From positions 1 through 64,000 of the forward strand of contig CANLQE010000001.1 in the NCBI GenBank assembly GCA_947493215.1: DNA of 64,000 nt, read 5' to 3'. Below are positions 1-64,000 of the stretch, one piece after another (position 1 is the stretch's first letter; each line of letters begins with the position of its first letter). The notes under the pieces are model-generated. The model did no database searches. It had not been told where the DNA came from and worked only from the letters and a program-made list of their open reading frames with translations. The translations under genes and the position numbers were made by a program. The DNA comes from an uncultured Sphingomonadaceae bacterium (GTDB lineage: Bacteria; Pseudomonadota; Alphaproteobacteria; Sphingomonadales; Sphingomonadaceae).

Positions 1-521
1 TCATCGTGCGGAGCACCTATCACAATGGTGTCGCCTGAGAATGCTATACTCTGACCGAACGCATCGCCCTCCGCGCCGTCTGTGGTCAAGAGTTTGGCCT
101 GCTGACTCCAGGTGATCCCAGTGCGAGTGAACACATAGGCAGCACCCGCACCATTCCCGTTCTCGTCATGGCCAATTGCGCCGACTACAGCCGTCTCTTC
201 GGATAGTGCTACATTGCCTCCAAACGTATCATTGGCTTCACCATCAGCAGCAATGAGTTTCGCCTGTTGTCGCCAGATGGTTCCAGACCGTACAAAAACA
301 TAGGCTGAACCAGCATCAAATCCCACGGTTTCATCATCAGATCTATAAGATCCAACTATTGCAATATCGCCCGAAGTCGCGACGCTGAAACCGAAATAAT
401 CTTCCGACGCCCCATCATGGGCGAGCAGCTTTTGCTCATATAGCGGCTGCGCAGCATGTGCCGGGCTCTCAGACAAAAGAAGTAACATCGTCAAGAAAAC
501 CGCGCTGCAGATCGCAATCAT
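1..521 (-). CDS. Secreted FG-GAP repeat (integrin-like beta-propeller) protein, truncated by window edge
   Basis: Read on the minus strand, an ATG at 521 opens a frame that stays open to the left edge, giving the first 173 residues of a longer protein. Residues 1-24 form a hydrophobic signal peptide ending near SPAHA-A. Then come repeated blades of the form KLLA-DGA-x-DYFG-SVA-GD-AIVG followed by GSAYVF and W-QQAKL; three blades are visible. This is the FG-GAP/integrin alpha propeller pattern found in secreted surface proteins. The ligand and the C-terminal domains cannot be seen. An in-frame TGA lies eight codons upstream with no other ATG between, which fixes the start. No clear ribosome binding site is present. 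Confidence 0.8.
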   Translation of the reverse strand, partial: MIAICSAVFLTMLLLLSESPAHAAQPLYEQKLLAHDGASEDYFGFSVATSGDIAIVGSYRSDDETVGFDAGSAYVFVRSGTIWRQQAKLIAADGEANDTFGGNVALSEETAVVGAIGHDENGNGAGAAYVFTRTGITWSQQAKLLTTDGAEGDAFGQSIAFSGDTIVIGAPHD

Positions 522-1177
522 ATGGGGAGAAATATCATCGTTATCTCATTCTCAGCAATTGTGTTTAAATGGAAATACGTTCTCTCGAAACGAACTTGTG
601 GAATTTAATTTCGGTCAACCGAAGCCAAAATGCGTTAATTAGTATGAGGTTACACCATGTGAACTTCGGAAACGCTGTGGTTATGTTGTTCGATAAAGAT
701 CATTTTTTCTTCGACGAACAACATAATTAGCGAGCCAATTGCTCAGTCCAGTTATATGATTTCCTAGCGTCTGTTTTTGCGCCCATAGCGGACATTAAGT
801 TTCATGACCGGTGTTCAATAGCAGCATCCCCTCGCCAGCGGGATTGGCGAGGGGATGCAGGGGCATTTTGGCGAGGAAAGTGTTATTCGTTGGTTACGGG
901 GTCTCGATTCCTCTTCGCTTTCATGCGACCAGAATCGTTATGGGAATATTGCTAGGGCCATGGACAAAATTGTCAGTGAGGCCAAAACAGAACCTGCTAA
1001 TGCGGTTGGGTTGAATCTTGTCATTTCGTATCTCCAATCTTAGATTTCATTCTGGGCGGTGGGTCATCCCTTCGTCCTGATCTCTAAATACGCCGATCCG
1101 TATCGAGGGGCTAACACTGGTCTTGCAAACCTGCTATGCAAAAACGCATAACCCAGATATCAACAGGAGAATTCGCC
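522..1177. other. Intergenic region, no supported gene
   Basis: About 650 A+T-rich bases separate the minus-strand FG-GAP gene from the plus-strand LysR gene. Short open frames in the right half (for example 811-1014) have no ribosome binding site or recognisable sequence and are not accepted. The notable contents are a long perfect hairpin (824-858) and a small dyad TATGC-N6-GCATA at 1135-1150, close in front of the LysR start, which could be an operator. Confidence 0.6.
824..858. repeat. Perfect 14-bp inverted repeat (hairpin)
   Basis: GCATCCCCTCGCCA (824-837) and its exact reverse complement (845-858) flank a 7-base spacer. It is too GC-rich and too perfect to be random in this A+T-rich stretch. 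No T-run follows on either strand, so it is not a standard Rho-independent terminator. It may be a mobile repeat (REP/MITE-like), an operator or an RNA structure. Confidence 0.7.
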
Positions 1178-2089
1178 ATGCTGAACTGGAACGACTTACG
1201 ATACTTTCTTGCCGTCGCTCGAACGGGCAGCACACTTGCTGCTTCAAAACGACTCAAGGTAAGCCAGTCGACAATATCCCGCAGGGTTACGGCGCTCGAG
1301 GACATGACCGGAGTAAAGCTGTTTATCCGCAAGCCATCAGGATACAGCCTAACGCCGCGGGGGAAATCCATGCTCCCTGCGGCTCAATCGGTGGAGGCAG
1401 CTATTCTGTCATTTTCTGACAGCATTGCTGCTGAGGCTCGCCGTCTTGCTGGCACGGTACGACTGACGACTGTGGAATCCGCAGCCAACGCATGGATCAT
1501 ACCCGCACTGGGGCTGCTCCGCGCCCGTTATCCTGACCTGCGGGTGGAGCTAATGACGTCAGACAAAAATCTGGACCTTTCACGCGGCGAAGCTGATGTA
1601 GCCATCCGATTTGGACAGAAGCCGACAGAGGAAACACTGATCGTTCGCCATCTTCTCGATATGCAGGAAAGCTTCTATGCCAACCAGGAACTGGTTGCGA
1701 AATTGGGCATGCCAGAAAATCTTGCTGAGGTTTCCCGTTATCCGCTGGTAATGTCGGTGGATCGCGAAGGGAGTGTCAACCGATGGGTGGCAGAGCACTT
1801 GCCGGACGCTGAAATCGCACATCGCGCCAACACGCTTTCGAGCATCATCGCAAGTCTACGATCCGGGATCGGAGCCTCGGTTCTACCCTGCATGATGGGA
1901 GATGACACGCGCGGCCTCGTAAGGTTGGTGCCCCCGATAGCGGAGCTTACAACGCCTGGCTGGATGGTCACAACCGACGCGGCCCGTCGACAGCCCCATA
2001 TTCGGGCAGTTATCGATTTTGTGGTCGAGCAGCTCCAATTGTGGCTCGCCCGTCACCCCCCTCATCTATCGGTGGTGAGGGCGGCATAA
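1178..2089 (+). CDS. LysR-family transcriptional regulator
   Basis: This 303-residue protein has the usual LysR length. Residues 1-60 form the winged helix-turn-helix (LNWNDLRYFLAVARTGS, then AASKRLKVSQSTISRRVTALE); about 88-295 form the periplasmic-binding-like effector domain. It should be a cytoplasmic, DNA-binding, ligand-responsive regulator; the inducer is unknown. The start at 1178 is chosen because CAGGAGAA sits just upstream and LNWNDLR is the usual beginning; an upstream ATG at 1136 would add 14 unlikely residues. A LysR gene often controls a divergent neighbour, but the nearest divergent gene, the FG-GAP gene, is over 650 bases away, so the target is uncertain. The gene lies in the putative island. 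Confidence 0.9.
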   Translation: MLNWNDLRYFLAVARTGSTLAASKRLKVSQSTISRRVTALEDMTGVKLFIRKPSGYSLTPRGKSMLPAAQSVEAAILSFSDSIAAEARRLAGTVRLTTVESAANAWIIPALGLLRARYPDLRVELMTSDKNLDLSRGEADVAIRFGQKPTEETLIVRHLLDMQESFYANQELVAKLGMPENLAEVSRYPLVMSVDREGSVNRWVAEHLPDAEIAHRANTLSSIIASLRSGIGASVLPCMMGDDTRGLVRLVPPIAELTTPGWMVTTDAARRQPHIRAVIDFVVEQLQLWLARHPPHLSVVRAA

Positions 2090-2149
2090 GTGTGAGCAAT
2101 GATTATGCGCAGAGAGCTAGTAACTCATGGCCAGTGAATGACCGCTAAA

Positions 2150-3500
2150 TCCCGAAAGCATGCATAATTGGGCTAGACTGATTACGAGTCGAGTTCCCGT
2201 TAGATTGTTGGTTTTAAACCAACGACTGAAGGGATAAGAAGATGGGATATTATGTAGGATTGGATGTGGCGCGGCGTTCTGTTGCGCTGTGCGTTATATA
2301 TGATGGAGAGATTGTTCTGGAGCGGGCACTAGCCTGTGAAGTCGATGAGATTGCGGATTACCTTCACAGCTTTGGCAAACCGATAGAGCAGATCGGCTTT
2401 GAAGCAGGCACGATGAGCCAGACGTTGTTCCATGGTCTCACGGTAGCAGGTTATGGCGTGGTGTTTATGGAGGCCCGGCATGTCAGTGCTGCTTTGTCCG
2501 CCATGCGTAACAAAACGGACCGGAACGATGCACGCGGCATAGCTCAAGTTGTTCGCTCCGGTTGGTTTCGAGAGGTACATATGAAGAGCCCAGAAAGCCA
2601 CGATATCCGTACGCTTCTGACGAGCCGCAAGGCATTGGTCAAGCATTGCATTGATCTGGAGAATGAGATACGCGGGCTGCTCAAGGTGTTTGGTATCCGC
2701 TTACCATCTGCTCTAAATCATCATCGTTTTGCTGAGATGGTGAGGCCAATCATTGAGGCTGATGAAGCATTGGCCTTTGCATTATTGCCGATGCTAGAGG
2801 CGCAACAGGCTCTGCTTGCCGGCTATCAGGAGATCGACCGGTGCGTTAAGCTGGTTGCTGGAAGCGATCCGGTCTGCATGCTGATGATGACGGCTCCTGG
2901 CGTTGGTGCAGTAACAGCATTACACTTCAAGGCGGCGATTGATGATCCGACGCGGTTTACATCATCGCGGCTTGTGGGCGCGCACTTTGGCCTGACACCA
3001 AGACGTTTCCAGTCAGGTGAGAGTGATAATCAGGGGCGCATATCTAAAGCCGGTGACGCTGATGTCAGGTCTGCACTTTACTCAGCGGCACATTCCTTGC
3101 TCACACGCACGCGCATCATGTCCCCGCTCAAATCATGGGGACTGCGCTTTATCAAAACAAAGGGCCGCAGGCGCGCTACAGTTGCTGTCGCCCGCGAGCT
3201 TGCCATCATCCTGAACCGGATGTGGATCGACGGAACCCAGTTCCAATGGAATGATCAGGAGGCAATAGCATGACAAAAACCTGATCAAACCAAAGGAAGA
3301 AGCGTCCTCATCTGGACGTTGGTATGGGGATGATGCCGTTTTTGTCCGATGCACCAATAAAAGCGCGCCCGAAAGCAAGGCACTCTCCTAACCGATCTTA
3401 TACATGCATGCAGCTATCATCATAGACTGCGGAGAGAAGCGTGACCCAGATGAATGACAAACAAACCAGGGAACTTGACAGATGCCAATTAGAGAAGCGG
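2150..3500 (+). mobile_element. IS110-family insertion sequence (ends approximate)
   Basis: An IS110-type DEDD transposase is flanked by about 150 and 320 non-coding bases. As is usual for the family, no terminal inverted repeats are obvious, so the limits are estimates. The right part holds TTGACA at 3475-3480 near the expected end, and the left part holds CATAAT at 2163-2168; in a circular intermediate these could form a promoter driving the transposase. The 10-mer CCCGAAAGCA occurs on both sides (2151-2160 and 3368-3377). A near-palindrome GTTGGTTT-T-AAACCAAC lies at 2207-2223, just before the transposase. Recent work on IS110 elements shows that a non-coding end encodes a bridge RNA, and either flank here could do so. 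Confidence 0.6.
2242..3273 (+). CDS. IS110-family transposase (DEDD recombinase)
   Basis: This complete 343-residue protein has the family layout. The N-terminal RuvC-like DEDD domain (about 1-160) begins YYVGLDVARRSVALCV and includes IGFEAG and KTDRNDARGIAQVVR. A coiled-coil linker follows, and the C-terminal Tnp part (about 215-320) carries MTAPGVGAVTALHF and GAHFGLTPRRFQSGE-x-GRISKAGD with the conserved serine region. It excises and integrates the element through a circular intermediate. AAGGGATAAGAAG precedes the ATG. No frameshift is seen, so it may be active. It inserted between the LysR gene and the two-component block, in line with the region being accessory. Confidence 0.93.
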   Translation: MGYYVGLDVARRSVALCVIYDGEIVLERALACEVDEIADYLHSFGKPIEQIGFEAGTMSQTLFHGLTVAGYGVVFMEARHVSAALSAMRNKTDRNDARGIAQVVRSGWFREVHMKSPESHDIRTLLTSRKALVKHCIDLENEIRGLLKVFGIRLPSALNHHRFAEMVRPIIEADEALAFALLPMLEAQQALLAGYQEIDRCVKLVAGSDPVCMLMMTAPGVGAVTALHFKAAIDDPTRFTSSRLVGAHFGLTPRRFQSGESDNQGRISKAGDADVRSALYSAAHSLLTRTRIMSPLKSWGLRFIKTKGRRRATVAVARELAIILNRMWIDGTQFQWNDQEAIA

Positions 3501-3597
3501 ACATTAGTATTATTCAAATCCCTGTGTCTCTTGGCTAATCGATAGAGATAGAAAAATGCAGAATATTGTAAGTTCATCTCGGTAACCTACTATTGGG
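3274..3597. other. Right flank of the IS110 element, non-coding
   Basis: No gene is supported here. It holds a hairpin CGTCC-N6-GGACG (3303-3318), the second copy of CCCGAAAGCA (3368-3377), the repeat GCATGCA (3406-3412) and TTGACA (3475-3480). The probable right end of the element lies shortly after that hexamer; the remaining bases are host sequence up to the stop of the kinase gene. Confidence 0.5.
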
Positions 3598-5913
3598 CTA
3601 TGCGGCTTTTTTGTCTGCGTCACCATCAAGCCAAGTTGCAAGTAGGTCTCTTAAAGATTCTATTGAAAAAGGCTTGGCGAGATGAGCTTGCATGCCCACT
3701 GAGAGACAGTCTTTGATATCTTGAGCATATGCATTTGCGGTCAATGCAATGATCGGCAATTCCGTAGCCGAGATACCATTGTTTCGGATAATTTCAGTAG
3801 CGTTGAGGCCATCGATATATGGCATTTGAATATCCATCAGAACTAAATCAAATGGCTCACCATTCTGTTTAGCCTGTCCTATGATTGCGATTGCATCTAC
3901 TCCGTTATCAGCGATAACAAAATCAAATTCCAAGTTTGTCAACATATCAGAAAGAAGCATTTGATTCACATCATGGTCTTCTGCCATTAGAATTTTTGCT
4001 CTTTTTTTACGAACAGCAGACGATTTCGGCGCTTTATTCGATTGTTTATCCTGATTGGCCGAGCTCCCGTCACTATCTCCAATAGAAATGTCTACTGGAA
4101 TTTTGACTGTAAACTGGGTACCTTTGAAAACTTGGCTGTCCATCGACATTTCACCGCCCATTAGATGAACCAGTTGATTGCTGATCGACAAACCAAGCCC
4201 GGTACCGCCATATTTTCGCGCTGTAGAATCATCCGCTTGTTGGAACGGCTCAAATACCGCAGCTTGCCGATCAGGCGCGATACCGATGCCCGTGTCAGAG
4301 ATCAAAATCGATACTTCCGCGAGCCTATGGGTTTCAATCGGCATATATCTAACCGCGAGACGCACATGTCCTTTATCAGTAAACTTCACAGCATTTGCTA
4401 GCAGGTTCAGCAATATCTGACGCAACCTCAGAGCATCGCCTTTAATCATTTCCGGAAGTAAAGAATCGACTTCCATGATCAATTCAAGCCCCTTCGTTTC
4501 TGCGGATGGCGAGACCATTTTCATGCAGTTTTGCAAAACATGGCGCAGATTTAGTGGTTCGATGCTTAATTCCATCAATCCAGCATCAACCTTCGATATA
4601 TCTAGAATATCGTTCAGTAAGTTCATCATCACTGAACCAGATTCAGATATCATTTGCACATATCGTTGCTGTTTATCGTCTAGTTTTCCGTTGTCGAGCA
4701 GTTGAGTAAAACCGATAACACCGTTCATTGGGGTACGAATTTCATGACTCATATTAGCAAGAAATTTTGACTTGGCTTGGGTGGCTGACTCAGCGCGAGC
4801 TAGCGCATGGCTCACTTCTCGTTCCTTTTGCACTAACTCTTCCGTTTTGATTCTCACTTCGTTGCGAACATATGTTTCACGACGTGCATAAAAGAGCATC
4901 ATAATCAGAAATGCGCTGGATACCATTGCACCGCCAACCAATATTAAAAAAGGTTCTCGAGAACTTACGCTTGCTTCAAACTCTGGAGTACTTTTCCAAA
5001 CCACTGTCCAATTTTGGCCCATTATAGAAAAGTCTCGGGTGATCGAATAGAGCGACTTTTGTGCTATTGTGTCTTCTCCATCGCTCGCGAATATTAAATT
5101 GGATGGACCCGGAGTATTTCCGTCGTAGACTTCTATGTTGAGACTTGTGCCTTGGGTGTTTGTCAAGCCGTCCATAAGACGCGAAGCAATAAACGGCGCA
5201 TATACCCACCCGCGAAAAGCTTCACGACGTTGCTGCTGGTTCGCCAAAGGGTGGCCTTGCTTGTACATCGGTCGCAACAGCAAGAACCCAGCGCTTCTAG
5301 TCTCGTCTTGCACGAGAAATATACGTTTTGTGATTGTCGCTTTTCCAGTGTCCTTTGCACGATAGGCTGCTTCTCGGCGATTGGCCTCGAATCCGATATC
5401 TAGCCCTACAGCTTCCCTATTTGTTTCTATCGGCTCGATATATGTAATTGACAAAACCTCGGAGAATTCAGTGACAGGATGAATCTCGATTTTTCCAACA
5501 CCTCTTTCGCGGGCAGATTGCAAATAACTTTCAATATTTGTGCGCTGAAAAGGCTGAATGAAGCCTATACCGTTAATTCCAGGAAGCGTTTTCTCAATAT
5601 TTAGAACACTTACATAGGCTTTCCATTCGGCGAGCGAAACAGACTGGGAAGCTTCAAATAATGCTGCCCCACCATCCAGGCTTTGTCGATAAGAGTCTAA
5701 TCGGCTCCTCATCGCATGCCCGTTATCTGCAGTTAGAGCATCGAACGCAGCCAAATTGCGCTCGTAAGTCGTAACAGTCGCCATTTTCCATGCCCATGTT
5801 GTGATTGCGAGCAATAGAATAAGACCGAACAACCCAACCAATCCGATCGTAAAACTTACATGATCTGCTCTTAGCTGTTTCCAAAAGTTTAGATTGAGGG
5901 GTAAGATATTCAT
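3598..5913 (-). CDS. CHASE-domain hybrid histidine kinase (HisKA-HATPase-REC)
   Basis: A 771-residue membrane sensor kinase. A first membrane segment (about 20-43) and a second (about 320-343) bracket a periplasmic CHASE domain containing LPGINGIGFIQPF (111-122). A coiled linker leads to HisKA with phospho-acceptor H390 in FLANMSHEIRTPMNG, then HATPase_c with N box LLNLLANAVKFT and G boxes DTGIGIAP and YGGTGLGLSIS, then a receiver with D694 in LVLMDIQMP. CHASE domains sense small extracellular ligands; the ligand here is unknown. ATG overlaps the stop of the upstream receiver gene as ATGA, so the two are translationally coupled. Its kinase core resembles that of the MASE1 kinase at 29160-31991. 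It has no HPt domain, which is supplied next door. Confidence 0.93.
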   Translation of the reverse strand: MNILPLNLNFWKQLRADHVSFTIGLVGLFGLILLLAITTWAWKMATVTTYERNLAAFDALTADNGHAMRSRLDSYRQSLDGGAALFEASQSVSLAEWKAYVSVLNIEKTLPGINGIGFIQPFQRTNIESYLQSARERGVGKIEIHPVTEFSEVLSITYIEPIETNREAVGLDIGFEANRREAAYRAKDTGKATITKRIFLVQDETRSAGFLLLRPMYKQGHPLANQQQRREAFRGWVYAPFIASRLMDGLTNTQGTSLNIEVYDGNTPGPSNLIFASDGEDTIAQKSLYSITRDFSIMGQNWTVVWKSTPEFEASVSSREPFLILVGGAMVSSAFLIMMLFYARRETYVRNEVRIKTEELVQKEREVSHALARAESATQAKSKFLANMSHEIRTPMNGVIGFTQLLDNGKLDDKQQRYVQMISESGSVMMNLLNDILDISKVDAGLMELSIEPLNLRHVLQNCMKMVSPSAETKGLELIMEVDSLLPEMIKGDALRLRQILLNLLANAVKFTDKGHVRLAVRYMPIETHRLAEVSILISDTGIGIAPDRQAAVFEPFQQADDSTARKYGGTGLGLSISNQLVHLMGGEMSMDSQVFKGTQFTVKIPVDISIGDSDGSSANQDKQSNKAPKSSAVRKKRAKILMAEDHDVNQMLLSDMLTNLEFDFVIADNGVDAIAIIGQAKQNGEPFDLVLMDIQMPYIDGLNATEIIRNNGISATELPIIALTANAYAQDIKDCLSVGMQAHLAKPFSIESLRDLLATWLDGDADKKAA

Positions 5914-6311
5914 ATCGACTGGCCAGTTTGCGGCGAATGGCTATCAATACTTTGAACCATAGCAGTTATACGTGCGACCAAGCTTTCTGGATGGAATGGC
6001 TTGGTCATGTAATCGGTTGCACCTGCATCGTATGCCTTAACCATGTGGTTTCGACCCGTCTGCGCAGTCAACATAATCACATGGATTGAGGCTGTGATAG
6101 CATGGTTCTTTAGCTGGGTTAAAATCTCAATTCCCTTTAGCCCGGGCATCAGATTGTCTAGGATTACAATGTCCGGTTCTTCGAGACGGATAATTTCCAA
6201 GGCTTGCATCCCACTATCTACAACAGCAACTATGTGACCACTTTCTTGTAGTTTGTGGAATACCACTTCCACAATTAATGCGTCATCGTCAGCTATTAGT
6301 ATTTGTGCCAT
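5910..6311 (-). CDS. Single-domain response regulator (CheY-like receiver)
   Basis: A 133-residue protein that is only a receiver. It opens MAQILIADDDALIVE with acidic-pocket D8, D9 and D10, phospho-acceptor D52 in IVILDNLMPG, a T near LTAQTG and K in MTKPFHPE. No output domain follows. The start at 6311 has AAAGGAA just upstream; a longer frame reaching 6452 would add 47 unrelated residues. Its stop overlaps the kinase start, so it is probably the first gene of a two-gene operon and a phosphate shuttle or regulator of that kinase. A divergent gene set begins at 6639. Confidence 0.9.
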   Translation of the reverse strand: MAQILIADDDALIVEVVFHKLQESGHIVAVVDSGMQALEIIRLEEPDIVILDNLMPGLKGIEILTQLKNHAITASIHVIMLTAQTGRNHMVKAYDAGATDYMTKPFHPESLVARITAMVQSIDSHSPQTGQSI

Positions 6312-6638
6312 CGAATATTTCCTTTTCTGGCCGCGTAACTGGAAGATCGCAAAACCAACATCAGCTGTGAAATTTAAGTTTCGAAACAAAAACTTGTTGA
6401 GATTGTTACGGTAATTGTGCGCTAGACTTAAAGCTGAAGCCATTTCAATCACGGTTGATCAGAAAAATACCGCAGATTTGCCAAGCTTTTTTGCTCCAAC
6501 TATTTTGTGACACTAAATCTCAGAAAATGAAGCACTTAAGAAATTTCGCAAGCGGTCGTTAATTAATGAGAACAGACCACTCGGCAAGAAGTTGGTTAAA
6601 CGAGAAGCTTTAGGACCAACCTTTGGGAGCAACAAAAA

Positions 6639-7424
6639 ATGTACATCGAACCGACCAAGGAAGCATTGGATGGAGTTGCTGAAAATCCTGCGGAATTGTC
6701 ACCTAAAGGCTATTTGTTGTTAGTTGAGGATCACGATATCAATCAAATTCTTATCAAAGCGATGACAGAGCAGTTAGGTTATCGAACAGAACTGGCGACC
6801 GACGGGGCAGAAGCTGTTGCCTGGATTGATTCTGCGAGGTCGAAAAACAGCCGAATTGATCTGGTTTTGATGGATCTCCAAATGCCGATTATGGATGGAT
6901 TGGAGGCGACGCGCATGATCCGCGCCAGCGGCTTATCGAAACATTGCTTGCCTATTGTCGCCATTACAGCAAATGCTGATCAAGGTGATATTGATAGATG
7001 CCTAGCTGCAGGAATGCAGGATCATATCGCAAAGCCCGTGATGATGGAAGAATTGCAAACTGTTCTTGAAGAGAGAATACCGCGCGATGCACGTAAGCCC
7101 AGCAAATTACCGCATACTGACAGAGATCTTCAATTCTCTGACGCTCTAAATGACCGATACGCCAACCGGCGAGATCAAGCGTTTCGAAGCCTGTTGAATC
7201 TTATTCAGGTTGGGACTTTTCTTGATCATGAATTGAACGAAGTTTCTGACCATTTGCACAAGCTGGCTGGCACAGCCGCCATGTTCGGCGAACCGGAACT
7301 CGGCTTGCAGGCGAAGACGCTTGAGGATGGCATCCGGGATTGGAAACGTTCGGACCGGTCTGAAAAAATTCGACAATCTGCGAATGCTTTAATGACAATC
7401 GCTCAGACATCGAAATCCAACTGA
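6639..7424 (+). CDS. Receiver-HPt phosphotransfer protein
   Basis: In this 261-residue cytoplasmic protein, residues 24-145 are a receiver (GYLLLVEDHDINQ; D79 in LVLMDLQMP; AKPVMMEEL) and about 165-255 are a histidine phosphotransfer domain with H207 in LHKLAGTAAMFG. It has no kinase and no DNA-binding part. The adjacent hybrid kinase lacks an HPt, so this protein could complete a His-Asp-His relay. It closely resembles, over its whole length, the C-terminal receiver-HPt portion of the core MASE1 hybrid kinase (29160-31991). Its stop overlaps the next start as TGATG, implying coupled translation. The intergenic 6312-6638 must hold divergent promoters. Confidence 0.9.
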   Translation: MYIEPTKEALDGVAENPAELSPKGYLLLVEDHDINQILIKAMTEQLGYRTELATDGAEAVAWIDSARSKNSRIDLVLMDLQMPIMDGLEATRMIRASGLSKHCLPIVAITANADQGDIDRCLAAGMQDHIAKPVMMEELQTVLEERIPRDARKPSKLPHTDRDLQFSDALNDRYANRRDQAFRSLLNLIQVGTFLDHELNEVSDHLHKLAGTAAMFGEPELGLQAKTLEDGIRDWKRSDRSEKIRQSANALMTIAQTSKSN

Positions 7425-7816
7425 TGGCTCGGATAATATACGCCGAAGATGATGACATCATGGGTGAAATTGTTCGCAATACGTTGGGAAGCGCAGGCCA
7501 CGTCGTCGGTATAGTGGAAAATGGTAAAGCTGCATTGCAAGCAATAAGTATAAAATTACCGGAACTTGTGATACTAGATTGCTCTATCCCCGAGTTGTCG
7601 GGGATTGAGGTGCTAAGGGCGATCCGCCTCAGTCGTGATTTTTACAACACCCCCGTATTGATGCTAACAGGGCGTAACAGCCAGAGGGATGTTAGTCTGG
7701 CGGCCTATGCTGGTGCGGATGGATACATTACAAAGCCTTTCGACCCCGAATACCTTATTTTCCTCGCCGAATCCTTGATTAGAGAGGGGCGTTCTGGAGG
7801 AAACATGAGTCACTGA
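7424..7816 (+). CDS. Single-domain response regulator (CheY-like receiver)
   Basis: A 130-residue receiver: MARIIYAEDDDIMGE with acidic residues at 8-11, phospho-acceptor D52 in LVILDCSIPELSG, T in MLTGRNS and K in YITKPFDPE. There is no output domain. The start codon overlaps the stop of the receiver-HPt gene, so they form a coupled pair. It resembles the minus-strand receiver at 5910-6311 in length and motif layout, suggesting duplication within the cluster. A plausible role is final phosphate acceptor acting by protein contact, but no partner can be named. Confidence 0.9.
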   Translation: MARIIYAEDDDIMGEIVRNTLGSAGHVVGIVENGKAALQAISIKLPELVILDCSIPELSGIEVLRAIRLSRDFYNTPVLMLTGRNSQRDVSLAAYAGADGYITKPFDPEYLIFLAESLIREGRSGGNMSH

Positions 7817-7942
7817 CGCTCTGGATCAGTTCGCCATGAAGTTACTCGATTTGCTGATGGAAAAATAAAACTACAGCGAACATTTGTTGGACCGCTAAAC
7901 AGGCGAACTTCATTTTTCATACTAAATGTTATCAGAGACGAC

Positions 7943-8494
7943 ATGGAAACAACCACAAATTTAGCTGCAAACATGGGAAGTCAAGCAATGAGCCTAGTTA
8001 CAAAATTGGACGACGAGATCGGCAGGCTTTCAGCCCTAAATCGATACAATATTCTCGATACAGGGCACGAAGAACGATTTGATCGCATAACCAAAGTTGT
8101 GGAAATGGCACTCAGTTGTCCGATAACAGCAATTTCACTTGTTGATACTGAACGGCAATGGTTCAAATCCAAGATAGGTCTCGATGTAGATGGAACAGCG
8201 AGAAACGTAGCTTTTTGTACTTATACCATTCAAGACACTGTGCCATTGATCATCGAAGATGCTATGCAAGACCATCGCTTTATTGAAAATCCGCTCGTTA
8301 CAGGCAAACCTAACATAAGAAGTTATTTAGGTGTTCCGCTTCGGTCGCCAGATGGATTCAATATTGGAACACTGTGCGCAATTGACACCGTGCCGAGAAA
8401 ATTTGATGATAAATCCATCGAACTATTAGCTAACTTGGCTGAACTTGTAGTCTATGAACTGGAACTTCGAAAAAATCCGATAAAGATTCATTGA
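7943..8494 (+). CDS. Stand-alone GAF-domain protein
   Basis: This 183-residue protein consists of one GAF domain (about 25-175). It follows the common sensor pattern of RLSALNRYNILDTG, FDRITKVVEMAL, ISLVDTERQWFKSKIGLD, then AFCTYTI and YLGVPLRSPDGFNIGTLCAID. In most relatives this GAF type sits in front of a kinase or GGDEF domain; here the frame stops after the domain, so it is either a free ligand-binding partner or the remnant of a longer sensor. ATGs at 7943, 7973 and 7988 are all possible starts; the first is given. It follows the receiver pair after 126 bases and probably belongs to the same signalling group. Confidence 0.8.
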   Translation: METTTNLAANMGSQAMSLVTKLDDEIGRLSALNRYNILDTGHEERFDRITKVVEMALSCPITAISLVDTERQWFKSKIGLDVDGTARNVAFCTYTIQDTVPLIIEDAMQDHRFIENPLVTGKPNIRSYLGVPLRSPDGFNIGTLCAIDTVPRKFDDKSIELLANLAELVVYELELRKNPIKIH

Positions 8495-8505
8495 CCGGCG
8501 CGCTG

Positions 8506-8706
8506 TCATGTAGCGCCTTCGCAATTGAACCAAAGAGCCTTTTCCTGCGATCCAAGAAGCAGTGGGATACGTTCCGAGATACTGGGTAACCCAAACACCG
8601 CAATTGTTCTTGTGCGTCTGACGCAATCCTTAGCAGAAAGGACGAGTATCTGTTCTAATGCATCGAGTGCCATTGCAACCAGCCGGTCGTCAGACACAAA
8701 ACTCAC
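8506..8706 (-). CDS. Small hypothetical protein or gene remnant (doubtful)
   Basis: The minus-strand frame encodes about 66 residues from a GTG at 8706, with protein-like runs (DDRLVAMALDALEQILVLSAKD, then RTIAVFGLPSISERIPLLLGSQ). The frame remains open upstream to about 8804 with further protein-like sequence but no ATG or GTG there, so it could be the decayed end of a longer gene. The ribosome binding site is weak. No family is recognised. It converges on the GAF gene, ending 12 bases from that gene's stop. Confidence 0.25.
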   Translation of the reverse strand: MSFVSDDRLVAMALDALEQILVLSAKDCVRRTRTIAVFGLPSISERIPLLLGSQEKALWFNCEGAT

Positions 8707-9092
8707 GGCTTTCTTCTGAGCGCCCAGATGAATGAAGATATGCTGGCTAAGATCGCCGCGAGTGCAATGAGAATTGAGCTGTCCAAAACAACCACAAGAA
8801 ACCTACCTTTCGAATCAGGGAGGTGATATTGTTCACTTTATGTTCTACGTAGGAAAGCGTTTTCTATTGCCGCTATAACTCACGCTGTAAGAACGCCTCC
8901 ATAGAAGTTGAACAACGGGGCATCACATTAAGCTTTCGATCGCCAGTGAGCTCCTCATAGCATTTTGAACGTATGTAGTTGTGGCATTGAGCTCCGGGAT
9001 AAAAATAATGGTCCTCAGCATCATTAGCCACCCGACACATGCAATGTTCAGTGCAATTATCGATCTCGCAAACAGTGAAAGCGAGATACAAA
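8707..9092. other. Intergenic region, no supported gene
   Basis: About 390 bases between the doubtful minus-strand frame and the small plus-strand gene. A cysteine-rich minus-strand frame at 8873-9100 overlaps the start of the next gene and lacks a binding site; it was not accepted. No repeat, tRNA or terminator was recognised. Confidence 0.5.
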
Positions 9093-9389
9093 ATGAACAA
9101 TTATTTCTTCTCCGTGCCGATCTTCGGTTCACGTCATCATGACGAGTATATTATTTTCGCGGTGAACCTGCACGATGCACAAATCCTGCTAACCTTTTTC
9201 GCCACCGAAGAGCTTGATCACTCCGGCTGGTTAGGTGACGATTGGAAGAAGTTCAACTTCAACGGTTCGATGGCTGAGTTACAAAAAGCAAAGGAGCAGG
9301 ACAAAGCTGGCTTGGGAATTTATGTCTCTGGGGAAGGTTGGAAAATTGTTTCTTTGGATGAGATGAGAGCCAGTAGATATTTGGATTGA
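9093..9389 (+). CDS. Small hypothetical protein
   Basis: Ninety-eight residues from the ATG at 9093, where AGCGAGA gives a moderate ribosome binding site; an upstream ATG at 9039 would add 18 less plausible residues. The sequence is soluble and mixed, with aromatic-rich runs (NNYFFSVPIFGSRHHDEY, GWLGDDWKKFNF) and an acidic C-terminus. It has no signal peptide, membrane segment or cysteine. I do not recognise a family. It stands alone in the accessory region between the signalling block and the recombinase module. Confidence 0.5.
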   Translation: MNNYFFSVPIFGSRHHDEYIIFAVNLHDAQILLTFFATEELDHSGWLGDDWKKFNFNGSMAELQKAKEQDKAGLGIYVSGEGWKIVSLDEMRASRYLD

Positions 9390-9808
9390 ATGCCGGTGGA
9401 TGCTTTTGATATTGCTACATCGGCTACCTGGATGGGTTCGGTGTTCCAAATATCGTTTACTTAGGCTGCACCCGGGTCGTGAGGCGCCGGAATATCTAAG
9501 GTCCTTCAATATTGCACCTGCAACTTGGTCTCGAACGCTCCAATCTCTCTATCTCGCAAAGACGGCTGGTTATAGGAATTCTAACTGCATGCCCTGGAGG
9601 TGCGTGGTTGTTTTATTCGATGTCAGCATGCGAAACACTGACAGGATAAGCGCAATGAGGACGTGGGCCAGATGTATGCTTTCAGAAATACCCCTAAAAG
9701 TGTCAACCCAGAGTAAACTTTCCGCAACACGCGAAGCATTTTATCCCAGAAAATTGTACTTTCTCGTTTTGCTGAGAGTTGCACCTGATCTTACCTCAAA
9801 TATACAAT
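9390..9808. other. Intergenic region, no supported gene
   Basis: About 420 bases lie between the small hypothetical gene and the stop of the HUH-protein gene. A plus-strand frame at 9400-9876 has no family resemblance, is rich in R, L, S and C, and overlaps the HUH gene; it reads as non-coding. No terminator or repeat was recognised. Confidence 0.5.
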
Positions 9809-10744
9809 TCAACCGGTCTTACCAGAGATATGACCCCATAGTTCTCGTGCATTCTGCTGGAACACTCGATTGTTAAACAGTCGCTGATCACCGAGCTCCT
9901 TTCCCTCTTTATGTACGTTCTTAAATGCATAACTCACGCCATGATGTACTGATCCAAAGGGCCTAACAAAGTTGGACTGTCTTTTCTCCGGACCCCATCC
10001 TTTAGGCGGTCGTTTGAATTTCGCACCGATTACGCGGAGCGATGCTTCTTTTAAGATACGTAGACCATAGACCCGCTGAGCTTCATAAAGTCCTTTCCTC
10101 AATTCAACCCTCTTCAACGCATTGCGGCTATTGCCGTGGAGAGTATCAGGAATTTTAAGCGCTGGGATTTCGATTGAGCCGTGAATATGTGGTTCAACTT
10201 GCATGGTGCCGGAGCGATCCCATTCTTCAATGACAAAGTAGAAACTCATGGGACGACCGAAATGCTTGCGGCACTGACGACCAAACTCTCTGCTTACCAT
10301 CTCGCCCAAACTCTGATCGCCGCGTTGATCTTGAAATCGCTTAAGCAGGCTGGCGTTGAGGTGATGGTTGAATGAGATAAACCTTGGCTGCACAATCGTG
10401 GTTTGATCGAGAGCCATAGCCATGCAACCAACTTGAGCCTTCATCCATGGGGTCAAGTCTTTCCAACGCGGTATCAGCTTCACGTCACCAAAGGGGTCTA
10501 AAGGAAACTCTTTGCCTCCATACACTCCCCACCCATCCTTACTCCTAATACTCTTATAAACACTATCTTGTACCAGCTTATCCTGTCCCCCCGTTTCCAT
10601 ACGTACTGTATCGCTTAAAACCCTGGAGACTTTACCGGGTGATCTGTAGAAGTTTCTCTTCACCGCATCCCTTATCCTATTTAGGATAGAGCCCTCTGTG
10701 TCATGCCGACGACTGGTTATAATTATGCTATCTGTTGAGTTCAC
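9809..10744 (-). CDS. Putative Rep-like HUH endonuclease of an integrated element
   Basis: A 311-residue soluble basic protein. Residues 168-193 read SFYFVIEEWDRSG, then EPHIHGSIEIP: an aromatic strand followed by H186-x-H188 within a strand, the metal-binding HUH signature of Rep and relaxase nucleases. A possible catalytic tyrosine with a following lysine lies in SYAFKNVHKEG (Y272, K275). Such proteins nick one DNA strand to start rolling-circle replication or transfer. Family assignment rests on motif and order only. It lies just downstream of, and in the same direction as, the tyrosine recombinase, the pairing expected of an integrative replicating element. The start is GTG at 10744 with a weak binding site. 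Confidence 0.55.
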   Translation of the reverse strand: MNSTDSIIITSRRHDTEGSILNRIRDAVKRNFYRSPGKVSRVLSDTVRMETGGQDKLVQDSVYKSIRSKDGWGVYGGKEFPLDPFGDVKLIPRWKDLTPWMKAQVGCMAMALDQTTIVQPRFISFNHHLNASLLKRFQDQRGDQSLGEMVSREFGRQCRKHFGRPMSFYFVIEEWDRSGTMQVEPHIHGSIEIPALKIPDTLHGNSRNALKRVELRKGLYEAQRVYGLRILKEASLRVIGAKFKRPPKGWGPEKRQSNFVRPFGSVHHGVSYAFKNVHKEGKELGDQRLFNNRVFQQNARELWGHISGKTG

Positions 10745-10838
10745 TTATTGCCAAAACCCTGTGTTTATGGATATCGCTTTCAACGACTTCGATAAATAGT
10801 TCAAATTCCAAATTTGCATCGATGCTTGCTTAGTTAGA

Positions 10839-12551
10839 TTAATTCTTGATGACAGTTGAAAAATCTACACCTTTAAACTGTACTGCTTCAATCATAGTCC
10901 GAAGTCTCTCAACTGTGCCTTGCGGTATGATACCATAACGCCCCGTCATCGAATTGTTGGAATGCCCCATTACAATCTGACCAAATTCAATATCTAAATA
11001 GCCGGCAATCCGCATTTCATCGGCCAAGAGGTGTCGAAACGAATGAGATCCAAACCCATCACGTGCACCCTTTTTCTTCACGCCGATCTTTTCGAGATAC
11101 TCTCTCCAAAACCTCGAGGGTGTTTGACCTAACTCAGGTCTCTTGCCGGCAGTTAGTTCTGGAAATAGCCGTTCATTCCCATCTCGCTTTGATCTCTGCG
11201 CTTGTTTGCGCCAATAATCGTCAAAACCAGCCGCTATCAGGTTAGAATTAAACACTACAAATCTTTTGGATGTTTCACTCTTCAAACTTTGCCCTTTAGC
11301 TATATCGTGTCGAAGATAACCAACGAGGCACCCCTCCCTTTCCTCAATTTCATCCACATGCAGCTGTGCAATCTCAGTGATACGAGAGCCAGTAAACATA
11401 CAAAGCAAAGGAATCCAAAAACGCCAATCATTGGCACGTAGGTCACCGAAGAGATGTTCTTTGCCATCTTTAAGAAACCCAGAGTACAAAGGTGATCGTA
11501 AGATTTGATTTAGCTGGCTTACGGTGAATGGAGGGCGCTGTTTCGCGGCCTTGTCCGGCTTATAATTCATTCCGTTCCAAATGTTGGAAACGCATATACC
11601 GCGTTTCACCAACCATCTAAAAAAACCGGATAACTGTGAGACGTATTTTCCCTTAGACGACTGGCTAAGCAATCTTAAGCTATCCCTTTCAGCAATTTTT
11701 ATACACTCCGCAACGGAAGCGCTGGCAAGTCTTTTTGTTTTCATTCTGGAAGCTGGAAAGGCATCTAGAACCTCTCGGAATGAAGAAGAATGTTTTTTTG
11801 TTAGCGAGCTCACCTTATAATCATCGCCAACCCACTCGATGAACAAATCTATAATCATGCCATATTGCTCAACATTGGCTGGTTTACGATTCTCCTCAAG
11901 AATTAACTCCGAGAGATATTTAACCTTAAAATTGGATAAGCGCTCTCCCTCTTTCGCTCTATTATTACGGTGTTGATTAACAAGCTGAACAAATTGAGAT
12001 GTCGGCGCAGCCTCGTTATCACCTTCCAGCCTCTTAATGGTTACATTAAATGTCTCGATAATTGCCGTCATGATAGAAGGAAGCAGGTGCGCTATCTCGC
12101 CTCCGAATTTAAAACCCTGCTTGTCAATAAATGCTTCTAACAAAACGGTAGCTCTGTCATAATCTTCGGCAATTGACCGCCGTTTCCATTCAGATTGCTG
12201 GAACTTGAGCTTTCCTAACCAACCTTCTAGCTGATCGACACCTTGTGACGCATATAGCTTTGATCTCTGGTGCAGTTCCCCTAGAAATTTATCATAGTAA
12301 GTTTCAACAATTTTCTCATTGATATCCGCAGGAGCGACTGCTTCATCTCCAGCCGAAAGATTGTCAAATCGCTCCTTCTGCGCTGATATGAATTTCATGG
12401 CCCTTTGTTCGGCAAGCCTTCGATCACTCGTTCCCATGGATTTTGTTATTTCAATTTTCCCAAGAGCATCTTGAATGTCCGTTGGAACAGAAAGCCTGAC
12501 ATACAGGTTTGGAGAACCAGGTCGCGGGTGAAGGTATTTAGTCAAAGCCAT
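10839..12551 (-). CDS. Tyrosine recombinase/integrase, long form
   Basis: A 570-residue site-specific recombinase. The N-terminal 60 residues (LYVRLSVPTDIQDALGKIEI) match the arm-binding start seen in many long alphaproteobacterial integrases. A core-binding SAM-like region lies at about 205-330, and the catalytic domain at 340-550 has R390 (MFTGSRITEIAQL), H503 and R506 (SHSFRHLLADEM), H530 (VMGHSNNSMTG) and nucleophile Y539. All residues of the R-H-R-H-Y set are present, so it appears active. It should excise and integrate the local element. The gene points away from the tRNA-Pro-like att site, which begins 143 bases upstream of its start, the usual arrangement for an integrase beside its attachment site. 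The HUH gene follows after 94 bases. Confidence 0.92.
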   Translation of the reverse strand: MALTKYLHPRPGSPNLYVRLSVPTDIQDALGKIEITKSMGTSDRRLAEQRAMKFISAQKERFDNLSAGDEAVAPADINEKIVETYYDKFLGELHQRSKLYASQGVDQLEGWLGKLKFQQSEWKRRSIAEDYDRATVLLEAFIDKQGFKFGGEIAHLLPSIMTAIIETFNVTIKRLEGDNEAAPTSQFVQLVNQHRNNRAKEGERLSNFKVKYLSELILEENRKPANVEQYGMIIDLFIEWVGDDYKVSSLTKKHSSSFREVLDAFPASRMKTKRLASASVAECIKIAERDSLRLLSQSSKGKYVSQLSGFFRWLVKRGICVSNIWNGMNYKPDKAAKQRPPFTVSQLNQILRSPLYSGFLKDGKEHLFGDLRANDWRFWIPLLCMFTGSRITEIAQLHVDEIEEREGCLVGYLRHDIAKGQSLKSETSKRFVVFNSNLIAAGFDDYWRKQAQRSKRDGNERLFPELTAGKRPELGQTPSRFWREYLEKIGVKKKGARDGFGSHSFRHLLADEMRIAGYLDIEFGQIVMGHSNNSMTGRYGIIPQGTVERLRTMIEAVQFKGVDFSTVIKN

Positions 12552-12559
12552 AATGCGCG

Positions 12560-12602
12560 CTGTAGACTACTTCACATCAATTCTGTAGCATTTTCTGTAG
12601 CA
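12560..12602. repeat. Direct repeats of TTCTGTAGCA upstream of the integrase
   Basis: TTCTGTAGCA occurs at 12581-12590 and again at 12593-12602, 12 bases (about one helical turn) apart; a shorter copy CTGTAG lies at 12560-12565. The repeats sit between the integrase start and the att remnant. Integrases and excisionases bind short spaced repeats in such places, so these are candidate arm-type or regulator sites. Confidence 0.45.
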
Positions 12603-12693
12603 ATTTTTTGGTGGTGACTTCCTATAAGCATCTGATTTATATAATTCATTAGGCTTCTCAAGGAAAAAATAGTACCTATTTTCTATTCGTCGA

Positions 12694-12713
12694 GAATCCT
12701 CTCGTCCCGACCA
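12694..12713 (+). other. Candidate attachment site: 3' end of a tRNA-Pro gene
   Basis: The 20 bases GAATCCTCTCGTCCCGACCA read as the end of a tRNA: part of the T-loop, T-stem strand CCTCT, acceptor strand CGTCCCG, discriminator A and CCA. The CGACCA ending with GAATCCT is characteristic of bacterial tRNA-Pro. The bases before it do not continue as a tRNA, so only the 3' end is present, as expected for the distal attachment site of an element integrated into a tRNA gene. A short T-run follows. The intact tRNA should lie at the other end of the element, to the left of base 1. Confidence 0.6.
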
Positions 12714-12743
12714 ATTTTTTCAAAGACCTAGCGCTGTTTTGCG

Positions 12744-14930
12744 TTACTTTTTGGTTGACCCAACCAGTTTTTCACTCGCCTTATTCTTCTCGAGCTCGGC
12801 CGGATCAAACCAGACCGGCTTTAGTTTCTTGTCCACAAATAACTGCATCTGATCGGTATAATGCGGGCTGCCTGGCCGCGTTGTCGCCGAGCCAAAAGGC
12901 TGGATGGACCGCGATTTCACCGCTCCCGCCTTATCCCATTCGACAAACATGATGAAGCTATCACCGTGACGCACCGACAGGCGGCCGTCATCATCAATAT
13001 CCCATAAAGTGGACGCACGAATCGTATCGTTTCCGCCATCGATGGGGAGATCAACATCGCCCTGGCGGAGGCGCAGTACGTCCAGCATGGGCGGATCAAT
13101 CTTGCCGAAATATTCCATCAGATGGTCAACGGTCTCCTGCAATATCTCACGCGGGTCAGGCACCTCGCCACGCTGATAATGCGCCTTGTTTGCAGGACGC
13201 AGCATCTTGAGTGCCAATGCGTCGGCAGGCCCCTTGCCATCAAGATCCCAGTCCCATTTGGCGAGCAATGCTTGTGCCTTGGCAAGTTGCGGATCGTCTT
13301 TCAGGTCCAGCGCGGCAACCTTGTCGAGCCAGTCTTTGGCATAACCGGCCTGGACATAGGCCGTGTCATATTTGATCCGGCGGATTTCCTCTTCGCCAAT
13401 CTTGCCATTGGCTTCCAGCAACTCAATCGACCGGCGCGACCGGTTGGTCTGGTCGTCCTCTATCCCCATCAGCGGGGAAAAAGTTTCCGGGTTCAATTCA
13501 TCGCCGGGCCCGGCCGCGACATAGGGTGTGTTGTTTGCGTTCATCACATAGCCCGAGGCCGGGTTAATAAGCGCCGGAACCCGCGTAAACGGCAGGGTGT
13601 TCTGCCACACGGCTTTGGAATTGTCGCCGGGCAATACGGTCCGCCAGTCAAAGCCGGGTGCACGGTCCGGGAACATGGCGTTATAGAACATTCCGATATT
13701 ACCCTTGGCATCGGCATAGATGAAATTGGTCGCAGGAACGCCCTGCCCTGCCATCGCTGCCTGCCACTCGTCAAAATCCTGCGCCTTGTTGATCCGGTAA
13801 TATTGGGTCAGCATGTCGAGCTGGTCCATGCCTGCATAGCGCAGTGCATAGGCACCGTTGCCGTTCATGATCACCGGACCATGGACAGACCGGTAGATCA
13901 TCTGCGGATAGGGAAGCACAAACGGGCCATATTTAATTTTCAGCCACACGCGCTTTTTCTCCAGCGGCAACCATTCGTCATCAAACTTGTAGGCGTTGCC
14001 CTTTTCGTTCAGCGTGAGCTTGTAGATATCGATGAGATCAGGCCGGTTGACCGTATTGGTCCAACCCAGATTTTTGTTGTGCCCGAGAAACGGGAAAGGT
14101 GAGCCGGGGAAATTGGCGCCAGCAAAATCCCAGCCCTCCTCACTATGGACAACCAGTTCATACCAAGCGACATTCCCGCGCAATGGCTGGTGCGAATTGG
14201 ATATCAGGCGGGTTTTGTCATCACTGGAACGCGCGGGCGTAATGGCATAAGCATTAGAGCCGTTATCATCAGGATCGGGGCCGACCGGCGTGATAATCTT
14301 GTCCTCACTCAACGGATGCACGGTGCGATTTTCGATGGGCACGGCCAGGCTGGGACCACCTTCTTGGCGCAACGGTTTATTCTGGGTCAGCGCCTGTATC
14401 GGCCCATTGAGCCCAAAGAAAAACGGTGAGCGCAGGGCAAAACCAGCAGCAATATCACGACCATTGACCGGAAACAGCTTGGAAAGACTGACTTCATCCG
14501 GATTTTCCTCAGCATAAGCATTGAGGCCGGAAGCATAGCCATCCAACACCGCTCGCACATCTTCTGGCAAGTCGTCATATTTGCGTTTCACCGTGCCATT
14601 GACATCGAGCAGCGCCGCGACATAATCAATCGGAGCGCCATCGGCACCGTTGAGCGTCGCGAGCCGTCCACGGGTCATCGCTGTCACTTCCTGCAGAGTC
14701 GCAAAATCATCCTCGGCATGGGCATAAGCCACACCATAAGCGACATCGGCATCGGTCTTGCCGAAAATATGCGGCACACCAAAATTATCGCGCACTATCC
14801 GGGCTTTATATTCTTTTTCGGACGGCGGTGACACGGACGAGATGCTCATCGGTTCCCAAACGGCCAGCCCGATGGCAACCAGCAAAATCAGGATCATCAA
14901 TCCTATTCCTACTCGCTTGATCACCTTCAT
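12744..14930 (-). CDS. Penicillin acylase-family amidohydrolase
   Basis: This 728-residue protein belongs to the Ntn-hydrolase penicillin/acyl-homoserine-lactone acylase family, which hydrolyse amide bonds of acylated substrates. A single N-terminal hydrophobic segment (about 7-26) suggests export or anchoring. The alpha-chain region opens VRDNFGVPHIFGKTDADVAYGVAYAHAEDD, and the self-cleavage site and nucleophile are at G224-S225-N226 in DDNGSNAYAI, so S225 would become the new N-terminus of the beta chain. Length is typical. The substrate cannot be told from sequence; lactone acylase activity is possible. It is divergent from the aminopeptidase gene, sharing a 114-base promoter region. Confidence 0.9.
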   Translation of the reverse strand: MKVIKRVGIGLMILILLVAIGLAVWEPMSISSVSPPSEKEYKARIVRDNFGVPHIFGKTDADVAYGVAYAHAEDDFATLQEVTAMTRGRLATLNGADGAPIDYVAALLDVNGTVKRKYDDLPEDVRAVLDGYASGLNAYAEENPDEVSLSKLFPVNGRDIAAGFALRSPFFFGLNGPIQALTQNKPLRQEGGPSLAVPIENRTVHPLSEDKIITPVGPDPDDNGSNAYAITPARSSDDKTRLISNSHQPLRGNVAWYELVVHSEEGWDFAGANFPGSPFPFLGHNKNLGWTNTVNRPDLIDIYKLTLNEKGNAYKFDDEWLPLEKKRVWLKIKYGPFVLPYPQMIYRSVHGPVIMNGNGAYALRYAGMDQLDMLTQYYRINKAQDFDEWQAAMAGQGVPATNFIYADAKGNIGMFYNAMFPDRAPGFDWRTVLPGDNSKAVWQNTLPFTRVPALINPASGYVMNANNTPYVAAGPGDELNPETFSPLMGIEDDQTNRSRRSIELLEANGKIGEEEIRRIKYDTAYVQAGYAKDWLDKVAALDLKDDPQLAKAQALLAKWDWDLDGKGPADALALKMLRPANKAHYQRGEVPDPREILQETVDHLMEYFGKIDPPMLDVLRLRQGDVDLPIDGGNDTIRASTLWDIDDDGRLSVRHGDSFIMFVEWDKAGAVKSRSIQPFGSATTRPGSPHYTDQMQLFVDKKLKPVWFDPAELEKNKASEKLVGSTKK

Positions 14931-15044
14931 TTCATTTCCTTTTTCTATGGCAATTGACCTTGCCCTTTCGTTTGCTCTTGCGCAAAGTTACGACATTGGT
15001 CAACCGGGTAGCCTCCCGATCATCAAAGTCACAAAGGATCGTTC

Positions 15045-16643
15045 ATGCCGAAACTGAAAATTTCTCGCCTTGCCCTGTTCTCCGCGCTGTCCGCGCTCAC
15101 ATTTGCTGCCCCGACAAAGGCGCAATCCGTTATCGGATCCGGCGTTCCGGCCAGCACGGTTTCGAACAGCACAGAACGTCCGATTGCCTTTGCCGAACAA
15201 GCGCCTGCCACTGCCGGTCTGGTGATTCTAATGCAAAGCGCTGCGCTGCCCGATATTCTAGCGCTTTCTCCCGCCGAACGCAGCGCCGTGGAAGCGGCTA
15301 TTGCTTCTGCCAACTTCAAGGGAAAGACAGGCAGCAACCTGGAACTGCGCGGGATTGGCAGCCGACCGCTCATCATGCTCGCCGGTGCGTCCCAACCAGA
15401 TAAAGCGGGGCCGGATGACGAAGGACCAGACTGGAAATCAGCCGCTGGTAGCGCCGTGCAAAAGCTGATGACGCAAGATACGGAGCTAGCGTTAGTTGGT
15501 CCTCCTGATGCCGCCGGCATGGCAGAAGCCGCACTCGGCCTGGATCTCGGTCAGTATCGTTTTGATCGCTATCAGACGGATGTTGAAACGGCACCTGCCA
15601 GTCAAAAGGTAACAATATCTGGCCCGCAGGCATCTGCGGCTCAAGCGCTCTGGAACAGTCGCCACAAACATCTTGCAGACAGTGTAAAACTGACTCGCGA
15701 TCTGCAGAGCGAACCGGCCAATACGCTCTATCCACAGAGTTTTGTTGATCGAGTAAGCGCTGCGTTTAAAGGCGTCCCGAATATCCGCATCGAAATTCTC
15801 AACGAAGCCGAGATGCGCAAAATGAACATGGGCGCGATTGTCGGTGTCGGCCAAGGCAGTCCGCGCGGATCGCGGATGATGGTGGTCCGCTACACAGGCG
15901 GAAGCGGTGCGCCGCTCGCTCTGGCTGGCAAGGGCATTACTTTTGATACAGGCGGCATCTCGATCAAGCCCAACAAAGGTATGTGGGCCATGAAGGCCGA
16001 CATGTCTGGCGCCGCTGCTGTGATGGGTGCAACATTGTCGCTGGCCAAAAGCCGTGCACCGGTCAATATTGTGGCGGTTGCTGCACTGGCCGAGAATATG
16101 CCCGGTGCCAATGCGCAGCGTCCCGGTGATGTGGTCCGCACCTATGGCGGCAAGACCATCGAAATTCTCAGCACGGATGCAGAGGGCCGGCTGGTGCTCG
16201 CCGATGCGGTGCAATATGTGGCGGATCGCTACAAGCCATTTGCGCTGGTGGATATCGCAACATTGACCGGATCGGTCGGACGGGCTCTGGGTGATCAATA
16301 TGGCGGACTATTTGCGCGGGAGGACGAAATTGCCAATCGCTTGCTGAAAGCCGCCGAGGACAGCGGCGAGCATTTATGGCGGCTACCACTGCATCCCGCC
16401 TATGCCAAAGCCGTACGTTCCGACATTGCCGACGTAAAAAATTCGGGCGTCACAGATGCACCGGGCGCAAGTGCAGGGGCCCATTTTATCGGCTATTTTA
16501 TCGATGAATCAATGCCTTGGGCACATTTGGATATTGCCGGTGTCGACTGGAACAATTCCGCAAAGCCGCTGACGCCCAAAGGAGCCTCTGGCTTTGGCGT
16601 ACGTTTGCTGGACAGGCTCGCGCGGGACTGGACCGCCGAATAG
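15045..16643 (+). CDS. Secreted leucyl aminopeptidase (M17 family)
   Basis: The 532-residue protein has a signal peptide (about 1-27, ending PTKAQS) followed by a weakly conserved N-terminal domain and the M17 catalytic domain. Visible metal and active-site motifs are KGITFDTGGISIKP, MKADMSGAAAVMGA and STDAEGRLVLADA, the last being the family signature with T/S-D-A-E-G-R-L. It removes N-terminal residues from peptides with two metal ions, here probably in the periplasm. It is divergent from the acylase and lies upstream of clpB, whose own promoter lies in the 89-base gap. Confidence 0.93.
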   Translation: MPKLKISRLALFSALSALTFAAPTKAQSVIGSGVPASTVSNSTERPIAFAEQAPATAGLVILMQSAALPDILALSPAERSAVEAAIASANFKGKTGSNLELRGIGSRPLIMLAGASQPDKAGPDDEGPDWKSAAGSAVQKLMTQDTELALVGPPDAAGMAEAALGLDLGQYRFDRYQTDVETAPASQKVTISGPQASAAQALWNSRHKHLADSVKLTRDLQSEPANTLYPQSFVDRVSAAFKGVPNIRIEILNEAEMRKMNMGAIVGVGQGSPRGSRMMVVRYTGGSGAPLALAGKGITFDTGGISIKPNKGMWAMKADMSGAAAVMGATLSLAKSRAPVNIVAVAALAENMPGANAQRPGDVVRTYGGKTIEILSTDAEGRLVLADAVQYVADRYKPFALVDIATLTGSVGRALGDQYGGLFAREDEIANRLLKAAEDSGEHLWRLPLHPAYAKAVRSDIADVKNSGVTDAPGASAGAHFIGYFIDESMPWAHLDIAGVDWNNSAKPLTPKGASGFGVRLLDRLARDWTAE

Positions 16644-16670
16644 GCTTTTGTAACAATTATTTGTCCCGCT

Positions 16671-16700
16671 CCCTTGTGTGATAAAAACATCACTCCATAT
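16671..16700 (+). promoter_or_regulatory. Heat-shock (sigma-32/RpoH) promoter for clpB
   Basis: CCCTTGTG (16671-16678) and CTCCATAT (16693-16700) are separated by 14 bases and match the heat-shock sigma-factor elements CCCTTGAA and CCCCATNT closely. The ATG of clpB follows 32 bases later. clpB is a classic RpoH target, so the match and the gene support each other. Confidence 0.6.
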
Positions 16701-16732
16701 CTGGTAGGAACCAGGAATGAGGGAACGGGACA

Positions 16733-19330
16733 ATGAATCTCGAGAAATTTACCGACCGCGCTAAAGGTTTTTTGCAATCAGCACAGACCGTGGCGATCAG
16801 GATGAACCATCAGCAGATTACCGCTGCGCATTTACTCAAGGCGTTGCTGGAAGATGATCAGGGCATGGCCTCCGGCTTGATCGCAAAAGCCGGCGGTGAT
16901 GCCAAGCAAGCCCATCTCGAAATCGACACGGCCTTGGACAAAATTCCGGCGGTATCAGGTAGTGGGGCTCAACAAACACCCGGACTCAATAACGATGCCG
17001 TGCGCGTGCTGGATCAGGCGGAACAAGTCGCCGAGAAAGCGGGCGACAGCTATGTTACGGTGGAGCGGCTTTTGCTCGCGCTCACCCTGTCCAAGGACAC
17101 GGCGGCCGGCAAGGCGCTGACCAACGCGGGTGTGACGCCTGATGCTCTAAACAGCGCGATCAACGATTTACGCGGCGGGCGTTCTGCTGACACGGCTTCG
17201 GCCGAAGATCGCTATGACGCGATGAAGAAATTTGCCCGCGACCTCACCGAAGCTGCCCGCGAAGGCAAGATGGATCCGGTTATTGGCCGCGACGAGGAAA
17301 TCCGGCGAACCATCCAGATTTTGGCACGGCGGACCAAGAATAACCCGGTTTTGATCGGTGAACCCGGTGTGGGTAAAACGGCCATTGCCGAAGGGCTAGC
17401 GCTGCGCATTGCCAATGGCGATGTACCCGACAGTTTGAAAGACCGTCGCCTGATGTCGCTCGACATGGGCGCGCTCATTGCGGGCGCGAAATATCGCGGT
17501 GAGTTTGAAGAACGGCTCAAAGGCGTGCTCGACGAAGTGCGGGGTGCGGATGGCGAGATCATATTGTTTATTGATGAAATGCACACGCTTATCGGCGCTG
17601 GTGCGTCGGAAGGCTCGATGGATGCCAGCAACTTGCTGAAACCCGCACTGGCTCGTGGCGAACTGCATTGTATTGGTGCCACCACGCTGGACGAATATCA
17701 AAAGCATGTTGAAAAAGACCCTGCTTTGCAGCGCCGGTTCCAACCCGTTGTCATTGGCGAACCGACGGTCGAAGATACCATTTCGATCCTGCGCGGCCTG
17801 AAGGAAAAATATGAGCTGCACCATGGTGTGCGTATCACCGATGGTGCGCTGGTGAGTGCGGCGACCCTATCGCACCGCTATATATCCGACCGCTTCCTGC
17901 CGGACAAAGCCATCGACTTGATGGACGAAGCGGCGTCGCGGATCCGCATGGAAGTAGAATCCAAGCCGGAGGAAATCGAAACGCTCGACCGGCGGATCAT
18001 CCAGCTCAAGATCGAGCGCGAAGCCTTGTCCAAGGAAAGCGATGACGCGTCGAAAAGTCGTCTCGAAACTTTAGAAAAGGATTTGTCCGAGCTCGAACAG
18101 GAATCGACGGAACTCACCACACGCTGGCAGGGTGAGAAAGACAAGATCAACGCCGAAGCCCATGTGAAGGAAGAACTGGATGCCGCGCGTCTGGAGCTGG
18201 AACAGGCCGAGCGTGCTGGTGATCTCGCCAAGGCGGGTGAGCTGAGCTACGGCACCATTCCCAATCTTGAAAAGAAACTGGAAGAGGCCGGCGACGCGAC
18301 TGAAGGCGCGATGTTGCGCGAGGAAGTCGTCAGTGAAGATATCGCCTCTGTTGTTTCCAAATGGACCGGCATCCCGGTAGATAAAATGCTCGAAGGCGAA
18401 CGTGAAAAACTGCTCGCCATGGAAGAGTTGATCGGGAAACGGGTTATTGGTCAGAAGGATGCGATTGAGGCGGTGTCCGCCGCTGTTCGCCGGTCACGCG
18501 CGGGATTGCAAGACCCCAACCGCCCCCTCGGCAGCTTCCTGTTCCTCGGCCCCACCGGCGTCGGCAAAACCGAACTCACCAAGGCACTGGCTGGTTTCCT
18601 ATTTGATGATGATCAGGCGATGGTCCGCATCGACATGTCCGAATTTATGGAAAAGCATAGCGTCGCTCGCCTGATCGGCGCGCCTCCCGGCTATGTCGGC
18701 TATGAAGAAGGCGGCGTGCTCACCGAAGCAGTGCGCAGACGCCCCTATCAGGTCATCCTGTTTGACGAGGTCGAGAAAGCCCATAGCGATGTGTTCAACG
18801 TCCTGTTGCAGGTACTTGATGATGGCCATCTTACCGATGGCCAGGGCCGCAAGGTCGACTTTTCTAACACGTTGATCATCCTGACTTCCAACTTGGGCAG
18901 CCAATATATGGCGAACCTTAAAGATGATGAGAAGGTCAAGGATGTCGAACCGCAGGTCATGGAAGTCGTCAGGGCGCATTTCCGGCCCGAATTTCTCAAC
19001 CGGCTGGACGAGATCATCCTGTTCCATCGCCTCGCCGAAGAACATATGGCGCCGATTGTCGAAATTCAGGTCGCCCGTGTGCAAAAACTGCTTAAGGACC
19101 GCAAGATCGTCCTCGAACTAAACGATGCCGCCAAACGCTGGCTCGGCCGGGTAGGCTATGATCCTGTATACGGCGCAAGACCTCTAAAACGCGCGATCCA
19201 GAAATATCTCCAGGATCCGCTCGCCGACATGATATTGCGCGGCAATGTGCCGGATAATAGCACCGTGGAGATTGACGAGGGCGATGGCGCGCTGAAAATG
19301 GAGCCGGTCGCGACAGCACCAGAAGGTTGA
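16733..19330 (+). CDS. clpB: ATP-dependent disaggregase ClpB
   Basis: At 865 residues this is a full-length ClpB. An N-terminal double Clp_N repeat (1-145) is followed by AAA-1 with Walker [10 protein letters not shown] and Walker [11 protein letters not shown], a long coiled-coil middle domain (about 405-530) that separates ClpB from ClpA and ClpC, and AAA-2 with GPTGVGKTE and [11 protein letters not shown], then the C-terminal D2-small domain with [10 protein letters not shown]. It works with DnaK to dissolve protein aggregates in the cytoplasm. The IGF/IGL loop used to bind ClpP is absent, as expected. A heat-shock type promoter lies in front. The sulfotransferase-like gene follows after 37 bases. 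Confidence 0.97.
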
Positions 19331-19367
19331 ACTTGCACCCGCTGTTGATGTTCGGCAGATAAAGACC

Positions 19368-20411
19368 ATGATCAGTACTGTGCAACAGGGTGAAATATTG
19401 AGCGATGCCAGCTATTTGGCCCATCGCTATGATGAAGCAAATGATGCGTTCCGGTTCCTGTCAGTTCCGCGTGATGTTCATCGGCAATGTACATTCATCA
19501 CGGATGAACATTTGCCCAATATCGAGCAGTTTAAGGCTATTTCTAATTCTGACCTTGCCGGAGCATCACCGGCAACCGCACCGGTGCATTTCATATTCCA
19601 TTCCGCCTATTGCTGTTCCACCATGCTTGCCCGCGCCTTTGATATTGAGGGCGTGTCAATGGGCCTCAAAGAGCCCGTAGTCTTAAACGACATGATCGGC
19701 TGGCGTCGGCGGGGGGCCGATCCGGCCAAACAGCAACAGGTCATGGAACAGAGCCTAGCCTTGCTTTCGCGACCCTTTGGTGAAGATCGAGCGGTCATCA
19801 TCAAACCATCGAACATCTGTAACCCGCTCGCCATTGAAATGTTGCGTATGCGACCAGAGGCCAAGGCGTTGCTTCTTTATGCGCCGATTGATGGATTCCT
19901 CAAATCCATCGCCAAGAAAGAGATGTGGGGTAGGATATGGGTGCGCGATGTGCTGATCGGGACGTTAAAAGATGGCTATGCTGTTGGCGGGTTTTCGCAA
20001 GATGAGCTGTTGCAGTTAACCGATTTGCAGGTTGCCGCGATCGGCTGGCTGTCTCAGCATGCACTATTTGCGAAAATTATCGACGCCATTGGCGCAGACC
20101 GGGTCAAAACACTCGATAGCGATAGATTTCTAGCGCAGTCGCCCGCGACGATCGCAGCGCTATCGGACCTCTATGGACTGGGGCTGGACGCGTCAGATAT
20201 TGACGCAGTCGTTCAAGGACCGGCCTTTACCAGCCATTCCAAGCTCGATCAGGTAAAACGCGGCGAGATATTCGATGCCAAAGCGCGCGAACAGGAACAA
20301 CGAGAGGTCGCTAAGGTCCATGGCGCCGAGATTGATATGGTGGCGGCATGGACAAAGGCTGTGGCAGACAGCCAAGCTATCAAACTGGATATTGGTTCAA
20401 ACTTGCTTTGA
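19368..20411 (+). CDS. Sulfotransferase-like P-loop protein of unknown function
   Basis: A 347-residue soluble protein. Residues 71-90 (VHFIFHSAYCCSTMLARAFD) resemble the phosphosulfate-binding loop of sulfotransferases, although the typical G-x-x-R/S-S-G-S-T is replaced by HSAYCCST. A strand ending RAVIIKPSN and a later DSDRFLAQSPATIAALSDLYGL fit the sulfotransferase fold. The donor and acceptor cannot be told, and the double cysteine in the loop is unusual, so activity is uncertain. It begins 37 bases after clpB and may be co-transcribed with it; the ribosome binding site is weak. Confidence 0.6.
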   Translation: MISTVQQGEILSDASYLAHRYDEANDAFRFLSVPRDVHRQCTFITDEHLPNIEQFKAISNSDLAGASPATAPVHFIFHSAYCCSTMLARAFDIEGVSMGLKEPVVLNDMIGWRRRGADPAKQQQVMEQSLALLSRPFGEDRAVIIKPSNICNPLAIEMLRMRPEAKALLLYAPIDGFLKSIAKKEMWGRIWVRDVLIGTLKDGYAVGGFSQDELLQLTDLQVAAIGWLSQHALFAKIIDAIGADRVKTLDSDRFLAQSPATIAALSDLYGLGLDASDIDAVVQGPAFTSHSKLDQVKRGEIFDAKAREQEQREVAKVHGAEIDMVAAWTKAVADSQAIKLDIGSNLL

Positions 20412-20434
20412 ATTTTTATCAGCAATGAGGACTA

Positions 20435-20719
20435 TCACTGGAAGAAACCGGGTTCAGTAGATTCTACGAAGTCTCTCGATTCTTTAGAGCCCTTGCGCGC
20501 ATATTCTTTCCATTGGCTGTTGCTCATACAGACCCGCCTCTTTTTGACGCGTGATCCAATAACAGGCTCCGACCGGCACCGCACATAGTCGGGATGCTTT
20601 CTGTCGGTAATTTTTTTGGGCTTCTCTACTGCCGGTACGTTTTCAGAAGTCGCCAATGCCGGCGGCGCTGAAATCAAGGAGACACCGACGACAAGAACCA
20701 CTGATATCGTATAGCGCAT
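20435..20719 (-). CDS. Small secreted protein, paralogue A
   Basis: Ninety-four residues with a signal peptide (1-23, ending PPALATS). The mature part carries KPKKITDRKHPDYVRCRSEPVIGSRV-KKRRVC-x-SNSQWKEY, a short basic motif with two conserved cysteines. The next gene upstream (20733-21044) encodes the same motif almost unchanged, so the two are tandem duplicates. Function is unknown; I know the motif only as a recurrent piece of small exported sphingomonad proteins. The two genes are 13 bases apart and likely form an operon. Confidence 0.75.
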   Translation of the reverse strand: MRYTISVVLVVGVSLISAPPALATSENVPAVEKPKKITDRKHPDYVRCRSEPVIGSRVKKRRVCMSNSQWKEYARKGSKESRDFVESTEPGFFQ

Positions 20720-20732
20720 GTTACAAACCCAC

Positions 20733-21044
20733 CTAGTTGCTGCTTGACCCGGACTGATGGTCTTTCACCAATTCATTAGCTCGCCTGTTGCCTTCGGCGT
20801 TAAATTGCTTCCATTGGCGATTGGTCAGACAGATGCGTTTTTTCTTAACGCGAGATCCGATCACTGGTTCCGAACGACAACGCACAAAATTAGGATCCCT
20901 GCGATCCGTTATCTTCTTTGGCTTCTTTACCGCTTCAGTTTCATCAGCCGCAGTCGTGTCAGCGTTCATTTCGGCCGATAAGACAGAGGGCGTCGCTAAC
21001 ATCGATGCGCCAATCGCTATGACGACATATTTACGTATGTTCAT
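20733..21044 (-). CDS. Small secreted protein, paralogue B
   Basis: This 103-residue paralogue of its neighbour has a signal peptide (1-24, ending SVLSAE), an acidic stretch, then the shared motif KPKKITDRRDPNFVRCRSEPV-IGSRVKKKRIC-x-TNRQWKQF with both cysteines kept. The ATG at 21044 is preferred because TTTGGAG lies seven bases upstream; the in-frame ATG at 21050 and TTG at 21056 are too close to that site. Function is unknown; the two cysteines could form a disulfide in the periplasm. It is the first gene of the pair. Confidence 0.75.
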   Translation of the reverse strand: MNIRKYVVIAIGASMLATPSVLSAEMNADTTAADETEAVKKPKKITDRRDPNFVRCRSEPVIGSRVKKKRICLTNRQWKQFNAEGNRRANELVKDHQSGSSSN

Positions 21045-21096
21045 GATCATCTCCAAAGGTTGGATAAAATTATACGCAGTTGAACGCTTGTTACAA

Positions 21097-21126
21097 CAAA
21101 AAAGGGCGAGCCTTGCGGCCCGCCCT
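21097..21126 (-). terminator. Rho-independent terminator of the TonB receptor gene
   Basis: AGGGCGAGCC (21103-21112) pairs with GGCCCGCCCT (21117-21126) around a 4-base loop with one mismatch. Read on the minus strand the stem is followed by a run of six to seven T, shortly after the stop codon of the receptor gene at 21153. Confidence 0.8.
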
Positions 21127-21152
21127 CTTTTTCAAGCTCTTAATCCGAAGGA

Positions 21153-24140
21153 TTAGAAGCTGAATTTCACCGCAGCTGCGAAACGACGACCCAGGGCATC
21201 ATAAGATGACGGGTAAACGTTACCGCTGTTGAACGATGTTGAGCCAACATCCGAACCAACTTCTGATGGCGCGTTGTCGAACAGGTTGCGGATGGTCAGA
21301 GTCAACTGAACGTTGTCACTGATTTCCCACTGACCAGTAAGGTCAAAATAGTGCTCGGCACCAATGCTGAGGAATTCAGGTTCAACCAAACAACCACCTG
21401 TATCTGCACCCAATGGGTCAGGGCAACCAACAGGATCAGCCTGTGCAGCAGCCAATTCGGCAGCAAACTGGTTTGGCTCATATTCAACGCCATCCATGTA
21501 GCGCCACAATAGTGACAAACGGAATTCATCGTTGAACGTAAGCGATGTCCGCTGACTAAATCCGAATTCAGGCTGAATAGACAGACAGTTTACACTGTAG
21601 AAACCAACACATTCACGGTTCAAGCTGCCTGGCGTAGCCTGGAACAAGTTTTTGTTCGTCCAAGTTCCGTTGAAGGACATAGCCAAACCAATGTTGTCGG
21701 TCAGGTCTGTGCGATAGTTGACCGCGAGATCGATACCATCGGTTTCAATTGTACCCAAGTTTGTCAGGTTCAAAGGAAGACCAGGAGTATCAGCCGCAGA
21801 ACCGGAGAGACTACCGTCCAGTGGATTACGACGGATCGCAAGACACTCAGCGCTGGTTGGTGATGCATTGAATACGAAACAAGCGTCGCTTGCATCACCC
21901 GGTGCTGGGGTGGTGATAGCATCGGTCACTTCGATGTTCCAATAATCGACCGTCAAAGACAGACCAGGAATTGCTTCCGGTTCTGCCAAGAAGCCGAAGG
22001 TCCATGTTTTTGCAGTTTCCGTACCAAGGTTCAAGTTACCACCCGTTGTGACGTTAACCTGACCAGCAACTGGGTTGTTGATGATACCGATGCTTCCTGG
22101 AGGCGCACCCTGAGCAAGACAAATTGCCGTGAGGTTAGCATTTCCAACAGGAGCTGCGCCAGCACATGGATCTTGACCCAAGTTGCTGAGGCCCGTTGAA
22201 ACTGGCGTAAACAGCTCACCAATATTTGGTGCGCGTGAAGAACGCTGATAGTTACCACGGATTTTCAGACCAATTACTGGTTCCCAAGAACCGCCTGCTT
22301 TCCAAGTAAACTCGGTACCAGCAGTCGAATAATCGGAATAACGTGCACCAAGCTCAATCGTTAAGCTTTCAGCAAGCGTAACGCCTTCGAGCAATGGAAT
22401 AACGACTTCGCCAAATGCATCATATACATCATAGCTACCTGTAATGTCAGGAGCAGCGCCGCCGCCGCCAACAACAGCACCAGGAGTCTGGGACGCTTCG
22501 TCACTACGACGTTGCGCGCCAAATTCGCGATACTCAGCACCAACAGCGAAGCCGATTGGTGTGTCGGTTAGACCAAAGCCAAGATCACCGCTAACCAAAG
22601 CATTGACCTGAGCCAATGATGTGGAAGTGATAACCTGTTGGGTCAGAGCAAATGTAAAGTCGATCTGTTCCTGGGTCAGGCTACCAATTGGGCCAAGCAA
22701 GTTGATCGGCACACAGCCAGCGGTTGGATCGGTACAAGTATTCTCATCAATCGCGAGCAATGCTTGTTGCAAACGAGCAAAACGAGCAAAACCAGATTGG
22801 CGTTGAATACGCTCACTTTCACCATAGCCACCGGAGATATCCCAAGAGATATTGTCGGTGATGTCGCCACGTGCGCCAACAACAAAGTTGAACACGGTGC
22901 TGGTGAAGTCAGAGTTACGTGTACCAGCTTCAACCGAACGACGACGGATGCCGAGGTTTACAGTTGCGTAGTTCGGGTTTGGAGAACCGTCAGCCAAGGT
23001 TGGGCCTGTTGTATCATCCAAAAGCGTCTGACACTGAGCAGGCGTACGTGCTTGAACACCATCAGTTGCAGGGTCAATATCATCACCGGCACAAATTGCG
23101 TTACCGATTACGTCGTTCAGGAACGGGTTGCCGTAGTTCAACGCATAGGTGTTGAAGAACGAACCGCCTGGAGCGATAATCGTAGAAACGGTCTGCTTAG
23201 AGAATGAACCCTGCGCATAGACTTCTACTGCATCGCTAACTTCGTAACGGCCCTGTGTGAACAGGTTGAAACGCTCAAATGGTGTCTGGAAAATGTTGAA
23301 CGGGTTAAAGTTGAACAGGTTCGAAGACGCTGGGTCAAGACCGGTACCGTCAGCATTAATCTGTGCACTTACTGGACCACGAAGGTTAGCAGGAACAGAG
23401 TTTGATGAACCACCAGCATTACCAGTGAAAGAACCGATGTTGAATTCAGAGAACGAACGGTCGCCCTGAAAAACAGCATCCTGATCCTGATAGCCAACAC
23501 TCAATACAACGTTACCACGACCATCGTCGAAGTTTGCACCGATTGTCAGGTCACCGCGGAAAACGTTACCGTCGCCCTGTTCAGTAATCTGTTGGCTGAG
23601 GTTTAGTTCAACGCCAGCAAAATCTTGCTTGGTGATGAAGTTGACAACACCAGAGATCGCATCCGCACCATAAGTGGTTGTAGCACCACCGGTTAGAATA
23701 TCTGTACGTTCGATAACCGCCAACGGGATGTTGTTAAGGTCAACACGGCCAGTTGTATCAGCAGGAACATAACGACGTCCGTCAAGCAGAACGAGGTTAC
23801 GCTGTGAACCCAAGTTACGCAGGTTAACGAAGGAAGAACCACCGTTACCATTGTTAACTGCAGAACCGATGCTTGGAACCGAGCTAGGCAGTTCACGCAG
23901 GAATTGCTCAGCAACGTTTGTCTGACGCAGTTCCAGTTCTTCAGAGGTTACAACGCCAACCGGGCTAGACAGCTCAAGGTTAGGGTTGGTGATACGAGAA
24001 CCGGTAACAACGATGACTTCCTCATCAACTGCATCGGCTTCTTGTACGTCTTGGTCCTGCGCGTAGGCAGGTGCTGAAACCATAGCAAGACCGAGCACAA
24101 CTGGTGCCGTTCCGCTCATCAGCTTCGTAAATTTTTTCAT
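21153..24140 (-). CDS. TonB-dependent outer-membrane receptor
   Basis: A 995-residue outer-membrane transporter. The signal peptide (1-27, ending PAYAQD) is followed by an acidic linker with EEVIVVTGSRI, which resembles a TonB box, then the plug domain (about 55-165: PSSVPSIGSAVNN, LRNLGSQRNLVLLDGRRYVP, GGATTTYGADAISGVVNFITK). A 22-strand barrel ends with the terminal aromatic motif AAAVKFSF. It imports a large substrate using the TonB-ExbBD proton-driven system. The substrate is unknown. It is monocistronic, closed by a terminator, with a 386-base upstream region. Codon use is strongly biased toward a few codons (AAC, GGT, GTT), suggesting high expression. Confidence 0.93.
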   Translation of the reverse strand: MKKFTKLMSGTAPVVLGLAMVSAPAYAQDQDVQEADAVDEEVIVVTGSRITNPNLELSSPVGVVTSEELELRQTNVAEQFLRELPSSVPSIGSAVNNGNGGSSFVNLRNLGSQRNLVLLDGRRYVPADTTGRVDLNNIPLAVIERTDILTGGATTTYGADAISGVVNFITKQDFAGVELNLSQQITEQGDGNVFRGDLTIGANFDDGRGNVVLSVGYQDQDAVFQGDRSFSEFNIGSFTGNAGGSSNSVPANLRGPVSAQINADGTGLDPASSNLFNFNPFNIFQTPFERFNLFTQGRYEVSDAVEVYAQGSFSKQTVSTIIAPGGSFFNTYALNYGNPFLNDVIGNAICAGDDIDPATDGVQARTPAQCQTLLDDTTGPTLADGSPNPNYATVNLGIRRRSVEAGTRNSDFTSTVFNFVVGARGDITDNISWDISGGYGESERIQRQSGFARFARLQQALLAIDENTCTDPTAGCVPINLLGPIGSLTQEQIDFTFALTQQVITSTSLAQVNALVSGDLGFGLTDTPIGFAVGAEYREFGAQRRSDEASQTPGAVVGGGGAAPDITGSYDVYDAFGEVVIPLLEGVTLAESLTIELGARYSDYSTAGTEFTWKAGGSWEPVIGLKIRGNYQRSSRAPNIGELFTPVSTGLSNLGQDPCAGAAPVGNANLTAICLAQGAPPGSIGIINNPVAGQVNVTTGGNLNLGTETAKTWTFGFLAEPEAIPGLSLTVDYWNIEVTDAITTPAPGDASDACFVFNASPTSAECLAIRRNPLDGSLSGSAADTPGLPLNLTNLGTIETDGIDLAVNYRTDLTDNIGLAMSFNGTWTNKNLFQATPGSLNRECVGFYSVNCLSIQPEFGFSQRTSLTFNDEFRLSLLWRYMDGVEYEPNQFAAELAAAQADPVGCPDPLGADTGGCLVEPEFLSIGAEHYFDLTGQWEISDNVQLTLTIRNLFDNAPSEVGSDVGSTSFNSGNVYPSSYDALGRRFAAAVKFSF

Positions 24141-24526
24141 GTTATTCCAGTCCCTTATTCTGGAGGAGCAGAGCCCCCAATGGCCCGCTTCTGTAGTTGT
24201 CCCATCGAATCATCCGCGTTTTGGACACGCGCAAGATCCCATCGGAATGGCAGGCAGATGCCGGAATTGGGCAATGCTGTAAAGCGGCTGTTCAGGTTTC
24301 TGGGGCAGTTTTGTAGAGAATGTAACTATTTTGTCACAGTCACATCGATGCCTCGATATCGAATCAGAAGCTCCAAGCCATTGCTTTTAGACCCTGATTT
24401 ACAATCCTTTTCCACACATGCGGGCGCGCTATTGCGCGTGATCAATGTTGTGCTAGTGATTGTTCAGTACCGCAAGCCTCACCAAAGACACACATTTAGA
24501 CGTCCGAAACGTCGAGGAGCAAAGAT
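24141..24526. other. Divergent promoter region, no supported gene
   Basis: These 386 bases separate the minus-strand TonB receptor from a plus-strand exported protein. The receptor ATG is preceded on its strand by CCAGAATAAGGGACTGG, giving a ribosome binding site. A plus-strand frame at 24180-24530 has no protein-like pattern and was not accepted. No clear operator was recognised. Confidence 0.5.
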
Positions 24527-25087
24527 ATGAATGATAGAGATACAAAGTCGCACGCGACATTCGCTTCTATAGCCTGTGCCGCCCTTATATTTGGCGCTCC
24601 GGCGGTGGCTGCAAAGAAGGGAGATGCGGTTTCTGCGCCTCCGGCTATCTATACTGAACTGGTGGCGTGCAAAAACATTACTGATGCCCAACAACGGCTA
24701 GCCTGCTTCGATACCAAGGTTGCCGCGCTCGAATCCGCGCAAGCCAGTAATCAGCTTGTGATCGCAGACCGCGAGCAAGTACGCGAGGCACGCCGCGGTT
24801 TGTTCGGCTTGTCGCTTCCGCGGATAAAACTATTCGATGGCGATGAAGAAAAAGGCGACAATGTTAATGAAATTGAGGCCAAGATTTCATCAGTCCGCAC
24901 ATTGCGGGGCGGTAAATTGCTGATAAAACTGGATGACGGCGCTGTTTGGCAACAAACTGACACAAAAACCAATATGCGAAGGCCCAAGGTCGGTGATTCC
25001 ATCGTCGTCAAACGCGGGTCTTTGGGCAGCTTCGTCGCGAAAGTGAATGACGGCCGTGCGTTCAAAGTGAAACGGATCGTCAACTGA
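24527..25087 (+). CDS. Exported hypothetical protein
   Basis: A 186-residue protein with a signal peptide (about 1-28, ending APAVAAKK). The mature part begins YTELVACKNITDAQQRLACFDTKVAALE, a pattern with two cysteines 13 apart, found at the start of several periplasmic proteins of unknown role. A C-terminal beta-rich region (KISSVRTLRGGKLLIKLDDGAVWQQ, KVGDSIVVKRGSLGSFVAKVNDGRAFKVKR) looks like a small barrel. CGAGGAGCAAAGAT gives a good ribosome binding site. It converges on the M23 peptidase gene. Confidence 0.7.
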   Translation: MNDRDTKSHATFASIACAALIFGAPAVAAKKGDAVSAPPAIYTELVACKNITDAQQRLACFDTKVAALESAQASNQLVIADREQVREARRGLFGLSLPRIKLFDGDEEKGDNVNEIEAKISSVRTLRGGKLLIKLDDGAVWQQTDTKTNMRRPKVGDSIVVKRGSLGSFVAKVNDGRAFKVKRIVN

Positions 25088-25129
25088 TCAGAAGTTGGCC
25101 CCGATATATTTAGGGCCTATCGACCAAAG

Positions 25130-26011
25130 TCAGCGCATCGGCCCCGTTAGCAATATGGGGTCGATCCTTGCTTTGTTCCATTTCATCGACCAGTGCAGAT
25201 GCGGGCCGGTCGCGCGTCCGGTTGCACCGATGCGCCCAATCGGTTCACCGCGCTTCACTTCCTGGCCTTCTTTGACCAATATGGCTGAGGCGTGCAAAAA
25301 AGCGCTATTCAGACCCATGCCGTGATCAATCATCAGTAGATTGCCTTCGAGCGAGAAGGGCTTGCTAGCGGCCAATGTTACAACGCCATCGGCGGGTGCT
25401 ACGAAATAAGTACCGGCACCCCCTGCAATATCTACGCCGCTATGATAACTGCCAGGCTCACCTTTATAAACACGCTGTGATCCGAACATGCCAGAGATGC
25501 GTCCTTTGGCTGGCCAGATGAATGTCTGGCGCCACCCCTTGCTATCGCTCCTGACCTGGCGTGCCGCATTAATCTGTGCCAGTTCCGGGCGGCGTCGCTT
25601 CATAAAAGCCGCGCTGGGGCCGCCGCTACGTCTCGAAACATTGACATGCTCAATTTTCCACTTGCGCGGCGCGATACTGAAAAATTTCTTCACCATCTCG
25701 CCATTTTCTAGCGTTGCGACCATTTTTGCTGCCTGACCGGCATCACGATTAAAGGCGATGATGAACTTGCCATCCTCATCCACTGGCACTGGGTCTCCAT
25801 TAAAAGACAGGCTGCGCGTGCCAGCAGGCGCATCGCCTAGCATCACGCCGCCTTGAATCTCTTGCCCAGAAAAACCGAATTGAACCGCTTGGCGAAAGGC
25901 GGACTCTTCTGCTTCCGACGTTTCGGCAAATGTCGCAGATAGTGGCAGCGCAATCGCGACCACCGCGGCAAGCGTCAATGAACCGAAAATGCTATTCTTC
26001 TTAAGGCCCAT
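25130..26011 (-). CDS. M23-family metallopeptidase (LytM-like)
   Basis: A 293-residue exported protein: signal peptide (about 1-30, ending TFAETS), an N-terminal beta domain and a C-terminal M23/LytM domain with zinc and catalytic motifs HSGVDIAGG, FLHAS and PHLHWSM. These enzymes cut peptide bridges in murein or regulate amidases. All expected histidines are present, so it is likely active. The start at 26011 overlaps the stop of the DUF2093 gene as TAATG; an upstream extension to 26134 would lie wholly inside that gene. It is the last gene of the operon xseA-DUF2093-M23. Confidence 0.9.
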   Translation of the reverse strand: MGLKKNSIFGSLTLAAVVAIALPLSATFAETSEAEESAFRQAVQFGFSGQEIQGGVMLGDAPAGTRSLSFNGDPVPVDEDGKFIIAFNRDAGQAAKMVATLENGEMVKKFFSIAPRKWKIEHVNVSRRSGGPSAAFMKRRRPELAQINAARQVRSDSKGWRQTFIWPAKGRISGMFGSQRVYKGEPGSYHSGVDIAGGAGTYFVAPADGVVTLAASKPFSLEGNLLMIDHGMGLNSAFLHASAILVKEGQEVKRGEPIGRIGATGRATGPHLHWSMKWNKARIDPILLTGPMR

Positions 26012-26220
26012 TATTTTTCTTCTTCCGGCAGGTGTGCCTGAGCGGAGATTTGCGCAGTTGCATAGGCTTCCTGCTTCTCGACACTCCAATAACGTAGCTC
26101 TTCGAGCGGTATCTGTTCGCTGGTCACAGCACATAAAACATGATCGCCGGAAGACAGCGGCCGAAAGCCATTGGGCATGTAATAGAGCTTAGCTACTTTG
26201 TTGCGATTGGACATTAACAT
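26011..26220 (-). CDS. DUF2093-family small protein
   Basis: Sixty-nine residues with the DUF2093 pattern: AKLYYMPNGFRPLSSGDHVLCAVT, then IPLEELRYWSVEKQEAYATA. The family is found in alphaproteobacteria, usually right after xseA, as here; its function is unknown. AAGGG lies seven bases before the ATG at 26220. The stop overlaps the peptidase start, so translation is coupled. Confidence 0.88.
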   Translation of the reverse strand: MLMSNRNKVAKLYYMPNGFRPLSSGDHVLCAVTSEQIPLEELRYWSVEKQEAYATAQISAQAHLPEEEK

Positions 26221-26312
26221 CAGAAAACCCTTACCTTGCGCGCCATTTACCTGTGATTTACCAGCACTTATTTACCGGAAAATATTTACCACTTTCATAA
26301 CAAAGAAAGCGC

Positions 26313-27803
26313 CTAGAACAAATCCTGTTGTCTGTCATCCGCCGGTTTTTTGACTCTGCCAACCTTTGACTTCCTTTTTATCGGCGCTTTTTTTGGCGAT
26401 GATTTAGGCCTCGCTGCAGATTCATCAGAAATCTGAGCGCCGATTTCTCCATCATGGAAGTGCAGATTGACCGCACGCGCCCTCGCCGCTTCATCTCGAC
26501 TTCCAACAAGTCCGCCATCCAGCGATGATACCCGCGCATAACCGCGCTTCAAAGGACCATCAGGCGACACCTGCTGCGCCAGGCGCCACAGCCCGTCGAG
26601 CCGCTGCCGCGCATCATCAAGCGGCCGTTTCACCAACGCCACAGGCAAATCGAGACGATCCAGGCGACTTTTCATCGCTTCCAGCCGTTGTCGCAACATT
26701 GAGGGCCGCAGGGCCCCTTCCGATGCTGAAAAGCGGCTGCGCGCGCCTGCAACATTCTGCCCCATCGCATATTTCATACGGTCGGATAGTTCGTCCACGC
26801 GCTGCTGATGCGGACGTAATAGATCCGTGAGTGCTGGCATCAGGCGGCGCTGCGCCTCCAGCCGTTCCTGCGCCGTCGCAAAGCCACGTTGGATCGAGCG
26901 CGCCAGACGTGCCTTGCTCTCACTAAGCGACGCCAGCCACTCTGCGCGCACGGGAACCGCCATTTCCGCCGCAGCTGTTGGTGTCGGCGCTCGCAAATCA
27001 GCAGCAAAATCGCTGAGGGTCGTATCGGTTTCGTGACCAACCGCAGAAATGATCGGGATCGAGCAATTTGCTACGGCCCGGACAACTTCTTCCTCGTTAA
27101 AACCCCACAGGTCTTCGATCGAACCACCACCACGCGCGACGATGATCAGATCGGGTCGAGTGAGAGCATCGCTCTCCTCCATCTTCGAAAAGCCATTAAT
27201 CGCTCCCGCAATCTGTTTGGCGGCCCCATCGCCCTGCACCAGTACAGGCCAAACCACGACATGGCTGGGGCAGCGATCAGCCAGCCGGTGCAAGATATCG
27301 CGGATCACTGATCCGGTCGGCGATGTTACCACGCCGATAGTTTTCGGTAAAAAAGGAATGGCGCGCTTGCGATCCTGATCAAACAGTCCTTCCCCTTGCA
27401 GCTTGGCTTTCAGCTTTTCGAAAAGCTGCATCAACGCGCCTTCGCCCGCCAATTCCATCTTGTCGATCACGACCTGATATTTGGAACGCCCCGGATAAGT
27501 CGTCAGCTTGCCAGACACGACGACTTCAATACCGTCCTCCGGTTGAAAGGGCAGCCGCCCGGCATTGCCCTTCCACATCACACCATCAAGCACTGCTTTG
27601 TCGTCTTTCAGCGCCAAATAGACGTGGCCCGATGCAGCCCGTTTATAGCCGGAAATCTCGCCCCTGATCCGCACATAGCCAAAGCGATCCTCGACCACGC
27701 GTTTGAGCGATCCGGAAATTTCCGAAACAGACAACGGAGCAGCATTGTCGCCTTCGCCACTCTCGGCTAGGAGTTTTGCGTCTAAAGAGGAAGAGTCGTT
27801 CAT
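26313..27803 (-). CDS. xseA: Exodeoxyribonuclease VII large subunit
   Basis: A 496-residue XseA. An N-terminal OB-fold (about 22-120: [29 protein letters not shown]) is followed by the catalytic domain with [46 protein letters not shown] and [28 protein letters not shown], then a long helical region. It degrades single-stranded DNA as part of ExoVII with the small subunit XseB, which is not in the window. The basic C-terminal tail ends DDRQQDLF. Its start codon overlaps that of purD head to head (CATG at 27801-27804), so each promoter must lie inside the other gene. Confidence 0.96.
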
Positions 27804-29076
27804 GAATATCCTGTTGCTCGGGTCCGGTGGCCGTGAACATGCCTTGGCATGGAAGCTGGCGCAATCCCCGTCGCTAGAGAAATTTTATGCCAGCCCCGGC
27901 AATCCCGGCATCGCTCAGCATGCGGAATGCGTGAAACTGGATATTTCGGATCACGCCGCTGTGATATTATTTTGTGGGCGCAATCACATCGATCTGGTGG
28001 TGGTTGGACCGGAAGCACCGCTGGTTGACGGACTGGCTGAAAGCCTGCGCACCGCCGACATATTGGTATTCGGCCCAGACGCGGGGCCCGCTCAATTGGA
28101 AGGATCGAAAGGCTTTACCAAAGACCTTTGCGCCCGCGCTGATATTCCGACCGCTGGTTATGTCCGGACCACCAATCAACCAGACGCACTTGCTGCGCTC
28201 GACAAATTCTCAATACCCGTTGTCATCAAAGCCGACGGCCTCGCCGCTGGCAAAGGCGTTATCATCGCCGAAACCCTTGAACAGGCTCAGGACGCCATTG
28301 CCATGATGTTCGATGGCGGCTTTGGCGAGGCTGGCGCAGAAGTGGTGATCGAGGAATTTTTGACGGGCGAGGAAGCCAGTTTTTTCGCCATTACCGATGG
28401 TAAAAATGTGATCCCCTTTGGTACCGCGCAAGACCATAAACGTGTCGGCGAAGGCGATGTTGGCCCCAATACCGGCGGCATGGGTGCCTATAGCCCTGCC
28501 CCTGTCCTGACCGCTGCTTTACAAAAGCAGGTGATGGACGAAATCATCAGACCGACCGTTGATACGCTCGCCACCGAAGGCATGCCCTATAGCGGCGTGC
28601 TGTTCGCAGGCCTGATGCTGACCGAAACGGGTCCGCAGCTAATAGAATATAATGCCCGTTTTGGTGACCCAGAATGTCAGGTGCTGATGATGCGGCTGAA
28701 ATCCGATCTTGCTGCGATCATGCTGGCCACCGCCAAAGGCGAGCTCGGCCAGATCAGTACGCCAGAATTTGACCCGCAATCTGCCCTGACCGTGGTGATG
28801 GCTGCAAAGGGTTATCCCAGCACCCCGGAAAAGGGCGGTAAAATCCAGAACCTCGCCCGGGCCGAACGCGAAGGAACAAAAATCTTCCACGCGGGAACTG
28901 CTGAGGTGGACGGCAAGCTTGTTGCCAGCGGCGGCCGGGTACTCAACGTCACGGCCTTGGGCAGCAACACCACAGAGGCGCAATCCAAAGCTTATGCCGC
29001 TGTGGACCAAATCGATTTTGAAAGCGGCTTTTGCCGGCGTGATATCGGTTGGCGAGAAGTGGCGCGCGAGGGATAA
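27802..29076 (+). CDS. purD: Phosphoribosylamine-glycine ligase
   Basis: A 424-residue PurD, the second enzyme of purine synthesis, joining glycine to phosphoribosylamine with ATP. The N-terminal domain begins [23 protein letters not shown]; the ATP-grasp region shows [13 protein letters not shown] and [13 protein letters not shown], and [10 protein letters not shown] is present. The start at 27802 is chosen because the canonical sequence begins there and AAGAGGAAGAG lies in front; an earlier ATG at 27703 would lie inside xseA on the opposite strand. It is complete, with the usual length. Confidence 0.97.
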
Positions 29077-29159
29077 GATTTATTGCGCCGCGCTACTGAA
29101 TAATCACCATCTTGGACCGTTCATGATTCGATAGGGCAGTTCAAGGATGATTGATCGCA

Positions 29160-31991
29160 ATGGCTTTGCAAAACCAAATAGAACGGTCGGCGCTATTGAT
29201 CCTCGCCGTGATAGTGGTTTCATCGGTTTTTGGACTATTGGCGTGGGGCGGTATTGTACTGACCAGAGATGAAGGCCAAATTGCCATCGTCTGGCTGCCT
29301 AACGCCCTTTTGGTTGCGGTTCTTTTAAGGAGCAAGCCATCTGCGGCATATGCCTATTTGCCCGCTGCCTTTTGTGCCAATGTCGCCGTAAACATGATCA
29401 TCGGTGATGCGGCCACACGTGCCATTATCCTGGCACTGCTCAACCAATTTGAAATTTTGATTATTTGGCTGGCGATGCGAAAAATCGGGCTGCCGCGACC
29501 GGATATGCACAACCTGCGCGATCTTATAATTTTTGTCTTGGTTGGCGGCATCATCGCACCGACCGCATCGGGCTTCTTCGCGGCACTGTTTATTGCCAGT
29601 GACACATGGTCAGAGATGCTGAGCTTCTGGTTGCAATGGTCATCCACCGATGGCCTAGGTATGTTGCTGCTCTGCCCTGCAGTGATGGTGGTTATCGACA
29701 GTTTGCAGAGGCGGATGAAAGCACCCGCCAAGGACAGTCCGGCACCACGCTTGTCGAAAAAATGGGAATGGATCGTAATCCAAGCGTTCATCTTGCTATC
29801 TACAATAGCAATTTTCGCTTTCATCAATTTCCCGATTCTGTTCCTTATTCCACCACTTGTGCTGCTGAGTGCATTTCGGCTTGGTATATGGGGGACAGCC
29901 GTTTCCGTTCTGCTGATTTCTATCGTTGTAAGCTTTTGCGTAGCTTTCAAACTGGGACCGTTTCACGCGGTCGATATTTCTCTCACCGCCAAACTGCTTG
30001 TAGTACAGGTTTTCCTGCTGTCTTGTTTCGCCGTAGGCATGCCGGTTTCGGCCACCCTCTCAGAAAAGGCTAAAATCCGTCGGGAGTTGCGAGACAATCA
30101 AGATCTCAGCAACTCTATGCTGCAAAATATGAAAGAGGTGATTTTCCGCACCAATGATCGGGGAGAATGGCAGTTCCTCAACCCGGCTTGGGAAAAATTG
30201 ACGGGCCTGACCGTTGAAGAAAGCCTCGGCCAGCATATTTCCAATGTCATTCTGCCTGACGATCTCGATGCCCTGTTGGACAAGCTTTATCCGATCCGAT
30301 CAGGTAAAATCGAACAATATAATTTTGAGTGGGTATTCCTGCATAAAGACGGATCAAAGGTCGATGTAGAGCTGAGTTTGTCGCGATTGGTTGATGATGA
30401 CGGCAATTATATTGGTTCTATCGGCAATATCCGCGACATCAGCGAACGCAAGGAAATGGAAGTGAGCCTCGTTTCGGCAAGACGCGATGCTGAAAAAGCG
30501 GCTAACGCAAAAACGCGGTTCCTTGCCAGCATGAGTCACGAAATCAGAACCCCGATGAACGGGGTGCTGGGCTTTACCCAGTTGCTGCTTGATAGCGAGC
30601 TAACCGGTGATCAGCGCAAAAATTCACAAATAATATTGGATTCCGGCAACGCCATGATGCGATTGTTGAACAATATTCTTGATATTTCCAAAGTGGAGGC
30701 CGGACAGGTTCAGCTCAGCAACGAACCGATGAACCTTCGGAAAGTCTTGCGGGATTGCGTGGATTTGATGGTGCCGAGTGCAGAGCAAAAAGGCCTCCAG
30801 ATCAGCCTGCATGTTGACGACACAATGCCCTCGCAGGTCGTTGGTGATTGCCATTATCTCCGCCAGATTACCTTGAATTTGATCGGCAATGCGGTGAAAT
30901 TCACGCGACACGGACAAATTTCGGTCAATATGTCTTCAAAAATATCGGACGATGGGCAGACGCTCATCGCTGTCGCTGTAGAAGATACCGGCGTTGGCAT
31001 TCCGCCAGACAGATTGAGCGCCATTTTCGATCCGTTTGAACAGGCGGAGGCGACCACGGCGCAAGAATTTGGCGGCAGCGGCCTGGGTTTGACCATTAGT
31101 CAGCAATTGGCTGCGGTAATGGACGGCAGCATCGGGGTCACAAGCGTTGAAGGTCAGGGCACAACATTTGAACTGCAATTTCCCGCCGACATCCATGTCA
31201 CAAACGTTGTTAAGGAAGAGCAGGTTCAAATCAGCGCGCGAGCGGTTCATGCGACAAATATCGATGAGGCAAATGACGCGTTGCCATCGCACGGATATTT
31301 GCTTTTGGTAGAGGATCATGACGTCAATCAAATGTTGATCACCGCAATGACGGACAAACTCGGCTATCGCACGGTATTGGCTGTTAACGGCGCTGATGCA
31401 GTCGCAAAAGTCGACGCGGCGATCGCCGCGGGCAATCCCTTTGACCTGGTTTTGATGGATATTCAGATGCCTGTCATGGATGGCTATGAAGCGACAAAGG
31501 CAATACGTACGAATGGGATAACGGCGCAGCAGTTACCGATACTGGCCATCACGGCCAATGCTTATGGCGAAGATGTCGATCGGTGTCTGGCAGCCGGGAT
31601 GCAGGGCCATATCGCGAAACCGGTGATGATCAGCAAGCTCCAATCCGCATTAAACCTTTGGGTTGGCAATGAAAATGCTGGGGTCAAGCAACCAGCATCA
31701 CCGTCCCTTAAAAACACCATGAGCAAGGAATTGCAGCAGAAATTTCTGACGCGCAGAGAAGAATTGATCCAATATTTGAGCGATCTGATCGATACCAAAA
31801 GCTATACAGATGCGGAGTTATCCGAAGCCGCCGAATATCTCCATAAATTTGCCGGTACAGCCGCCTTTTTCGGCGAAGCCGAACTGGGTATCAAAGCGCG
31901 GCACGCTGAGGTCGAACTCGCTCAATGGACCACTAAAGATAGGGTTCAGCATATAACCAAAAGCCTCAATGACTTTCTGGAAGCCGCATAG
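29160..31991 (+). CDS. MASE1-PAS hybrid histidine kinase with receiver and HPt
   Basis: This 943-residue membrane kinase carries the full phosphorelay in one chain. Residues 1-300 form a MASE1 multi-helix sensor (VWLPNALLVAVLL; QWSSTDGLGMLLLCP). A PAS domain follows at about 310-445 (FRTNDRGEWQFLNPAWEKLTG), then HisKA with FLASMSHEIRTPMNG, HATPase with LNLIGNAVKFT and FGGSGLGLTIS, a receiver with D in LVLMDIQMP and a C-terminal HPt with H in YLHKFAGTAAFFG. No DNA-binding output is present, so the target is elsewhere. ATG at 29160 is preferred, with AAGGA 12 bases upstream; a TTG at 29151 is possible. Its receiver-HPt tail is very like the free protein at 6639-7424. Confidence 0.93.
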   Translation: MALQNQIERSALLILAVIVVSSVFGLLAWGGIVLTRDEGQIAIVWLPNALLVAVLLRSKPSAAYAYLPAAFCANVAVNMIIGDAATRAIILALLNQFEILIIWLAMRKIGLPRPDMHNLRDLIIFVLVGGIIAPTASGFFAALFIASDTWSEMLSFWLQWSSTDGLGMLLLCPAVMVVIDSLQRRMKAPAKDSPAPRLSKKWEWIVIQAFILLSTIAIFAFINFPILFLIPPLVLLSAFRLGIWGTAVSVLLISIVVSFCVAFKLGPFHAVDISLTAKLLVVQVFLLSCFAVGMPVSATLSEKAKIRRELRDNQDLSNSMLQNMKEVIFRTNDRGEWQFLNPAWEKLTGLTVEESLGQHISNVILPDDLDALLDKLYPIRSGKIEQYNFEWVFLHKDGSKVDVELSLSRLVDDDGNYIGSIGNIRDISERKEMEVSLVSARRDAEKAANAKTRFLASMSHEIRTPMNGVLGFTQLLLDSELTGDQRKNSQIILDSGNAMMRLLNNILDISKVEAGQVQLSNEPMNLRKVLRDCVDLMVPSAEQKGLQISLHVDDTMPSQVVGDCHYLRQITLNLIGNAVKFTRHGQISVNMSSKISDDGQTLIAVAVEDTGVGIPPDRLSAIFDPFEQAEATTAQEFGGSGLGLTISQQLAAVMDGSIGVTSVEGQGTTFELQFPADIHVTNVVKEEQVQISARAVHATNIDEANDALPSHGYLLLVEDHDVNQMLITAMTDKLGYRTVLAVNGADAVAKVDAAIAAGNPFDLVLMDIQMPVMDGYEATKAIRTNGITAQQLPILAITANAYGEDVDRCLAAGMQGHIAKPVMISKLQSALNLWVGNENAGVKQPASPSLKNTMSKELQQKFLTRREELIQYLSDLIDTKSYTDAELSEAAEYLHKFAGTAAFFGEAELGIKARHAEVELAQWTTKDRVQHITKSLNDFLEAA

Positions 31992-32043
31992 GCAGGCAAT
32001 CCAATAGAAACAAACATGTCGGCCACCACCACTATCGTGCGTT

Positions 32044-33225
32044 TCAGACCGCCGTCACATCATGGCCATAAAGCCATGCCAGTTTTTGTGTCGCCAGATC
32101 AGGCTTGATCTTGTTTGCGAGCCACATTGGACCATAGGTTTTCAGCTTTCCTCTGGCGGTACGCTGATGAAAAAGTTCCATATTGGCTCTGGCTGCGGCT
32201 TGCACCCTGGCCGTGCGATCATGCCGCGTTTCAAAATAATCGATCAGAGCCGAACGATGATCATCCTGTTCTGCCAAACAGCGCGCAAGCACATAGCCGT
32301 CCTCTATCGCCTGCACGGCGCCCTGCGCCATAAAGGGCAGCATCGGGTGGCACGCATCCCCCAACAGGGCCACCCGGCCATCGGACCACCGGTCCAAAGG
32401 TGCGCGGTCAAATAGCGCCCAGCGATAATGAGCGTCAGCTTGCGCCAACAAGGTCGTGATTGTCGGATGCCAATCAGCAAAATCGGCCAGCACATCTTCG
32501 CAACTGCCTTGCTCGTTCCAGCTTTCATTGGTCCAATCATCGCGCTCGACCACGCCGACAAAATTGGCCAACTTGCCGCCGCGCAGGAGATAGGTGACCG
32601 CATGCTTGCCTTCGCCAAACCACACGCTGGAAACCGGCAGCGGCGCATCGCGACCCAATTTCTCGATCGGGACGACGGCGCGCCAAGCGACATTGCCGGT
32701 AAAACTGGGTTTGTCCGGACCGATCATTTGCGCCCGAATGGCCGACCGGATACCGTCCGCGCCAACCAAGACATCGCCTGTGATCCTGGATCCATCGGCC
32801 AGCGCGGCCCACGCTTCCTCCTTATTTTGTCCATATCCCCTAACGGCAGCCCCCGTCTTGATAGCGCCCGGCATCCGCTCGCCGACGGCCACTTGCAATG
32901 CCTCAATCAGGTCAGCCCTGTGGACATGCAGATAGGGCGCGCCGAATGTCTCTTCATAATCCGCTGTCGAAGCGGTGAAAATCGGCTGGCCGGACTCCCC
33001 CATGCGAAACTGGGTTGCGCGCGGACGAAAACCGGCGGCTTCAACTGGCTTGTCTATCCCCAGCGCGCGCAACACCTTCATCCCGTTCGGACTGATCTGA
33101 ATGCCGGCGCCAATTTCGCCCAGTTCATCGGCCTGCTCACATATTGTGACATCCCAACCAAACTTATGGAAGCATAGCGCGGCAGTTAATCCGCCAATAC
33201 CGCCGCCTGCTATGACTATTTTCAT
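32044..33225 (-). CDS. FAD-dependent aromatic monooxygenase
   Basis: A 393-residue flavoprotein of the salicylate / 3-hydroxybenzoate / 6-hydroxynicotinate hydroxylase group. FAD-binding motifs are IAGGGIGGLTAALCFHKFG at the N-terminus, VGADGIRSAIR in the middle and LLGDACHPMLPFMAQGAVQAIEDG toward the end. It would hydroxylate an aromatic ring using NAD(P)H and O2. The ATG at 33225 begins the canonical nucleotide-binding fold; a frame extending to 33345 would run into the upstream hydrolase gene. It starts four bases after that gene, so the two form an operon, perhaps for a nitrogen heterocycle or aromatic acid. The exact substrate cannot be told. Confidence 0.85.
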   Translation of the reverse strand: MKIVIAGGGIGGLTAALCFHKFGWDVTICEQADELGEIGAGIQISPNGMKVLRALGIDKPVEAAGFRPRATQFRMGESGQPIFTASTADYEETFGAPYLHVHRADLIEALQVAVGERMPGAIKTGAAVRGYGQNKEEAWAALADGSRITGDVLVGADGIRSAIRAQMIGPDKPSFTGNVAWRAVVPIEKLGRDAPLPVSSVWFGEGKHAVTYLLRGGKLANFVGVVERDDWTNESWNEQGSCEDVLADFADWHPTITTLLAQADAHYRWALFDRAPLDRWSDGRVALLGDACHPMLPFMAQGAVQAIEDGYVLARCLAEQDDHRSALIDYFETRHDRTARVQAAARANMELFHQRTARGKLKTYGPMWLANKIKPDLATQKLAWLYGHDVTAV

Positions 33226-33229
33226 AAAG

Positions 33230-33868
33230 CTAGGCCCTGATTCCAGGCAATGTCTGGAAATAGCTCTCAATTTGCGCGTGGCTTTTAAGGTCAGCATATT
33301 TTTGGCTGAGATCAAAGAGGTTCGCCGCCTGTACTTGCGGGTCACGGTCGCCGCAGGCCTCTGTCGCTACAATGGGACGAAACCCATATTGCAGCGCGTC
33401 CAGCGTCGAGGCGCGCACACAACCGGATGTCGAAAAACCGGCCATCAGACACGTATCTACGCGCAACGCGTTCAAGGTGGCGGCTAAGCTGGTCCCAAAA
33501 AAGGCACTTGGATATTGTTTGGTGACCACAATATCCCCCTGCTGCGGCTGCAGCCGGTCGTCAAATTCTCCCAGTCGTTCTCCGGTTTGGAACACGGACA
33601 AAGCTTTGACTTTCTTGTAAAACAGACCGCCATCTGCCCCACCTGGCATATATTCAACGCGAGTAAAAATAACCGGAACATCATTTTTTCGCGCCATATC
33701 CGCTAGTGAAATCATCGCCTGAAATGCGTCCTCTGACCCCACATAAAGCGGGGCATCTGGTTCTATATACGCTTTTGCAACGTCGATAAGGATGATCGCC
33801 GGTTTGGTTCCAAAACCAAGAGCCCCGCCAAAACCCGCCGCACTATAGTCATCATGTATATCCGACAT
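33230..33868 (-). CDS. Isochorismatase-like cysteine hydrolase
   Basis: The 212-residue protein has the cysteine hydrolase fold with catalytic triad visible as D in AIILIDVAKAY, K in IVVTKQYPSAFFGT and C in FSTSGCVRASTLDA. The pattern resembles N-carbamoylsarcosine amidase and maleamate amidohydrolase (NicF). ATG at 33868 is chosen since GGAG lies seven bases upstream; the longer frame begins at 33880 on top of that site. It is the first gene of a pair with the flavin monooxygenase. In nicotinate degradation a ring hydroxylase and an amidohydrolase occur together, so this pair could serve a related heterocycle pathway; this is inference from pairing alone. Confidence 0.82.
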   Translation of the reverse strand: MSDIHDDYSAAGFGGALGFGTKPAIILIDVAKAYIEPDAPLYVGSEDAFQAMISLADMARKNDVPVIFTRVEYMPGGADGGLFYKKVKALSVFQTGERLGEFDDRLQPQQGDIVVTKQYPSAFFGTSLAATLNALRVDTCLMAGFSTSGCVRASTLDALQYGFRPIVATEACGDRDPQVQAANLFDLSQKYADLKSHAQIESYFQTLPGIRA

Positions 33869-34201
33869 TTTTGTCTCCATTTAATCCCGGCACGGCGCGT
33901 AGGACGCTTTCCAGACCGGTTAGCAACAGTTCTTACACTATGTAAAGGATCGCTACGCTAGCATCTGCGGGCTGGCTAAGCTGCTATCCTGTCGCTATTA
34001 TTCGAGCACTAGACAGGGAGGAATGACGCGCTATTTATCGCAAGCCTTGCGATAAGCCTGACACTTTGCGCCTGATAGCTTCAGGCCTAGATATAGTTTA
34101 ACGCGACTGGATTATGTAACAACATATCATATGTTCATAATCTAGTCAGCTTGGCTAGGCCACCTTCTATCCCGGGTTAGCTATTTCGGGAGGAAATGAT
34201 C
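33869..34201. other. Divergent promoter region with stacked hairpins
   Basis: These 333 bases separate the hydrolase and the vWA gene. Visible structures are a near-perfect palindrome TTATCGCAAG-C-CTTGCGATAA (34035-34055), an inverted repeat GCCTGA/TCAGGC just after it, and a nested hairpin at 34107-34145 in which CTGGATTATG pairs with CATAATCTAG and, inside, AACATAT pairs with ATATGTT. GGGAGG at 34188-34193 serves the vWA gene. Confidence 0.6.
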
Positions 34202-35989
34202 ATGCGGCGTTTTTCAAATATTTCCAAAATCTTATGCGGGTTTGCAGCGATCAGCTTGGTCGGTGCGCCCGGCGCAGCGCCGCTGGACGCTCAGTCCAGG
34301 CAAGGCAAACGCCCCGATCTGGTACGCATTCCACCACACCATCCGGTAAATTGCAGCATTTTTGCGCGCAATGACCGTGACAATATTCTCGCTGTCACCG
34401 GTTCCCGAACTAAGCGTGCGGGCAATCGCCAAAATGCGCCCGCTTCCTTATCACCTCCACCGCCGCCTCCAGCAGCATCGGCTGTCAGCAGATCTCAGCG
34501 AGGTAGCCCGACCACCGCCGTAAACCGCAGTACGAAACGCATCACCGGCCCCGGACCATATCCCTACCCACGCCCCCTCCCACCTGTGTCGCAAGACCGC
34601 GAACAATATGCTGGCGAAGCGGTTGCCAGCATCAAGCGGGTCGCCGACGAACCCGTGTCGACCTTTGCCGTTGACGTTGACACCGGCAGCTATTCGAATG
34701 TCCGCCGCTTCCTCAACGACGGCAAAATGCCCCCAGAAGCGGCTGTTCGGACGGAGGAGATGATCAACTATTTTCGTTACGATTATCCCATGCCCACCAG
34801 CCGGGAAGCACCTTTTAGTGTGTCCACCGATCTTTCGAGGACTCCGTGGAACGATGCGAGCCGTCTGCTACGCATCGGCCTACGCGGCTATGACATAGAC
34901 AGCAGCGAGCGGCCTAGAGCCAATCTGGTATTCCTTGTCGATGTCTCGGGTTCCATGGGAAGCAAAGACAAGTTGCCGCTGGTCAAGTCGACGCTAAACT
35001 CGCTTGCCGACGAGTTGCGCAGAGATGACCGTGTTTCCATCGTCGTTTACTCTGGAACGGTCGGACTCTTGCTGTCGCCAACTTCGAATAAGGAGCATGT
35101 GAAAGAGGCTGTGGATTGCCTCTATGCCAGCGGCTCAACCGCTGGTGGTGATGCGCTCAAACTGGCCTATTCGACCGCGCGGAAGAATTTTTTAAAAGGC
35201 GGTATCAACCGGATTATCATGGCGACCGATGGCGACTTTAATGTCGGGACATCCAACACCGATGCGTTGAAAAAAATCGTCGCGAAAGAACGGGAATCAG
35301 GCGTCAATCTGACGATGCTTGGTTATGGCACCGGCAATATCCGGGATGAACTGATGGAAGGCATCGCCAATGTCGGCAATGGTAACTATGCTTATATTGA
35401 CAGCGCAATGGAAGCCCAGAAGGTGCTCGGCGAAGAACTGAGCTCCACCTTGTTCACCATTGCCAAAGACGTAAAAATCCAGATCGAGTTTAACCCGGCA
35501 CATGTGAAAGAATATCGCCTGATCGGATATGAAAACCGGCTGTTGGCAGAAGAAGACTTTGCCAATGATAAAATTGATGCAGGGGATATTGGCGCCGGTC
35601 ACCAAGTCACGGCCCTTTATGAAATCATGCCTGCAAACTCGTCTGGCTGGCTGCCCAAACGGCGTTATCCTGCTAATCGCGTTACTGAATCGCAGCCGGA
35701 TTTCAACGGTGAGATGGCACAAGTGAAGCTGCGCTATAAATTACCCGGCGGCAGCAAATCGCGACTTATCCAACGCCAAATCGCCGCAGGCGGGTTACAA
35801 AATGCGTCGGAACCCCGCGGAGATATGGCCTTTGCCGTCGCGGTAGCCGCTTTTGGTCAGAAACTGCGCGGAGATAAATATCTCGGCGACTATGGCTTTC
35901 AGAATATCCAGCAATTGTCCGGCAGTGGTGGCGATTTCTGGCGTCAAGAATTCCGTAAACTGAACAATTTAGCGCGAAGCCAAAGCTAA
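34202..35989 (+). CDS. YfbK-like von Willebrand factor A domain protein
   Basis: This 595-residue exported protein has a signal peptide (about 1-30), then a disordered proline-rich stretch (PPPPPPAAS, GPYPYPRPLPP). The YfbK N-terminal domain follows (STFAVDVDTGSYSNVRRFLNDGKMPP and EEMINYFRYDYP), then a vWA domain with an intact metal site DVSGSMGS and later TDGDFNVG, and a C-terminal DUF3520-type domain (about 440-590). Such proteins bind metal-dependent partners at the cell envelope; the role is unknown. The ATG at 34202 lies eight bases after GGGAGG, whereas that at 34196 is only two bases away, so the second is preferred. The gene stands alone. Confidence 0.88.
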   Translation: MRRFSNISKILCGFAAISLVGAPGAAPLDAQSRQGKRPDLVRIPPHHPVNCSIFARNDRDNILAVTGSRTKRAGNRQNAPASLSPPPPPPAASAVSRSQRGSPTTAVNRSTKRITGPGPYPYPRPLPPVSQDREQYAGEAVASIKRVADEPVSTFAVDVDTGSYSNVRRFLNDGKMPPEAAVRTEEMINYFRYDYPMPTSREAPFSVSTDLSRTPWNDASRLLRIGLRGYDIDSSERPRANLVFLVDVSGSMGSKDKLPLVKSTLNSLADELRRDDRVSIVVYSGTVGLLLSPTSNKEHVKEAVDCLYASGSTAGGDALKLAYSTARKNFLKGGINRIIMATDGDFNVGTSNTDALKKIVAKERESGVNLTMLGYGTGNIRDELMEGIANVGNGNYAYIDSAMEAQKVLGEELSSTLFTIAKDVKIQIEFNPAHVKEYRLIGYENRLLAEEDFANDKIDAGDIGAGHQVTALYEIMPANSSGWLPKRRYPANRVTESQPDFNGEMAQVKLRYKLPGGSKSRLIQRQIAAGGLQNASEPRGDMAFAVAVAAFGQKLRGDKYLGDYGFQNIQQLSGSGGDFWRQEFRKLNNLARSQS

Positions 35990-36197
35990 ATCTGATTCGG
36001 ACGACCAACTGTTAGCCAGCAAACGGCCAATCGGTTAACCATCTTTGCTAAGTAATTGTCTCATATGGGGACAAATTCAGCCCGTCTCGTCGGATATTTG
36101 GCGCATATCCCAAATAGCTGAACTGGACTCATCCTTAATTATCCTCCATTTTAGGGAATAAACAAAAGATGACACGAACTTAGTAAGGGGTTCCGTA

Positions 36198-36983
36198 ATG
36201 GACGTTGGGGGTAAAATATTAACCGGTGCAGCAGCAACAGCGCTTTTGGCACTGGCTGGGCACTATATAACCGGCGACGGATATATCTCTGGCCTTGAAA
36301 CCAAAGCTCAAACCGAAATGACGGCACAGGGAATAGAAGGTGTCCAGGTATCTTTTGGACGTGATCCCCTATCCCGCAAAGCCATTCTTGACGGTGACGT
36401 ATCCGATGATGTCAAACAAAAGGCTTTGAATGCCGTGGCTACTGTCACGGGCGCCAGCGCCGTTTGGGCTGGCAGCGATCTTGTCGCCACAGCCGGTGCG
36501 GGCGATGGCAACAGCGCGGATGCAACATCAGCCGATGGCAGCGCAAATGCAGATCCGGCCGCTCAGGCAGCCGTCACCAAATGCCAAGGCGGCGTAGACA
36601 TGGCTATTGAAGGTAAAAAATTGAGCTTCCGTTCCGGCAGCGCCTATGTTTCACCCGCATCGAACAAAATATTGGACGATGTGGCCGCCGCGCTAAAGCC
36701 CTGCTCCGGCCTAGCGGTCGCCGTTGGCGGCCATACCGACAACAATGGCAATGGACAGGTCAACAAGATTCTGTCGCAAGAACGGGCCGATCGGGTACGT
36801 GCCGGGCTGATCGAGCGCGGCATATCGGAAACCCTAGTGACTGCAACCGGCTACGGCGCAGAACAACCACTAGCCACCGGAAGCGGGCCGGAAGCGGATG
36901 CGCAGAATCGCCGGATCGAATTCAAAGTGCAGTCCGCAAATAAAAAAGAAACAAATGATGCGAATTCGCAACAGGGAGAATGA
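36198..36983 (+). CDS. BON/OmpA-domain envelope protein
   Basis: This 261-residue protein has an N-terminal hydrophobic segment (about 8-25), a BON-like domain (about 35-95: AQGIEGVQVSFG, AILDGDVSDDVKQKALNAVATV), an alanine-rich linker and a C-terminal OmpA domain (about 130-250) with VAVGGHTDNNGNGQVNKILSQERADRV and GYGAEQPLA-x-AQNRRIEF. OmpA domains bind peptidoglycan without covalent linkage. It sits three bases before a 33-residue membrane microprotein and 190 bases before a helix-hairpin-helix protein; all three are co-directional and probably one transcription unit. Confidence 0.85.
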   Translation: MDVGGKILTGAAATALLALAGHYITGDGYISGLETKAQTEMTAQGIEGVQVSFGRDPLSRKAILDGDVSDDVKQKALNAVATVTGASAVWAGSDLVATAGAGDGNSADATSADGSANADPAAQAAVTKCQGGVDMAIEGKKLSFRSGSAYVSPASNKILDDVAAALKPCSGLAVAVGGHTDNNGNGQVNKILSQERADRVRAGLIERGISETLVTATGYGAEQPLATGSGPEADAQNRRIEFKVQSANKKETNDANSQQGE

Positions 36984-36986
36984 ACG

Positions 36987-37088
36987 ATGCCACTATTAAT
37001 CGAAAATCTGTTGCTCCTACTCGCGACTTTTGCAATTGGGCTCGGCATTGGCTGGGCTATCTGGGGTCGTGATCGCGACGAGATTTGA
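36987..37088 (+). CDS. 33-residue membrane microprotein
   Basis: A short frame starting three bases after the OmpA-domain gene encodes MPLLIENLLLLLATFAIGLG-IGWAIWGRDRDEI. AGGGAGA lies about seven bases before the ATG. Nearly the whole chain is one membrane helix with a charged C-terminal tail. It resembles the N-terminal membrane anchor of the next gene (LISANWLLFLIALLIGVATAFWAWAVSGRES) in helix length, the late G-x-x-A/G-x-x-W-A pattern and the basic-acidic end, suggesting the two derive from one module. A role as partner or assembly factor is possible. Confidence 0.65.
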   Translation: MPLLIENLLLLLATFAIGLGIGWAIWGRDRDEI

Positions 37089-37173
37089 TTGTAATTTGGA
37101 AATGGGCTGGCTTGCAGCGCAAATATCGCAGCGCGGCCAACCATGATAATTTTGAATATAGGGGTTTAACATA

Positions 37174-37821
37174 ATGATATCGCTGATTTCTGCAAATTGG
37201 CTGCTATTTCTGATCGCTTTACTGATTGGCGTCGCAACAGCATTTTGGGCTTGGGCAGTGTCCGGCCGAGAAAGCACATCCGATTATTTTGACGCCGATG
37301 ATGGCTTGCTCGAAAAAGCCGGCGACGCCGTCGTTCCAGCGCCAGAACCGGCTCCTGCACCAGCCCCTGAACCGGTCGCTCCAACTCCTGCGCCTACTCC
37401 AGCATCAGCGCCCGCTCCCACACCAGCGCCAAAAACCGTCGCTGCGCCGGCAGCCGCCGCTGCAGCCGCAATCCCGGCGGCCAAAGCGGAACCGAAACCG
37501 CGCGCGCGGAAACGGCCTGTTGTAGCTGAAACAGCACCGCCGCCGCCTCCTGGGAAGCCGAAAATTGCGCCTGCCAAGGGCGACCCGGACAACCTTCGTC
37601 TTATTAAAGGTGTTGGGCCAAAATTGAACACATTGCTCAACAAACTCGGTGTGACAAGATTTGACCAGATAGCGGAATGGAAAGAAGCCGAGATTCAGGA
37701 AGTCGACCAATATCTCGAAAGTTTCAGCGGCCGGATTACGCGCGATTCATGGATTGATCAGGCCAAATATCTGGCGAAAGATGATATTGCCGGTTTCGAA
37801 AAGAAATACGGTAAGCTTTAA
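37174..37821 (+). CDS. Membrane-anchored helix-hairpin-helix protein
   Basis: The 215-residue protein has an N-terminal membrane segment (about 7-28), a long low-complexity Pro/Ala linker (about 50-125) and a C-terminal helix-hairpin-helix domain (DNLRLIKGVGPKLNTLLNKLGVTRFDQIAEW, about 138-215). The same C-terminal domain occurs fused to NuoE and in small DUF4332-like proteins and may bind DNA or another protein. The linker is written with repeated CCA/GCT codons and is prone to length variation. It follows the microprotein gene and converges on the HD-GYP gene. Confidence 0.8.
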   Translation: MISLISANWLLFLIALLIGVATAFWAWAVSGRESTSDYFDADDGLLEKAGDAVVPAPEPAPAPAPEPVAPTPAPTPASAPAPTPAPKTVAAPAAAAAAAIPAAKAEPKPRARKRPVVAETAPPPPPGKPKIAPAKGDPDNLRLIKGVGPKLNTLLNKLGVTRFDQIAEWKEAEIQEVDQYLESFSGRITRDSWIDQAKYLAKDDIAGFEKKYGKL

Positions 37822-37859
37822 GCTTCGCAAACGCATAGCGGCCTAATCTTTACACATCA

Positions 37860-39134
37860 TCACATAATTGTTGATTCAGCCAACAAGTTTGTGGAATAGC
37901 CAGACCAGTCAGAAAACCCATGATCTTCGGGATCTACGACAGCCAGAACAGCGCGTGCCTTGTCGCAGCCTGTGTCAATATCTTGCGTATCAATGGTGCA
38001 ATCCTTGTCCAGTGAGTAGAAGCTGCGGACAACAGGTGCCGAATAGTCCGATGGCGATTCACCGACCACTATGGCCAGTTCGTTCCGGTCAAGCCGTACC
38101 AATGTCCCAACTGGCAATATGCCAAGGCTATCGACAAATTCCCGAAGGATAAGCTTATCAAAATGACCTGGCCAGGATTGCATCGTGGCAAGCGCTTGAG
38201 ATGCCGACAGCGGCTTATTATAAGGTCGCTGCGAGGTTATCGCATCATAAACATCACAAATGGATGACATGCGTGTAACAACACTCAAATCATCTGCTTC
38301 TATTTTTCCGGGATATCCGGTCCCGTCCATCTTCTCATGATGTCTCAGACAGACTTCCAAAACAATTTCACTAATATCTTCCGAAGCTGACAATATGGCG
38401 TGCCCCCGTTGCGGGTGATTACGGATAGTCGTCCATTCACTCTCTTCAAGCTTTCCGGGTTTTTGCAATATACTGTCAGGGATAGAGGTTTTGCCAACAT
38501 CATGCAGCAAGCCAGCCATGCCAATATCGTGAATTTGCGATTCCGGCAGTCGCAATTTGCGGGCCAAATTTATCATCAGAGCGCAGACGGAAACGGAATG
38601 AAGATAGGTATATTCATCCTTAGTTTTAAGCCGCGTCATATTGAGTATAATTGTCGGGTCAATACGAACAGAATCCGATATCCGATCAATCAAGGGCGCC
38701 ATTTTCTGGGACTTTACGGAATTGCCGAGACGCGCATCCGCAAATAGATTCATAACCTCGGTCCGGGACCGCTTTATCGTCGTCGATGCTTTGCGAACTT
38801 CAGCGGCGCGTTCACGGGGCGTCAAACGCTTGATCTCGCCGCTTTCGGCTGGACGGATGATCGTCCGATCAATAGCTATCATCGGTGATTGAGAGCCCGT
38901 CGCTAGAGGCTTGGTGCGCGCGCTTGGTTTTTGCGGCACCGGCCGGGGCAATCCTTTGCCCTTCACGTCGTCGATTTGCACCCAATATACGCCGCTCGAG
39001 ATTATTGTTTCCAATTGATCCGCGTCCGTCACAAGAAACCGTGATCGCCAGAAAGGGTGCTCAAGCCACGAGCAGTCAAGAGAGTGGACGAACATCCCCA
39101 CTGCCAGTTGGCTGGCCTTGATTCTGTGAAGCAT
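37860..39134 (-). CDS. HD-GYP c-di-GMP phosphodiesterase with DUF3391
   Basis: A 424-residue soluble protein. The N-terminal DUF3391 (about 1-90: IKASQLAVGMFVHSLDCSWLEHPFW) is followed by HD-GYP (about 150-330) with LLHDVGKTSIPDSIL, NHPQRGHAIL and HHEKMDGTGYPGKI. All metal ligands and the GYP motif are intact, so it should hydrolyse c-di-GMP and thus favour motile over sessile behaviour. The C-terminal extension (330-424) is Asp/Ser-rich. The start at 39134 has AAGG about nine bases upstream. Confidence 0.9.
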   Translation of the reverse strand: MLHRIKASQLAVGMFVHSLDCSWLEHPFWRSRFLVTDADQLETIISSGVYWVQIDDVKGKGLPRPVPQKPSARTKPLATGSQSPMIAIDRTIIRPAESGEIKRLTPRERAAEVRKASTTIKRSRTEVMNLFADARLGNSVKSQKMAPLIDRISDSVRIDPTIILNMTRLKTKDEYTYLHSVSVCALMINLARKLRLPESQIHDIGMAGLLHDVGKTSIPDSILQKPGKLEESEWTTIRNHPQRGHAILSASEDISEIVLEVCLRHHEKMDGTGYPGKIEADDLSVVTRMSSICDVYDAITSQRPYNKPLSASQALATMQSWPGHFDKLILREFVDSLGILPVGTLVRLDRNELAIVVGESPSDYSAPVVRSFYSLDKDCTIDTQDIDTGCDKARAVLAVVDPEDHGFSDWSGYSTNLLAESTIM

Positions 39135-39290
39135 ATGCCGATACCTTTAGCCGATCCGATTATCCTTCCTGTTTACGGAAATACCGGATGCTATTTAATG
39201 GACATTGCTTGTGTATTCGGATCCGCTTGAAGAAGAAAAGCATGGGACCCCGGTGTGATATAGTCGGTATTTCGCTATTCTGACGGCGAC

Positions 39291-40598
39291 TCAATCAACA
39301 TCTGGATCGGATGCCCGTATTATGAGCTTATCGATCTTGCGGCCGTCCATATCGATAATTTCGAAAACCCAATCCTGATCTTCAAAACTCTCGCCTTCTT
39401 CCGGCAAATGGCGCAGCTGCCCAAGGGCGTGGCCAGCCACAGTGGCATAGTCCCGGTCATCCGGCAGCTTAATGCCAAGACGATCTGCCAGCGCATCCAT
39501 CGACATTGCGCCAGATACCAGAAAACTGCCATCGGCGCGCTCGATCAGGCTGCGCTGGGTCTTCTCATCCTGATCAGAGACAAATTCACCGGCAATAGAA
39601 CTCAGCAAATCATTAGGCGTCACAATACCTTCAAAGTGACCATATTCGTCATGGACAAGAACCATCGGCACCTCGGCCTCGCGCAATATATCGAGCGCGT
39701 CCAAAGCATCGAGTTGATCAGGAACCTTCTCAAGCGGGCGCACCAATTCGTGCAGATCTAGGGGCTCTCCACTAAACTGGACAGCGGCAATGTCGCGCGC
39801 CTGAACGACGCCTCTGATTTCATCAACCGACCCTTCGGCCACAGGCAGGCGGCTGTGCGGTGACTGGATCAGCATCGCGTGGATATCCGCGGTGGTTGCG
39901 TTGATATCCAGCCAGTCCACTTCGGTCCTAGGCGTCATCACTTCGCGGATCGGTCGGTCTGCCATTCGCACAACACCAGCAATGACGGCGCGCTCATGTT
40001 CTTCGATCACACCGGACCGCGTTGCTTCGGCAAAGACCATTTGCAACTCATCCGCAGTTACATGATTGGCTTGGTCTCGCTTCAGACCCAGCATCCGAAA
40101 GATCAGCGCGCTGGTACCATCGAGCAGCCAAACCAGCGGGGCAGCTACTCTGGCTAACAAATCCATAGGCGGTGCCATGACAACGGCAATTTTTTCAGCT
40201 GAGCGCAGCGCAAATTGCTTGGGTACCAACTCGCCGATCACCAATGTGGCGTAAGTTGTCAGACCAATGACCAGCGCGAAACCAAAGCTAACCGACAAAT
40301 CGGGTGCCATCCCCAGCGCTTCAAGCCGCTCTGCCACCGGACCGCCCAGACTGGCTCCGGAAAAGGCCCCTGCGATTATGCCAATAAGCGTGATACCAAT
40401 CTGCACAGTGGATAGAAACTTGCCCGGATCACCGGCCAACCGAAGCGCGACCTTCGCACCGCGACTACCTTTATCGGCGGAGGCGTGCAAAGATGCCTTG
40501 CGCGCAGAAACAATCGCCAACTCCGACATGGCGAAAACGCCATTGATCAGGATCAGAATAACGATGATTGCGGCATCAAACCAAGGAAAAGCTGTCAT
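39291..40598 (-). CDS. CNNM/CorC-family membrane transporter with CBS pair
   Basis: A 435-residue hemolysin-C-like protein. A DUF21/CNNM membrane domain with four helices (about 1-190: FDAAIIVILILINGVFAMSELAIVSARK; STVQIGITLIGIIAGAFSGASLG) is followed by two CBS domains (about 205-330: VMTPRTEVDWLDI, EVPMVLVHDEYGHFEGIVTPNDLL) and a CorC_HlyC domain (about 345-425). The family moves or gates magnesium or sodium ions. The ATG at 40598 begins the canonical sequence; a longer frame to 40664 would add residues with no resemblance. It stands alone, divergent from the OmpA lipoprotein gene. Confidence 0.9.
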   Translation of the reverse strand: MTAFPWFDAAIIVILILINGVFAMSELAIVSARKASLHASADKGSRGAKVALRLAGDPGKFLSTVQIGITLIGIIAGAFSGASLGGPVAERLEALGMAPDLSVSFGFALVIGLTTYATLVIGELVPKQFALRSAEKIAVVMAPPMDLLARVAAPLVWLLDGTSALIFRMLGLKRDQANHVTADELQMVFAEATRSGVIEEHERAVIAGVVRMADRPIREVMTPRTEVDWLDINATTADIHAMLIQSPHSRLPVAEGSVDEIRGVVQARDIAAVQFSGEPLDLHELVRPLEKVPDQLDALDALDILREAEVPMVLVHDEYGHFEGIVTPNDLLSSIAGEFVSDQDEKTQRSLIERADGSFLVSGAMSMDALADRLGIKLPDDRDYATVAGHALGQLRHLPEEGESFEDQDWVFEIIDMDGRKIDKLIIRASDPDVD

Positions 40599-40783
40599 AT
40601 TGTCCAATAGAAAGGGAATAAGCCCGAAAAAATCTCTATAGCCACATGTTTTACAAAATATCAAATTTGCTGTCAGTTGCGGTTCATAATTTTGGGTTCA
40701 TCTAATCTGTGGTTAATAGAACTATCTTGCTGGAAAGGGTAATATCTTCACAGCATCGCGACTTTTTTTGAGGGAATATCAAA

Positions 40784-41458
40784 ATGCCTACTAAACAAAT
40801 TTTCGTTACGGCACTGACGTTAAGCGCGTTGGCGCTGGCCAGCGGCTGTACAACCAATCCGGAAACCGGAAACCGAGTAATGTCCAAAGCCGCCATTGGT
40901 AGCATTGGCGGCGCACTGGGTGGCTATTTGCTAGGCGATATCATCGGTGGCCGGAACGACCGGACGGCGAAGATCGTCGGTGCCGGACTTGGCGGTCTAG
41001 CTGGTGCGGGCGTTGGCTATTATATGGACGAACAGGAAAAGAAGCTGCGCGAGCAAACAGCTGGTACCGGCATTGATGTTACGCGGGACGGCGATAACTT
41101 GATCCTCAACATGCCTTCCAATGTCACGTTTCCGGTTAATAGTTCTGCTATTCAGCCCGAATTCCAGCAGACATTAGGAAGTGTTGCGAATACCTTATCG
41201 CAATATGAAAAAAGCTATATCGATATCTACGGTCATACCGACAGCACCGGCACAGACCAATATAACCAATCGCTATCTGAACGGCGCGCTTCGTCAGTCG
41301 CCAATTTTCTCAGCAATAGCGGTGTTCAACAAGCCCGCCTAGAAACCCGCGGCTATGGTGAAAGCCAGCCGATTGCGAGCAATAGCACCGAAGAAGGTCG
41401 CGCTGCCAATCGCCGGGTTGAGTTGAAGATTGTGCCGATCCGGGAGCAAGATCTGTAA
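40784..41458 (+). CDS. OmpA-family lipoprotein with glycine zipper
   Basis: This 224-residue protein has a lipoprotein signal peptide with lipobox LASGC (C22), glycine-zipper helices (about 40-85: AIGSIGGALGGYLLGDIIGG and VGAGLGGLAGAGVGYYMDE) and an OmpA domain (about 105-215: IYGHTDSTGTDQYNQSLSERRASSVANFL and GYGESQPIA). It should be anchored in the outer membrane and bind murein, as in the YiaD-like group. It lies upstream of the short-chain dehydrogenase gene but is separated from it by a large inverted repeat. Confidence 0.92.
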   Translation: MPTKQIFVTALTLSALALASGCTTNPETGNRVMSKAAIGSIGGALGGYLLGDIIGGRNDRTAKIVGAGLGGLAGAGVGYYMDEQEKKLREQTAGTGIDVTRDGDNLILNMPSNVTFPVNSSAIQPEFQQTLGSVANTLSQYEKSYIDIYGHTDSTGTDQYNQSLSERRASSVANFLSNSGVQQARLETRGYGESQPIASNSTEEGRAANRRVELKIVPIREQDL

Positions 41459-41505
41459 AATAGGTCTTTGGACCAACGCACTATAGACTTGCCATCATGA
41501 CAATC

Positions 41506-41550
41506 ATTCGGGCATCCCTGTTCATCAAAACAACATGAGGATGCCCGAAT
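41506..41550 (+). promoter_or_regulatory. 12-bp inverted repeat ending at the SDR start codon
   Basis: ATTCGGGCATCC (41506-41517) and its exact complement (41539-41550) flank a 21-base spacer. The right arm ends directly before the ATG at 41551 and contains most of the ribosome binding site GAGGA (41537-41541). If folded in the mRNA the start region would be hidden; as DNA it could be an operator. Confidence 0.6.
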
Positions 41551-42318
41551 ATGACGACGCCCAATTTCTCGATTGATCTTACTGGACGAACGGCGATTGT
41601 GACCGGTGCGTCTGCTGGCCTCGGGCGCCGCTTTGCAGGTGTTTTGGCTGCTTGCGGAGCAAAGGTTGCCTGCACGGCACGGCGTCGTGAAAAGCTCGAT
41701 GAACTGGTCGACGAAATCACCCAAAATGGCGGCACAGCGCAGGCTTTCGATCTGGATGTCCGCGATGCGGAGCAATTGAAAGCAATCATCCCGACCGTCT
41801 CTGAAACATTGGGGCAGCCAGACATATTGATCAATAATGCCGGAATAGTAGACGCCGCTCGCGCCGTAAAAATGTCCACGGAGCTGATCGACGACGTGCT
41901 GGATACCAACATGCGCGCCGCGTACATCTTATCATGTGAGTTTGCGCGTCCTTTGATCGAACAGAAGACACCGGGACGGATCGTCAACATTTCTTCGATA
42001 GCTGGCACCCATTATGATGGTCATGGCGCAGCACTCTATTCTACCACAAAGGCTGGAATATCCCGAATAACAGAGGCACTGGCCGTTGAATGGTCGCGAT
42101 TCTTCATCAATGTCAACGCAATCGCACCGGGGCTTTTTGCCACCGAGATGTCGGACGGAATGACCAGCCGAATGGGCAATTTTTATGAAAATTTCCCCCG
42201 CAAACGCATATGCCAGCCGGACCAGATGGATAGCACGTTGCTCTACCTTCTATCGCCAGCATCGGAAGCTGTGACGGGAACCATCATCAAAGTCGATGAT
42301 GGTCAGGGGCCGCGATAA
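41551..42318 (+). CDS. Short-chain dehydrogenase/reductase
   Basis: A 255-residue classical SDR. The cofactor motif is TGASAGLGRRFAG, followed by NNAG (ILINNAGIVDA), the catalytic serine in NISSIAGTHYDGHG and the YxxxK motif in YSTTKAGISR. The arginine-rich patch ARRREK after the second strand suggests NADP(H) preference. The substrate is unknown; the C-terminal GTIIKVDDGQG is typical of the family. A 12-bp inverted repeat abuts the start codon. It ends five bases from the convergent UbiH-type gene. Confidence 0.9.
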   Translation: MTTPNFSIDLTGRTAIVTGASAGLGRRFAGVLAACGAKVACTARRREKLDELVDEITQNGGTAQAFDLDVRDAEQLKAIIPTVSETLGQPDILINNAGIVDAARAVKMSTELIDDVLDTNMRAAYILSCEFARPLIEQKTPGRIVNISSIAGTHYDGHGAALYSTTKAGISRITEALAVEWSRFFINVNAIAPGLFATEMSDGMTSRMGNFYENFPRKRICQPDQMDSTLLYLLSPASEAVTGTIIKVDDGQGPR

Positions 42319-42323
42319 AGTTT

Positions 42324-43556
42324 CTAAACCAGATCGCCCATTAAAAGCTTCGGCAGATCGCCACTTTCGCCACGCGCTTCGGCCATAAACTGGTCTTTTA
42401 GCGGCGGAATACGCTGGACCATGCCGATACCAAAACGCCGGATTGCCGAAGATGTATCACCGGGTAGTCCGAAAAGCCGGGTCAGAATGTCGGTAGCAAC
42501 AGACATCATCAGATTATCAAGACCGCGCCAACGGTCATAGCGCGCCAATATCTGCGCGTCGCCCAGATCAAGACCAGTTCGCGCGCCATCGACAATAGAC
42601 TCCGTCAGCGCGGCGACATCGCGCAACCCCAGATTCAATCCCTGTCCGGCAATCGGGTGGATGCCGTGGCCAGCATCACCCACCAAGGCGAGACGCTGTG
42701 CCGTCAGGCTGGCGCTGTGATGGTAGCCGAGCGGATAGGTCATACGGTCGGACTGCAACTCCATCTGTCCCAAAAAGCCGCCGGTTTTCTTTGTCAATTC
42801 AGCTTGAAAAGCCCTAGCGTTGATTTTTGCCAGAGCCGCTCCATCTTTGCGTGCCACGGTCCAGACAATCGCGGAGCGATGGCGGCCCTGATCGTCATCG
42901 CGCATCGGTAGAACCGCAAATGGTCCAGAGGGATAGAATATCTCATAGGCTGTGTTCCCATGCGGCTGCTCATGCGTGACGGTGCAAACGATCGCGCTAT
43001 GATCATATTGCCATTTCGTCATCGCGATTCCAGCCGCTTCCCGAGCCGAACTGCCGCGGCCATCGGCAGCGATGAGCAACGGAGCGGTGATTTGGTCACC
43101 ATTTTCTAACGCAACGGAAACTAAATGATCGCCACGATCGATATCTTGGACCTGTGCTGGCATTTGGAGATCGATCGCGACATGGGCCTGCGCGGCCTCA
43201 AATAATCTGTGCTGCAATACGCGATTTTCGATCATCACGCCGAGCGGGCCGTCATCGGTATCAGGCGTAAAATCAAGCTTGCCGGGCTTGAGGCTGTCGT
43301 TGATCAGGATTCTATCGATATCGCAACCATACGGCTCCAGCTTTTCGGCTAGGCCAATTGCGGCAAACATGTTCCAGCTCGCGCTGTTAATCGACGACAC
43401 CCGGCCATCATGTGCTGAGTCCTGAAAATCGGCAGGAACGGCCCGATCAATCACATTTACCCGCAGTCCATGGGCAGCGAGCGTCAAGGCTTGAGTCAGA
43501 CCGATCAAGCCAGCGCCCAATATGATTACATCGCTCTGTTTTCCGCTATCGGTCAT
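42324..43556 (-). CDS. UbiH/UbiF/VisC-type FAD hydroxylase of ubiquinone synthesis
   Basis: A 410-residue flavoprotein. It shows the N-terminal FAD fold IILGAGLIGLTQALTLAAHG, the middle motif LIAADGRGSSAREAAGI and the C-terminal LVGDAGHGIHPIAGQGLNLGLRDV that marks UbiH-family enzymes. These hydroxylate the ubiquinone ring; which position cannot be told without a phylogeny. The window also has a COQ9-family gene at 62156-62833, in line with ubiquinone use. It is divergent from ftsK. Confidence 0.88.
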   Translation of the reverse strand: MTDSGKQSDVIILGAGLIGLTQALTLAAHGLRVNVIDRAVPADFQDSAHDGRVSSINSASWNMFAAIGLAEKLEPYGCDIDRILINDSLKPGKLDFTPDTDDGPLGVMIENRVLQHRLFEAAQAHVAIDLQMPAQVQDIDRGDHLVSVALENGDQITAPLLIAADGRGSSAREAAGIAMTKWQYDHSAIVCTVTHEQPHGNTAYEIFYPSGPFAVLPMRDDDQGRHRSAIVWTVARKDGAALAKINARAFQAELTKKTGGFLGQMELQSDRMTYPLGYHHSASLTAQRLALVGDAGHGIHPIAGQGLNLGLRDVAALTESIVDGARTGLDLGDAQILARYDRWRGLDNLMMSVATDILTRLFGLPGDTSSAIRRFGIGMVQRIPPLKDQFMAEARGESGDLPKLLMGDLV

Positions 43557-43752
43557 GTTGGGGCCTCTATCTTCCTGTCAGCTGGTTATAAGATAGGGTT
43601 CACTGGACCGAAAAGAAAGCATGTTCCAGCACATTAAGACCAACAAACTTATCAGCAAAACTTGACGCGGAGTCACCGATTCGCGCAAAGGAGGCATAGT
43701 TAATGCGGGCACGGGCCGATGCACCGAAACAGACGGGCCCCGGGAGTAGAAT

Positions 43753-46056
43753 ATGGCCGGAAAAGCAAAAGAAGCCAATTGGCGTGAAGTGATGCGGATC
43801 AGCTTGCTGCGCAGCGGCGCGCTGATCGGCGCCATCGCACTTGGCCTTGTGGTCGCCTTCCTGTTCCTCGCATTTGTGAGCTATTCGCCCAGCGATCCGT
43901 CTTTAAACACAGCCGCAGGCAGTGTTGAGCATAACTGGATGGGGATATTTGGTTCTTACAGCTCCGATCTACTGTTGTCTTTGCTGGGTGTACCCGTGAT
44001 ATTATTCCTGCCGCTGATATTGATATTTGCCAATCGCCTGTGGCGCGATATCCCGCAAGCCGAATGGAAGAAGCAACTTCTCTGGTGTTTGATCGCGGTA
44101 TTTTTGATCGGCACTGGCCTATCCTTATGGTTCCCTGACAGTCAGGCAGACTTGCCATCGGGTTGGGGCGGACTGGCCGGCATGGTCTCTGCCAAGGGGA
44201 TTGGCGCAGGTTTAAACGCAATATCGACAAGCTGGAGTGGCATTGTTTCGGGTATATTGACGGCCGTAACCGTGACCGGCGGCCTTGTGCTTGGTTATTT
44301 CAGCCTGCGGCTCGACAAGCCCTTGTTCTCCATGCCGCAACTCAAATTGCCACGGCTGAAATCGAGCGAAGGAGATAGCGGGCTAGTTATCGAACCAGAA
44401 AACAATAAAACCGCCAAGACCAAAAAAGCGCCCGTACCGCGCAAAGAAGTCAAACCGGACAATCGGCCGCCACCAGAAATTAGCGACCGAGCGTTGCCAC
44501 CGAAAAAAGCAAGCCTATCTAGCGGCAAGCAGGGCGATTTCTTTGGGCCCTATTCCTTGCCATCTATCGACCTGCTGACGCCCCGTCCGGAAGAGGCCAA
44601 TAACGTCATCGACAAAGCGGGATTGGAACGCAATGCGCGCCTGCTGGAATCCGTACTCGACGATTTCCATGTGAAAGGTACGATCAACGCGGTTCGCCCC
44701 GGACCAGTGGTTACCATGTATGAGCTGGAGCCAGCTCCGGGCATCAAGGCCAGTCGGGTGATCCAACTCGCCGAAGATATTGCCCGCAACATGTCCGCCC
44801 TTTCCGCCCGGGTCGCCGCAATACCGGGCCGAACAGTCATGGGTATCGAATTGCCCAATGCCCAACGCGAATCTGTCGTCCTCCACGAAATGATAGGCAG
44901 CGACAGTTTTCAGGACCAGACTGGTCAGCTTCCGATCATTCTCGGAAAAAATATCTCGGGCGATCCGGTCATCGCCGATCTCGCGCCCATGCCCCATCTT
45001 TTGATTGCTGGTACGACGGGTTCGGGTAAATCGGTTGGTCTCAACTGCATGATTGTCTCGCTGTTATACCGACTGACGCCAGACCAATGCAAAATGATCA
45101 TGATCGACCCGAAGATGCTGGAACTCAGCACCTATGATGATATCCCGCATCTTCTGTCTCCGGTTGTTACGGAACCCGCCAAAGCTGTGCGGGCTCTTAA
45201 ATGGGCAGTTGAACAAATGGAAGAACGCTACCGGATGATGTCGTCTATCTCTGTGCGTAACCTCGCCAATTATAATGAGAAAGTGAAGGCGGCAAAAGCC
45301 AAGGGCGAGCCGCTCGGTCGCAAGGTGCAAACCGGTTATGATCCGGAAACATCACGGCCGATCTATGAAGAAGAGCAGCTCGATTACGAAGTGCTGCCGC
45401 AGATTGTGATCATCGTCGACGAACTGGCCGATTTGATGATGACGGCCGGTAAAGAGGTTGAATTCCTCATCCAGCGCCTCGCCCAGAAAGCCCGCGCAGC
45501 CGGTATCCACCTGATCATGGCAACCCAGCGTCCATCGGTTGATGTCATTACCGGCGTGATCAAGGCCAACTTGCCCACGCGAATCAGCTTCCATGTGACG
45601 TCCAAGATCGATTCCCGCACCATATTGGGCGAACAGGGCGCGGAACAGCTGCTCGGCAAGGGCGACATGCTTTATATGCCCGGCGGCAAACAACTGACCC
45701 GCGTTCATGGACCTTTTGTATCCGACGATGAAGTTCGCATGATTGCGGACCATTGGCGGGCACAAGGAACACCGGAATATATTCAAGCGGTAACCGAAGA
45801 ACCGGAAGATGGCAGCTATGCATTGGACGGGGCGGACCTGTCGGACAGCAAAGAAGACCGTCAATATGCCCAAGCCTGCCAGATTATCTTCGAAAGCCAG
45901 AAAGTATCAACCAGTTGGCTCCAGCGGCAGCTTCGAATCGGCTATAATACGGCCGCACGGATCATCGACCGAATGGAAGAAGACGAGTTTATCAGCCCGC
46001 CCAACCATATAGGCCGCCGCGAAGTGCTGCGCGATCAGAATGGCGAAATAGTCTGA
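43753..46056 (+). CDS. ftsK: DNA translocase FtsK
   Basis: In this 767-residue protein the N-terminal part has four membrane helices (about 20-195), then a short charged linker (205-260), an alpha/beta motor with Walker A LLIAGTTGSGKSVGLN and Walker B IIVIVDELADLMM, and a C-terminal winged-helix gamma domain (about 700-765: CQIIFESQKVSTSWLQRQLRIGYNTAARIIDRME) that recognises KOPS. It pumps chromosome DNA through the division septum and activates XerCD. The linker is short, as in other alphaproteobacteria. lolA follows after about 70 bases. Confidence 0.96.
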   Translation: MAGKAKEANWREVMRISLLRSGALIGAIALGLVVAFLFLAFVSYSPSDPSLNTAAGSVEHNWMGIFGSYSSDLLLSLLGVPVILFLPLILIFANRLWRDIPQAEWKKQLLWCLIAVFLIGTGLSLWFPDSQADLPSGWGGLAGMVSAKGIGAGLNAISTSWSGIVSGILTAVTVTGGLVLGYFSLRLDKPLFSMPQLKLPRLKSSEGDSGLVIEPENNKTAKTKKAPVPRKEVKPDNRPPPEISDRALPPKKASLSSGKQGDFFGPYSLPSIDLLTPRPEEANNVIDKAGLERNARLLESVLDDFHVKGTINAVRPGPVVTMYELEPAPGIKASRVIQLAEDIARNMSALSARVAAIPGRTVMGIELPNAQRESVVLHEMIGSDSFQDQTGQLPIILGKNISGDPVIADLAPMPHLLIAGTTGSGKSVGLNCMIVSLLYRLTPDQCKMIMIDPKMLELSTYDDIPHLLSPVVTEPAKAVRALKWAVEQMEERYRMMSSISVRNLANYNEKVKAAKAKGEPLGRKVQTGYDPETSRPIYEEEQLDYEVLPQIVIIVDELADLMMTAGKEVEFLIQRLAQKARAAGIHLIMATQRPSVDVITGVIKANLPTRISFHVTSKIDSRTILGEQGAEQLLGKGDMLYMPGGKQLTRVHGPFVSDDEVRMIADHWRAQGTPEYIQAVTEEPEDGSYALDGADLSDSKEDRQYAQACQIIFESQKVSTSWLQRQLRIGYNTAARIIDRMEEDEFISPPNHIGRREVLRDQNGEIV

Positions 46057-46129
46057 TTCCCCGGCCAATTCAGGTGATGTTCAATCACTTTTGGCTAAGC
46101 ATCAGAAAGATTTTTCAGGAGTTTTCAAT

Positions 46130-46759
46130 ATGTTGAAATATGCACTGGCCCTTGTTGCAGCGCCGTTAGCGTTGACCGCATCGCTTCCTGCGACGGCTCA
46201 GCAAAGCCCAGCGGATGATATTAACGCGATTTCCGCGCATCTGCGCGCGATGACAACGATGACCGCCAATTTCACGCAGACCGACCGCGGCGGGCAGCTG
46301 TTGCCCGGCAAACTGACACTCAAGCAGCCCGGCCGGATACGCTTTCAATATGGCAAGGAAGCCAATTTGTTGATTGTCGGGGATGGCAAGGCGTTGACCC
46401 TAATCGATTATGACGTGAATCAGGTCCAACGCTGGCCGATCAAGAACAGTCCCTTGGGGGCGCTGCTTAATCCTGAACGGGATTTATCCAAATATGGGAA
46501 AATCATCCCGACTCGCAATCCCAATGTGTTGAGCGTCGAAGTCCGCGACCCCAAACGCCCCGAATATGGGATAATTACTATGGTTTTCACCAAAGTCGCG
46601 GGCGCGCCCGCCGGTTTGCGGCTCGATGGCTGGGTATCACTCGATTCGAAAAATAATCGGACATCCATTCGGCTTTCCGGTCAAAAATTTGGTGTTCCGG
46701 TCGCTAACAACGCATTCAAATGGAGTGATCCACGAAGAAAAAGGCGTGGCAAACGATGA
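46130..46759 (+). CDS. lolA: Outer-membrane lipoprotein carrier LolA
   Basis: The 209-residue protein has a signal peptide (1-23, ending PATAQQ) and a LolA fold: ISAHLRAMTTMTANFTQTDRGGQLLPGKLTLKQPGRIRFQYG, then GDGKALTLIDYDVNQVQRWPI and a C-terminal WSDPRRKRRGKR basic tail. LolA carries lipoproteins across the periplasm. ATG at 46130 is chosen because AGGAG lies eight bases before it and the signal peptide begins there. It lies downstream of ftsK as in other sphingomonads. Confidence 0.92.
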   Translation: MLKYALALVAAPLALTASLPATAQQSPADDINAISAHLRAMTTMTANFTQTDRGGQLLPGKLTLKQPGRIRFQYGKEANLLIVGDGKALTLIDYDVNQVQRWPIKNSPLGALLNPERDLSKYGKIIPTRNPNVLSVEVRDPKRPEYGIITMVFTKVAGAPAGLRLDGWVSLDSKNNRTSIRLSGQKFGVPVANNAFKWSDPRRKRRGKR

Positions 46760-46897
46760 ACGGAGGCGCGCCCTCGACAAGCGGAAGCGCTGACAGGTTT
46801 CGTTCATCTGAGCGACAGAAACGCGGTTCTATAAGGATTACAGGATGAGATGAGGCAGTCAGGTTTTCCCCCTGTTACCTGACAATATAATCTTCTG

Positions 46898-46965
46898 ATC
46901 ATCCTATGCGTGACGAACGCGAGTTAGCCCTCACCTCCTAAATGCCCCCGGAGGTGAGGGTTTTT
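46898..46965 (+). ncRNA. Candidate small RNA downstream of lolA
   Basis: TATAAT at 46886-46891 could place a transcription start near 46898. The 68 bases that follow fold into a small hairpin (GCGT-N5-ACGC) and end in a Rho-independent terminator. The 5' arm of the terminator reads CCCTCACCTCC, an anti-Shine-Dalgarno-like stretch of the kind used by many alphaproteobacterial trans-acting RNAs. The -35 region is weak (GTTTTC at 46863). No frame of useful length is present. It could also simply be the lolA terminator. Confidence 0.4.
46928..46965 (+). terminator. Strong Rho-independent terminator
   Basis: CCCTCACCTCC (46928-46938) pairs perfectly with GGAGGTGAGGG (46950-46960) around an 11-base loop and is followed by TTTTT (46961-46965). 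It ends transcription coming from lolA or from the candidate small RNA. Confidence 0.9.
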
Positions 46966-47058
46966 CGTCTCTTCCCTATCAAAAAATATGATATTTTGTC
47001 TGACTTTTGTTAGGCTTTTGACTTGGGTTTCGCAGCTATCATGGCTAGGAGTTTAGTC

Positions 47059-47853
47059 ATGAGTGATACCCTTAAAGTCGTCAGCTGGAATATTAACAGC
47101 GTGCGCGCCCGAATTGACATTGTAGAACGATTCTTAAAGGAAGAAGCACCGGATGTGCTCTGCCTGCAAGAGACCAAGGTGCGGGATGATCAGTTTCCCG
47201 AGGGGGCTTTCCGCCAACTGGGCTATAATCACCTCGTATTAAACGGACAGCCGATGCACCATGGTGTTGCGATGATTAGCCGTGTGCCTCTGCACAAAGA
47301 TGAACGGTTCGATTGGCAAGCCAACGGCGAAGCCCGACATGTTGGCGCTCGTCTTGAAAATGGCGTCCGCATTGAAAATGTCTATATCCCCGCGGGCGGC
47401 GAGATTCCAAACCGCGATGAGAATCCAAAATTTGGTCAGAAGCTCGATTTTTATCAGCGGATGACCGACTGGTCGGCTGCGCTCGATACGCCAACGATCC
47501 TGCTGGGTGACTTTAATATCGCGCCGCTTGAAGCAGACGTCTGGAGCCACAAAAAGCTCGTCAATGTGGTCAGCCACACGCAAATTGAGATTGACATCAT
47601 GGCCAAGCTGCAAGCGGCCCATGACTGGGTCGATATTGGACGCAAGTTCGTCCCTGATCCTGAACGGCTTTTTACCTGGTGGAGCTATCGCGCACGTGAT
47701 TGGCGTGAATCAGACAAAGGCCGGCGGCTGGATCATGTCTGGGTCAGTCCGGAACTGGCCGACAAGGCAACGAGCCATGTGGTTCATGAAGACGCCCGGG
47801 GTTGGACCAAACCGTCCGATCACGCGCCGCTCATCACGGAATTCAAATTTTGA
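47059..47853 (+). CDS. xth: Exodeoxyribonuclease III
   Basis: A 264-residue ExoIII. Active-site motifs are VVSWNINSVRAR, LCLQETKVRDDQFP with the metal-binding E, ILLGDFNIAP, WWSYRA and RRLDHVWVSPEL followed by PSDHAPLI. It acts as AP endonuclease and 3'-5' exonuclease in base-excision repair. The ATG at 47059 has AGGAG eight bases upstream and starts at the canonical residue; a frame from 47023 is less likely. Its stop is directly followed by the ATG of ribA. Confidence 0.95.
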   Translation: MSDTLKVVSWNINSVRARIDIVERFLKEEAPDVLCLQETKVRDDQFPEGAFRQLGYNHLVLNGQPMHHGVAMISRVPLHKDERFDWQANGEARHVGARLENGVRIENVYIPAGGEIPNRDENPKFGQKLDFYQRMTDWSAALDTPTILLGDFNIAPLEADVWSHKKLVNVVSHTQIEIDIMAKLQAAHDWVDIGRKFVPDPERLFTWWSYRARDWRESDKGRRLDHVWVSPELADKATSHVVHEDARGWTKPSDHAPLITEFKF

Positions 47854-48930
47854 ATGACGGCGCCTGCTGTCCTTGATGCCAAAGGCGCACGGCGCGCAGC
47901 AAGAGCCATTGACGCCCTGCGGCGCGGATGGCCGATAGGTGTAGAAACTGAAAATGGAACGCTTAACCTGCTCCCGGTCGAAACGACCGATCTCGATCAC
48001 CATCTATCATCACAGACTGATATCACGTTGCTAATATCGTCTAGCCGTGCCGACACACTGAAATTATTGAACCAGCGCGCGGCTGCAGATCCCGCCTTGC
48101 CGGTTCAGATCAGCCTGGCAGGGCCCGTCACTGCGGCAGAAATAATCGCGATTGTCGATCCCGTGCTGGATATGCGGCACCCAATGAAAGGCCCGTTTCG
48201 CAGCGCAGAGCTGAAACACCCTGAAGCAGCGAAAGCCGCGATGGAACTGGCACGACATGGCGGGCTGCTCCCCGCTTTTTTGATCATCGATGAACCAGCC
48301 GAAGACCAGCTGCAGACCGAAGATGCAGCGGCCTATGCTGATTCCAATGCGCTGGTTATCAGCGCCCATGCCAAATTACCGGTCGCCGCCAATGCGCAGG
48401 CCCATATTTACGGATTTCGCAGCGAAGCCGATTCCACCGATCATATCGCGCTGGTCGTCGGCGAGCGGGATGGCACCATCCCAGTCGTGCGCCTCCACAG
48501 CGAGTGTCTGACCGGCGATGTGCTGGGCAGTTTGAAATGCGATTGCGGACCACAGCTGCACACCGCGCTGGCCCAAATGGGGGAAGCCAATTGGGGCGTG
48601 CTTTTATATCTGCGCCAAGAGGGCCGCGGGATCGGACTGATCAATAAGTTACGCGCCTATGCCTTGCAGGATCAGGGCTTTGATACGGTCGATGCCAATC
48701 AGCGGCTGGGCTTTGCGATTGATGCGCGGGATTTTTCAATTGCTGCGCGCATGCTGGAATTGCTTAACATCCCAACGGTCAAATTGCTGACCAACAACCC
48801 CGAAAAGGTCGAAGGATTGCAAGGGTGCGGAATAGCGGTGGACGAGCGCCTACCGGTGAAGATAACCGCCAATCCGCACAATGAATTTTATCTCGACACC
48901 AAACGGGACCGCACAGGGCATAAGCTTTGA
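47854..48930 (+). CDS. ribA: GTP cyclohydrolase II
   Basis: A 358-residue protein. The C-terminal part (about 165-355) is RibA: VRLHSECLTGDVLGSLKCDCGPQL gives the three zinc cysteines, LRQEGRGIGLINKLRAYALQD gives the catalytic arginine and tyrosine region, and LTNNPEKV follows. The N-terminal 160 residues are a divergent extension in the place where fused enzymes carry RibB. The enzyme opens the GTP ring as the first step of riboflavin synthesis. It begins directly after the xth stop, and its own stop overlaps the next start. Confidence 0.93.
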   Translation: MTAPAVLDAKGARRAARAIDALRRGWPIGVETENGTLNLLPVETTDLDHHLSSQTDITLLISSSRADTLKLLNQRAAADPALPVQISLAGPVTAAEIIAIVDPVLDMRHPMKGPFRSAELKHPEAAKAAMELARHGGLLPAFLIIDEPAEDQLQTEDAAAYADSNALVISAHAKLPVAANAQAHIYGFRSEADSTDHIALVVGERDGTIPVVRLHSECLTGDVLGSLKCDCGPQLHTALAQMGEANWGVLLYLRQEGRGIGLINKLRAYALQDQGFDTVDANQRLGFAIDARDFSIAARMLELLNIPTVKLLTNNPEKVEGLQGCGIAVDERLPVKITANPHNEFYLDTKRDRTGHKL

Positions 48931-49433
48931 GCATATTGCGGGTCGACACAACGACCCGGATGATCAGCTTTGACTGCAGAACCATAGCTTGCGCCATCGG
49001 TCGCTCTGGCGCTTGCTCTGCTGACCAAAAACGGGAAGGCGATGGCTATACGCCGCGAGGGCGTTGGCCGATCCGAACCGTGCTATTTCGGCTAGGGCGC
49101 AGCTTACCATCGCCGCAGTTAATACTGCCATGGCGCTGGATTGGGACGCAGGATGGCTGGTCAGACGATCCCGTTGATCCCTGCTACAATAGACCAATAT
49201 GCCTGCCCCACCCGTTTAGCACAGAAGCGCTGATCCGCGACGATCCACTCTATGATATCATCGTGCTGCTCGGCCATAATGATAGGCCGCCAAAACCCGG
49301 CCAAGGCAGTGCGATTTTCTTTCATATCTGGAATGATGCCAAACCGACGGAAGGCTGCGTCGCCATAGCCCGTTCAAACATGGACAACCTGCTGCCCAAG
49401 CTCGCGCCGGGCGATGTTATGGACATATTTTAA
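48927..49433 (+). CDS. L,D-transpeptidase-like (YkuD) protein
   Basis: The 168-residue chain has no signal peptide. It carries REGDGYTPRGRWPIRTVLFR at about 36-55, then IIVLLGHNDRPPKPGQGSAIFFHIW and the catalytic motif PTEGCVAI, with H and C of the YkuD site. This small form, typical of alphaproteobacteria, is of uncertain cellular role. The TTG at 48927 overlaps the ribA stop as TTGA and supplies the first strand (SILRVDTTTRMISFDCR) that relatives have; the ATG at 48960 would remove it. Confidence 0.82.
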   Translation: MSILRVDTTTRMISFDCRTIACAIGRSGACSADQKREGDGYTPRGRWPIRTVLFRLGRSLPSPQLILPWRWIGTQDGWSDDPVDPCYNRPICLPHPFSTEALIRDDPLYDIIVLLGHNDRPPKPGQGSAIFFHIWNDAKPTEGCVAIARSNMDNLLPKLAPGDVMDIF

Positions 49434-49483
49434 ACCGGACATCTGCCGGGCAGACGAATAATCCCAAAAAATTTTGCGCCAGA

Positions 49484-49497
49484 TCAATGCACAAAGC
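49484..49497. promoter_or_regulatory. Degenerate FNR/FixK box upstream of the stress gene
   Basis: TTGCGCCAGATCAA matches TTGAT-N4-ATCAA at eight of ten defined positions, with a perfect right half. Its centre is 64 bases before the TTG start at 49555. Universal stress genes beside cco clusters are often under FNR control, and an fnr gene lies in this window. Confidence 0.45.
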
Positions 49498-49554
49498 GAT
49501 GACAGCGCTATAACTCAGTTTTTGCGTTGCAACGAAATGACTGGGAGAGAAGCC

Positions 49555-50367
49555 TTGAAAACGATTTTATTGCATGTGTTTGAGGATAGCGGCCTTGAGT
49601 CGCGCTTGCAGGTCGCACTCGATATTGCTCGCGGTAATGAGGGCCACTTAACCTGCGTACAGCCGACAACCCAGTTTGCGCCAATGTCATTTGGACCACT
49701 GGGTGGCGATTTCGTAAGCGGGATCAATTTTGGAGATATGGATGCGGCGGAACGCGCGCATCGCGAGAAGATAGAAAATCAGCTGAAAGAGGAGGATGTT
49801 TCCTGGGACTGGCAAACCGGTCTGGGCGATCCAGCAACATTGCTAACCGAACGGACCCGTCTGGCAGATCTGGTGATCCTCAGCCAATCTTATGGCAAGC
49901 GCAATGCCGGCGATGAACCGCTGCCTATTGCCGGTGACGTCGCGGTCCATGCCCATTGCGCTGTGCTCGTCGTTCCCACTGAACGCATGACTTTTGACTG
50001 TCAGGGCCCAATGGTGGTCGGATGGAACGGTTCAGCGGAAGCCGCCAAAGCATTACGATTGGCTCTGCCGATGCTGAAAATGGCAAGTAACGTCCATCTG
50101 GTCACGGTGGGAGAAGACCACGGAGAATTTCCGCACACCGCTGCCTCCACATTTTTGGCGAGACACGGGGTTTCAACCGTCCTGCACGAGCTAAAAGGCA
50201 AAGGCAGCGAAGCGTCCGACATCATTGCAGATTTCGCCGTGGAACAAAATGCCGCTGCCTTGGTCATGGGCGCCTATGGTCATAGCCGTCTGCGCGAAAC
50301 TTTATTTGGCGGGGTGACCAAACACCTGCTCAATGATGCGAGAATTCCATTGCTCATGGGGCATTAA
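49555..50367 (+). CDS. Universal stress protein, tandem UspA domains
   Basis: A 270-residue protein with two Usp folds (about 1-138 and 145-270). The second carries GAYGHSRLRETLFGGVTKHLL, the ATP-binding loop of the ATP-type class. The first is degenerate. The TTG at 49555 is chosen because GGGAGAG lies five bases upstream and KTILLHVFED is the usual beginning; an ATG at 49537 has no binding site. It converges on the cco cluster and has a half-conserved FNR box in front, suggesting expression at low oxygen. Confidence 0.85.
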   Translation: MKTILLHVFEDSGLESRLQVALDIARGNEGHLTCVQPTTQFAPMSFGPLGGDFVSGINFGDMDAAERAHREKIENQLKEEDVSWDWQTGLGDPATLLTERTRLADLVILSQSYGKRNAGDEPLPIAGDVAVHAHCAVLVVPTERMTFDCQGPMVVGWNGSAEAAKALRLALPMLKMASNVHLVTVGEDHGEFPHTAASTFLARHGVSTVLHELKGKGSEASDIIADFAVEQNAAALVMGAYGHSRLRETLFGGVTKHLLNDARIPLLMGH

Positions 50368-50393
50368 GCGACAATATTCTAGCGTTTCGCCAG

Positions 50394-50642
50394 TCAATCG
50401 TCCCTTTCATCTCCATCGTCCAGCAATTGCTTGCGCGAACAAAAGCCGTGACAGGCTTTGACGCAATCATCGCGGCTTTGCTGTTCCGGGTCCATAGGAA
50501 CCGAGATGGTTCTGGTTATCCCGTCAGCGCCACACACAGACAGGTTCATCATACCGCTTGCTGGCGCTAGCGGCGCAATTGCCAGCATCGCTATAGCCAG
50601 AGCGGATAGTTGGGTTGCCCCGCACGGTTTACTCTTTCTCAT
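50394..50642 (-). CDS. Small exported cysteine-containing protein, end of cco cluster
   Basis: An 82-residue protein with an N-terminal hydrophobic signal (about 10-30), then NLSVCGADGITRTISVPMDP and DDCVKACHGFCSRKQLLDDGDERDD. Four cysteines remain in the exported part. The ATG at 50642 overlaps the end of ccoS by 14 bases, so it is coupled to the cco assembly genes; an earlier start at 50663 is possible. I recognise no named family. Position and the CVKACHGFC cluster suggest a role with copper or heme in oxidase assembly, which is inference only. Confidence 0.6.
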   Translation of the reverse strand: MRKSKPCGATQLSALAIAMLAIAPLAPASGMMNLSVCGADGITRTISVPMDPEQQSRDDCVKACHGFCSRKQLLDDGDERDD

Positions 50643-50790
50643 CGTCGGCCGCTTCATCGTCAATTAGCACCCGCTGCGCCGCGCCGTCGAGATCGTCAAA
50701 CTGGCCGTTGCGCATGGCCCAGAAGAAAAAGACCAGACCGGCCAGCCCCATCAACAGGGCCACAGGAATCAGGATCGCCAAACCACTCAT
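50629..50790 (-). CDS. ccoS: cbb3 oxidase assembly protein CcoS
   Basis: Fifty-three residues: MSGLAILIPVALLMGLAGLV, FFFWAMRNGQFDDLDGAAQR and an acidic tail ending DDEKE. One membrane helix is followed by the family motif W-x(2)-x-GQFDDLD. CcoS is needed to insert heme and copper into the oxidase. It begins 31 bases after ccoI, behind two copies of a 17-base repeat that create tiny coupled frames. Confidence 0.93.
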   Translation of the reverse strand: MSGLAILIPVALLMGLAGLVFFFWAMRNGQFDDLDGAAQRVLIDDEAADDEKE

Positions 50791-50824
50791 TTATCTCGCC
50801 CGCTCATTTATCTCGCCCGCTCAT
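50786..50824 (-). repeat. Tandem 17-bp repeat at the ccoI-ccoS junction
   Basis: On the minus strand the unit ATGAGCGGGCGAGATAA occurs twice in tandem (50824-50808 and 50807-50791), and its first five bases begin ccoS (50790-50786). The first ATG overlaps the ccoI stop, and each unit is the reading frame MSGRDK followed by a TGA that overlaps the next ATG. The second unit's TGA overlaps the ccoS start. Confidence 0.85.
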
Positions 50825-52953
50825 TTCGCAGCACCATTCAGCCGCAGCGCATTGCCGACCACGATCAGCGACGATAGCGACATGGCAATCGCCGCGATCA
50901 AAGGCGTTACCATCCCGGTCAAAGCCAGCGGTACAGCCAAGACATTATATCCAATCGCTAGCGCGAAATTCTGTCGAACAATTTGCATCGTTCGCCGGGC
51001 GGTCTGAACAGCCAGCGCTACCGGGAGGAATGAATCGCTGGTAAAGACCGCGTCCGCCGCCTGCTGGCCGACATCGCTGGCCGATCCGGGCGCAATTGAG
51101 ACATGGGCGGCGGCAAGCGCCGGGCCATCGTTCAACCCGTCCCCGACCATCAACACCTTATGCCCACTGGCAGTGAGCTTTGAAATCAACTGCAACTTGT
51201 CTTGCGGGCTAGCGCCTGCCTGCGCGGTCAGACCGACGGCGCGGGAAACTTTCGCTACCGATGGCGCATTATCGCCGGATATGATTGTGGCAGGCAAGCC
51301 CATCTGGTTCAGCCGATCAATGGCTTCGAAAGCATCGGGGCGAATATCATCCTGCAATTCTATTGCAAAATGCCGGTCGCCGACCGACAATTGGCAGGAA
51401 AGATGGTCCTCCAGTTTAACCGGTTTCCCGAGCGCCACATGTAAGCCGTCCCAAGATGCTGACATGCCTTCGCCAGGCACTTCTTCAATCGCGTCCAGAA
51501 TTGCAGGCGTCACATCATCAGCCAACAGAGCATTGCGAATCCCTTTGCTGACCGGATGATTGCTGGCCTGCGCCAGGGCTAAAGCGATCTGTTTCTGGGG
51601 CGGCGCAAAATGATGGAGGTTCAGCGGCACCGGACGCCCCAAAGTCAATGTCCCGGTCTTGTCAAACAACACCTGGTCTGCCTCGGCAAGTCGTTCCAGC
51701 GCGCTACCATCTTTGATCATAACCCCTTTGCGTAATAGCGCGCCAGAGGCCACCACTTGCGCCGCCGGAACCGCTAGTCCCAAAGCACAAGGGCAAGTGA
51801 TGATCAGCACCGCGACAGCAATAAGCAAAGATTGATGCCAGCCGACCCCGGCCAACATCCAGAAAACGAACGCCAATAACGCAAGGCTATGCACCGCTGG
51901 CGCATAATAGCGCGCCGCCTTGTCCGCGATCCGCACATAAAAGGAACGCTGTTGCCCGGCTTCATCCATCAGGCGCGCGATATCGGACAGGCTGGTATCC
52001 GCGCCCGCCGCCGTAATCCGCACCGTCACTGGCGCGGTCAGGTTCAGCGTGCCGGCAAGCACCAGATCACCAGACGTCTTGTGCTGCGGCTCGCTCTCGC
52101 CTGTCATCAGGGCAAAGTCAAAATTGCTCACGCCTTTTTCAATGACCCCATCGGCAGCGAGATTATCGCCCGCTGCAACCACCATCCGCATATCGGGCCG
52201 CAGCTCTTTGGATGCAATCCAACGGGTCGTGCCATCATCATTCAGCACCATCGCGCCGGGCGCAGTCTGTTTGAGCAGTGCCGATATGCCCTCGCGCGCA
52301 CGGTCCCGCATCATGCCGTCAAGTACCCTGCCAGCGAGCAGGAAGAAGATCAGCATGACGACGCTTTCAAAATAGGCATGCGCGCCGCTGGTCATGGTTT
52401 CGTAAAGACTAAGGCCGGTGGCGAGGATGATGCCAATCGTAATCGGCACGTCCATATTGGTGCGACCATAGCGCAATGCCATGGCGGCCGAGCTGAAAAA
52501 CGGTCGCCCGGAATAGAGGATCACCGGTATAGCGATCAGCGCCGATATCCAGTGAAATAGATCACGGGTTGGGCCCATCGCACCGGACCAGACGCTGACC
52601 GACAGCAGCATGATATTCATCATGCCAAACCCCGCGACAGCAAGCGCGCGGATCAATCTGTCGGTACCGCCCTTTTCCTCCGCCAGCGGATTATCCGCCA
52701 ATATCTGCGCATCAAAGCCGAGCTGCTCAATCTTATCCTTGATTGCATCTTCGCGAAGACCCGGCTCATGGGATACCGCGACCTGTTTGGTTGAGAAGTT
52801 TACGCGGGCCGAAAAGATGTCTTGCTCACGGGATAGACCGCTTTCGATTTTGGATATACATCCGGCGCAGCGAATAGCGGGTACCGCAAAACGCGAGACG
52901 ACATTGTCCGCGTTGTCCGCCTTTATGGCATCAAGATCAGTGACAGCGTTCAA
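50821..52953 (-). CDS. ccoI: Copper P1B-type ATPase of cbb3 assembly
   Basis: A 710-residue FixI/CcoI. An N-terminal metal-binding HMA domain with CAGC (residues 29-32) is followed by eight membrane helices, with the transport motif CPC in IITCPCALGLAVPAAQV, phosphorylation site DKTGT, and GDGLND in the hinge region. It exports copper for cytochrome oxidase assembly. The start overlaps the fixH stop by four bases, so translation is coupled. The C-terminus ends LRLNGAAK. Confidence 0.95.
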   Translation of the reverse strand: MNAVTDLDAIKADNADNVVSRFAVPAIRCAGCISKIESGLSREQDIFSARVNFSTKQVAVSHEPGLREDAIKDKIEQLGFDAQILADNPLAEEKGGTDRLIRALAVAGFGMMNIMLLSVSVWSGAMGPTRDLFHWISALIAIPVILYSGRPFFSSAAMALRYGRTNMDVPITIGIILATGLSLYETMTSGAHAYFESVVMLIFFLLAGRVLDGMMRDRAREGISALLKQTAPGAMVLNDDGTTRWIASKELRPDMRMVVAAGDNLAADGVIEKGVSNFDFALMTGESEPQHKTSGDLVLAGTLNLTAPVTVRITAAGADTSLSDIARLMDEAGQQRSFYVRIADKAARYYAPAVHSLALLAFVFWMLAGVGWHQSLLIAVAVLIITCPCALGLAVPAAQVVASGALLRKGVMIKDGSALERLAEADQVLFDKTGTLTLGRPVPLNLHHFAPPQKQIALALAQASNHPVSKGIRNALLADDVTPAILDAIEEVPGEGMSASWDGLHVALGKPVKLEDHLSCQLSVGDRHFAIELQDDIRPDAFEAIDRLNQMGLPATIISGDNAPSVAKVSRAVGLTAQAGASPQDKLQLISKLTASGHKVLMVGDGLNDGPALAAAHVSIAPGSASDVGQQAADAVFTSDSFLPVALAVQTARRTMQIVRQNFALAIGYNVLAVPLALTGMVTPLIAAIAMSLSSLIVVGNALRLNGAAK

Positions 52954-53426
52954 AATACGTCCTGAGCCAGCGCCATTTTATTGCCGCGATGCATGATCGT
53001 GATGCGCAACTTCCAGCGCCCTTCGGGCAGAATATCGCGGCTGATATAGGTGCCGGTGCGGTCTTGTACAAAATGAAGCGTGATCGGGTCTGCCCGCCCT
53101 ACGGGATGCTCTGCAGTCGCGGTTATCTCAGCATCTTGTAGCGCGCTATCATCGGCAATGCGCACCGTCATCGCGACTTTGTCCTCGAGGCGTGTAACCT
53201 GCGACGCGGTCCAGCCATGGGCCTGCTGTTTGCGCGATTCCTCCAGCCACTTGTTATAACTCTGACTGGCGACATAGCTGTTATCGACCAATGTGCCGCT
53301 GAAGGTCGAAACGGCAAAGCGTGCCATCATCATATTGACCGCCACGACCACCGCGAAAAAAGCCACGATCATCGCGGCGGCATGATAGCCGGTAAATTTC
53401 TTCGGCCTTACAGATTCTCGGGTCAT
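52950..53426 (-). CDS. ccoH: FixH-family cbb3 assembly protein
   Basis: A 158-residue protein with one N-terminal membrane helix (about 12-36: FTGYHAAAMIVAFFAVVVAVNMMMARFAV) and a periplasmic beta domain, including SYVASQSYNKWLEE-like SYNKWLEESRKQQA and a C-terminal GRWKLRITIMHRGN. FixH/CcoH associates with the oxidase during assembly. Both ends overlap its neighbours by four bases (ccoG before, ccoI after). Confidence 0.9.
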   Translation of the reverse strand: MTRESVRPKKFTGYHAAAMIVAFFAVVVAVNMMMARFAVSTFSGTLVDNSYVASQSYNKWLEESRKQQAHGWTASQVTRLEDKVAMTVRIADDSALQDAEITATAEHPVGRADPITLHFVQDRTGTYISRDILPEGRWKLRITIMHRGNKMALAQDVF

Positions 53427-54880
53427 TCGGCGCTCTCCGGGCGTTCAAAAAAAACGTCATGTGTATCTTGCGCTGTCCGGTCATCTTCGGCACGGACGGT
53501 GAGGGAAAATTCTTCCCGTTGAGGTCCGGCCCCCGGAGCAGCGACAAATAATCTTACCCGGCCTACGCTGTCAGCGGGCACTTTGACCGTAACAGTGTGA
53601 CCGGCGGTTTCTCGCGTGCCTTCACTCGACCACAGAACAGCCTGTCCGAGGCCTGACATGGAAATTTCCATCGTCCGTGGCCGGTTTTCCATATTGCGCA
53701 AATTGGCCGTGTAAGCGTTGCGGACATCGCCATCGGCCAGCTGTACATAAAGCGGATTGCGATCGTGATTGGCGCTGATGTCTATGCGCGTGCGGTTGCC
53801 CACCGCAAAGAGCATCGCCAGACCAATCGCGCCCCAGACTGAAAAATAAAGGATGATCCGCGGACGAAAGAGCGTTTTCAAAACGGGTGTGTGAGCCTGT
53901 CCCGCTTGTTCCAGCTCCGCATCTTCCGACGTGACATAATCGATCAGTCCGCGCGGACGACCGACCTGATCCATGACTTTGTCGCATGCATCGATACATA
54001 AGGCACAGGTAATGCAGCCAATTTGCGGTCCTTCGCGAATATCAATACCGGTCGGGCAAACGGCGACGCATTGATTGCAGTCAATACAATCACCAAAGCT
54101 GCCGGGCTGGGCTTCGGCCTTTTTGACACTGCCGCGTGGCTCTCCGCGCCAATCCTTATACGTCACGGTCAGCGACTTTTCGTCCATCATCGCCGCCTGA
54201 ATGCGCGGCCATGGGCACATGTAGATACACACCTGCTCGCGCATGAAGCCGCCAAAGATGAAGGTCGTCGCGGTTAGCACGCCGACGGTTGCATAAGCGA
54301 CAAAGGCAGCTTCGCCGGTGAAAAAGTCGCGCACCAATGTCGGGGCGTCGGCAAAATAGAATATCCAGGCGCCGCCAGTTGCCATCGCCACCAAAAGCCA
54401 GACCGTCCATTTGCTCAGGCGCTTGGCGATTTTCTTTGGTCCCCATGGGGCGTCCTGCAGTCGAAATTGGGCGTTACGGTCGCCATCAATCGCGCGCTCG
54501 ATATGCTGGAACAAATCGGTCCACACGGTTTGCGGACAGGAATAGCCGCACCATGCCCGGCCCACCGCTGACGTGACCAGAAACAAGCCGATCCCGGCCA
54601 TGACCAGCATTCCCGCAACATAATAAAATTCGTGCGGCCAGATTTCGATACCGAACATGAAAAAGCGCCGGTTCGCCAAATCTACCAGCACCGCCTGATC
54701 CGGCGCATAGGGACCCCGGTCCCACCGGATCCACGGCGTGATGTAATAGATGCCCAGCGTCACCGCCATGATCACCCATTTGAGCTTCCGGAATGTGCCG
54801 TCTACCGCCTTGGGATAAACGCCTTTCCGCTTTTCATAGAGCTTTAGCTCTGGATCAAGAATCTCGTCAGGATTGCTCAT
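53423..54880 (-). CDS. ccoG: CcoG/RdxA/FixG-type cupric reductase
   Basis: A 485-residue polyferredoxin-like membrane protein. It has membrane helices in the N-terminal half, motif GRAWCGYSCPQTVWTDLF, then two 4Fe-4S motifs (CIDCNQCVAVCPTGIDIR and CITCALCIDACDKVMDQVG), a later helix and a C-terminal Ig-like FixG_C domain. CcoG reduces Cu(II) for oxidase assembly. The ATG at 54880 begins MSNPDEILDPE; a longer frame to 54955 adds a basic stretch inside ccoP. It overlaps the ccoP end by 14 bases. Confidence 0.93.
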   Translation of the reverse strand: MSNPDEILDPELKLYEKRKGVYPKAVDGTFRKLKWVIMAVTLGIYYITPWIRWDRGPYAPDQAVLVDLANRRFFMFGIEIWPHEFYYVAGMLVMAGIGLFLVTSAVGRAWCGYSCPQTVWTDLFQHIERAIDGDRNAQFRLQDAPWGPKKIAKRLSKWTVWLLVAMATGGAWIFYFADAPTLVRDFFTGEAAFVAYATVGVLTATTFIFGGFMREQVCIYMCPWPRIQAAMMDEKSLTVTYKDWRGEPRGSVKKAEAQPGSFGDCIDCNQCVAVCPTGIDIREGPQIGCITCALCIDACDKVMDQVGRPRGLIDYVTSEDAELEQAGQAHTPVLKTLFRPRIILYFSVWGAIGLAMLFAVGNRTRIDISANHDRNPLYVQLADGDVRNAYTANLRNMENRPRTMEISMSGLGQAVLWSSEGTRETAGHTVTVKVPADSVGRVRLFVAAPGAGPQREEFSLTVRAEDDRTAQDTHDVFFERPESAE

Positions 54881-55817
54881 CGGCAGGAGTCGCCTCCTCA
54901 CTCGTCGCGGCAGCCTGCTCGGCAGAATCTTTTTCCACAGGCGCCGCTTCGCCACCGCCTAGCGAATGAACATAAGCGGTAAGCATCCTGATCGTTGCTG
55001 CATCCAGCCGCTGGCCCCAGCGCGGCATTACACCATAGCGGCTGTTCGTGATCGTGTCGGTCAACGAAGCCCGGTCCAGACCATAAAGATTAATCGCGTC
55101 GGTCAAATTAGGCGCACCCTGAATCCGGTCTCCCTTGGCATCGCTGCCATGGCATATTGTACAATTGACCTCGAACAGAGCCGCCCCACGCGTTGCCGAT
55201 GCGCTTGGCTTTTCGCGATTGCTGAGCACCCGGACATGAGACACCAGATCCTGAATTTCATTGGGCTGTAATATCCCGTCGCGGCCAAAGGCCGGCATCT
55301 GGGAAAAGCGCGTGTCGTCATGGTCGGGATTTCGGATGCCATGGACCAGCGTATATTCAATCGCTTCCATATCTCCGCCCCATAGCCACTCATCATCATT
55401 CAAATTGGGATAGCCTTTCGAGCCAGCAGCACCTGCGCCATGGCATTGCACGCAATGAACCTTGAACGCCGAACGACCGCCTTGAATGGCTTCATTGAGC
55501 AAGGCAGAATTTTTCGGCAAATCGTGTATATCGGTTGATACCAACGCCTGCCGGATCGGCTCCAGCTCGGCTTCGCGAGCATCGACCGCTTTTTGATATT
55601 CGCCACGGCTCGACCAGCCTAATACGCCTTCGGTGGCGCTGTTGAGCATCGGCCATGCGGGATAAAGCACGACATAGACCAAGGCCCAGATGATGGTCGC
55701 ATAGAGGGTCCACAGCCACCAGCGCGGCATCGGCGTGTCGAGTTCCTCGATACCATCCCATTCATGGCCAACCGTCTTGGTGCCCGTCGCCTCATCAACT
55801 CTTTGTTTATCAACCAT
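54867..55817 (-). CDS. ccoP: cbb3 oxidase subunit III, diheme cytochrome c
   Basis: A 316-residue CcoP. A membrane helix at about 33-55 (WWLWTLYATIIWALVYVVLYPAWP) is followed by two cytochrome c domains with CVQCH and CTICH and the axial methionine candidates in FSQMPAFG and VMPRWG. The C-terminus is a low-complexity acidic-alanine tail. It passes electrons to CcoO and CcoN. The ATG at 55817 lies inside the end of ccoQ (8-base overlap); a start at 55835 is less likely. Confidence 0.95.
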   Translation of the reverse strand: MVDKQRVDEATGTKTVGHEWDGIEELDTPMPRWWLWTLYATIIWALVYVVLYPAWPMLNSATEGVLGWSSRGEYQKAVDAREAELEPIRQALVSTDIHDLPKNSALLNEAIQGGRSAFKVHCVQCHGAGAAGSKGYPNLNDDEWLWGGDMEAIEYTLVHGIRNPDHDDTRFSQMPAFGRDGILQPNEIQDLVSHVRVLSNREKPSASATRGAALFEVNCTICHGSDAKGDRIQGAPNLTDAINLYGLDRASLTDTITNSRYGVMPRWGQRLDAATIRMLTAYVHSLGGGEAAPVEKDSAEQAAATSEEATPADEQS

Positions 55818-55971
55818 CGTCCTGATCCTCTTCAAAGATCATATGTGCTGCTTCTTCATGTTTCTGGCGCGATCCGGGCCGAAAGGTCCAACCGATAAAA
55901 CCCAGGAAAGTGAAGGCAAGGAACAGCAGTCCAAAGCTGTCGGACAAATGCCGTAATGTTTCATAGGTCAT
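55810..55971 (-). CDS. ccoQ: cbb3 oxidase subunit IV CcoQ
   Basis: Fifty-three residues: [35 protein letters not shown], then an acidic tail ending EEDQDDG. This is the FixQ/CcoQ form, with one membrane helix and FRPGS after it. It stabilises the oxidase. It overlaps ccoO upstream by four bases and ccoP downstream by eight. Confidence 0.95.
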
Positions 55972-56702
55972 CGCGGCTGCTCCTGGGCTTCACCGGCTTC
56001 GAAATCGACTAAGGTGCCGATCATCTGCAGATAGGCAACCAGCGCGTCCATCTCGGTCAGCCGGTCGGGATCGCCATCAAAATCGCGCGCTTGCGCTTTG
56101 GGATAGCGTTCCTCCAAATCGCTGGTCGACGCTGTCGGATCAGCCTGAGCCATCAAGTCTTCATTGGCCGCAGCAATCGCTTCCTCGGTATAGGGAACAC
56201 CAACCCGCCGCTGGGCCCTGAGATGCTTGACCATATCACCGGCTTTCAGTTCTTTCTCGGCGAGAAACGCATATGGCGGCATGATCGATTCCGGTACGAC
56301 CGAGCGCGGATCGATGAGATGCTGGACATGCCATTCATCCGAATAGCGCCCGCCTACCCGCGCTAGATCAGGGCCGGTTCGTTTGGAGCCCCATTGGAAC
56401 GGATGATCATACATGCTTTCCGCGGCCAGGCTGTAATGTCCATAGCGCTCGACTTCATCGCGGAAGGGGCGGATCATCTGGCTGTGGCAGCTATAACAGC
56501 CTTCACGAATATAGATGTTGCGCCCCGCCAGCTCCAGCGGGGTGTAAGGCCGCACGCCTTCGACTTTCTCAACCGTGCTATCGATCCAGAACAGCGGCGC
56601 GATTTCTACAATCCCGCCAATGGCGACGGTGATAAAGGCCCCAAGCCCCAACAGGGTGACATTGCGTTCAAGCTTCTTATGCTTTTGAGCTAAACTGGAC
56701 AT
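55968..56702 (-). CDS. ccoO: cbb3 oxidase subunit II, monoheme cytochrome c
   Basis: A 244-residue CcoO: an N-terminal membrane anchor (about 15-38), the heme motif [23 protein letters not shown], and the family stretch [37 protein letters not shown]-terminal [12 protein letters not shown] helix closes the cytochrome domain. It follows ccoN by 13 bases and overlaps ccoQ by four. Confidence 0.96.
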
Positions 56703-56715
56703 GTTCCTGTCTCCC

Positions 56716-58383
56716 TTATTCAGCTGGTGCGATGGCGGGCTTACCCACGATCGGCTTGTCTAAATCCTCATTATGAGGCGTTTCGGTCATGGGCTTTTCG
56801 TCGCGCTGCTTGCCCGCGATCGTCATCCAGACATTGTAAACAAGCACGATAGCGCCAGCGAGATAGAGCAGACCGCCCGCCGCACGGATCAGATACATGG
56901 GCAGCATCGCGGACACGACTTCGGAGAAAGCGTAAACCAGATAGCCATCGTCACCATATTCGCGCCACATCAAACCTTGCATGATCCCGGCGACCCACAT
57001 TGATGCCGCGTAAAGAACAATGCCGAGCGTCGAGAGCCAGAAATGCCAGTTCACCATCCGCAGCGAATAAAGCCGCTCTTTGCCCCACAGGCGCGGGACG
57101 AGATAGTAAAGACACGCAAAGGTGATCATGCCATTCCAGCCGAGCGCGCCGCTATGCACATGGCCGATCGTCCAGTCGGTATAATGCGACAGGCTGTTCA
57201 CGGCCTTGATCGACATCATCGGACCTTCAAAGGTGCTCATCCCGTAAAAGGCGAGCGCCAAAACCATCATCCGGATGATCGGATCGGTACGGATTTTGTC
57301 CCATGCGCCGTTTAGCGTCATCAGACCATTGATCATGCCGCCCCAGCTTGGCATCCACAGCACAATTGAGAAGACCATACCGAGCGTCTGTGCCCAGTCG
57401 GGCAGCGCCGTATAATGGAGATGATGCGGACCCGCCCAGATGTACAAGAAAATCAGCGACCAGAAGTGGATGATCGACAGACGATAGCTGTAAACCGGCC
57501 GCTCTGCCTGCTTTGGTACGAAATAATACATCATCGCGAGGAAGCCGGCGGTCAGGAAAAATCCAACCGCATTATGGCCATACCACCACTGGGTCAGCGC
57601 ATCTTGCACGCCTGCAAAAGCGGAATAGCTTTTGGAACCAAGCAGGCTGACCGGCATCGATAGGCCGTTGACAACATGCAGCATCGCGATGGTCAGAATG
57701 AAAGCAAGATAAAACCAGTTAGCAACATAGATATGCGGTTCCGACCGGCGCACAATTGTGCCGATGAAAACGGCCGCATAAGACAGCCAGACGATGGTCA
57801 ACCACAGATCGACATACCATTCAGGTTCCGCATATTCCTTGGACTGAGTAACACCCATGAGGTAACCGGTGGCCGCCAGCACGATGAACAGCTGATACCC
57901 CCAGAAAACGAAACGGGCGAGGCCAGGGAAGGCCAACCTCGCCCTGCACGTACGCTGCACGACATAATAACTCGTCGCGATCAGCGCGTTGCCTCCGAAA
58001 GCAAAAATAACGGCAGATGTGTGAAGCGGCCGCAAACGGCCGAAAGTGGTAAATTCATTATTGAGATTGAGCACAGGAAAGGCGAGCTGCAGGGCAATGA
58101 TCAGCCCGACTGCCATTCCCGCAATGCCCCAGAAAATCGTCGCGATCACGCCCCAACGAACCGGATCATCATCATAAACCCCGGGATCAGGGGCCTTTAA
58201 TATACCGCGCCCAATGGCCGCATAATCAGCCTTGTTGATCGTCACCCACAGCGTGATACCCGCAGCCAAGGCGATAATCGCCATGTGTACGGCAAAGCCG
58301 GCGTCCGCCGCCAATACCATTGCGATAAAAGCAAAAAATACTATCGCCAGCCAGCCGCCAGCCTTCAATAAGAGCGTATCCAT
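56716..58383 (-). CDS. ccoN: cbb3 oxidase catalytic subunit I
   Basis: A 555-residue CcoN with about 14 membrane helices. Heme and copper ligands appear in [79 protein letters not shown] and [20 protein letters not shown]. It reduces O2 to water with high affinity and pumps protons, so it serves microaerobic growth. It is the first gene of the cluster, behind a perfect FNR box. Compared with Rhodobacter CcoN (about 530-540 residues) it has a short extra C-terminal tail. Confidence 0.97.
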
Positions 58384-58461
58384 GATGTCCTTCCCTGTGT
58401 GGACGTTTCAAAAAACCGTCTTCAACAGGCAGGGGCATGGCAGCCCCTATCGCGGATCACA

Positions 58462-58475
58462 TTGATCTAGATCAA
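58462..58475. promoter_or_regulatory. Perfect FNR/FixK box upstream of ccoN
   Basis: TTGATCTAGATCAA is a perfect palindrome matching TTGAT-N4-ATCAA. Its centre is about 85 bases before the ccoN start and it lies between ccoN and the fnr gene, so it probably activates the cco operon at low oxygen from a class II position. Confidence 0.93.
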
Positions 58476-58525
58476 CACGAGAAAATCTATTGTTAGAGGA
58501 GGCAAAAGCCATCCGCTAGCGATGC

Positions 58526-59236
58526 TCAAGCGGCCCCGGCATCGGCAATATTCTGCAGGCGCATGCTGTCCAATATCTGAACGTTGCGATGATCCGGCAG
58601 TGCTATCACGTCATTTTTTTTCAACTGAGTCATCTGACGACTGACCGTTTCGATGGTCAGACCCAATATGTCGGCCACCTGCTGGCGCCCGAAAGGCAGG
58701 GCAAATTCTTCGAGATTTCCGCCAACGACGCTACAGCTGGCATCTGCCAACCGATCTGACATTTCCAGCAGGAAAGAGGCAACCCGTTCGGCAGCGGTTT
58801 TCCGGCCCAGCAACAGCATCGAACGGCGAACCCGGTCCAGTTCGGTCAGCGTACGCTGCAATAATTTATGCTCCAGGTCGGGATGTTCCCGGACAAACTG
58901 GTCGAAGTCCGAGCGAGAGAATACGCAGACTTTGGAGTCCGCCAATGCGGTGACCGTATATTCATTCCTGTCCCCGAACGGCCGACCGACAAAATCGGCC
59001 GGATAGAGCAGACCAATAATCTGTTCCCGCCCGTCTTCCAACGACGAGGTCAGCTTGAACGCGCCTTCGACGACATTGGCCACGATCAGGCTATCGTCGC
59101 CCTCCCATATCAAGGCTTGCCCGGCCTTTATCGAGACCTTGCGAGAGAGGCGATTAATCGCAACCAGTTCGTCCGGGTCCAATGCCGAACAAATCGCTTT
59201 ATTTTTGACAACACATTGTTCGCAATTGTTTATCAT
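58526..59236 (-). CDS. fnr: FNR-type oxygen-sensing transcription regulator
   Basis: A 236-residue Crp/Fnr protein. N-terminal cysteines C5, C8 and C16 (NNCEQCVVKNKAIC) plus C104 form the expected 4Fe-4S ligand set, placing it with FnrL rather than FixK. A cyclic-nucleotide-like domain (about 20-140) and a winged HTH with FGRQQVADILGLTIETVSRQMTQLKK follow, including the E-x-x-S-R recognition residues that read TTGAT-N4-ATCAA. It should activate the cco genes just downstream, behind the perfect box, when oxygen is low. It is co-directional with cco but has its own promoter region. Confidence 0.95.
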   Translation of the reverse strand: MINNCEQCVVKNKAICSALDPDELVAINRLSRKVSIKAGQALIWEGDDSLIVANVVEGAFKLTSSLEDGREQIIGLLYPADFVGRPFGDRNEYTVTALADSKVCVFSRSDFDQFVREHPDLEHKLLQRTLTELDRVRRSMLLLGRKTAAERVASFLLEMSDRLADASCSVVGGNLEEFALPFGRQQVADILGLTIETVSRQMTQLKKNDVIALPDHRNVQILDSMRLQNIADAGAA

Positions 59237-59352
59237 GGATCAGTAAACCTCGCTGAATGTCAGGGCGACTACCCGGCTTCTTCCCCGATTGTTTTGACCG
59301 ATATTGTCAAGCTTGCGCCGTTCCCGCCAACAGCAATAGCGCCTTCTATATT

Positions 59353-59862
59353 CTAGAAGGGTACGTCATCGTCCAAGTCGCTGTCAAATGCGCCGCCGCC
59401 CTGACCACCGCCGGATGATCCGCCGCCGCCCGAACCGCCTGACGATCCGCCACCGGTGCTACCCCAACCGTCATTGGAACCGCCACCTTGGCTGCCCATG
59501 CCGCCGCCTTGGCGGGAATCGAGCATTTCTAGTTTGCCGTCAAAGCCTTGCAAAACAATCTCGGTCGAATAGCGATCGTTGCCGGACTGATCCTGCCATT
59601 TGCGGGTTTGCAGCTTGCCTTCGATATAAACCTTGCTGCCCTTGCGCAGATATTTTTCGGCGACACCGGCGAGGCCTTCGGAAAAGATCGCGACGCTATG
59701 CCACTCGGTCTTTTCCTTTTTTTCTCCGGTATTGCGATCTTTCCAGCTTTCGGATGTCGCGATGCGCAGATTGCAGACTTTACCGCCATTATTAAATGTA
59801 CGCACTTCAGGGTCGGCACCCAGATTTCCTACGATAATTACTTTGTTGATGCCGCCAGCCAT
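59353..59862 (-). CDS. ssb: Single-stranded DNA-binding protein
   Basis: A 169-residue SSB. The OB-fold occupies residues 1-108 ([60 protein letters not shown]). A glycine/serine-rich linker follows, and the acidic tip is DDDVPF, the docking end for repair partners. The ATG at 59862 is eight bases after AGGGG; the ATG at 59868 is too close to that site. It is transcribed toward fnr with 116 bases between them. Confidence 0.96.
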
Positions 59863-59911
59863 TTGCATTTCCCCTTGGAATATTTTTGATTTTTTCGAGT
59901 CTCTGAAGGCT

Positions 59912-61771
59912 CTATAGACCGAGGGCGATTGCGGTCCAATAGGTTATGCCCGCAGCAACGTATGCTAGCGCAAAAAGATAGGCGAGCATGAACATCGGCC
60001 ATTTCCAGCCATTAGTTTCCCGCTTGGTCACCGCGATGGTGGATAAACATTGCGGGGCAAAAACAAACCACGCCAGAAACGCAAGCGCAGTGGGCAGCGA
60101 CCAGCTGCTTTGCAAGCGTTCGGTCAGAGACTTGGCTTCCGCTTCTTCATCGGGCGCATCAATCGCGTAAGTGGTTGCGAGCGCCGCCACTGCTACTTCG
60201 CGCGCCGCCATGGCCGGGATCAAAGCGAGAGCGATATCGCGATTAAACCCAATCGGCGCGACCACCGGTTCAATAACATTGGCAATCCGGCCAGCGGCGG
60301 AATAATCCACTTGGCTCATCGGGCTATCGATCGGCACTTTCGGGTAGGTCAGCATCAACCAAAGCACCACAGTCGCGGCAAAAATGATCGTACCGGCGCG
60401 GCGCAGGAATATCCAAGCGCGCTGCCACAGTCCAAGCAAGATATCGCGCAACCGCGGCATTTGATATTTTGGCATTTCCATAAGGAAGCCACTATTGGGA
60501 CCCTTGGCCACCGTGCTGCGCAGCACCATGGCGACCAACATAGCGCCGACAATGCCGAATATATAAAGTCCAAACAGCACCAGTCCTTGCAATCCGACAC
60601 CCAGTCCGACATCCCGCGCCGGGATGAACGCCCCGATGATAATCGCGTAAACCGGCAGCCGTGCAGCGCAGGTCATGAGCGGCGCGACCAATATCGTGGT
60701 CAATCGGTCTTTCGGATCAGCAATACTGCGCGTCGCCATAATGCCGGGAATAGCGCAGGCGAAAGAGGACAAGAGTGGAATGAAGCTGCGGCCGGACAAT
60801 CCCACACTCGCCATCAGACGGTCCATGATGAAGGCGGCGCGGGTCATATAGCCGCTTGCCTCCAACAACAGGATGAACAGAAACAGGATCAAAATTTGCG
60901 GCAGGAAGACGACGACGGAACCAACGCCGCCAATGGCCCCCTCAATCAAAAAGTCACGCAGGAAACCCTCGGGAAGGGTCGCTTCCACCGCAACAGCAGC
61001 CCATTCGCTCGCGCCTTCGATCCAACCAATCGGCGCTTCAGACCAGGCAAAAACCGCCTGAAACATGACGAACATGATCGCGAGCAGGATCACTGGCCCT
61101 GCAACCGGATGCAGGAACATCGCATCGGCACGTTCGGACCAGCGGCGTCCGGCAGTTTCAGAAACCACCGTCAGGTTGGCGATTTTCTTGGCCTGTTTGC
61201 GAAGACCATGATCGCGCTCCTTGGAGACCACGATATCCAGCGGGTCGGTTTTCTCCGTCAACCGCGCTTCAACGGCTGCGGATAAATGATCAAGGCCGCG
61301 GCGGCGCACGGCAACGGTTGGGATAACCGGTACACCCAACTCTGCTTCCAACTTTGCGGGATCGAGCGTTAATCCGTCGCGCTCGGCTAGATCCATCATG
61401 TTGAGCGCGATAACAACCGGCCGACCCAGCGCGATGACTTCCAGCGCAAAACGCAGATGATTGTCGAGATTGGCAGCATCCAGCACGATGATGATCGCAT
61501 CCGGTTTACGCTCGCCTTGCTGCTCACCCATAATCACGCTGCGGGTCACTGCCTCGTCGGGGCTTGTCGGCTCAAGACTATAGCTGCCCGGCAAATCCAC
61601 CAATTCGGCAGGACGGCCATCGGCCATCTGAAAATGGCCGGATTTACGCTCAACAGTCACACCGGGATAGTTTGCGATTTTTTGCCGTGCGCCAGTCAGG
61701 GCATTAAACAAGGCGCTTTTGCCAGCATTGGGGTTGCCCGCCAGGACAATAAGGGGGGCTGCTTCACTCAT
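59912..61771 (-). CDS. feoB: Ferrous iron transporter FeoB
   Basis: A 619-residue FeoB. The G domain (1-170) shows [35 protein letters not shown] and [11 protein letters not shown]. After a helical GDI-like segment, the membrane part carries two Gate-like regions with [21 protein letters not shown], the conserved cysteine motif, and a matching second half. It takes up Fe(II), favoured at low oxygen, which fits its place near the FNR and cco genes. feoA precedes it by three bases. The protein is shorter than E. coli FeoB (773), lacking the long C-terminal cytoplasmic part. Confidence 0.95.
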
Positions 61772-61774
61772 GAT

Positions 61775-62041
61775 TTACGCCGGAATGACCACCGATATGG
61801 CCGATGCGTGCGATTTACGCACAGCAATCATCATCCGGCCGACTTTCAGCGCAATCGGGTCGCTAAAACCAAACATGCCTTTATGAAGCTTTTCTACCTC
61901 TACGCCTTCATCCAGACCCAGCGCGCGAAGCCGTGCGCCCTCATTTTCTGACATGGAATCCCAGTCAATCGCCGAGATTTCGGCGCGCTGGCGCATCGAC
62001 AGACGGTCCAGCGTAACCGCTAATGTAACTGGTGCATTCAT
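61775..62041 (-). CDS. feoA: Ferrous iron transport protein FeoA
   Basis: Eighty-eight residues with an SH3-like fold: RAEISAIDWDSMSENEGARLRALGLDEGVEVEKLHKG, then DPIALKVGRMMIAVRKSHASAISV. FeoA binds or regulates FeoB. The ATG at 62041 is preferred; an in-frame TTG at 62053 lies upstream without a binding site. It begins the feoAB operon, with a palindromic A+T-rich site in front. Confidence 0.9.
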   Translation of the reverse strand: MNAPVTLAVTLDRLSMRQRAEISAIDWDSMSENEGARLRALGLDEGVEVEKLHKGMFGFSDPIALKVGRMMIAVRKSHASAISVVIPA

Positions 62042-62070
62042 AGATAAACTCAATAGATCTCAGTTGCGAC

Positions 62071-62086
62071 TGATTATCAATATTGA
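62071..62086. promoter_or_regulatory. Possible Fur-type operator upstream of feoA
   Basis: TGATTATCAATATTGA lies about 30-45 bases before the feoA start and contains the perfect palindrome TCAATATTGA (62077-62086). A+T-rich dyads of this type in front of feoAB are typical of iron regulators (Fur or Irr), but the match to a consensus is only partial. Confidence 0.3.
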
Positions 62087-62155
62087 CTGGCTCTGGCGAG
62101 TCTTTTGTTTGCGCTGCCAACATATTCTCTTGATAAGCCTTGCAGAAATCTATCA

Positions 62156-62833
62156 TCAGATCCCGCGATAGCGCAGCCGCCCAATAAAGCGGGCCATGCT
62201 GAACCGGTCAACGCCGGGCCGGGTAATCTTGGCTTTTACCTTCTCAAACTGCATGACATTTTCAATCCGCCGATCCAGAAAAGCCTTGGTTTCGGCATAG
62301 CTGTCGCTTTCATCGTCAAGAAACACGCTAATCGTGCTGCCGTAAACGGCGGACAGCAACGTCCGCTTGGTATAATGATTATAGTCGGTCGCCGTATCGC
62401 CAGCCAGCCGCCACATTTTATCTGCTGCGCGCCAGCCAAGTTTTGCCGCGGTGGGAAGGTTCGGCGGCGCTGCGAGGATTGCCAGCGCCCGGCGCAAGCC
62501 TTCGCGATCTGATTCCAATGCTTCGAGCCGCGCAACCACCAGTGCTGTGATCCGCTCGCGAATTTTCATCGCGCCCAGTTCGTCTTCTGAAAATTTCGCT
62601 ATCATGGCGGCGTCGACAGCTTGAAACCAAGTATCGATCATATCGACCGGGCCTTCGTTAAACGCCAGACCAGCCATCTCGGCATCAACGCCCGCTTGCT
62701 CTGCCGCAGCTTCGACCGCTTTTTCATTCCAACCGTCAAAAGCCGCCTGCGACGCCAAAAGTGGTGCAAGATAGGTCCGGACTTCATCCAGCGTCGGATC
62801 ATCGCGTAACGGTTGGGGTTGTTTTGCAGGCAT
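62156..62833 (-). CDS. COQ9-family protein
   Basis: The 225-residue protein matches the COQ9 pattern: RTYLAPLLASQAAFDGWNEKAVEAAAEQAGVD, then FSEDELGAMKIRERITALVVARLE, WRAADKMWRLAGDTATDYNHYTKRTLLSAVYGSTISVFLDDE and FIGRLRYRGI at the end. COQ9 proteins bind lipids and help ubiquinone hydroxylation; bacterial members are found in alphaproteobacteria. The ATG at 62833 follows AAGGA; the longer frame to 62926 adds unrelated hydrophobic residues. It ends 114 bases upstream of the feoA start, in the same direction as feoAB. Confidence 0.9.
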   Translation of the reverse strand: MPAKQPQPLRDDPTLDEVRTYLAPLLASQAAFDGWNEKAVEAAAEQAGVDAEMAGLAFNEGPVDMIDTWFQAVDAAMIAKFSEDELGAMKIRERITALVVARLEALESDREGLRRALAILAAPPNLPTAAKLGWRAADKMWRLAGDTATDYNHYTKRTLLSAVYGSTISVFLDDESDSYAETKAFLDRRIENVMQFEKVKAKITRPGVDRFSMARFIGRLRYRGI

Positions 62834-62986
62834 GTCGTAAAGTTCCTTGCGCGGGCGACCCGTAAGCGGGGGCCAATAAAAGGGATATAGGCTGAAAGAA
62901 AAGATTTTCAAACCATTGCATTGCAAAGCGCTACTGGCCTGACTAGCTATTCATCAAGCAATTAAAAACAGCGAAAGAGCATATCT

Positions 62987-64000
62987 ATGAGCACATTATT
63001 TGATCCCATCACCCTTGGCGCAATCGAAGCGCCGAACCGCATGCTTATGGCCCCCCTGACCCGGTGCCGCTCGACGATGGAACATGTGCCGACCCCGATC
63101 ATGGGCGAATATTATTCGCAGCGCGCCGGTGCTGGCCTGATTATTTCCGAAGCCACCGGCATTAGCCAACAAGGCTTGGGCACCCCTTTTGCACCGGGCA
63201 TCTGGAATGACGAACAAACCGAAGCATGGAAACCGATTATCGAGCAAGTCCACGCCGCGGGCGGACGGATCATCTGTCAATTATGGCATATGGGCCGCAT
63301 CGTTCATCCCGATTTTCTCGGCGGCGAAAAGCCGGTTTCCTCTTCAGCGACAACTGCGCCCGGCAGCGTGCGCACCTATCAAGGCAAACGCGACTATGTC
63401 GAAGCACGCCCGATGGAATTGGATGATATTTCGAGCCTGCTCGACGATTATACCAACGCCGCTGAAAATGCTAAAAAAGCAGGCTTTGATGGCGTGCAAT
63501 TGCATAGTGCGAATGGCTATCTGATCGACCAGTTTATCCGCTCCGGCACCAATTTCCGTACGGATCAATATGGCGGCTCTATCGAGAACCGTATCCGCTT
63601 GCTTGGTGAAGTGACACAGCGATTGGTTGACGTTTGGGGCGGCGACCGGGTTTCTGTCCGCCTTTCTCCCAATGGCGATTCCCAAGGGGCAGACGATGCA
63701 ACACCGGTAGAGACCTTTACGGCAGCTGCGAAATTGCTCGACAGTCTCGGCATTGCGTTTCTCGAACTGCGTGAACCGCCAGCCCATGGCACTTATGGTA
63801 ATACCGATGTACCCAGGGTTAGCCCCGACATTCGTCCGGTATTCAGCAAGCCATTAGTTCTCAACAGCGACTATTTTTACGATAGTGGGACAGAGGCGCT
63901 GGCCGACGATAAAGGCGATGCGATCAGCTTTGGCCGGACATTCATGACCAATCCCGACCTGCCGGAACGTTTCCGCACTGGCGCAGAACTCAACCCGATC
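62987..64000 (+). CDS. Old Yellow Enzyme-family NADH:flavin oxidoreductase, cut by window edge
   Basis: The frame from the ATG at 62987 runs off the right edge after 338 residues; such proteins are about 360-370 long, so little is missing. The TIM-barrel FMN motifs are visible: SEATGISQQGLG, IICQLWHMGR and QLHSANGYLIDQFIRSGTNFRTDQYGGSIENR, with the H-x-x-N substrate pair (H167/N170) typical of the classical NemA/OYE group. It reduces activated alkenes or nitro compounds with NAD(P)H. The gene is divergent from the COQ9 gene. No strong binding site is seen beyond GCGAAAGAGC. Confidence 0.93.
   Translation, partial: MSTLFDPITLGAIEAPNRMLMAPLTRCRSTMEHVPTPIMGEYYSQRAGAGLIISEATGISQQGLGTPFAPGIWNDEQTEAWKPIIEQVHAAGGRIICQLWHMGRIVHPDFLGGEKPVSSSATTAPGSVRTYQGKRDYVEARPMELDDISSLLDDYTNAAENAKKAGFDGVQLHSANGYLIDQFIRSGTNFRTDQYGGSIENRIRLLGEVTQRLVDVWGGDRVSVRLSPNGDSQGADDATPVETFTAAAKLLDSLGIAFLELREPPAHGTYGNTDVPRVSPDIRPVFSKPLVLNSDYFYDSGTEALADDKGDAISFGRTFMTNPDLPERFRTGAELNPI

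Follow-up and report, generated by a model that had tools for sequence, protein, structure and literature searches.

The 20 bases at positions 12694–12713 of the analysed window (the opening 64 kb of contig C1; assembly G000, 11 contigs, 3,685,390 bp) are most likely the attR of an element that entered the 3' end of a tRNA-Pro(GGG) gene through the action of a tyrosine recombinase, a reading to which we assign a probability of about 0.92. Judging by its gene content, the host is probably a sphingomonad. Islands integrated into tRNA genes are a known kind of element, and the new point is the assignment suggested here for DUF6538, a domain which to our knowledge has no assigned function. The layout common to a group of related elements and the proposed role of this domain go beyond an ordinary element in a tRNA gene. 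The features discussed in the following are:

12694–12713, plus strand: attR, the 3' end of tRNA-Pro(GGG); an exact second copy ends an intact tRNA-Pro(GGG), with identity over 25 bp
12584–12602, plus strand: two arm-like direct repeats TGTAGCA with a 12-bp period; the paired pattern is also present at the C5 end
10839–12551, minus strand: tyrosine recombinase (integrase) of 570 aa (Pfam, alignment)
9809–10744, minus strand: putative HUH-type (Rep or relaxase-like) protein beside the integrase (HxHG and YxFK)
1–12718, no strand: right part of the element, with the contig starting at 1 (gene content, G+C, Pfam)
12744–14930, minus strand: penicillin amidase gene, the first core gene right of the element (Pfam)

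The remnant (GAATCCTCTCGTCCCGACCA, plus strand) starts 143 bp beyond the start codon of the integrase (ATG at 12551, minus strand), exactly as a previous sequence-only reading of this DNA had it, and comprises the end of the T-loop, the 3' side of the T-stem, the acceptor strand and CCA; the whole T-arm named in that reading is not contained. Its statement that the preceding bases do not form a tRNA agrees with ARAGORN and Rfam (at gathering thresholds), which both found no tRNA in the window. The same reading proposed to search for an intact tRNA-Pro with an identical 20-base end, and such a gene is in fact located on contig C5, with accessory DNA on its 3' side. Here, the exact 20-mer, which occurs at only two sites of the assembly, forms the 3' end (C5:7330–7349, minus strand) of tRNA-Pro(GGG) (C5:7330–7406, minus strand), and allowing 3 mismatches adds one more site, at the 3' end of a tRNA-Pro(TGG) on C1. 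The block identical between both contigs measures 25 bp (window 12694–12718). The 3' end of the tRNA is consequently present as a direct repeat at both borders, which sit on two contigs, with the tRNA being whole at one of them. A match by chance has a practically negligible probability: the remnant is the sole match in the window at up to 3 mismatches, shuffled windows gave a mean of 0.02 at this threshold, and this explanation is refuted by these shuffles together with the partner on C5, the pairing of repeats at the two ends and a layout recurring in related elements.

The repeats provide the strongest single reason for treating C5:1–7349 and window 1–12718 as one element. Copies of TGTAGCA start at 12584 and 12596 of the window, accompanied by a degenerate copy (CTGTAGACT) at 12560, and on the tRNA strand of the C5 end three copies follow each other with a 12-bp period, the first of them 43 bp past the end of the tRNA. 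Throughout the searchable 3.69-Mb assembly, the paired pattern TGTAGCA-N5-TGTAGCA occurs 3 times and is confined to the two ends (one site between integrase and remnant, two overlapping sites just beyond the C5 tRNA-Pro), while the pattern read backwards has 0 occurrences. The most plausible view is therefore that the two stretches terminate a single element, of which 20 kb are seen in addition to an unassembled middle. A 20-base scar and a pair of 7-base repeats sufficed to pair element ends across contigs.

On the right part, the genes encode a LysR regulator, an IS110-family transposase (window 2242–3273), a CHASE-domain histidine kinase and three further response regulators (window 3598–7816), a GAF protein, the HUH-like protein and the integrase; those located at 1–9 kb are probably members of the element. 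The integrase gene lies inside the element and adjoins a border. Its product features DUF6538 near the N-terminus and a Phage_integrase catalytic domain (Pfam), and the residues R, HxxR, H and Y, which we take to be the catalytic ones, were recognised by eye in the alignment. The product of 9809–10744 had no match in Pfam, PHROGs or NCBIfam; homologues in G139 and G432 have HxHG and YxFK in common with it, which we presume to be HUH endonuclease motifs. The left part comprises, on the 3' side of tRNA-Pro(GGG) (C5:1–7329), genes for a C5-cytosine DNA methylase, an ATPase with weak similarity to MzaB, a Methyltransf_35 protein, an HNH nuclease and a serine recombinase, and the 5' side of the tRNA is occupied by yajC, secD and secF. 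Among the proteins of the assembled parts, neither packaging nor capsid genes (16 proteins against Pfam, 5 against PHROGs) nor conjugation genes (the same 16 against Pfam) were recognised. DNA left of the remnant had been described as A+T-rich, which holds for 3–13 kb (43–47% G+C per kb, compared to 49–58% rightward) but not for the first 3 kb (48–55%). The first 797 bp of C1 (window 1–797) recur inverted at the other end of the contig with 97% identity. Moreover, the assembly holds two further tRNA 3' fragments resembling tRNA-Met(CAT), the 3' part of which lies at C1:2396019: one at C5:7195–7217, inside the element and just past the repeats, and one at C1:2394301–2394323, 1.7 kb from this tRNA.

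Further insight came from homologues of the integrase, which were found in 15 of 149 genomes (E ≤ 1e-20) and 25 of 396 genomes (1e-25), whereas a third search using the integrase of a relative as query hit 12 of 397 genomes at 1e-60 (own genome counted in each case). Scans of genome contigs and viral contigs with the integrase alone gave no match. The family set consists of the ten nearest homologues with readable flanks from the 149- and 396-genome searches (32–39% identical); the match of G231 spans residues 173–568, the G413 gene has an internal stop, and the G135 integrase, being encoded at the start of a contig, was not counted with the family. For all ten, a tRNA-Pro 3' end lies past the integrase start, oriented as in the window, at a distance of 117–197 bp in nine and of 37 bp in G140 (measured from the longest ORF). 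A second copy on the same strand follows 10.4–21.5 kb away in 10/10, with the integrase at the far border, and shared blocks at the borders measure 17–31 bp. In nine of the ten, the other border carries an intact tRNA-Pro (six TGG, three CGG). The notion of a distal att copy, left behind by integration into a tRNA-Pro gene, is thereby supported by the uniform placement of these ten integrases as well as by the same repeat pair at both ends of G000.

Repeats at the borders fall into three classes, namely GTAGCA (6 of the 11 elements including G000), GTGACA (2) and TATACA (3). Pairs of the own class, with a spacing of 12 or 13 bp, are exact at 17 of 22 ends and present at 19 of 22 with up to one mismatch (G000 counted), compared to 0 of 44 for pairs of another class and 0 of 22 for the reversed own motif (rising to 3 of 22 with two mismatches); since these very sequences served to define the classes, the counts describe the pattern rather than test it. 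The ends devoid of an own-class pair, i.e., both ends of G359 and the right end of G139, show GTAGCA copies spaced 10–24 bp apart.

When ORFs of at least 80 aa were clustered, only the integrase was common to all 11 elements, and a serine recombinase is encoded in eight of them, including the C5 side of G000. Ten large cargo proteins were picked from seven elements; eight matched models of restriction-modification or other defence systems, many of these matches spanning only part of the model, and two matched none. Apart from the integrase, the elements of G140 and G359 share four gene clusters. In G140, these comprise, among others, terminase and head-morphogenesis genes as well as a gene with a weak portal match, and genes for a major capsid protein and a head-tail adaptor are additionally present there. 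The comparison defines a group of tRNA-Pro elements, all with related integrases; several of the elements carry restriction-type or other defence-like genes, and two share phage-packaging gene clusters.

Not every relative follows the same arrangement: in G353, the left border lacks a tRNA according to ARAGORN, and near the integrase of G624 (L225) two tRNA-Pro 3' ends are present. Such cases could speak for two tandem elements at one site, with the C5 part and the window part being ends of different elements. We consider this improbable for G000, as both of its ends carry the same repeat class (which a tandem partner could share) and the serine recombinase that is widespread among these elements is encoded on the C5 part. 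A further layout variant was observed in G597 (L223), where a reversed tRNA-Pro 3' end lies beside the integrase.

Beyond the right border of what we read as a single element, the penicillin amidase gene allowed a comparison within the genus. Its flanks in 29 relatives (L008–L036, up to 1.5 kb either side, three shortened by contig ends) contain neither a tRNA nor the 20-mer (0 of 29 at up to 3 mismatches); the sequence-only reading had named the presence of the 20 bases and their flanks in relatives lacking the recombinase as one outcome that would speak against it. Of 31 congeners searched, 28 possess the amidase gene, and a tRNA-Pro lies 2.46 kb from it in four (G030, G014, G023 and G026) but not as near in the remaining 24. 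The gene in between encodes in these four a 781-aa, aceE/transketolase-like protein (L095:1956–4301 and equivalents in G014, G023 and G026), for which G000 offers a single distant match (32%). The exact empty junction, i.e., tRNA-Pro followed directly by the amidase gene, was not found in any genome examined. On a tree of the amidase gene covering 16 of 29 genus rows, the four informative relatives cluster together with support and G000 falls outside this cluster, so that at least two changes are needed in this neighbourhood. The amidase gene of G031 adjoins nadB (named by eye), the counterpart of which in G000 lies on C2; a simple reciprocal exchange with nadB as the other breakpoint is unsupported.

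The variability of the DNA adjoining the amidase gene within the genus, together with the additional tRNA-Pro 3' ends that several relatives carry (one of them, at C1:1643155 of G031, isolated), would also be consistent with the remnant being an orphan of a chromosome rearrangement or of an older element, with the present integrase belonging elsewhere. This scenario appears very improbable, since the repeat pair adjoins the tRNA and the remnant and is found nowhere else in the assembly, and the order of integrase, repeats and remnant recurs in ten related elements.

With respect to further copies in the genus, the two other tRNA-Pro(GGG) 3' ends of G031 (C1:3485978 and C1:3544684) lie on the same strand, 58.7 kb apart, and same-strand copies are separated by approximately 105 kb in G005 and 145 kb in G016. 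An 898-bp segment is identical in G012, G016, G025 and G029 (L103, L104, L105 and L106; same genus), where it is flanked by tRNA-Pro(GGG) and by a further copy of the 3' end carrying one mismatch. The longest ATG ORF of this segment spans 62 aa, and it contains what by eye resembles the 3' half of a tRNA-Lys, as well as GGGTAGCATTTTGGGTAGCA repeats.

DUF6538 was recognised by Pfam in the window integrase and in all ten relatives, nine of which lie above the curated cut-off, with G445 just under it. A role of this domain as reader of arm sites is suggested by the observation that, across the 11 elements, the repeat type tracks the N-terminal region more closely than the middle or catalytic parts. 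For residues 1–72, the nearest neighbour by identity shares the repeat class in 11 of 11 integrases, compared to 7 of 11 for the middle (73–340) and 9 of 11 for the catalytic part (341–570). The within-class excess of identity amounts to 13.9 points for residues 1–72 and to 0.9 points for each of the other two parts, with 1, 3,713 and 3,258 of 10,000 label shuffles, respectively, being as strong; these shuffles take no account of relatedness. Of special interest is G231: its N-terminus and its repeats are both of the TATACA type, while its catalytic part is closest to those of G432 and G413, both of the GTGACA class.

As a held-out check, the class of four further integrases was assigned from the N-terminus before the flanks were read, and a tRNA-Pro 3' end was nearby in all four. 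For G617, TATACA was predicted and found, while the catalytic part would give GTGACA. G624 was (weakly) predicted to carry GTAGCA and shows GTAACA, G552 (TATACA predicted) has degenerate copies only, and in G597 the predicted GTAGCA was absent, the tRNA-Pro end being reversed. The outcome is mixed, with one clear success (G617), one near and one miss among the four, and support from these comparisons for DUF6538 as arm reader is accordingly good for the initial 11 elements and mixed for the held-out four. On balance, we lean slightly towards DUF6538 being the arm-site reader of this integrase family, which may be swapped independently of the catalytic part, as exemplified by G231 and G617. A structure predicted for the first 69 residues without an alignment reached a mean pLDDT of 68, too low to be informative, and a literature search for DUF6538 together with integrase found nothing. 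If the assignment is true, integrase and attP would be modular, and paired repeats could serve to match element ends across broken assemblies. The comparison also offers a directly testable role for DUF6538.

Taken together, integration could have proceeded as follows. The attP site would have brought a copy of the tRNA 3' end, thereby keeping the tRNA intact at the left border (C5) and displacing the original 3' end of the host to the right border. The integrase, probably the one encoded at this right border, would cut within the shared block via its catalytic part, and its N-terminal DUF6538 region may bind the TGTAGCA repeats flanking the core, which are situated 43 bp beyond it on the left border and about 110 bp before it on the right. 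The element could still be mobile.

Such an arrangement resembles attP sites of the lambda type, in which short repeated arm sites lie on both sides of a core and the integrase has a separate N-terminal region: in G000, short repeats likewise flank the core and the N-terminal region of the integrase is separate. In contrast, the repeats of the group are direct, mostly 12–13 bp apart, and fall into the classes GTAGCA, GTGACA and TATACA. The elements of G140 (L213) and G359 (L209) are reminiscent of capsid-forming phage satellites (cf-PICI): besides genes for a major capsid protein and a head-tail adaptor, G140 carries the terminase and head-morphogenesis clusters, which it shares with G359. No packaging gene was recognised among the scanned proteins of the assembled G000 parts.

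For the G000 integrase, a phage collection yielded only two matches at E 1e-10 (23–25% identical over two thirds of the protein), and two matches on Acetobacter plasmids, annotated as DUF6538 proteins, are 21–22% identical to the G000 integrase. A homologue in Sinorhizobium (27.6% over 98%) has three CCGTAACA repeats with a 13-bp period before its start; unlike in G000, a tRNA-Pro 3' end was not seen beside it. The use of a tRNA-Pro gene by a tyrosine integrase is shared with prophages such as the Sinorhizobium phages phiLM21 (tRNA-Pro GGG) and 16-3 (tRNA-Pro CGG). In phiLM21, a 64-bp attP fragment matches 45 bp of the tRNA-Pro(GGG) 3' end (PMC12429752). While phiLM21 and 16-3 are phages of 50.8 and 60.2 kb, respectively, the G000 element, of which 20 kb are seen, carries restriction-type cargo and an integrase with DUF6538.
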